From IMG/VR virus record IMGVR_UViG_3300028384_000575, positions 1 to 26,179 of that record: DNA of 26,179 nucleotides. One strand, given 5' to 3'. The stretch's first letter is position 1. Each line of letters starts with the position of its first letter. Source of the stretch: a virus. The position numbers and the translations under genes were made by a program. The notes under the pieces were generated by a model. It made no database searches. It was not told where the DNA came from and saw only the letters and a list, made by a program, of their open reading frames with translations. Positions 1-26,179 of the stretch are shown piece after piece.

Positions 1-776
1 TGACCTGCAGCAATTCCTTGTTGTTGCGCTCCAAGTGCTGCAGAAACAGATGGTGTTGTATATAATGATTGTCGTTGTTGTGGAGTAAGGTTTCTTCTGA
101 ATTGTCTATAACCACCTTTACCTGAAACTGACATATCCTTAAATTGAGCAACATCAATTCCTTGAGCCGAAAGGCTTTTTATTTCATCAGCTGTATAATC
201 AGCTGAACCTAATGCGCCAAGTTCATTCTTAGCACTTCTTCCATAGGCTTCTATACCACTTCCTATGGTTGCAAGAGTTCCTAAACCTGATTGTATAGCA
301 CTCATTGTTGCTTGTTGTTGCACTTGCTCAGCCTGAGCTGCTGCACGTTGCGCTCCTTCAGCTTGGCCAAGTCTAAGCTGTGCCATAAGGTCTGCGCTTT
401 TTTCTTCTCTTCCAAGTATAGCTCTTTCTCTTGCATCAAGTCTTTGACCATATTCTCCTGCAATACCTCTTGCTGCTCTTTGAGCTAACATAAGGTCTTT
501 ACCTGCTCCTGCCGATGCATATCTAACATCCGCTTCAGCCAATGCTTTTTGCTTAGTTGCTATTTGTTCATTTAAAACATCTAAACGAAGGTCTATATCG
601 CCTTTACGAACAGACATCTCTTCAAAAGGGTTTAAGTTTATTTGAGCTTCAGCTTCCGCTGTTAGTCTTTGAGCATCTCTTTGAGCTTGTCTTTTTTCTT
701 TTGCTGCTGCTCCTGCTTGAGATGCTGACATAGCTGTAGATGCTATTCCTACAACTGCTCCTGTTACTGCTGCCAT
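1..776 (-). CDS. Internal virion (DNA-ejection) protein, N-terminal part, cut by window edge
   Basis: The frame opens at an ATG at 776 (MAAVTGAVVGIASTAMSASQ) and stays open for 258 codons to the window edge, so the C-terminus is missing. Residues 2-18 form an Ala/Val/Gly-rich hydrophobic stretch. The rest is a long Ala/Gln/Arg/Glu-rich helical protein with heptad-like segments and runs such as AQAEQVQQQAT, followed near residue 165 by a Gly/Ser-rich region. Long Ala/Gln-rich helical proteins encoded after the tail genes of podoviruses are usually internal core or ejection proteins (T7 gp14-16-like). That role is inferred from composition and position, not from a diagnostic motif. The ATG lies one base past the stop of the GNAT gene, so it is probably co-transcribed with it. 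The gene itself is well supported; the function is moderate. Confidence 0.75.
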   Translation of the reverse strand, partial: MAAVTGAVVGIASTAMSASQAGAAAKEKRQAQRDAQRLTAEAEAQINLNPFEEMSVRKGDIDLRLDVLNEQIATKQKALAEADVRYASAGAGKDLMLAQRAARGIAGEYGQRLDARERAILGREEKSADLMAQLRLGQAEGAQRAAAQAEQVQQQATMSAIQSGLGTLATIGSGIEAYGRSAKNELGALGSADYTADEIKSLSAQGIDVAQFKDMSVSGKGGYRQFRRNLTPQQRQSLYTTPSVSAALGAQQQGIAAG

Positions 777-777
777 A

Positions 778-1188
778 CTATAATATTTTTATCATTTCGT
801 GTGTGTATGAATCTCCTTTTTTATAACCCAATGATTCGTATTTTTCTATCAAACTCTTGTGTTTTATTAAAGCATATACATACTTGTATCCATTTTTTTC
901 ACATACGTTTGTTAACGCATCTATAAGAAACTCAATAGCAAGTGAACGATTTGGTTTTTCTCTGTATTCTTTATTAGATATAATCCAATCAACCCACGCT
1001 GCTTTTGAATTAGTTGTATATAAAAACCCTGCACAAACAGGTATATCATCATCCATAATCATAAGACCACTCTCGGCATTATTAGGCAGAAAATCTTTTG
1101 ATGGAGCTGTCCAACCCCAATCATCCCACCATTTTACCAATATATCATCATAATCTGATGATTTTAGTTGTCTTATATTTAATTTCAT
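778..1188 (-). CDS. GNAT-family N-acetyltransferase-like protein
   Basis: A 136-aa protein with the layout of a GCN5-related acetyltransferase. It has an N-terminal strand and helix (MKLNIRQLKSSDYDDI), then a Trp-rich stretch (KWWDDWGW), a central pair of strands (GLMIMDDDIPVCAGFLYTT, WVDWIISN), the segment before the acetyl-CoA site (EYREKPNRSLAIEFLI, residues ~75-90), and a C-terminal half ending in the typical LIEKYESLGYKKG (residues ~112-124). The usual Q/RxxGxG/A loop is weak here (REKPNRS), so catalytic competence is uncertain. Proteins like this recur among marine phage structural genes; substrate unknown. It lies between tail genes and the internal virion gene, and has its own promoter whose -7 element ends only 7 bases before the ATG. 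Likely a host-modifying or virion-modifying enzyme, though a non-catalytic role is possible. Confidence 0.72.
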   Translation of the reverse strand: MKLNIRQLKSSDYDDILVKWWDDWGWTAPSKDFLPNNAESGLMIMDDDIPVCAGFLYTTNSKAAWVDWIISNKEYREKPNRSLAIEFLIDALTNVCEKNGYKYVYALIKHKSLIEKYESLGYKKGDSYTHEMIKIL

Positions 1189-1195
1189 TTCCCTA

Positions 1196-1203
1196 CAAAG
1201 ATA
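1196..1203 (-). promoter_or_regulatory. Flavobacterial-type promoter (-7 element) for the GNAT gene
   Basis: On the minus strand this reads TATCTTTG, followed by TAG, matching the Bacteroidetes -7 consensus TAnnTTTG. A TTG lies 24 bases upstream (1228-1230), slightly beyond the usual 17-23. The same 11 bases TATCTTTGTAG occur at 9522-9532 and 21113-21123. Transcription would begin around 1188-1191, essentially at the ATG, so the mRNA would be leaderless or nearly so. Confidence 0.6.
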
Positions 1204-1209
1204 CTAATT

Positions 1210-2019
1210 TTAGGGGAAACTTTTCATCAAGTCTGTTTTTACAGCGAATAACTCAGTTGCTGATGTAGAATCATTCTCTAATACGAACTCACAGTAATGT
1301 CCTAAGACACCGTGTGATTCAGCAGTTGAGTTTTTAATATATAAGAAGTATGCATCCTGAATAGGAATTGGTGTTACAGCTCCCGGTATTGATGCGTCTA
1401 ATACAATCTGATTAATACCATTTACCAAGTCAACATTTACAGATGTAATTTCTCCTGCAAGTTGAGGACTACTATAAGCAGGTGTATCTGTTGGGAGTGT
1501 GAAGTATGCGTAATCACCAACACTAACAATGCTACCTATACCAACGCTAACTGCGAAGTTTAGTTCAGGTGCTGATGAAGTACCACCAACACTTGTTGTT
1601 CTACCTAAACCATTCAATGAGCGTAGTTCAAACTCTTCCTCTGTTGCAGGTATTGGTGATGTAGTTCTTACAAAAGCAAACCAAGAGCCTTCTTTTTTTT
1701 CAAACCATGAATCAGATATGTTTCCTGTAGTTTGAATATCAGTTGTTATTGTTGCTGACCAAGCATCATCGGCTTCTAAAACTATTGTTTTAAATAGTTT
1801 ATTCTCAAGTGGTGTTTCATTAAAGACACTCGTTATCGTTGAGGTATACTGCTGACCATAAAAATTATTTCTCGTCTCGTTAGTATTATGTCTCCACAAA
1901 TTTCCACCCTTAAATGAATAAAAAAACTGATTCATACCCATCATAAAATCAGGATAATAAGAGTAAAATGATGGCCATCCCTTTGAGGATTCGCTATATG
2001 TTAATGTGTAATTAGGCAT
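1210..2019 (-). CDS. Distal tail / virion structural protein
   Basis: A 269-aa protein beginning MPNYTLTYSESSKGWPSFYS. I chose the ATG at 2019 over one at 2046: the later start lies 11 bases past the preceding stop and behind an A/T-rich leader, whereas the earlier one adds a basic tail that overlaps the upstream gene by 16 bases. The N-terminal ~60 residues hold an aromatic motif (WPSFYSYYPDFMMGMN, then FYSFKGGNLWRHN and RNNFYG) that I recognise from tail proteins of Bacteroidetes podoviruses, including crAss-like phages, usually encoded just after the nozzle gene. The remainder is beta-rich with many Thr/Ser and no enzyme motif. Position after the nozzle gene and the 320-aa protein supports a role at the tail tip or nozzle. 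Exact role unknown. Confidence 0.7.
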   Translation of the reverse strand: MPNYTLTYSESSKGWPSFYSYYPDFMMGMNQFFYSFKGGNLWRHNTNETRNNFYGQQYTSTITSVFNETPLENKLFKTIVLEADDAWSATITTDIQTTGNISDSWFEKKEGSWFAFVRTTSPIPATEEEFELRSLNGLGRTTSVGGTSSAPELNFAVSVGIGSIVSVGDYAYFTLPTDTPAYSSPQLAGEITSVNVDLVNGINQIVLDASIPGAVTPIPIQDAYFLYIKNSTAESHGVLGHYCEFVLENDSTSATELFAVKTDLMKSFP

Positions 2020-2030
2020 AATTATTTTTT

Positions 2031-2993
2031 TTAGGTTAGGATACAAGAACCTGTTTCAACTACTATTCCGTATTCTACTTTAATATAAATATTATTATCC
2101 ATTATGTAATAATTAGATGAGCTTGTATCATTTAACAAATTAGCACCATCACTATCTGAAAATACATAATTACCAACGATAGGCCTTGTGTTTGTGTCAA
2201 CTATAAAATTATCTGATATTCCATCTCGAGTTGCATTTCTTGCGAAGTAATAAGTTTGAGTTGCAGTATTACAATTAGCATTAAGTTGAGGCCCTGAAGC
2301 AGTAAATGATGGTAGAGCTGTTGGACAATTAACATCCCATATAAAGAAAGTGCCTGTCAGAGGTGCAAACATTTCTAACTGTAAAGTATTATTTACAGTA
2401 TTTGTTTTTGGTATTACCATTGTAAACGTCTCAGCTTCTCTTGTATCATCCTGATTTGATGTAACTGTAATGGTTCTTGTTGTACCTTGATTTACATACG
2501 TTCCTGCTTCAAGCTCGTATTCAGTAACATTATTATATGGACTGCCTGAAAAAGGGTTATCAGCTCCAAAATAAGTTGGAAGACCTGTTCCCGAGTTATT
2601 AACCCTTCCTATAGGTGTTGAGCTATTATTATTAAATGTTAATGTGTTATATGTATTAGTTCCTAATGTAGCTAATACTCCATCAGGTATAGTTGAACCA
2701 ACATAAAAATAAATAACTACAGCTCCAACATCTGAAGGTGTTCCTCCTAATTCAATATTAGCATTAAAGTATCCGCTACCTGAGAACGATGCAGGAATAA
2801 TATCACCACAAGCTGCAGCGCAAGAAGGGCAGGTTGTAGGCGGTAGTAATAAACCGCTTACCTGCTCTCGAACATCTGTTCCGCTTGAATAAAAACCATC
2901 AGATGCTTTTGTGGTTAATTGAATATCGGTGTAAACAGCAGTTGCATCAAGCAATGTGTCTCCATCTAAATAGTATGTACTTCTTATTGCCAT
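2031..2993 (-). CDS. Beta-rich tail/virion structural protein with Cys cluster
   Basis: A 320-aa protein, rich in Thr, Asn and Ser and predicted almost entirely beta. The N-terminal module (residues 1-50, with AVYTDIQLTTKASDGFYSSG) has the form of short attachment modules seen in tail proteins of marine phages. It is followed by a cysteine cluster, TTCPSCAAACGD (residues ~53-64). The middle and C-terminal parts hold Ig-like strand patterns (RTITVTSNQDDTREAETFTMV) and another Cys-bearing segment (NCNTATQTYYFARNAT). There is no signal peptide, so the cysteines sit in a cytoplasmically assembled protein and may bind metal or form disulphides after release. The gene ends 11 bases before the next start and begins 10 bases after the nozzle stop. 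A tail appendage or adhesin role is inferred. Confidence 0.65.
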   Translation of the reverse strand: MAIRSTYYLDGDTLLDATAVYTDIQLTTKASDGFYSSGTDVREQVSGLLLPPTTCPSCAAACGDIIPASFSGSGYFNANIELGGTPSDVGAVVIYFYVGSTIPDGVLATLGTNTYNTLTFNNNSSTPIGRVNNSGTGLPTYFGADNPFSGSPYNNVTEYELEAGTYVNQGTTRTITVTSNQDDTREAETFTMVIPKTNTVNNTLQLEMFAPLTGTFFIWDVNCPTALPSFTASGPQLNANCNTATQTYYFARNATRDGISDNFIVDTNTRPIVGNYVFSDSDGANLLNDTSSSNYYIMDNNIYIKVEYGIVVETGSCILT

Positions 2994-3003
2994 ATATTAA
3001 ATT

Positions 3004-6000
3004 TTAAACAAATTCTTCCTCTTCGTCTTCGTCTTCACATTGACAACAAACATCTTTTGGTGAAGTTCCAAAGCATAACTCTTCTTGTTCTCCGTTTCTG
3101 TAATCGTATATTAAATATAAATATTGTTCATCAGTATCAGGCATATTGAAAGTGGCTTCAAATGTATTCGGCCCTCCTGTTATTGGAGTAGCTTCAGTAG
3201 CCAACCCTAATAGTGTACTTATTTCAGATACTGTATTATTATATAATGTATTACTTCTGTGATAATAGAATTTATCAACACTACTATTAAACTCAAAGTT
3301 GTCTTGTGGCTCTATCTTATTTGATATAATAGAAACTACCGCTGAGTCTGCAGGAATGATACCTGCTCCTTGTGGGCCTGTAACTGTTTCGTACATAGAA
3401 ACCAAAGGATTAGCATTTCCTGACAAGAAATCCATTTGCATACTATGTAGTGGCGATATGTATACGCCATCAGTCCATCTATATTCATTGTGAATAAATT
3501 GCCCTGCTTCAGCTTGCGATGTGACTCCAATAAGAACTATAGTAATCTCCTGAGCATCAGGACAACTAACAGTAACCTCAACGACTGCAGTTCCTGTAGC
3601 TGCAGATATTTCTATATTGGCTTCATCCTGTCCGACTACATCTTTATCAAATGTAAAACTACCTGATGTGCTTACATTCCCTGATGAAGTTGTTGTTCCA
3701 TCGTATGTAGCATCTATATTAATTGTGCTACTAACTGATTGAATGTTATAAGAAATCGTAACATCACCAACAAGTTCACCTACATTAACACAATATGTTG
3801 TGTCAGTTCCTGCTGTAATATTATAAGTTCTTGTTACACCACAATCGATACACTCTTCTTCTACAGGTAATTCTATATCATTAGATGACAAAACATATTC
3901 ATTCATATAAGGGTCAAAAGCTCCTAATTTATGAGTGTTAAATGAATCAATAAATAAATCTCTATACCAAGAACGCATCCCGAACTCCGATATAACCATA
4001 AGCTGTTCGTTCTGATAATTAGAACCATTAAGTTCTAATACAGCTCCTCTCTTGGCATCTGTAAAGTATTTTTTAGAACCCCACTCAGCATAGCTTTCAG
4101 GGTTATGGCTCATACCAAAGTTTTCTATACGAGCTATTTGTGTACCTAAAACTTCAGGTACAGATGTAATAGAACCTCCTGCAGATGAATCTGATAGTAA
4201 GTTCTTACCCTGTAACACATAAGATATTTTGTCTTCTTGAAATGTTAATACATCAGTTTCTCTACCAACTAATCTTTGTATAGGCCCAAAAGAATCCTCA
4301 AGAACCTTAAAGTTTAGCTGACCTAAATTAAATGAGTTCAACTTATTAATATTGGACTCATCATTGAATACACCGCTATATGTAATATCAGAATCTCTAT
4401 TAGCTCTTTTGTATTCTTGAGATGAAGTTGTGAATACTCTATTACCCAACTCTAATTTCCTACCTGTTATAGAGTCCTTTATTTTGTAACTCTCTACACC
4501 ATTTCCAAACGATATACAATTATAGAAATCTGTTAAAACAATAGCAGGTTGTGAAGCAGTTTGGTCTTGAGTATTACCCTCGTGGAATCCACTTGTTATT
4601 GGAAATGAATCAGATGATTCATACCATGTGTCAGGTAAAGACTCTCTTGGTTTAGTTTCAAATACTAAAGTGCTTTCAGCTCTAACAACTTCAATATTCA
4701 TTCTTATTCTTGAGCGTTTTTTATTGCTTGTGCCACCTGACTGTATACCAACAAATCCAAGTGCTAATCTACCATCGTCACTTCCTACAGGAGAATATCT
4801 TAAAAATTGTAAGTTTAAATCACAGAATGTTTGAGATATACTATTCAACCCTGTTGTGTTAATTGATGAATTATATATTACTCCTTGCTCACACTCTCCA
4901 CAATCAACATCAGATATAGCTGCTGCTTCTAATGCTCCAATTGCATTATCGCCATCCCACCATTCTTTAAAATTATCATAGTCATTTGATGCTATCATGT
5001 TGACTGTAGATGCCCAATACCTTCTTTCAACAGCAGATGTTCCACAGTTTTTACCTATTCTTTCTGCGTATATTTCAATTTTAATTCTTGAGTTAGCAGG
5101 AACATCATAATCATAATATTCTCCACCATCCTTTTTTAAATTGACAGTATAAGCCATTCTTGGATAACTACCTTTATCTTTTTCTTGGTCACTAAATGTG
5201 CCATAAGCAATTGTAGAATCTTCTGAAAAAACAGCTGAAAAATTCCTTGGTTTCATCTTCATATAGACACCACCTAAAACAGGGATGTCATTATCATCCG
5301 AATCCTGTGGTGCAGGAGATAAAAAGTCAGGTGCTTTTGTGTCCTTCTCTAATACAGTAGCTGTTACACAATTGTTTAAAGGGCCTTGTGTATCACTCTT
5401 CACAAAATAAGTATCACCTTCATTTACCTTAGCAGCATTTTCGCCTTCCAATAAAAAGTATACTGAGTTACTTGTAACATCCTCATAGAATATATTTGTA
5501 TAAATAGTTTCGTATGTATCCTTGTCAGGCTTTATACAAAATTTATATCGTGTTGCCCATTCAGGTGGTTTTTGTTGAGTTGGTATTGTAACCTGAATCT
5601 GATTTCTTGTATCTGAGTTAGAACAAGGAACGTGAACTGTATTATTAGGACTTACTAAAGCTGTGGTTGCTCTATTAAACTCATCCATATAAATCATACC
5701 AACCTCGTAATCTCTATTACTATGTAGACTTGTTGGATTCCCAATCTCCCTGTATTCTGCTGATGTAAAAGTTATAGTATAATACTCATAAACTGTCTGA
5801 GTAGGACTTGTTAAACTATCTACAAATTTCATTGCAGGAATCTGAAGTCCAATAATGTCACTCGATGGTGACGTTACGATGCTTATAGGTTCATTAGCAT
5901 TGTTAATTCCACTCTGAACTTTTATTAAGCTATCTAAATTATTAGGTACATTACAATTAAACTCATCTGTAAATGTAGAACCCGAACAAGAATCCTCTAC

Positions 6001-7653
6001 AGACCTTATACTTGTTGAGCTATATACCGCATAATTTTCAGGTGTTGCTGTAAATATATCATCAGAAAGAGTAAGTTGAGTTTCTGAATCTACTGATGTT
6101 ACAATAGTTGATTCGTTTGTGGATTCATTAGTTACTAAAGAATTAACGGTTGTACCATCAGCTATAAAAGTAGCTGAAGAATCAATAAGTTTATTAGCTA
6201 TTACCGATGTATTACTTCCTGAAGATGTTAAATTTATAGTACCAATTTTTCTTACAAAATCATCATCCGTTGCAAGTTCATAAACACTATTAAAATCTCG
6301 CTGTAGAATATAATCAAATTGAATATCTATAGCAGAAGTTTCCTCTGTAGGAAAAGGTGTATCACCTGCAAAACTGTCATGTTCAAATCTTATTTCAAAA
6401 GATAATGTAGCGCCTGTAACTAAATCTTGTCCTGTTAAATCAAATTCAGCTATTGAATCAGTTACAGTAATTGTACTACCAAAAGAATAATCACCATCAT
6501 CTAAAGTTGTAGTTAAATCATTCTCACCAATATCATCAGTTATTAAGTTTGTTGTGTACTCAAACTTAACAGGTATATCATTCTCATCAACTAAGTCGTA
6601 GCCATCTGTATAATTTCCATACATAAGGCGATTACCCATAATGGTTTGAGCTTTTGCTGTGTGGGGTACATTATCGTATAACCTAATTATTTCAGCATCA
6701 TCTAATATGGTGTATATCTTACTGTTAGTAAAAGTATATGTATAATCTGTGTCATTAGCCAATCCTAAATCAGCCTTATCTAATGACTCTATAATTTTAA
6801 TTATAGGGTCATCCATATCTTTAAACAATAAATCTATACCAACAACTAACGGGCCTCCTGAGTTGTATGTTATCACACACTCATTAGCAAAGTTTTCCAT
6901 CCCACTATTTAGATAAGATGAGGTATCAAAAAGAAAGTTTTTAGGTAAGAATGCAGGTTCACTAAACTGAGATGTTGCTGAGTATTCATTATCAGCGTAC
7001 TTATATCTGTACGCAAAACAAATAAATCTATCTTCTAAAAAATTATCCTCAGATGTGTTAGTTGATGGTGCAATAGCAGGAGATGTTACAGGTGGTTTTT
7101 TTATAACCATTAACTGCTCCGCTGTAATCTCATCAATATTAGAGACAGGATTAGGATAGTTTCTTGTTACATTTATATTTCTTGGAGGATTTAAATCATC
7201 CGTAAAAAATAATAAATCATCAACTATATTAACGCCTGTAATTAAATAATCAGAATCAAAGTTTAATGTTGTATTTACTCCTCCACCATCATCTATACTA
7301 ATAACGTGATATGTTAGTACACCATTGTTTACATTATATGATACAATCATATCTAACTTTCCTGTTGCTCCAACAGAAAAATTTGGGTCGTGTACAAACC
7401 AATACATTGTTTCGTGTATACCATCCTCCAATGCGCCAATACATTTGGCGTTATTACTTAGGTTAGTACCATTAAACTGTAAAGTTGTAAGTCGTTCATT
7501 ACCCTTAGCATTCTCAACAGAACCTATTTCAGAGGCTTCTGTAGAACCTAAACGTACATTTAAACCATCGACATACTCCCCGTTTGGAACGAGTCGTTCA
7601 TCGACACTTTTATTCATGCGACCTTGTATAAAATTTCTTTGAATCTTTGCCAT
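3004..7653 (-). CDS. Tail nozzle protein, T7 gp12-like (tail tubular protein B / stabilisation protein)
   Basis: At 1549 residues this is the largest gene in the window. Its start, MAKIQRNFIQGRMNKSVDER followed by LVPNGEYVDGLN and the SEIGSVENAKGN segment, is the signature of the podovirus nozzle/stabilisation protein found in marine Bacteroidetes phages and crAss-like phages. That family folds as beta-propeller and fibronectin-like domains around the exit channel for DNA. T7 gp12 is about 790 aa, so this version is roughly doubled by inserted beta domains. One insert is residues 477-546 (SSGSNTSV to YAVYSS), which also occurs in the upstream ring/adaptor gene. Cysteine pairs occur at DCGEC (~918) and CIDCG (~1266). 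The C-terminus is DVCCQC followed by a run of Asp/Glu. It lies one base from the preceding 301-aa gene. Confidence in the family is good; the domain boundaries are approximate. Confidence 0.82.
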   Translation of the reverse strand: MAKIQRNFIQGRMNKSVDERLVPNGEYVDGLNVRLGSTEASEIGSVENAKGNERLTTLQFNGTNLSNNAKCIGALEDGIHETMYWFVHDPNFSVGATGKLDMIVSYNVNNGVLTYHVISIDDGGGVNTTLNFDSDYLITGVNIVDDLLFFTDDLNPPRNINVTRNYPNPVSNIDEITAEQLMVIKKPPVTSPAIAPSTNTSEDNFLEDRFICFAYRYKYADNEYSATSQFSEPAFLPKNFLFDTSSYLNSGMENFANECVITYNSGGPLVVGIDLLFKDMDDPIIKIIESLDKADLGLANDTDYTYTFTNSKIYTILDDAEIIRLYDNVPHTAKAQTIMGNRLMYGNYTDGYDLVDENDIPVKFEYTTNLITDDIGENDLTTTLDDGDYSFGSTITVTDSIAEFDLTGQDLVTGATLSFEIRFEHDSFAGDTPFPTEETSAIDIQFDYILQRDFNSVYELATDDDFVRKIGTINLTSSGSNTSVIANKLIDSSATFIADGTTVNSLVTNESTNESTIVTSVDSETQLTLSDDIFTATPENYAVYSSTSIRSVEDSCSGSTFTDEFNCNVPNNLDSLIKVQSGINNANEPISIVTSPSSDIIGLQIPAMKFVDSLTSPTQTVYEYYTITFTSAEYREIGNPTSLHSNRDYEVGMIYMDEFNRATTALVSPNNTVHVPCSNSDTRNQIQVTIPTQQKPPEWATRYKFCIKPDKDTYETIYTNIFYEDVTSNSVYFLLEGENAAKVNEGDTYFVKSDTQGPLNNCVTATVLEKDTKAPDFLSPAPQDSDDNDIPVLGGVYMKMKPRNFSAVFSEDSTIAYGTFSDQEKDKGSYPRMAYTVNLKKDGGEYYDYDVPANSRIKIEIYAERIGKNCGTSAVERRYWASTVNMIASNDYDNFKEWWDGDNAIGALEAAAISDVDCGECEQGVIYNSSINTTGLNSISQTFCDLNLQFLRYSPVGSDDGRLALGFVGIQSGGTSNKKRSRIRMNIEVVRAESTLVFETKPRESLPDTWYESSDSFPITSGFHEGNTQDQTASQPAIVLTDFYNCISFGNGVESYKIKDSITGRKLELGNRVFTTSSQEYKRANRDSDITYSGVFNDESNINKLNSFNLGQLNFKVLEDSFGPIQRLVGRETDVLTFQEDKISYVLQGKNLLSDSSAGGSITSVPEVLGTQIARIENFGMSHNPESYAEWGSKKYFTDAKRGAVLELNGSNYQNEQLMVISEFGMRSWYRDLFIDSFNTHKLGAFDPYMNEYVLSSNDIELPVEEECIDCGVTRTYNITAGTDTTYCVNVGELVGDVTISYNIQSVSSTINIDATYDGTTTSSGNVSTSGSFTFDKDVVGQDEANIEISAATGTAVVEVTVSCPDAQEITIVLIGVTSQAEAGQFIHNEYRWTDGVYISPLHSMQMDFLSGNANPLVSMYETVTGPQGAGIIPADSAVVSIISNKIEPQDNFEFNSSVDKFYYHRSNTLYNNTVSEISTLLGLATEATPITGGPNTFEATFNMPDTDEQYLYLIYDYRNGEQEELCFGTSPKDVCCQCEDEDEEEEFV

Positions 7654-7654
7654 A

Positions 7655-8560
7655 TTATTTCAGCCACTTATCCATACCTCTCAAACTCATTAACAATCTG
7701 CCGGGATGAATATTACTAATTCTAATTTTTGCATTTCTAAGTAGAGCTGTCTTTCTTCTTCTTGCTCTATTTATAATGTACTCTTGAACACCGAGTTTAG
7801 AATTAAGAATGGCGTACTCAATATATGCGTATATGTAATCCTCAAATAACTTATTAACACTTATATCCGCTTCACTACCATTCTCCATTCCATCAGAAAC
7901 GTACTCAATCACACAGCTTTTACCTGCCATGCTTGAGCTAAAGTTTATAACCCCTGTTTTTTTATCTATTCTAAATGTAGGATTCTGATTAGCTGTCTCT
8001 GTGTTTAATCCAAATCTTGCACCTACAGCATAATCAAAATACCAATAACCATCATACATATAACCATACTGTCCATTAAACTGACTGTTTTGGTTTAAGT
8101 AGATACTTTTTTTAGTTCCTTTAATTCTATCAAAATCTAACTCAGAGAACTCAGGTTTTAATATATTACCATCTTGGTCAAACAGTATATTAGCATCATT
8201 GTCCTGAAGGTACGCATCGCTGCTGAAAGCCTGAATATTCTCAGTCATAGGGAATAGAACACCATCCTCATATAAGGATATCCTAACCCAATTAACAAAA
8301 TCCGATGGAAGAACAAACCTTAGTTGGTCTGATACATCAAGTTGTAACACTTTTATTTCTTTAAAAGCATCGTAGTTTAGTTCTTGTATACCACGCTTAG
8401 CGTGAAACAATATCTTATATCTTTCCTCATTATTTACAAGAGAATGATTACCTGAATACATCAACATAAAGTTGTTAACTATATCAGCTAAACTGACATA
8501 TTGATACGAGCCATAATTAGACTCGTTAGTGTAGTAATCAAATTGTGATATATAAGCCAT
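7655..8560 (-). CDS. Head-tail connector / tail ring protein (T7 gp11-like role)
   Basis: A 301-aa protein. Residues ~45-105 (ERYKILFHAKRGIQELNYDA, then a strand, then FVLPSDFVNWVRISLY) give the helix plus LPxDF/Y pattern that I associate with tail-ring or tail tubular A-type proteins encoded directly before the nozzle gene in podoviruses. The middle is aromatic (YGYMYDGYWYFDYAVGARFG). The C-terminal ~80 residues are helical and end in a basic tail (RARRRKTALLRNAKIR). It sits between the 312-aa connector candidate and the nozzle, and the stop is followed by a single base before the nozzle ATG. Function is inferred from position and fold pattern; it could instead be the upper adaptor, with the 312-aa protein as the lower ring. 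Confidence 0.62.
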   Translation of the reverse strand: MAYISQFDYYTNESNYGSYQYVSLADIVNNFMLMYSGNHSLVNNEERYKILFHAKRGIQELNYDAFKEIKVLQLDVSDQLRFVLPSDFVNWVRISLYEDGVLFPMTENIQAFSSDAYLQDNDANILFDQDGNILKPEFSELDFDRIKGTKKSIYLNQNSQFNGQYGYMYDGYWYFDYAVGARFGLNTETANQNPTFRIDKKTGVINFSSSMAGKSCVIEYVSDGMENGSEADISVNKLFEDYIYAYIEYAILNSKLGVQEYIINRARRRKTALLRNAKIRISNIHPGRLLMSLRGMDKWLK

Positions 8561-8568
8561 GTCTTATT

Positions 8569-9507
8569 TTATTTTTGCATTTGTTTTGCCTCTTCAGCTC
8601 CTGCTGCTTGAACAACCTGAATCTCTCTTATAGACATACCTGCGTACTGAAGTATTTTAGCAACCAATGTTGTCTCATCTTCTATAGGAACTTCAAAGTC
8701 TTGAAAGTCAGACTGTGTTGGGTCGTAAGATGGCTCACCTCCCGATAATGAAACATAAGTCCATTTAGGGTCTTTTGGATATCGTATATACTGTGAGTAT
8801 ATGCCACCTTGAGCATCAATAGATGATGGAAATACTGTCAACAGATTTGCCTGCTGTGTATACGCAGGAAACAATGTTGATGGAGCAGTAAGCAATGAGT
8901 TCGTAAGCATAGTAATTTTACTATGGTTTATCTTCTCAGCTTCTACAACTTTAGTGGCATCATATACTATATAATCTTTAGCTGTTGCTGTGAATATGTC
9001 AGCACTCAAAGTTAAAGTTGTTGCTGAGGATATTGCCAAAACATACGCTGTAGTATTGTCTGTAGTGTTAGCAACAACATCACCAACCTTAACCGCATTA
9101 GCCACAAAGTCAGCAGACGAATCCACAAGCTCATTGGCACTTACCGATGTGTTAGTTCCTGATGATAGCTCTGATGTATAACATAAAACTTTATTTAATA
9201 AAAAATAATCATCACCTGTTGTTGTTGGGCTTGGTAGAAAAAATGTATTACTTGAGCTGTGTGTTAAAAAATTAGATACTGAAAATACATCAATAGCTTC
9301 CTCAATTCCTTTTTTATCATCAGCATAATCAGTGCCTGATTGACGTGTGTTTTCTCTATTTATTGCTTGGTTATATTGTACAAAGTAATTCTCGAATATA
9401 TCAAGCTGTGCTTGCTTTGCAAACAAGTTAAAATCCGATGGAGAAATATAACCGTAATTGTTTTTATTTAATACAGCTAATACTGTATTTCTTACTGAGT
9501 TTATCAT
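8569..9507 (-). CDS. Putative head-tail adaptor / tail ring protein with inserted beta module
   Basis: A 312-aa protein. I place the start at 9507 (MINSVRNTVLAVLNKNNYGY), 17 bases below a good -7 promoter element. An upstream ATG at 9567 would read back through the promoter and the terminator at 9536-9563 and add a spurious hydrophobic leader. The N-terminal 70 residues are helical (FNLFAKQAQLDIFENYFVQY). Residues 115-184 are a separable beta module (SSGTNTSV to YIVYDA), about half identical by hand alignment to residues 477-546 of the nozzle protein. The end is helical (ILQYAGMSIREIQVVQAAGA). Position as the first gene after the capsid region and before the ring and nozzle genes suggests a connector. 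Tail completion or a minor virion role cannot be excluded. Confidence 0.6.
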   Translation of the reverse strand: MINSVRNTVLAVLNKNNYGYISPSDFNLFAKQAQLDIFENYFVQYNQAINRENTRQSGTDYADDKKGIEEAIDVFSVSNFLTHSSSNTFFLPSPTTTGDDYFLLNKVLCYTSELSSGTNTSVSANELVDSSADFVANAVKVGDVVANTTDNTTAYVLAISSATTLTLSADIFTATAKDYIVYDATKVVEAEKINHSKITMLTNSLLTAPSTLFPAYTQQANLLTVFPSSIDAQGGIYSQYIRYPKDPKWTYVSLSGGEPSYDPTQSDFQDFEVPIEDETTLVAKILQYAGMSIREIQVVQAAGAEEAKQMQK

Positions 9508-9511
9508 ACAC

Positions 9512-9523
9512 AGAAATATTTCT
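9512..9523. repeat. 12-bp perfect palindrome at a promoter start site
   Basis: AGAAATATTTCT is a perfect palindrome lying between the -7 element (9525-9532) and the ATG at 9507, covering the expected transcription start. It could be an operator, or simply A/T-rich leader sequence; palindromes of this kind arise easily in AT-rich DNA. Confidence 0.3.
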
Positions 9524-9524
9524 A

Positions 9525-9532
9525 CAAAGATA
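9525..9532 (-). promoter_or_regulatory. Flavobacterial-type promoter (-7 element) for the tail operon
   Basis: The minus strand reads TATCTTTGTAG, identical over 11 bases to the elements at 1193-1203 and 21113-21123. The ATG at 9507 is 17 bases below the element. No TTG is seen at the usual 17-23 base spacing; the nearest TTTG is 32 bases upstream (9565-9568). An intrinsic terminator lies directly upstream (9536-9563), as expected if a new transcription unit begins here. It would drive the connector, ring, nozzle and distal tail genes. Confidence 0.6.
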
Positions 9533-9535
9533 ATC

Positions 9536-9563
9536 AAAAAAAAGAAGGTCACATTTTGTGACC
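9536..9563 (-). terminator. Intrinsic terminator upstream of the tail operon
   Basis: On the minus strand, GGTCACA and TGTGACC form a perfect 7-bp stem around a 3-base AAA loop, followed by TTCTTTTTTTTG. The U-tract follows only in the minus direction, the direction of all genes. It is the second terminator in the 9568-9747 gap region and insulates the tail operon promoter just below it. Confidence 0.7.
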
Positions 9564-9643
9564 ACAAAAGCTACTTGTTAAAAAACCACAAGTATATATT
9601 TGATGTAATATAAAACATACCTAAAATTGAAGCGCAAAAGTAC

Positions 9644-9670
9644 AAAAAAAAAGGAGACCATTGGCCTCCT
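9644..9670 (-). terminator. Intrinsic terminator after the 248-aa gene
   Basis: On the minus strand, AGGAGGCC and GGTCTCCT pair over 8 bp (one G-U) around an AAT loop, followed directly by nine Ts (9644-9652). The G-U pair becomes an A-C mismatch on the plus strand, so the stem is best in the direction of transcription. It lies 77 bases below the stop of the 9748-10494 gene. Confidence 0.8.
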
Positions 9671-9722
9671 CTTCTATTATTATGAATACAACACTTAATA
9701 AAGCTCTTTCTACTTTATTTTA
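9653..9722 (-). ncRNA. Candidate small RNA between orphan promoter and terminator
   Basis: A promoter-like element at 9729-9759 predicts transcription from about 9722, and the terminator at 9644-9670 would end it after roughly 70-80 bases. No credible reading frame lies between. The predicted RNA would be an unstructured A/U-rich 5' part plus the terminator hairpin, a layout common to trans-acting bacterial small RNAs. This is prediction only. Alternatively the element is chance and the stretch is simply the 3' untranslated region of the gene above. Confidence 0.3.
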
Positions 9723-9728
9723 GTTTTA

Positions 9729-9759
9729 CAAATATATATAATCTATATTAACTATCCAA
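9729..9759 (-). promoter_or_regulatory. Candidate orphan flavobacterial promoter
   Basis: TATATTTG (9729-9736) fits TAnnTTTG, and a TTG lies exactly 20 bases upstream (9757-9759), the best -33/-7 spacing in the window. It overlaps the last codons of the 248-aa gene. No gene starts below it; the next start is beyond two terminators. The core is not the TATCTTTG form seen at the other promoters, and a six-base match alone is frequent in DNA this AT-rich. Confidence 0.4.
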
Positions 9760-10494
9760 CTTTTTTTCTAAAGCCTGTAAAACTTCCACTCCTTCATCTG
9801 TTTTAAAATATGAAGCAATAGTTTGTATTGGGTCATCAGCGTAAGGTACGCTTATCATTTTCTTTTTATTTGTTGATGTATTGTAATAAACATCACGCTT
9901 ATTGTTTTTAAACTTAATAAGATTTGCATCTAACAAAGTGTGAACAGTACCATATAGTTTGGTATCGGGGTCATTAATAATGTCCATAAAACCTTGTGGT
10001 TCTGTTTTAGCAAACACTAATACATCACGCTTAAGCTCTGCTGTTGTTGTTGTTGATGGGTCTTTTCCAAACACAGCTCTGCTAATCATCTCTAATTGAG
10101 AAATACTTAATGAGCGAGCTTCAATCAAAGCGTCAACCTCTACATTGAGATTTTCCATTTCTGATTGAGCATCTCTTTCTGTATTAACTTCTTCAAATTT
10201 TAAACCATTCATAGGATGATAGTGAAGAAATTGTTGCAGAACAGGATTTGTTTTTGATACTCGAAGCATACCATCCTCAAAAATAATAGGCTCTATAATT
10301 GCATTTCCATCTTGTTCATCTTCAAAAGGAGACTTTTGATTTCTTGCATATCGTAAAGAACGGTTAATACCTTTCTCTTCGTCAAACCATAATAGTGGGT
10401 TTCTTCTTGTACTTCTACCGGGCAGCATAAAGGAAAGTGGTGCTGCGTTACGTTTTAACTTGTAGACCTTGTCTACTAACTTTGTTTTTTTCAT
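9748..10494 (-). CDS. Conserved phage protein of unknown function next to the capsid gene
   Basis: A 248-aa, soluble, mixed-charge protein. It has a basic N-terminus (MKKTKLVDKVYKLKRN), a motif I recognise from many marine phage genomes (LLWFDEEKGINRSLRYARNQ, then SPFEDEQDG), NPVLQQFLHYHPMNG (residues ~83-97), an acidic helical segment (EMENLNVEVDALIEARSL) and a C-terminal part with KRDVYYNTSTNKKKM. The family commonly follows the major capsid gene, but I know no function. It lies between the strong capsid terminator (10513-10559) and the terminator at 9644-9670, and I see no -7 element just above its start, so it is probably expressed by read-through from the capsid unit at a lower level. 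A minor capsid or head-completion role is a guess from position. Confidence 0.72.
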   Translation of the reverse strand: MKKTKLVDKVYKLKRNAAPLSFMLPGRSTRRNPLLWFDEEKGINRSLRYARNQKSPFEDEQDGNAIIEPIIFEDGMLRVSKTNPVLQQFLHYHPMNGLKFEEVNTERDAQSEMENLNVEVDALIEARSLSISQLEMISRAVFGKDPSTTTTAELKRDVLVFAKTEPQGFMDIINDPDTKLYGTVHTLLDANLIKFKNNKRDVYYNTSTNKKKMISVPYADDPIQTIASYFKTDEGVEVLQALEKKLDS

Positions 10495-10512
10495 TTGATA
10501 TAATTTAATTTT

Positions 10513-10559
10513 AAAAATAAAAAAAAGGATAGTGTGTCATTGATGACACACCATCCTTT
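10513..10559 (-). terminator. Strong intrinsic terminator after the major capsid gene
   Basis: On the minus strand, AAAGGATGGTGTGTCAT pairs with ATGACACACTATCCTTT over 17 bp with one G-U wobble and a tiny loop, followed by an uninterrupted T-tract (10519-10526) and more T-rich sequence. It starts 11 bases below the capsid stop. The wobble would be an A-C mismatch on the plus strand, where no U-tract follows, so it acts in the direction of the genes. It would end the scaffold-capsid transcript and shield the 3' end from exonucleases. Confidence 0.88.
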
Positions 10560-10570
10560 ATAATTTAATA

Positions 10571-12025
10571 CTACTCTTGGAACATAAAGAAGTTGTTTGC
10601 ACCCATAGTACATACAGCTCTTTCTGACAAGAAGTTTACTTCCATAGCGTCTAAATCGCTTGTGGCAGCTCCTCCTGCTGAACCTGTAATCCAAGTTTTG
10701 TATCGTCTATCTTCTGTTTCAGAAGCACGATATCTAACGTGCAAGAATGGTCTTTTAGCATTCTTACCAAGGATTTGGTCATACACAGTAGTTGAACCTG
10801 CAGGTACAAGAAGACCGTTTACACGACCTGAACCTGAACCTGTTGGTAGACCTCCACGCATTGTTGGGTCATTCAAGTATTTCCAATCAGACTTGTAGAA
10901 ATCGTAACCTCTACGGAATCCTGTAAATCCAAGATTTAAAGCCATGTCCTCATCGTTGTCAAATAAACCATAAGAAGTACCACCTGCAGCGTTGTTGTTT
11001 TGTGCAGCTAACATATCATCGATGTCGAAACCGAAGTCACGGTCAACGAAGATTACGTTTTCTTCGATAGCTCCTTGCTTATCAAGACGTACAATGATAG
11101 AGTCGAAATCTCCAAGGGTAGTTGGGTTACCACCTGCCCATACGTTACCACGACTTTCAACAGCGTGGAAGATTCCTTCTGAACCTTTATAACCTAAGTC
11201 CTCTGCATTTCCTGTACCTGTAGTAGGTGCTTCAGCAGGAACTGCTTCAATCATAGCTGTTTCAAGGTAATCATCAAAACGTAAACGAGTTTCATGCTCT
11301 GACTTCAAATACCATAAGTATCCTGAAGCTCCATTCTCAGTTGTTACTTCTACCCAACCAATCTGAGCCATATCAGAACCTGATACTGCATACTTATCTT
11401 TAAGTATAATAGGGTTGTTTTCGAAGATATCATCTGAAGATTCAAGAGAACCACTCATTCCTGATGTTCCTTTTTTAAATTCAGAACCATAAATGAATAC
11501 AGTAACATCAGCGTTACCTACACCTGTACCTGCTGTAACAAGACCGCCTGCTTCATAAAAAGCTACATCAAACTGAGCGTTAGCAGTATCAACATCGGTT
11601 ACAATACCTTTGTTAATTCCTGAACCTCCGTTCTGAGAGATGAATACAGTCTGTCCTTCACGAATAGCAATACCACCTGCTGTTAAGCCAATGGTAGCTC
11701 TATTAGGGTCAAGTGCGTCATTTACTTGGAAAGTAGCTGAGTTAGCACCTGCAGCAGCAGCTGTACCTACATCTTCGTACTTAATATGTAAACGACCTTG
11801 CTCAGCCCACTTGATTAGGTCTGAGTTAGATGGAAGCTCTGCTCCTACCATTCGTAGGAATGAGCTAATTGTGCGATTCCCATAACGCTCAAATTCTTTT
11901 TCATAAGTGTCAGGGAGATACTGATTTAAAAAATTGAAATCAGTAATATAGTTAGTTGCTGTTGGCACTTGTTGTGCGGATGGTTGCAACTGAAAACCGG
12001 GGGTTGCTTGTACTGAACCGGGCAT
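10571..12025 (-). CDS. Major capsid protein, HK97-type fold (inferred)
   Basis: A 484-aa protein between a scaffold-like gene and a strong terminator, the classic position of the major capsid gene. It begins MPGSVQATPGFQLQPSAQQV. The N-terminal arm and long helix include LNQYLPDTYEKEFERYGNRT and SSFLRMVGAELPSNSDLIKW (residues ~33-70). A beta insertion (EGQTVFISQNGGSGINKGIV, residues ~120-165) resembles a surface domain. The peripheral helix region has ESDMAQ-like and YLWYLKSEHETRLRFDDYLE segments (~235-255). The C-terminal beta core ends in AMEVNFLSERAVCTMGANNF. Composition is Ala/Gly/Asp-rich, and its codons include fewer A/T-ending choices than its neighbours, as expected of a highly expressed gene. 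No protease gene is visible nearby, so maturation cleavage, if any, is not apparent. The HK97 fold is inferred from context and length. Confidence 0.85.
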   Translation of the reverse strand: MPGSVQATPGFQLQPSAQQVPTATNYITDFNFLNQYLPDTYEKEFERYGNRTISSFLRMVGAELPSNSDLIKWAEQGRLHIKYEDVGTAAAAGANSATFQVNDALDPNRATIGLTAGGIAIREGQTVFISQNGGSGINKGIVTDVDTANAQFDVAFYEAGGLVTAGTGVGNADVTVFIYGSEFKKGTSGMSGSLESSDDIFENNPIILKDKYAVSGSDMAQIGWVEVTTENGASGYLWYLKSEHETRLRFDDYLETAMIEAVPAEAPTTGTGNAEDLGYKGSEGIFHAVESRGNVWAGGNPTTLGDFDSIIVRLDKQGAIEENVIFVDRDFGFDIDDMLAAQNNNAAGGTSYGLFDNDEDMALNLGFTGFRRGYDFYKSDWKYLNDPTMRGGLPTGSGSGRVNGLLVPAGSTTVYDQILGKNAKRPFLHVRYRASETEDRRYKTWITGSAGGAATSDLDAMEVNFLSERAVCTMGANNFFMFQE

Positions 12026-12053
12026 AATAAATAATTTTTAAACTTTTAGACTT

Positions 12054-13160
12054 TTATTTTTTACTTCTAATTTTTAAACCTCGACCTGAGTCTTGGTTCA
12101 TTGTTCGAACTTGGAATCCTCCTTTATTTGTTACCTCAGGCGCTCTACGTTCAGACATATTTATATTTTTTATCTTCTTCGTAACATCTTCAGTAGCCTC
12201 TGATTTGCCTTGCTCATAAAAAAACTTGGCGAATCTTTCAGGATTCATCGCAATAGCTAAAGCTCTGTGGTATCCATGAACATCAGTAATCAAACCTTCT
12301 TCATTACTAAACTTTTTAATAAAGTTAGATGAATCAAGTTGAGATTGTTTCAGCTCATCAATCTTAGAGGTTGGGTTGTAGGTAAGTTCTTTATCTCCTA
12401 ATGTGAAATCAAAACCTTTGAAATCATCAGAGAATAAATCGTTTGATTTATTTATAAACCAATCTCTCCTACGAGCAGCCTCTTCCTCTTGACTTTTAGC
12501 TTGCTCTAAATATTGCTTATAACTATCAAGTTCTTGTCTCTCGCTTTCAGAAAATCCAACCGTACTTGACTCAAGGGGTTGTTTGAACATTTCTTTTTGC
12601 TCGTTAAAAAACTTTTTAGCTTTTGCAACAGCTTTCTTTTTTGCTAACTTTGTTTTCTTAACTTGATTTTCTTCGTCAAGTTCTTCATCAAATGAAAAAT
12701 CTTCCATCAGCACTTCGATATCATCTTTATCCAATCCATCTTCAGTAGCCGAGAAATATTCTCTTAGCAAATCGTTATCGTCAATGGCATCGAAATCTCT
12801 ATTTAATTTTAAATAGTCTTCGTAACCACGACCTGTTTTTTGTCGATACTCTAAGTATGCAGAAACATCCTCAGGTATTTCCTGTGATGCTTCACGCTCT
12901 TGAAATAAATCCTCTACAGAATTTATATCCTTATTGTATCTGCTCTTAATAAATGAAAGAACGTCTTCCTCAGCTAATTCAGGAGATTCTATTTCTCCTT
13001 CTGCTTCGGTATTAGTTTCAGGCGTTTCCTCAACCTTAGTTTCCTCAACTTGAGAATCCTCTCCTGATAATTCTTTTTCGTGCTGTTCAAGTAATTTTTC
13101 TTCAACTTCCTGTACAGACTTTTCTTCTATGCCATCTAAGGCTTTTACTTTTAATTCCAT
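12054..13160 (-). CDS. Capsid scaffolding protein
   Basis: A 368-aa, highly charged, helical protein directly before the capsid gene. The N-terminal ~90 residues are strongly acidic (repeated VEETKVEETPETNTEAEGEI-type sequence). The middle is coiled-coil-like with a basic block (QVKKTKLAKKKAVAKAKKFF, residues ~165-185). The C-terminus is basic (NMSERRAPEV to GRGLKIRSKK). Acidic, coiled-coil scaffolds with a basic C-terminal tail that contacts the capsid protein are typical of tailed phages. Start: ATG at 13160 behind an AAATTTAAAT-type leader. A possible promoter lies 17 bases upstream (13178-13185), which would put scaffold and capsid in one strong unit ending at the 10513-10559 terminator. 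Confidence 0.8.
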   Translation of the reverse strand: MELKVKALDGIEEKSVQEVEEKLLEQHEKELSGEDSQVEETKVEETPETNTEAEGEIESPELAEEDVLSFIKSRYNKDINSVEDLFQEREASQEIPEDVSAYLEYRQKTGRGYEDYLKLNRDFDAIDDNDLLREYFSATEDGLDKDDIEVLMEDFSFDEELDEENQVKKTKLAKKKAVAKAKKFFNEQKEMFKQPLESSTVGFSESERQELDSYKQYLEQAKSQEEEAARRRDWFINKSNDLFSDDFKGFDFTLGDKELTYNPTSKIDELKQSQLDSSNFIKKFSNEEGLITDVHGYHRALAIAMNPERFAKFFYEQGKSEATEDVTKKIKNINMSERRAPEVTNKGGFQVRTMNQDSGRGLKIRSKK

Positions 13161-13177
13161 TAGATTTAAATTTTATA

Positions 13178-13185
13178 CAAAATTA
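13178..13185 (-). promoter_or_regulatory. Possible promoter (-7 element) for scaffold and capsid genes
   Basis: TAATTTTG fits TAnnTTTG and lies 17 bases above the scaffold ATG, the same spacing as at 9525-9532. No TTG is seen at the expected -33 spacing, and the core differs from the TATCTTTG seen elsewhere. The 54-base gap here is one of the few in the packaging block, which favours a regulatory role. Confidence 0.35.
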
Positions 13186-13214
13186 ATACAAATATTTGAA
13201 TGTTTTTTTGACTA

Positions 13215-15650
13215 CTAACGAGGGTCAAATTCCGCTAAATCAAATCCATCCAAACTATCTTCATTCGACTCAAAACTTTGAGGCGGTAAATTATTTTTAC
13301 GTTGATTAATCAACATAGACTGTTCTGTATTCTGCTGACTAATTCGTTTAGCTTTAGCTGTTTCACGAGATGATTCTCTTTGAGATAATGCAGCCTCCTG
13401 CATATCTCTAAGCATTTGATTATACTCAAACTCTTGAGCCATCAATTGACTCTTAAGCTGAGCTTCATTATTCATCTTCTCTATCTCAAAAGCAATCTCA
13501 GCTTGTTTGATTTGCATTTTTGTTTGCGCCTCCATTTGCTGTTGTTGCATTGATGCTTGTGCTGCAGCCTGTTGTTGTTGCATTGCGTATTGCTGTTGAA
13601 CTTCCTGCTGCTTCATAGCTCGCTGCTGCTCTCTTTCTTCTTTTTGCTTTCTCTTAAGTTTTAATAACTGATTAGCGACCTTAATATTTTTAAGCTCTCT
13701 GATATCTATAGCATCTTCAAGATTTATGTCTTGCTTAGATAAAGCCATTTGAATATTCTGCTCAAGTTTAGCTCTATCCTCTTCATCAGGAGCTACTTCT
13801 ATAAATATTCCAAAATCATAAATATATAAATCAGATATGTCACCAAGTATGGCTACATTATACTTACCTATTTTATTTACAAAGTCATCCTTAAAATCTG
13901 AATATTCTAATATATCAGAAACTCTATACGTTAAGGCTTCAGCCAAAGACCTGAATACAAATAAACTTCCATCTAAGATATGACGAGTTGCTGTATTTGA
14001 ATTTAATGCTGCAAGTTTTTGTAAACCAACAAGTGAGTTCGGGTCAGGTGTAGAACCATCACGAGCCTCATTCAATCCTGTTACAGTTCTTATCATATTT
14101 AGATAATGATTGTAATTCGCTATAAGCATCTGTGTTTTTGATGCACCTGAATTACTTGTAAGTTGTTGAATAGGAACTCTTGCGTTATTAAACTCACCAT
14201 CTTGAGTATAGCTTCTACCAATAACAGAACCCGTTTGGAAATATAACCTTAATGCATCCTCAGGATTATAAGCAGCACCTGTTCCAAGGTCTACTTCGTT
14301 TAATCCATCGGCATCAATAAATACACCATCAGGTACAGTTCGTGCAATAACTTGTTGTAACTTCAAGTGTGTCATCTGAATCAAATCAGCAAAAGGAATC
14401 ATTCTTCTAACAAGAGACTCAATAACACCTTTGTACATTCTTGGAGCTACAGCTACATAATTAGGCAGGGCGTGTTGTGATGAGGATTTTGGTCTAACCA
14501 TATTCTCAGACAACTCCCACTTAAGAAGTATATTAGTTCCCATAACCATAACACCGTTATACCAAACGTCTATGGTTTTTTCGAAACGCTCGAATCTTCC
14601 TTCTTCCATCATATCTGATGGTGGATTGAAGGTGTCATCTTTTTCTATTACTTTAGTTCCACCGTTTTCAAGAATCTTCTTCTTGTATACCATCTTCTTT
14701 GTGGTCTTGTAGTTGAAATACATCAACGTACAAGTGTCACGATAAAAGATATCATTCTCATAGAACTGAGCTACGTTATAATAATCATACCAACTCTGAC
14801 TATATTTAGCTATTTCTTCTAAATCTTCTTTGGTTAGTGTTGGGTCTATCTTTATAAGCTCAGTAATTGGAAGAGTTTTAATCTCACCCCAATAAAAACA
14901 ATCCTTAAAATGTGGGTCTTCTGTATAACTATAAACAACATTAGCAGGGTCTACATAAGATATTTCAACCCCCGAGCCTTGTAAGAACTCGTGCTTAGCA
15001 ACAGCTATTCCTATTGTTGTTAAATCGTAATCAAGTCTTTTTCTTAAATCAATATACTTGTTCTCTTCAAGAATAGTATTGATAGCTTCTTCTTCAGCTA
15101 TCTCAATGGCAGGCTTATAGTTAAGCTGCATATATAATGAAAGCTCTTCATCTGAAGATGGTAACTCATCAGGTTCAGTAACAAAAGGATTCACTCCTGT
15201 TTTTTCTTGAACCATTTCTAAGATAGGCTTAGCAGCCATCTGAGATTCAATCATATCCTGATACTGAGTTCTTTTTGACTGAGATAAAGCATCTTGAGAA
15301 AATGCCTTAACTTTAAAAAGTCTATCAGACATACCGTTAACTACTATATCAACGAACTTAGGTATGATTGGTACAGGTGTCCAATCTAAATTAAGATAAG
15401 ACAAATCACCATCAACTGCTAATTCGTTTTTATATTTTGCTACCGACTGCTCTCCTCTTGCGTATAACCGTAATTTATGGAAGTCTCTCCATTGGTTATA
15501 ATACCTGCATTGGTTTCCATCTTTTTTAAACCACTCATATTGAATGGCTTGACCTATCTGAAGGCCGAACTCACTTGTTGCTTTTTCAGCATCAGATACA
15601 AACTGACTTGGAAACCCTGCAGATGAAATATTAATTTTTACGTCTTTCAT
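13215..15650 (-). CDS. Portal protein (head-tail connector dodecamer)
   Basis: An 811-aa protein between large terminase and scaffold genes, the standard portal position. The N-terminal half has the wing region (WRDFHKLRLYARGEQSVAKY, VPIIPKFVDIVVNGMSDRLF). Residues ~195-260 include DLTTIGIAVAKHEFLQGSGV followed by the VDPANVVYSYTEDP strand typical of podovirus portals. The stem and crown region includes NYNHYLNMIRTVTGLNEARD and SLVGLQKLAALNSNTATRHI (~520-570). The last ~150 residues form a Gln/Lys/Glu-rich coiled coil with runs of four Gln around residues 685-710, likely a barrel or crown extension into the head. The ATG overlaps the terminase stop by 4 bases (ATGA), so translation is coupled. 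The portal serves as capsid nucleation ring and DNA channel. Confidence 0.85.
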   Translation of the reverse strand: MKDVKINISSAGFPSQFVSDAEKATSEFGLQIGQAIQYEWFKKDGNQCRYYNQWRDFHKLRLYARGEQSVAKYKNELAVDGDLSYLNLDWTPVPIIPKFVDIVVNGMSDRLFKVKAFSQDALSQSKRTQYQDMIESQMAAKPILEMVQEKTGVNPFVTEPDELPSSDEELSLYMQLNYKPAIEIAEEEAINTILEENKYIDLRKRLDYDLTTIGIAVAKHEFLQGSGVEISYVDPANVVYSYTEDPHFKDCFYWGEIKTLPITELIKIDPTLTKEDLEEIAKYSQSWYDYYNVAQFYENDIFYRDTCTLMYFNYKTTKKMVYKKKILENGGTKVIEKDDTFNPPSDMMEEGRFERFEKTIDVWYNGVMVMGTNILLKWELSENMVRPKSSSQHALPNYVAVAPRMYKGVIESLVRRMIPFADLIQMTHLKLQQVIARTVPDGVFIDADGLNEVDLGTGAAYNPEDALRLYFQTGSVIGRSYTQDGEFNNARVPIQQLTSNSGASKTQMLIANYNHYLNMIRTVTGLNEARDGSTPDPNSLVGLQKLAALNSNTATRHILDGSLFVFRSLAEALTYRVSDILEYSDFKDDFVNKIGKYNVAILGDISDLYIYDFGIFIEVAPDEEDRAKLEQNIQMALSKQDINLEDAIDIRELKNIKVANQLLKLKRKQKEEREQQRAMKQQEVQQQYAMQQQQAAAQASMQQQQMEAQTKMQIKQAEIAFEIEKMNNEAQLKSQLMAQEFEYNQMLRDMQEAALSQRESSRETAKAKRISQQNTEQSMLINQRKNNLPPQSFESNEDSLDGFDLAEFDPR

Positions 15651-17896
15651 CTAATTATTTCGCTTAATCTGCCACGGTTATTATACCTTGCAAAGTTAAT
15701 CTTTATTTTTGACTCTTTTTTCTCAGGTTGATATAAGTTCTTCTGACAAGCCATTACAGCTAATCCCGAACTAATAGAAGCATCAAACTTAGTTCTATTG
15801 CTTATATCAAATTTAGCCCAATCCTCAAGCGTTCTAATGAATGGCATTGTACCCATTGTTTCTGTGTCTCTATAACTACCATCAAAATCTAATCCAACAT
15901 ACTTCTCTATATAAGATTCTATAGCCGATGCGTGAGCTTGCTTTACTGCCTCACTTGAGTTAGGTATACCTCCTAATTCTTTTTCGGTCTTAGAGAGTTT
16001 GTTATACGCCTTGTCAGGCCTATTCATTGAATATCCTCTGTAACCTCTATTCTTTAAATAATAAAGTAAACGAGGTTTATTATTTTCAGCAAGTATAGGC
16101 ATACCATAAAAAACTATAGCCATAAGGACATCCTCAAAGAATATCTCTGCTGTCTGTGGTCTTGCTACATATTCTAAAAAAAACTCGTTGCTTGGAGCAT
16201 TATCCATATTAAACTTTGTTAGTCCGTGTAATGCACCATTAGAACCTCCTCCACCTACTACTCCTGATATATCATAACTATCACAACCGAATGCACCAAT
16301 ATGGTCATTGGCAGGATACTTAACACCGTTCTTTAATACATATCTATTCTGCATACCTTTTTCAGGTGTCCAACTCACATAGAACCTTCCTCTTGAATCA
16401 GGGGAGAATATTACTTCAGTATCTCTAATACCATCCTTCCAATGAAAAGAACCTCTTGTGATATAGTGTTCTTTTATCATAGTGTCATTGAAGTCTATCT
16501 GCTGATATATCTTAGTTAAATTAAATATTGATGATTTACTCTCATCTCTAAATGCGTGTGACTCACTTCTTGGGAACTGACGATAAAATTCATTGAGTGC
16601 ATCAGGGTCGTTCTTCAAACTATCAACCTCAGCCTCCCAATAATCTATAGCTCCTTGATGAATATATTCACCATAAGAATCTACCTTTGGTGACTTAGGG
16701 GTTGTAAATACAGGCATACCATATCTATCTATAAATCCCTCCATATTCCATTCCATAGGAATAAATAAGCTATACATACCGCTCTTGGTTTGTCCGTTGG
16801 CGTTTCTTTTATTAACATCAGAATCAAGATATAGTTTTTTAAAACTATCACCACCTTTTTCTAATGCGTTAGATGTAGAACCCATCATACATTTGCCTAT
16901 AATCCTACTACCCAAACGCAAACAAGTTTTTGTTACTCGCCAATTATTAAGAATATTATTTGGCTTTAACCACTTACCACTTTCATCATGTACTAACAGC
17001 AGAAGTTTTTCACCATCATAACTGTTGTCATCTGTGTTCTTCCAATCTATAGTAGTATCCAATCCCTCCAAAGATTCTTCATCTACTTGATGCATATTCT
17101 TTTTGGTAATCTTTGATGCAGGAACTCTATAAGCAAGTTCTGTCTTTGGTTTGTCCATACCATCCATAATAGGCTTGAAGAAGAATGGTAATCTACTATT
17201 TATTGGAACTACTTTATCCGTAAACATTTTCTTGGCATCACCACCTGTCTTAGATAGTATTCCAACTCGTGCATCTTTTGCAAGTGTTGCTGTATTAACA
17301 CATTCGGATGATGACATAAATGAAAAACCTGAACGTCTTATCTTCAGGTATATCATTCCAAAACTTCTTTTATCAGCTTTACAAGCCTCCCAAAACAAAA
17401 ACAATATTCTATTGGCTTCACGATATTCAGGATATCCAACATCAATATTTGTCCATTGAAGGTACATATAATGAGCGCCTGTAATATAAGTAGGCTTACC
17501 ATTATTCATAAACCAATGACCATCCTCACGATTATCAAACTCATTCTCAATATAATCTACCCATTGACTCTTAAATTCAGAGGGCATATTATTCCATTGA
17601 AATATAGATTGTATTTTAGATAATGGTTTTGGTAAATCTAATCTTTCCCAATACTGTTCTTTGGAATCTTTGTGTCTTCGATGACACACTTTAGGTGCTT
17701 TAGGTAGACCTATCTTAAGACCTGACACATCTATAACCTCTCCTAACTCACCTGTTTTAGATATTACAACAAGGTCATACTTATCGTTGTATCCATACAA
17801 CCAACTTCTATTTCTATTCTTGTTGGTAAGTACAGATTTAGGTACATAATCCTGTACAACTCTATATAGTTTTTTATCTTGACCTTCTTTCTGCAA
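15647..17896 (-). CDS. terL: Terminase large subunit (DNA-packaging ATPase/nuclease)
   Basis: A 749-aa protein. The ATPase half has an unusual Walker A-like segment, KIRRSGFSFMSSSE (residues 185-198), lacking the usual GK-S/T, and a clear Walker B, KLLLLVHDESG, with D304-E305. A coupling-motif-like GSTSNALEKGG follows at 339-349, and the bridging motif NEFYRQFPRSESHAF at 435-449. The nuclease half shows a RuvC/RNase H-like acidic set: D539 (FGCDSYDIS), E604 (ILAENNKPRL) and D705 (KFDASISSG). The enzyme drives DNA into the head through the portal encoded next. Its start overlaps the upstream gene by 23 bases, and the next in-frame Met is about 100 residues in, so this start is the best available. 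It is large for a phage terminase because of a ~170-residue N-terminal extension. Confidence 0.88.
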   Translation of the reverse strand: MQKEGQDKKLYRVVQDYVPKSVLTNKNRNRSWLYGYNDKYDLVVISKTGELGEVIDVSGLKIGLPKAPKVCHRRHKDSKEQYWERLDLPKPLSKIQSIFQWNNMPSEFKSQWVDYIENEFDNREDGHWFMNNGKPTYITGAHYMYLQWTNIDVGYPEYREANRILFLFWEACKADKRSFGMIYLKIRRSGFSFMSSSECVNTATLAKDARVGILSKTGGDAKKMFTDKVVPINSRLPFFFKPIMDGMDKPKTELAYRVPASKITKKNMHQVDEESLEGLDTTIDWKNTDDNSYDGEKLLLLVHDESGKWLKPNNILNNWRVTKTCLRLGSRIIGKCMMGSTSNALEKGGDSFKKLYLDSDVNKRNANGQTKSGMYSLFIPMEWNMEGFIDRYGMPVFTTPKSPKVDSYGEYIHQGAIDYWEAEVDSLKNDPDALNEFYRQFPRSESHAFRDESKSSIFNLTKIYQQIDFNDTMIKEHYITRGSFHWKDGIRDTEVIFSPDSRGRFYVSWTPEKGMQNRYVLKNGVKYPANDHIGAFGCDSYDISGVVGGGGSNGALHGLTKFNMDNAPSNEFFLEYVARPQTAEIFFEDVLMAIVFYGMPILAENNKPRLLYYLKNRGYRGYSMNRPDKAYNKLSKTEKELGGIPNSSEAVKQAHASAIESYIEKYVGLDFDGSYRDTETMGTMPFIRTLEDWAKFDISNRTKFDASISSGLAVMACQKNLYQPEKKESKIKINFARYNNRGRLSEIIR

Positions 17897-18158
17897 AACC
17901 TTGTTTTGAATCTACTTTATCATTTACTCCCCTTTCAGAGGATTCAATAGCTTCTTTCTCAGCTTCTATTCTATTTAGTATTTCAAAAGCATCGAATATA
18001 GCTAACTTCTTTGTTGCTGCTGCATTCTTTAATCTGTCAGCTGCTAAATCATCATCAGGGTCAGGTTTTATTATATCTTCTTTAGCTACTTTTATTAGCT
18101 GCTCAACAGCTCTTCGCCCTGCTTTTATTATCTCTAATTTTATATCCTTTGTATTCAT
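17874..18158 (-). CDS. Putative terminase small subunit
   Basis: A 94-aa, highly charged helical protein (KLEIIKAGRRAVEQLIKVAK, then DPDDDLAADRLKNAAATKKL, then AFEILNRIEAEKEAIESSER). No textbook helix-turn-helix is obvious. Its position immediately before the large terminase, overlapping it by 23 bases, and its size and helix content are what one expects of a small terminase that recognises phage DNA and stimulates the motor. It also overlaps the upstream oxygenase-like gene by 4 bases. The assignment rests on context. Confidence 0.6.
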   Translation of the reverse strand: MNTKDIKLEIIKAGRRAVEQLIKVAKEDIIKPDPDDDLAADRLKNAAATKKLAIFDAFEILNRIEAEKEAIESSERGVNDKVDSKQGFAERRSR

Positions 18159-18634
18159 TGTAATTTCTTCTTTAAGAATACTACTTGAACTAATCTTGAA
18201 TTATCACCTTCACCAAAATTACTTTCTAAATTTCTTGAATGTGGTAAATCAGAACTAAATACAAAACAGCTATTATATCTTGCGTGATTAATATACAAAA
18301 TATTATCATCATCATCATATAAAGTTGTACCGTACTGAACGGGGTGTTCTTTATTTAAATATAATATAGCTGTAAGGTCTCCCATCATTTCGTCTGTATG
18401 TATGTAATTAGGTTCGTCTTGACCTTCAGGTGATTGTCTTGCAAAACTCAAATTTACTTCATAATCAGGATAGTTCTCTAAAAGAAAACCTGTAAACTCA
18501 TCTGACTCCTTTGGCATAACTCTTTTAAAAAGCTGAAGTCCATCATTAAAATCTATGAATCCATTGTCGAGTATATCATCTACATACTCATCAGGATTTC
18601 TAAGTACATCCTCAAAGAAAAACATCATCTTCAT
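18155..18634 (-). CDS. 2OG-Fe(II) oxygenase-like protein (DUF6445-type)
   Basis: A 159-aa protein with the double-stranded beta-helix metal signature: H79-T80-D81 (YIHTDEMMGDLTAILYLN), a distal H132 in SSDLPHSRN, and R147 in GDNSRLVQVVFLKK, as expected for the residue that binds 2-oxoglutarate. Between them lie LYLN and a GTTLY strand, as in prolyl-hydroxylase-like enzymes. The family uses Fe(II), oxygen and 2-oxoglutarate to hydroxylate protein, nucleic acid or small-molecule substrates; the substrate here is unknown. Proteins of this type are common in marine phage genomes near structural genes. ATGA overlap with the co-chaperonin-like gene before it and with the small terminase after it suggests co-expression with assembly genes, so a virion protein is one possible target. 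Two further Met codons at residues 3-4 make the exact start uncertain by a few codons. Confidence 0.72.
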   Translation of the reverse strand: MKMMFFFEDVLRNPDEYVDDILDNGFIDFNDGLQLFKRVMPKESDEFTGFLLENYPDYEVNLSFARQSPEGQDEPNYIHTDEMMGDLTAILYLNKEHPVQYGTTLYDDDDNILYINHARYNSCFVFSSDLPHSRNLESNFGEGDNSRLVQVVFLKKKLQ

Positions 18635-19194
18635 AACTCCATAGTTATTTGATTATCTAAAACTCTGTAAAGTTTTTGACCCTCTATATTAAACTCGTAC
18701 TCACTATCAGGTTTAAAAGAAACTTTTGTTCCTTCATTTACACCTAAAGATTTCATGTATTCGTTTGGATACACCATCTCACCCATTAAAGGCTCGTGTT
18801 TTATTGGTTTAAATATATAAGAATCTTCTACTGATATCGGTTTTACAAAACAGAAATTATTGTGAGCATTCCATTGTGTACCATTATGGTACATATAAAA
18901 CTGATAGTTGTCTACAAAAAAAAGGTTATTCATAAAAAAACTCTTACCGCTTTTTCTTCTACCCCTCATATCGTTATAGAACTTGAAAACATTATGATGT
19001 ACTATTAGTGTATCCCCCTTTTTTATAGGGCCATCATAAATAATAGGAACTGATACGACTTCTGCGAATCTATTAGAAAACCTATGGTCTTCTTCTGATG
19101 TACTAACGAGGACTTCTAATCCTCCTATTTCTTTTGTGTTATCGTATCGTTTATTATTTTTTGGTCTTACAATGAATTGATTTATGGATTGCAT
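18631..19194 (-). CDS. GroES-like co-chaperonin (T4 gp31-like role) with large insertion
   Basis: A 187-aa protein. Residues 6-70 follow the GroES/Cpn10 N-terminal half: an RP entry strand (FIVRPKNNKRYDN), a flexible segment ending KEIGGLEVLV that fits the GroEL-binding mobile loop, then FAEVVSVP and IKKGDTLIVHHNVF, which matches the G-x-V-x-x-V...V-K-x-G-D-x-V pattern. The C-terminus (residues ~160-187, FKPDSEYEFNIEGQKLYRVL followed by DNQITMEL) matches the final GroES strands with the conserved Gly and terminal hydrophobic pair. Between them lie about 90 extra residues rich in Phe, Tyr and Asn. Host GroES is ~97 aa and T4 gp31 111 aa. Phage versions replace host GroES so that the capsid protein fits the GroEL cage, which suits a gene in an assembly operon. 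The identification is by pattern; a structural search would settle it. Confidence 0.62.
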   Translation of the reverse strand: MQSINQFIVRPKNNKRYDNTKEIGGLEVLVSTSEEDHRFSNRFAEVVSVPIIYDGPIKKGDTLIVHHNVFKFYNDMRGRRKSGKSFFMNNLFFVDNYQFYMYHNGTQWNAHNNFCFVKPISVEDSYIFKPIKHEPLMGEMVYPNEYMKSLGVNEGTKVSFKPDSEYEFNIEGQKLYRVLDNQITMEL

Positions 19195-19418
19195 TAGAAA
19201 TTTATATTATATTCTATTGATACAGGAACTGTGCTTGTAAACTCTTTCCATAAGAGTACAACCTCATCCTGCTCTATCCAAATCTTTATTGATTGTCTGT
19301 CTTCGTCATACTTAATAAGATGTATTGTATGACTATTACCTAAGACTTCTTGACCTACGATGTAATGCATAGCACCTGATTTATAATCAGGCCCTATGGA
19401 TATTTTTCTTATATCCAT
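19194..19418 (-). CDS. Small conserved phage protein of unknown function
   Basis: A 74-aa protein beginning MDIRKISIGPDYKSGAMHYI and continuing VGQEVLGNSHTIHLIKY. It resembles short proteins I have seen repeatedly in marine phage genomes, but no function is known to me. It looks like a small beta-rich domain with acidic and aromatic residues (IWIEQDEVVLLWKEF). Its stop shares a base with the start of the co-chaperonin-like gene (TAATG type), implying coupled translation. There is no membrane segment or signal peptide. Confidence 0.62.
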   Translation of the reverse strand: MDIRKISIGPDYKSGAMHYIVGQEVLGNSHTIHLIKYDEDRQSIKIWIEQDEVVLLWKEFTSTVPVSIEYNINF

Positions 19419-19450
19419 TATATTTAATTTTATTTAATATATTCTAATCC

Positions 19451-19702
19451 TTACACTTCATAAGCGTCAACAGACGCTTGAAACGCATCTTTTACCGCTT
19501 GTGTCCATACTGCATTAGCTACAGTCTGAACTTCTTCAGGTAAAGTAGATACATCCGTATCAGGCTGATATGAAGCTCTGTGGTTTTTTTCAGCCACTAA
19601 AACATCACCATCCATAACTTTAGTTGATTCTTTAACAAGAAGTGTTTTAAACTCTCCTACTACGCTGATTGAATCTATTGTTGTTGTTTTTGTTAAACTC
19701 AT
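19451..19702 (-). CDS. Small conserved phage protein of unknown function
   Basis: An 83-aa, acidic, soluble protein: a Thr/Val-rich beta start (MSLTKTTTIDSISVVGEFKT), a middle with AEKNHRASYQPDTDVS and a helical end (VQTVANAVWTQAVKDAFQAS). The VWT-V-A-Y pattern at the end recurs in short proteins next to tail-fibre genes of marine phages. It starts one base after the fibre stop at 19704, so it is likely co-expressed and may be a fibre accessory or assembly factor; that is inference only. Confidence 0.6.
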   Translation of the reverse strand: MSLTKTTTIDSISVVGEFKTLLVKESTKVMDGDVLVAEKNHRASYQPDTDVSTLPEEVQTVANAVWTQAVKDAFQASVDAYEV

Positions 19703-19703
19703 T

Positions 19704-20861
19704 TTATGTTGTTCTATAAGTTAATGTAAAATCTATTGTTATATCACCACCTGTTTCAAGGTCACCTGTTGTAATTCCTATTGTTTGGTCATAACCTGTA
19801 GGGGAGCTTATTCTTTGTAATGCTACAGTTGTATTTGCTGTTCCATAAATCGCACCAACAAATGTGTCTAAGCCATCTAATCTAATTATTTTAGATACAC
19901 TACAAGAAACTGTAGAGGTGTCTTCAGCTCCATCTATAGGGAATGGTAATCCACCAAACATAAGAATACCGCTCCCTCCAAATGTAGAGGTTTCGTCTAA
20001 AACTATTCTAACCTTAGCAACGCATACATTTCCTATTTTAGTATACTTTCCATCTTGAACATTATAAACAGGTGATAACGAACCACCTATAAACGAACCT
20101 ACAGTAGGTGTAAATGTACCTTCCTCGTAATCATCTAATTTATTTTCTGCGCCTGTACCACCAATATAAATACCATCACTTACCTCTATAGAACCAACTA
20201 CATCAAGAGTTGTTGCACTCTCATCTAAAGTAACAAAAGCCGATTCAATAGTGTTTGCAGCTGAGCCTACCCATATCTTTCCTTCTGAAAGGTTAGGTAC
20301 ATCGTTTGTACGACCAACACTAAATACTTCTATTGAACCGTTGCTTTGGTTTGAGCGTGAAATTTTACCTACATTCTGAATAAGGTTGCTGCCCGTTGGC
20401 TTTGTTACTGTAAGTCCACCGCCTGCAGCTACATATACAATATCTCCTTCATCTCCTAATGCATCAGTATCTACGTCAATTAAATCCCCTACACTAATTA
20501 CATAACCATTAGTATTTATATCGTAATCAGAATCTGCTAAACCTATTGATGGCATTTGAGCAGAATCAGAAGCATCTGCTTTTTGAACCTCAGGTCTATT
20601 CTGTCCTGCATTATATCCTGATATATAAACAGGGTCTCCTTTAGATACAGCTTCAGCAAATCTAACTTCCTGTACTACTTTCTCTGAAGCATAAACAGGA
20701 GTAATAGATGAGTCGGTTAGCTTATCATTTATATATGTAAATATTCCCGAAAAATCAAACGTCTTAGTTGCGTTATCATCACTTGAGTCTGTTCCAATTA
20801 TATAATCGGAATCAGCAGGAATAATTGAAGGATACGAACTCTGATTACTTATTTTTGCCAT
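19704..20861 (-). CDS. Tail fibre / appendage protein
   Basis: A 385-aa virion protein in three parts. Residues 10-45 (IIPADSDYIIGTDSSDDNAT, then FDFSGIFTYIND) look like a short virion-attachment segment that the S74 fibre also has in similar form (VDFIVGYDGNSNVRISPSNF). Residues ~54-186 are a beta domain (SKGDPVYISGYN, MPSIGLADSD, GDLIDVDTDALGDEGDIVYV) that occurs in many phage appendage proteins. Residues 241-253 (KLDDYEEGTFTPT) open the C-terminal receptor-binding-type domain, with the accompanying GKYTKIGNVCVAKVRI strand. It probably forms a trimeric appendage contacting the host. It is in the same unit as the coiled-coil gene at 20862-21092. Confidence 0.75.
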   Translation of the reverse strand: MAKISNQSSYPSIIPADSDYIIGTDSSDDNATKTFDFSGIFTYINDKLTDSSITPVYASEKVVQEVRFAEAVSKGDPVYISGYNAGQNRPEVQKADASDSAQMPSIGLADSDYDINTNGYVISVGDLIDVDTDALGDEGDIVYVAAGGGLTVTKPTGSNLIQNVGKISRSNQSNGSIEVFSVGRTNDVPNLSEGKIWVGSAANTIESAFVTLDESATTLDVVGSIEVSDGIYIGGTGAENKLDDYEEGTFTPTVGSFIGGSLSPVYNVQDGKYTKIGNVCVAKVRIVLDETSTFGGSGILMFGGLPFPIDGAEDTSTVSCSVSKIIRLDGLDTFVGAIYGTANTTVALQRISSPTGYDQTIGITTGDLETGGDITIDFTLTYRTT

Positions 20862-21092
20862 TTACTCTTTTTTTTCTGTAACATCTCCTGTCTGCATATT
20901 AATAACAGAATTGCTACCATATTTATCCGCTAATATTTTTTCTTGTTCAGCAAACTTTAATTTCATTTGAGCAATGCCCTCAAGGACTTGTACTTTTTGA
21001 AGTTCTAATTCACCTAACGCAATTTTACTTTTAGTAAAATCATTCTGTAGAGCTTGAAGAGTCTCTAACTCTTTCTTACTTAATTTTGACAT
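20862..21092 (-). CDS. Small coiled-coil protein
   Basis: A 76-aa protein starting MSKLSKKELETLQALQNDFT. It is almost entirely a heptad-patterned helix up to residue ~58 (LGELELQKVQVLEGIAQMKL), with a short tail NMQTGDVTEKKE. I place the start at 21092. An in-frame ATG at 21113 would lie only 2 bases below the -7 element at 21116-21123 and so above the expected transcription start. The chosen ATG is 23 bases below it, behind an A/T-rich leader. First gene of a promoter-led unit after the lysis cassette. Function unknown; trimerisation or assembly chaperone for the following fibre is a reasonable guess. Confidence 0.68.
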   Translation of the reverse strand: MSKLSKKELETLQALQNDFTKSKIALGELELQKVQVLEGIAQMKLKFAEQEKILADKYGSNSVINMQTGDVTEKKE

Positions 21093-21115
21093 TTTATTTA
21101 AATTTAAATTCACTA

Positions 21116-21123
21116 CAAAGATA
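21116..21123 (-). promoter_or_regulatory. Flavobacterial-type promoter (-7 element) below the lysis cassette
   Basis: The minus strand reads TATCTTTGTAG, identical over 11 bases to 9522-9532 and 1193-1203. It lies 23 bases above the ATG at 21092 and just after the holin stop. No TTG is found at 17-24 bases upstream. It would start the fibre, co-chaperonin, oxygenase and terminase unit. A weak inverted repeat (TAGATAA/TTATCTA, 21122-21140) overlaps its upstream edge. Confidence 0.58.
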
Positions 21124-21137
21124 GATAATTTTTTTAT

Positions 21138-21578
21138 CTACTTCTTTATCTTTTCAAACGACCTTCCTCCGAAGTATGCAGAGATAACAGTTATTAGGGT
21201 TAGCTGAAGTAAATCAACCCAACTGTCTTTTACATCAAAGTTTATTTTACCTGCGTCAATGAATATCATAAGAACAACGCTTACAATTAAGAATAATAAA
21301 ACTATAGGTCTTACGTTTTTAGATAACCAAGAATCAGAATTTGAGTCATACTCCCAACGATTAGATATCTCTTCCATCTCTTTTATCTGTTGGTCGTAAA
21401 TCATCTGCTGAAGTTTTATTTTATCATCAATAGATATATCTGATTTAGTTATTTGCTCTATGGCTTCTTGAGGTGTAGTTACACCTTCTAATACTTTTCC
21501 AAGTGTAGGATTTATTAATGAAGCTGCACCCAAAAGTACCTTTCCAAGTTTAGTATCTTTAAATTTTTTCTTAGGCAT
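21138..21578 (-). CDS. Holin (GTA-type 3TM holin family)
   Basis: A 146-aa membrane protein. The N-terminus is basic (MPKKKFKDTKLGKVLLGAAS), followed by a soluble helical part with EAIEQITKSDISIDDKIKLQ. Then comes the family signature WEYDSNSDSWLSKNVRPIVL, opening the first strong membrane segment (VRPIVLLFLIVSVVLMIFID, residues ~92-111). A second segment (LLQLTLITVISAYFGG, ~122-138) ends in RSFEKIKK. This pattern matches the holin family that also includes the release holin of gene-transfer agents. It permeabilises the inner membrane to time endolysin action. The gene overlaps the endolysin gene by 8 bases, and its product ends in the lysine-rich tail usual for holins. Confidence 0.78.
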   Translation of the reverse strand: MPKKKFKDTKLGKVLLGAASLINPTLGKVLEGVTTPQEAIEQITKSDISIDDKIKLQQMIYDQQIKEMEEISNRWEYDSNSDSWLSKNVRPIVLLFLIVSVVLMIFIDAGKINFDVKDSWVDLLQLTLITVISAYFGGRSFEKIKK

Positions 21579-21945
21579 AATTCCAACGTGCTTTATGTTT
21601 TCTTATATCATAATGCGTAAAACTTGAATAGTTCCCCACTCCTCCTTGAAGTAGTTCACCTGCGTCAATAAGGTCTTCAATTAATATAAATACCTCATAA
21701 GGCTTCATATCTTTAATAACAATATCAGCAGCTTTACCGAGTTTATGCTGAGAGTTTAAACTTCCACCAACCTTACGATTATGAGCTTCACACCTGAAAG
21801 AACTATTTATTTTAATAGGTTTATTAACGTGTTCTCTTAATCTTTGAAGTTGCGTAGCAAGTTTTACTACATTGTGTAAAACCTCATCGGGCATTTCACA
21901 TCCGCACTTACATTCAAATTCTTTTTTGCTAAAATTTTTTGTCAT
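21571..21945 (-). CDS. Endolysin, peptidase M15-type (D-Ala-D-Ala carboxypeptidase-like)
   Basis: A 124-aa protein with the M15 zinc motif: INSSFRCEAHNRKVGGSLNS, then QHKLGKAADI, giving H67 and D74, and THYDIR, giving H111 with D113. These are the metal ligands and nearby catalytic region of M15A-type peptidases that cut peptidoglycan peptides. There is no signal peptide, so export to the wall would need the holin encoded next. The N-terminus has a Cys triplet (FECKCGCEM, residues 10-18), also seen in other members of this family. The length is that of a single catalytic domain with no separate wall-binding domain, as usual for phages of Gram-negative hosts. It overlaps its neighbours by 4 and 8 bases. 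Confidence 0.88.
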   Translation of the reverse strand: MTKNFSKKEFECKCGCEMPDEVLHNVVKLATQLQRLREHVNKPIKINSSFRCEAHNRKVGGSLNSQHKLGKAADIVIKDMKPYEVFILIEDLIDAGELLQGGVGNYSSFTHYDIRKHKARWNYA

Positions 21946-22253
21946 CGACTCTTAAGTATTTCGTTCTCTTTTTCTAAGAACTCAACCTTAACTCGCAATG
22001 CATTTACCTCAGCTGTTAGGGTAAGTACTTGATTTCGTAATTCATCTTTATCATCGCTGCTTTGAGCAAGTAATGATTCTAAGTTTCTTACTCTGTGTTT
22101 TAAATCGTCTCTGTATTGCACTCCATCTGAGTTTTCAAGTTCTGTTTTCTTTAAATCAGTTTTTGCTTTAAGTCTTGATTCAAGGTATTTCCAAATGGAA
22201 GCCGAACCTAATACTCCTACAATTGTAACTATTATTTGTACCCAAGATTCCAT
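21942..22253 (-). CDS. Spanin-like (Rz-type) membrane-anchored coiled coil
   Basis: A 103-aa protein with a single N-terminal membrane segment (VQIIVTIVGVLGSASIW, residues 5-21) followed by a long charged coiled coil to the end (HRVRNLESLLAQSSDDKDEL, LTLTAEVNALRVKVEFLEKE). That is the architecture of an i-spanin, which bridges the inner and outer membranes in the final step of lysis. It overlaps the endolysin start by 4 bases and shares a base with the upstream membrane gene. I see no embedded or following o-spanin lipoprotein, so the partner is missing or the protein has another role. Confidence 0.6.
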   Translation of the reverse strand: MESWVQIIVTIVGVLGSASIWKYLESRLKAKTDLKKTELENSDGVQYRDDLKHRVRNLESLLAQSSDDKDELRNQVLTLTAEVNALRVKVEFLEKENEILKSR

Positions 22254-22627
22254 TAGTGTCTTTCTAATTTTTCCTTAAAAACTCTTACTGTATTCCATAT
22301 AGCAAATATAAGAATGATTATCCAACCAACTCTCGACCCTTCCATGAGTCCTGCCATACTTAAATTTAATACTGTAGCGATAGCAATAAGACTTGCTATC
22401 TGAACTGCTAACAGCCTGTATTTTAGACATCCTTTCCAAACCACAGCCCACAGTTGGAATAATCCTGCAGAAGCTCCACCAAGTATTAACATTAAACTTG
22501 GATTATCAAACTCCCATATTAAACTGCAGGGGAGAGCGAATATGTGACAGAAAGAAATAAGAACCTCATTAGGCTCACTATCGCTGTACCAAAATAGTTC
22601 CTTTATCTTCTGTACACCTCTGCTCAT
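22253..22627 (-). CDS. Membrane protein of the lysis cassette, unknown function
   Basis: A 124-aa protein with three or four hydrophobic segments: around residues 25-40 (ISFCHIFALPCSLIWEF), 43-64 (LMLILGGASAGLFQLWAVVW), 71-90 (LLAVQIASLIAIATVLNLSM) and 98-115 (VGWIIILIFAIWNTVRVF). It ends in a basic tail. Its position directly before spanin-like, endolysin and holin genes, sharing a start/stop base with the next gene, suggests a lysis role such as a second holin or antiholin. I do not recognise the family, so that is inference. Confidence 0.62.
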   Translation of the reverse strand: MSRGVQKIKELFWYSDSEPNEVLISFCHIFALPCSLIWEFDNPSLMLILGGASAGLFQLWAVVWKGCLKYRLLAVQIASLIAIATVLNLSMAGLMEGSRVGWIIILIFAIWNTVRVFKEKLERH

Positions 22628-22629
22628 AA

Positions 22630-22770
22630 TTAATACATAGTTTCAGTAAACTCACAAAACGCTTTAAAAAAAGCGTTAAGGAATTGCTTTATCTTTTTAC
22701 ATAGATACTTAGCAATTACTTTTATTTTACCCCAAGCTGTTGAAGCACAACATTTAATCTTGTTAATCAT
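22630..22770 (-). CDS. Tiny basic, cysteine-containing peptide gene
   Basis: A 46-codon frame, MINKIKCCASTAWGKIKVIA then KYLCKKIKQFLNAFFKAFCE and FTETMY. It fits exactly between two genes: its ATG shares a base with the fibre stop (TAATG), and its stop is 2 bases before the next start. It has at least eight Lys, four Cys and an amphipathic helical pattern in residues 15-38, suggesting a membrane-surface peptide. A role in lysis control is possible from position. A perfect 8-bp hairpin (22658-22677) lies inside it, so the alternative is that the stretch is an untranslated terminator region. The tight fit favours a gene. Confidence 0.5.
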   Translation of the reverse strand: MINKIKCCASTAWGKIKVIAKYLCKKIKQFLNAFFKAFCEFTETMY

Positions 22771-24281
22771 TATCCTTCTAATGTTTGTATTCTACTTTCA
22801 AGCTCAGTTACTTTTGTGTTAAGTTCTTTAACAGCATTGATAAGAGCAAATGTAAGTGCGTGGCTATCAAAATTATATAACTCAGTTTCTTCGGTGTCAT
22901 CCTCATTTAGTAATGCATTATATGTATTGATTGTTTCAGGGAATATTCCTAAAACATCCTGAGCTATAATTCCTATATTTCCTGTTACTGAATCATCAAA
23001 ACCTGCTTTGCCATTATAGTCATAAGTCTTAGGGCTTAACTGAATAATATCAGAAAGTCCTTTTGTATAATCAGCAATATTTGTTTTTACTCTTTCATCA
23101 GATGTAATTGTCCATGTATTAGAAGTAGGCTTAGCTGCTGAGTTTGTACTTAATTGAAGCTGATAGGATGGTAAAAAAGTTCCAAGTCCTACTCTTCCCA
23201 AAGTATCTACATTAAATGCGTTAACCCTTGCGCCATCTGAAGAACCATTACCTACAGCAAAGTAATGTCCTCTTCCTGAAAAATTATGAACATTAAACTT
23301 ACCTACAACAAATTGGTTAGACGTATTAGCTGCTGTTGCACTTGTTGGTGTTACAGTTCCTTCTCCAAAAGCATATTGTTGGTCACCCTTACTCCCTGTA
23401 GCACCTAATCCCCAAACAATTCCATTGTCTGCAAATGTATCTGATTGATAACCACCTAATAAGTTTTGCGAACCAAATCCTATTTCATTTTCAAACCCTG
23501 CAACAATACTATTATCTCCATAACCATTAGTATTAACTATAGAGTTGTTAGTACCAATCATAAGCGCACCCTCAGATTGATTCGAGGAGTTACCTCCACC
23601 TCCGATAATACATCCTCCACCTCCGGTAGTTGAATTGCTATTACCCGAAATAAAAGTACCGTTGGTAAGTGAACCCGTAATGCTATTGTCTCTTCCTAAA
23701 GAAAAATTAAAACCTGTTCCTGTTCCAACAGCACCACCTGATACAGTATTCCTTAATCCAAAAGCCGCACTCCATGGGCCTGATACAGTATTAAGCTCTC
23801 CTGATGCAAAACCTTGAGCTCCTGAAACATTATTCTCTTTACCAAATGCTACTGTTTCATTTGACGATGATGTGTTATTCAATCCAAATACTGCTGAGTT
23901 AGGGCCACTTGCTGTACCTTCAGCATTCGCTGCAAATGAATTACCGCCTGAAGCTGTTGTTAATGCTCCTAATGCTGTTGAAGCAGCACCTGATGCAGTT
24001 GTATCATAACCACTTGCTAATGCTAATGTACCTGTTGCTTCAGCTAAATTACCTATTGCTAAAGAATTACCTGTAGCTACAGTATCAGGGCCTATCGTTA
24101 TACTTGTATTAACATCAAGGTCTCCCGTTAGTGTTCCTCCTGTAAGAGGCAAATAATCTCCGAGAGATGATAAAAAGTTTGATGGGCTAATTCTTACATT
24201 TGAATTGCCATCGTATCCTACTATAAAATCTACTTGAGATGTGTTAGTGCTTTCGTTAAATTGTGAAAATTTTATTGCCAT
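22770..24281 (-). CDS. Trimeric tail fibre with C-terminal S74 self-cleaving chaperone
   Basis: A 503-aa protein. Residues 1-40 are an attachment segment (IKFSQFNESTNTSQVDFIVG). Residues 43-58 hold LPLTGGTLTGDLDVN, a common fibre hinge. Residues ~70-300 carry repeats of the YadA/haemagglutinin head type (ATASGYNS-like: DTTASGAASTALGA, ENNVSGAQGFASGE, LNTVSGPWSAAFGL), predicted as a left-handed beta roll. The end is a peptidase S74 intramolecular chaperone: TSDERVKTNI with S394 and K399 (Ser-x4-Lys spacing as in endosialidase fibres), LSPKTYDYN, GIIAQDVLGIFPE, and a C-terminal coiled coil (477-503). The chaperone drives trimer folding and normally cuts itself off before S394. Likely a receptor-binding fibre. 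Confidence 0.85.
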   Translation of the reverse strand: MAIKFSQFNESTNTSQVDFIVGYDGNSNVRISPSNFLSSLGDYLPLTGGTLTGDLDVNTSITIGPDTVATGNSLAIGNLAEATGTLALASGYDTTASGAASTALGALTTASGGNSFAANAEGTASGPNSAVFGLNNTSSSNETVAFGKENNVSGAQGFASGELNTVSGPWSAAFGLRNTVSGGAVGTGTGFNFSLGRDNSITGSLTNGTFISGNSNSTTGGGGCIIGGGGNSSNQSEGALMIGTNNSIVNTNGYGDNSIVAGFENEIGFGSQNLLGGYQSDTFADNGIVWGLGATGSKGDQQYAFGEGTVTPTSATAANTSNQFVVGKFNVHNFSGRGHYFAVGNGSSDGARVNAFNVDTLGRVGLGTFLPSYQLQLSTNSAAKPTSNTWTITSDERVKTNIADYTKGLSDIIQLSPKTYDYNGKAGFDDSVTGNIGIIAQDVLGIFPETINTYNALLNEDDTEETELYNFDSHALTFALINAVKELNTKVTELESRIQTLEG

Positions 24282-24282
24282 C

Positions 24283-24429
24283 TTACATATACATTTCTGT
24301 TATTATTTCATCATTAGACTCTGTAGCAAGCTCTACTCCAAGCTCGCTAATCATAGCCTTAGAACCTACGTTACCGTGGTCGTATAACTCTTCGCCTAAT
24401 AAATTACCTATGACTATCGCTAAAGGCAT
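24283..24429 (-). CDS. Tiny acidic protein gene (48 aa)
   Basis: A 48-codon frame, MPLAIVIGNLLGEELYDHGN then VGSKAMISELGVELATESND and EIITEMYM. It fills the space between the 90-aa virion gene and the fibre with one base free on each side, which is strong positional support. It is acidic and helical, with no membrane segment. Unknown function; possibly a fibre assembly factor by position. Confidence 0.55.
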   Translation of the reverse strand: MPLAIVIGNLLGEELYDHGNVGSKAMISELGVELATESNDEIITEMYM

Positions 24430-24430
24430 A

Positions 24431-24703
24431 CTACCAAAGTGCTATTAATCCTGTCGCTGTTGTGTCTGTTGCAAATACTTTAACTACTTGCACAGGTACA
24501 AATTGACCATTGTTTAAGTTTTGAAATGTTACCTCATCACCTCCTGCGGTTAGAACCTTAACATTTCCTCCAACACCCACATAAAGAACACAACCGTTAT
24601 TCTTAGAATATGCGTTTGCACTATCAGCAATATTTGGAATATTAGCTGTATCACTTGGTGTTACTGCAGCTGCTCTGCTTACCTGTAATTTTTGATATGC
24701 CAT
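24431..24703 (-). CDS. Small virion-associated protein conserved in marine phages
   Basis: A 90-aa protein beginning MAYQKLQVSRAAAVTPSDTA and ending FQNLNNGQFVPVQVVKVFAT followed by DTTATGLIALW. The opening, the central GCVLYVGVGGNVKVLTAGGD and the closing TGLIALW are a pattern I recognise from short structural or spike proteins of marine phages. It is beta-rich and probably trimeric, with no membrane segment. It lies 5 bases after the stop of a 51-aa gene and among appendage genes. The virion role is inferred from family and context. Confidence 0.68.
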   Translation of the reverse strand: MAYQKLQVSRAAAVTPSDTANIPNIADSANAYSKNNGCVLYVGVGGNVKVLTAGGDEVTFQNLNNGQFVPVQVVKVFATDTTATGLIALW

Positions 24704-24708
24704 AATCT

Positions 24709-24864
24709 TTATTTATTATAAGGGAACATACGATTTAGTGTGTCACGTCTTTTATTGCAACCACAATCTTTCCCTGTTGCTTTCGCTACTTTTTCTACAA
24801 CAGATTTAACCCCTGTTGCTTTGGTTAATTTTTCTATACTATCTCCTAATCCTTTTGATTTCAT
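24709..24864 (-). CDS. Small basic protein with Cys-x-Cys motif (51 aa)
   Basis: A 51-aa protein: MKSKGLGDSIEKLTKATGVK, then SVVEKVAKATGKDCGCNKRR and DTLNRMFPYNK. The GLGDxIEKxTKATGxK, then KDCGCNKRRDxLNxxFPY pattern is one I recognise from many marine phages, close to virion genes. It contains a duplicated TKATG/KATGK unit. Its ATG shares a base with the stop of the upstream appendage gene (TAATG), and its stop is 5 bases before the next start. Function unknown; the two Cys and basic tail suggest metal or nucleic-acid contact, which is a guess. Confidence 0.75.
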   Translation of the reverse strand: MKSKGLGDSIEKLTKATGVKSVVEKVAKATGKDCGCNKRRDTLNRMFPYNK

Positions 24865-25352
24865 TAGCTATAAATTCTTAATTCAAAATAAACTTTTTGA
24901 CCGTTTAAATCTTCCTTAACAGCAGGGTCATCTCCGTAAGAATTAAGCAAAAAACCTGTGTTATTATCTCCTGCACTTGTTAATTCATATACAATAATTC
25001 TGTTATTTGGTGAAACACCTACAGCATTATCTATTGACATCCAACCATCACCGGGTACACCTGTTGGAGCATTTAAAGCAAATTCATATTCACCTGCTGA
25101 AAATCTTGTTATGCTAAAACTGTGTTCAGTTGTATTCTCAAATGTAGTTACTGTGGGAGCAGAAGTTCCGCTCTGAGTAATATATCCTGTATAAACTAAA
25201 TATGAACTACCACTACCTGCATTTACAGTTTCGGTAATATCAGCCATAGTGAAAGTTGCTTCTCTACTATTTATAAGAGCAGACCTTCTCTCTGTAGTAT
25301 CTACATTGCTACTTAATGTTTGGAACTTTTGTCCGTTAGGTATTACTGCCAT
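24864..25352 (-). CDS. Appendage protein, tandem paralog 2
   Basis: A 162-aa protein. Residues 1-43 are identical to those of the neighbouring paralog except residue 16 (Asn here, Asp there). The rest has diverged into a separate beta-rich domain (SSYLVYTGYITQSGTSAPTV, FSITRFSAGEYEFALNAPTG) ending in KVYFELRIYS. A fixed N-terminus with a variable C-terminus is the pattern of phage appendage proteins: the first part binds the virion and the second faces the host. The gap to the upstream copy is 13 bases, and its stop shares a base with the 51-aa gene start. Confidence 0.72.
   Translation of the reverse strand: MAVIPNGQKFQTLSSNVDTTERRSALINSREATFTMADITETVNAGSGSSYLVYTGYITQSGTSAPTVTTFENTTEHSFSITRFSAGEYEFALNAPTGVPGDGWMSIDNAVGVSPNNRIIVYELTSAGDNNTGFLLNSYGDDPAVKEDLNGQKVYFELRIYS
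25224..25352. repeat. Paralogous repeat, copy 2 (partner 25729-25857)
   Basis: This block codes for the 43-residue N-terminal module shared by the two appendage genes. By hand comparison about a dozen bases differ between the copies and nearly all changes are silent, so the protein sequence is held constant while the DNA has drifted. That marks an older duplication under selection rather than a recent copy or assembly artefact. Confidence 0.8.
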
Positions 25353-25365
25353 AATTTTTTACTAT

Positions 25366-25857
25366 TTAAAAAACTTTTAATTCGAAATAAATAAACGCAA
25401 GATATGATGATTCATCATAATCAATATCTGTTCCTGACCCATCCCATACTTGAAAAATTAGTTTTGTTATAGGCTGTCCTTCCGCTGTCCGAGATACAAG
25501 TCCATCAATATATTTTTTAGTAGAACCTCCATAAGTCCTTCTGCAGTTAAAGGTAAAACCGTTTTCTACAGTAATAGAGTTTGAAAAAGTAAGTTGATAT
25601 AAACCCGCTGAAGTTCTACTTGCAGTTATTGTTTCGCCTATAGTATTTTGAAATATAGTAACAACAGGAGCATCTGTTCCTTCTTGATAAAAATAACCAT
25701 TTATCACTTGACTTGATGAACCTGAATTTACGGTTTCTGTAATATCAGCCATAGTGAAAGTTGCCTCCCTACTATTAATAAGCGCAGACCTTCTTTCTGT
25801 AGTGTCTACATCGCTGCTTAATGTTTGGAACTTCTGTCCATTGGGTATTACTGCCAT
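25366..25857 (-). CDS. Appendage protein, tandem paralog 1
   Basis: A 163-aa protein starting MAVIPNGQKFQTLSSDVDTT and ERRSALINSREATFTMADIT, identical over 43 residues to the downstream paralog but for one. The C-terminal ~110 residues differ (SQVINGYFYQEGTDAPVVTI, TVENGFTFNCRRTYGG, KLIFQVWDGSGTDIDYDESS) and finish with the related YFELKVF. The two C-terminal domains share a loose pattern (G-Y, then GT-APVVT-F-NT, then SAG-Y-F) and are probably the same fold. Its ATG is 23 bases below a good -7 element. It is probably a host-contact appendage or decoration protein. Confidence 0.72.
   Translation of the reverse strand: MAVIPNGQKFQTLSSDVDTTERRSALINSREATFTMADITETVNSGSSSQVINGYFYQEGTDAPVVTIFQNTIGETITASRTSAGLYQLTFSNSITVENGFTFNCRRTYGGSTKKYIDGLVSRTAEGQPITKLIFQVWDGSGTDIDYDESSYLAFIYFELKVF
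25729..25857. repeat. Paralogous repeat, copy 1 (partner 25224-25352)
   Basis: First copy of the 43-codon module shared by the tandem appendage genes. It also carries the same start context as the other copy (AAATTATG against AAAATTATG), so the leader was duplicated along with the coding part. Confidence 0.8.
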
Positions 25858-25880
25858 AATTTCTTTTGTGTTTATCTATG

Positions 25881-25888
25881 CAAAGATA
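25881..25888 (-). promoter_or_regulatory. Flavobacterial-type promoter (-7 element) for the appendage genes
   Basis: TATCTTTG followed by CAT fits TAnnTTTG exactly and lies 23 bases above the ATG at 25857, the same spacing as at 21116-21123. It sits directly after the stop of the upstream gene. No TTG is visible at -33 spacing. It would begin the appendage, fibre and lysis transcript. Confidence 0.5.
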
Positions 25889-26179
25889 TTAATATTTTCC
25901 TTTACGAGTTTTAGGCGATGACTTCGTGCTACCACCTTTGCCTGCCCATAAATGTTTACACGCCCAATAACGTGCTGTTAACTTGTCTTTGGCGGTTGAG
26001 CATTTGTGCCTCGCTCTGAAGGATTTCCGAGCAGCTCCTGAATAATTATGTCCATATCCTTTAGCTCCAAAGTGAATAAGTTTTTCCTTTCCTTTGGAAC
26101 ACGCCTTGACCATTTTCTTTTTACCTGCTCTATCGCTTTTTCTAACAACATTGCATTTCATTTTAGACTTTACCGCCAT
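25889..26179 (-). CDS. Small very basic Cys/His-containing protein conserved in marine phages
   Basis: A 96-aa protein with its ATG in the last three bases of the window, so an upstream extension cannot be excluded. It is extremely Lys/Arg-rich, with a recognisable core: KEKLIHFGAKGYGHNYSG, AARKSFRARHKCSTAKDK, then LTARYWACKHLWAGKGG. The SFRARHxC-(n)-TxRYWxCKxxW pattern is one I recognise from marine phage proteins of unknown role. The spaced His and Cys residues (H49, H68, C70, C84, H86 approximately) could bind zinc. A virion DNA-binding or packaging-associated role is possible but unproven. Confidence 0.65.
   Translation of the reverse strand: MAVKSKMKCNVVRKSDRAGKKKMVKACSKGKEKLIHFGAKGYGHNYSGAARKSFRARHKCSTAKDKLTARYWACKHLWAGKGGSTKSSPKTRKGKY

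Follow-up and report, generated by a model that had tools for sequence, protein, structure and literature searches.

A predicted beta domain, very probably mobile, in ring- and muzzle-type tail proteins and many other phage proteins

The window, i.e. the entire virus record of 26,179 bases that was analysed, carries its structural genes on the minus strand and encodes two tail proteins of different families that contain the same module (Table 1). This module is very probably a mobile insertion domain. On our reading, it is an autonomous beta unit some 60-70 residues long that has been inserted in frame into the loops of numerous unrelated phage proteins and has disappeared from some of them again.

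Results

Two module copies in otherwise unrelated tail proteins

It had been noted earlier that the two copies align without gaps with about 36 identities in 70 residues, and counting confirms this value on the minus strand (36 of 70 residues, 125 of 210 bases), while a plus-strand reading meets stops in both stretches. In a single BLASTP comparison of the whole ring and muzzle proteins, 38 of 77 ungapped positions were identical (E 4e-17), and outside the module only chance-level segments were found. The Smith-Waterman score of the two proteins is 187, compared to a mean of 52.8 and a maximum of 96 when the ring protein is shuffled 1,000 times. Once the modules are cut out, the score is 41, which is reached by 350 of 500 shuffles. 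The flanks are hence unrelated, as the earlier note had claimed, and homology running on into the flanks, which would have meant a whole-gene duplication, was tested for and is absent. Judged from these alignments, the ring and the muzzle protein share a domain and not a duplicated gene. With the module profile, exactly these two copies are found in the window.

Table 1. Module copies, their host genes and a related gene without the module in the window.
Feature	Position	Strand	Remarks
Module copy in the muzzle-type protein	6016..6225	-	Residues 477-546; profile E 1.4e-19; 36 of 70 residues shared with the ring copy
Module copy in the ring-type protein	8956..9165	-	Residues 115-184 of the 312-aa form; profile E 2.9e-23
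Muzzle-type (nozzle) protein, 1549 aa	3004..7653	-	phrog_14478, E 2.4e-232; hosts the first module copy
Tail-barrel ring/adaptor-type protein, 312 aa	8569..9507	-	phrog_14543, E 1.1e-33; hosts the second module copy
phrog_12296 protein without module	24431..24703	-	phrog_12296, E 2.6e-12; empty counterpart of module-bearing orthologs
The residue numbers of the two copies are valid if the ring protein begins at the ATG at 9507, where its orthologs begin.

The description of the hosts as two different tail proteins holds as well, the "nozzle" matching phrog_14478 and the "connector candidate" phrog_14543, which are both families of virion structural proteins. For the 1549-aa protein, no Pfam match was obtained, and its profile has no match among PDB sequences. 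We assign it tentatively to the crassvirus muzzle type, given its PHROG match and an adjoining gene of 278 aa with matches to Pfam crAss_MUZ_C (E 3.1e-19) and to the C-terminal portion of phrog_14478. The module site could not be mapped onto PhiCrAss001 gp44, with which no sequence match was found.

The ring protein has relatives in 87 phage records, almost all of which come from Flavobacterium or Cellulophaga phages. Its profile finds no credible match among PDB sequences, and its predicted structure (46 aligned sequences, pLDDT 87.1) has the fold of the PhiCrAss001 ring protein: chains 7qoj_D/E/F of the tail barrel are matched by Foldseek at E 1.5e-6 to 3.4e-5, and the best of these, 7qoj_D (1.5e-6), superimposes with Z 12.0 across 193 residues. 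In PhiCrAss001, dodecameric rings are described as stacking into the barrel, and the muzzle as a hexamer located at the tail tip (PMC10172136). Contact with the cell would not readily be expected at a ring protein, a circumstance that we counted against adhesion.

Orthologs with and without the module

Phage MW202828 encodes orthologs of both the ring and the muzzle protein in which the module is missing and the alignment continues directly past it. The module is likewise missing from the ring proteins of Panino and elemo, the flanks of which match those of the window, and no module was found in either record by a whole-record profile search. Those module-bearing ring proteins that were aligned share a single insertion site. 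The muzzle orthologs have two sites in total, the window and L021 using the same one and L002 lacking the module there and carrying it at a later position. The reverse is found for the phrog_12296 protein, which is empty in the window and bears the module in its MW202828 ortholog (54 of 90 residues identical), the only copy that a whole-record profile search detects in that phage. This either-or pattern is not exclusive, since in the contig of L018 both the ring protein and a phrog_12296 protein carry the module.

Altogether, 93 ring ORFs were matched, and the module was found in ten rows, including the window a second time (L008) and a fragment (L052); an additional module-bearing ring protein (L208) lies in the contig of L144. 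None of 80 loci (L054-L133) carries the module in the ring gene, a frequency that is biased by the module-less query with which they were fetched. A ring tree calculated without the module columns needs four changes to accommodate six carriers among 46 rows, and forcing the carriers together is rejected (p-AU 0.0235). Because the carriers do not form one clade, the module must have been gained or lost more than once in the ring protein, two events that this tree does not separate.

Spread across phage protein families

With a module profile that was begun with 40 modules, 281 copies were detected, distributed over 127 ORFs at 120 loci, which correspond to 121 ORFs in 114 records after removal of redundancy, i.e. 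of L008 and L009 (the window itself) and of four contigs that had been fetched twice. The weakest counted row, an end fragment (L042), has an E value of 0.013 and the next weakest one of 3.1e-6, whereas 13,931 reversed ORFs gave no match at E ≤ 0.01, three at 1 and 27 at 10. All 69 loci from a scan with a DNA pattern, which was itself derived from the module, carry the module by profile. Among 24 records picked from the loci of this analysis and searched as a whole, 20 had a match, and six of these 20 had the module in at least two different ORFs, a rate that is not that of a survey given how the records were picked. In the BFVD collection, seven viral proteins with 33-51% identity were matched at E ≤ 0.001 and are probably true relatives.

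When several modules were compared with the phage collection by tblastn, nothing was found at the limits used, and one query gave nine records at E 1 or worse; these negatives are unreliable, as tblastn missed the MW202828 module that the profile found, likely because of the low-complexity filter. The best of the weak tblastn matches (H61, E about 1) has no module by profile, and neither does the ORF of L053, the sole match in bacterial genome contigs, which were scanned with exact peptide patterns; it was consequently dropped.

Similarity of the flanks sorts the hosts into 20 clusters, which by our estimate represent about 17 families, since clusters 3 and 4 both belong to phrog_12296 and the proteins of clusters 10, 17 and 19 start alike by eye. 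According to PHROG, the host families comprise phrog_12296 ("tail fiber"), the head closure family phrog_578 (Hc3), the tail protein families phrog_376, phrog_1640 and phrog_5302, and the families phrog_38559 and phrog_35281 of unknown function. Further hosts are a Phage-tail_3 protein (L188), a Laminin_G_3 protein (L169), a DUF285 repeat protein (L016) and a Phage_min_tail protein (L209) that was found later and lies outside the 20 clusters. Cluster 0 (26 ORFs, some of them cut at an end) has tandem arrays of up to 11 copies at a spacing of about 60 residues, and one of its members, L039, shows a weak H_lectin match at one end. A five-copy array is also found in the contig of L121, in a protein with a weak match to phrog_12296 (E 0.0013). 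The Laminin_G_3 and H_lectin matches are adhesion-like features of the hosts and were counted in favour of adhesion.

Sites were mapped by excising the modules and aligning the flanks, leaving aside the rows of L042 and L047 (end-cut or frame-split ORFs, array copies). Cluster 1 comprises 20 ORFs, one of which was fetched twice, and has four sites with 18, 8, 5 and 1 inserts; cluster 2, likewise of 20 ORFs, has four sites with 7, 3, 5 and 6 inserts. When aligned with seven of the 20 ORFs of cluster 2, gp46 of the cultured Nonlabens phage P12024L, an ortholog of these proteins, is empty at all four sites. On the strength of these alignments, orthologs vary both in the presence and in the position of the module, with up to four sites per cluster.

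The earlier suggestion that the module moves between structural genes is thus borne out with regard to movement by the 20 flank clusters and by the differing sites in orthologs; with regard to the hosts, it stands for part of the clusters, because 7 of the 20 have no convincing family match.

Relatedness and selection of the module copies

The closest relative of the muzzle copy is the copy in the L021 muzzle (69%) and that of the ring copy is the copy in the L001 ring protein (56%), whereas a comparison of the window copies with each other gives 51.6% in the core. There is accordingly no sign that one window copy arose from the other.

Recent copying between genes was not found, the best module DNA identity between clusters being 75.4% over 122 bases when the array cluster is left out. 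Identical module DNA in L135 and L171 is part of a longer common tract (residues 541-720) and looks like ordinary recombination. If only modules with less than 95% identity are considered, the nearest one belongs to a different cluster for 17 of the 21 modules of cluster 2, 8 of the 11 of cluster 4, 4 of the 9 of cluster 5 and 1 of the 5 of cluster 6, but for none of the 32 of cluster 1 and none of the 20 of cluster 3. A module tree of 61 rows and 63 columns has three starred branches and is too short for dating moves. The host labels change 18 times on it, with a possible minimum of nine and a mean of 34.5 for shuffled labels. The labels hence track the host protein more than shuffles do, which, together with the same-cluster neighbours in clusters 1 and 3, counts against pure mobility. 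From our point of view, movement between genes is well supported, the window copies are old, and no recent moves fall within the sample, much of the distribution of the module being due to inheritance.

Among the close pairs with values that could be used, most show a dN considerably lower than dS, in the flanks as well as in the module; several further pairs are saturated or identical. For L035/L137, dN/dS is 0.108/1.350 in the module and 0.132/1.138 in the flanks; the weakest pair is L038/L190, with a module dN of 0.229 versus a dS of 0.347.

Predicted fold

A structure prediction, which the earlier note had proposed as a check, yields a confident fold for the ring-copy module alone (AlphaFold, pLDDT 96.7, pTM 0.83) with six short strands. 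In the model of the ring protein, the strands of the module (113-182) are preceded by host strand 101-110 and followed by host strand 187-192; these two host strands may pair as a hairpin. As the insert sits between two neighbouring strands, the ring fold can tolerate it.

Among the structural neighbours of the module in the PDB are residues 491-564 of lambda J (Z 8.8), residues 166-243 of R4C (Z 8.3), the Solidus tailspike (Z 8.1) and residues 287-370 of the LKA1 tailspike (Z 7.1); the ring model as a whole matches residues 163-251 of RcGTA chain 6tba_7A (Z 7.2). Since barrels from outside phages score nearly as high (ATP synthase Z 7.8, F1/V1-ATPase and Uba1 about 7 to 7.8), the fold does not point to sugars. 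Foldseek gave no PDB match for the module at E ≤ 0.001, and the profile of 40 modules found none among PDB sequences at E ≤ 10. In Pfam and PHROG, the module query P0001 matched nothing and the module query P0002 only phrog_2251 (E 0.13). A search of the 40 modules against Pfam returned ten families, each in one of the 40 and none better than E 0.021; there was no CBM among them, and of the Ig-like models Big_2 appeared in one module (E 0.021), I-set and FN3 being absent from the families at E ≤ 1. No published description of the module was found by text search, which cannot reveal an unnamed domain.

Discussion

With regard to the potential role of the module, we are inclined, with considerable reserve, to regard it as an accessory adhesion domain. 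If ring and muzzle assemble as in PhiCrAss001, with dodecameric rings and a hexameric muzzle, we infer that each tail would carry at least 12 + 6 copies. Such a number of weak binding sites, perhaps for surface polysaccharide as the presumed ligand, could keep the virion on the cell as its main receptor proteins take hold. Of the functions that had been suggested earlier with caution, i.e. decoration of the tail or binding of sugars or of another subunit, sugar binding is made plausible by the structural neighbours of the module, though no more than plausible. We further infer that the module lies exposed on the outside of the tail. The earlier expectation that a profile search would retrieve it from surface loops of many unrelated virion proteins has come true for the wealth of hosts (281 copies in 127 ORFs), in which its surface position is presumed. 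One could speculate further that a single domain family serves as an exchangeable adhesion plug across tail, neck and head-closure proteins of environmental tailed phages, which is possible but doubtful. Phages would then gain, shift, array and drop the module and in this way tune their grip on host polysaccharide, and assembly proteins such as the crass rings and muzzles would double as display platforms.

The main rival to adhesion, namely that the domain makes the tail stiffer by packing on adjacent subunits or on fibre hubs and has no ligand of its own, appears rather unlikely to us. It would suit the nature of ring and muzzle as assembly proteins, and a chain of the JBD30 baseplate (8rk3_b, 480-558) is found among the structural neighbours (Z 6.8), the six-stranded barrel of the JBD30 hub (domain VI) having been described as stabilising the baseplate. 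However, the module is missing from most of the ring orthologs examined, which were fetched with a module-less query, the varying sites in orthologs fit poorly with a fixed contact, and the arrays of up to 11 copies resemble a displayed series.

It is also conceivable that a compact domain is spread by recombination as a tolerated passenger that does little harm and has no steady function. Both the patchy presence at several sites across orthologs and the neighbouring host strands that flank the insert in the ring model would agree with this, but dN lies well below dS in the module of most usable close pairs, L038/L190 being the weakest, and we consider such a passenger distinctly improbable. 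A whole- or partial-gene duplication within the window genome as the source of both copies, for which the ring and muzzle genes lie suggestively near each other, is hardly credible: the flanks by themselves score like shuffles, each of the two host genes has its own module-less orthologs, and the muzzle copy is nearer to the copy of another muzzle than to the ring copy.

The ring and muzzle proteins of crassviruses, which are treated as conserved assembly parts, very probably act as landing sites for a mobile domain as well. The structure paper on PhiCrAss001 reports that the length of the muzzle varies by insertions, and a shared module is not mentioned in its accessible text (PMC10172136). 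With the module profile, an unnamed domain can be traced in numerous phage proteins that are uncharacterised. The natural pairs with and without the module allow the adhesion idea to be tested directly.

The insertion of accessory domains, in this case carbohydrate-binding modules, into the loops of conserved tail proteins is known from evolved Dit, Tal and major tail proteins, only some relatives having the insert. As a precedent for inserts that promote adsorption, inserted Dit domains have been reported to help infection of EPS-bearing lactococci (PMC10688798). The present module differs from these in its host proteins and in having no Pfam CBM match. Ig-like domains (Big2, I-set, FN3) in many structural proteins of tailed phages, which have been attributed to horizontal transfer, are likewise mobile accessory beta domains; the structural neighbours of our module, in contrast, are small barrels and no Ig folds.

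Also comparable are three small beta domains inserted in virion proteins. Residues 162-243 of the R4C hub were called oligosaccharide-binding by the authors, who suspected horizontal transfer, and residues 168-249 of the RcGTA hub received the same name from their likeness to the insertion domain of LKA1 gp49, which has been shown to bind sugars according to the RcGTA authors. The names of the R4C and RcGTA domains rest on similarity, which was counted against adhesion. The R4C match (chain 8gtc_P, which we take to be the hub because of its length and residue numbers) falls almost exactly on the published domain and covers 68 of 70 residues at an rmsd of 2.0 A, with 13% identity. As in these three cases, the module is an insertion, and a clean one when compared with its orthologs. 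However, no sequence relation to the solved examples was found, their domains reside in siphovirus-type hubs and a tailspike and not in crass rings and muzzles, and the Z scores of R4C and LKA1 are only modestly above those of common barrels. Finally, hub domain IV of the lambda tail-tip protein J is described as bearing an OB domain in one of its loops (further sources for these comparisons: PMC11101478, PMC7291167, PMC10276861, PMC7296036, PMC10218006, PMC11445458), and residues 491-564, the candidate for this domain, are at 9% identity the best structural match of the module, with 64 residues aligned at an rmsd of 1.7 A.

Results and Discussion

Along the genes compared between two loci, L135 and L171, DNA identity reaches 98-100% in a tract of about 180 codons that includes the module, whereas elsewhere in the gene it is mostly 50-95%, and because of this difference the tract looks like the product of recent recombination.

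The array proteins, which carry the module in tandem, place up to 11 copies ahead of an end with a weak H-type lectin match, and none of those tested had a PHROG match at E <= 0.01. The single copy in the DUF285-repeat protein lies near the protein end. The module is absent from gp46 of the cultured Nonlabens phage P12024L, though orthologs in its family carry copies; a weak BACON match at its C-terminal end (E 0.0029, below the Pfam cut-off) could perhaps represent another accessory domain.

In the phages collection, a module in record MW202828.1 (region 38108-38578) was detected by profile search but missed by tblastn with module queries, and negatives from filtered searches are therefore unsafe for such T/N-rich domains.

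Features compared
Feature	Location	Strand	Remark
Muzzle C-terminal domain gene, 278 aa	window 1210-2046	-	PF25729, E 3.1e-19
320-aa gene, no known family	window 2031-2993	-	between 278-aa gene and muzzle gene
Adjoining paralogs	window 24864-25352, 25366-25857	-	78/165 identical
Array protein	L039 2496-5969	+	modules, then weak H-type lectin end; relatives exist
Phage-contig protein	L016 1-1869	+	DUF285 repeats (E 6.7e-52), one module
P12024L gp46	L211:3992-6241		cultured ortholog of module-bearing family
Compared gene	L135 285-2738	-	DNA identity along gene
Compared gene	L171 969-3401	+	DNA identity along gene

In the window, the muzzle C-terminal domain is encoded by a gene of its own, apart from the muzzle gene, and the order muzzle, 320-aa and 278-aa gene is similar in MW202828. 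Near the window end, the adjoining paralogs are nearly identical over their first 45 residues and divergent over the remainder, as if two heads had been set on one anchor type.
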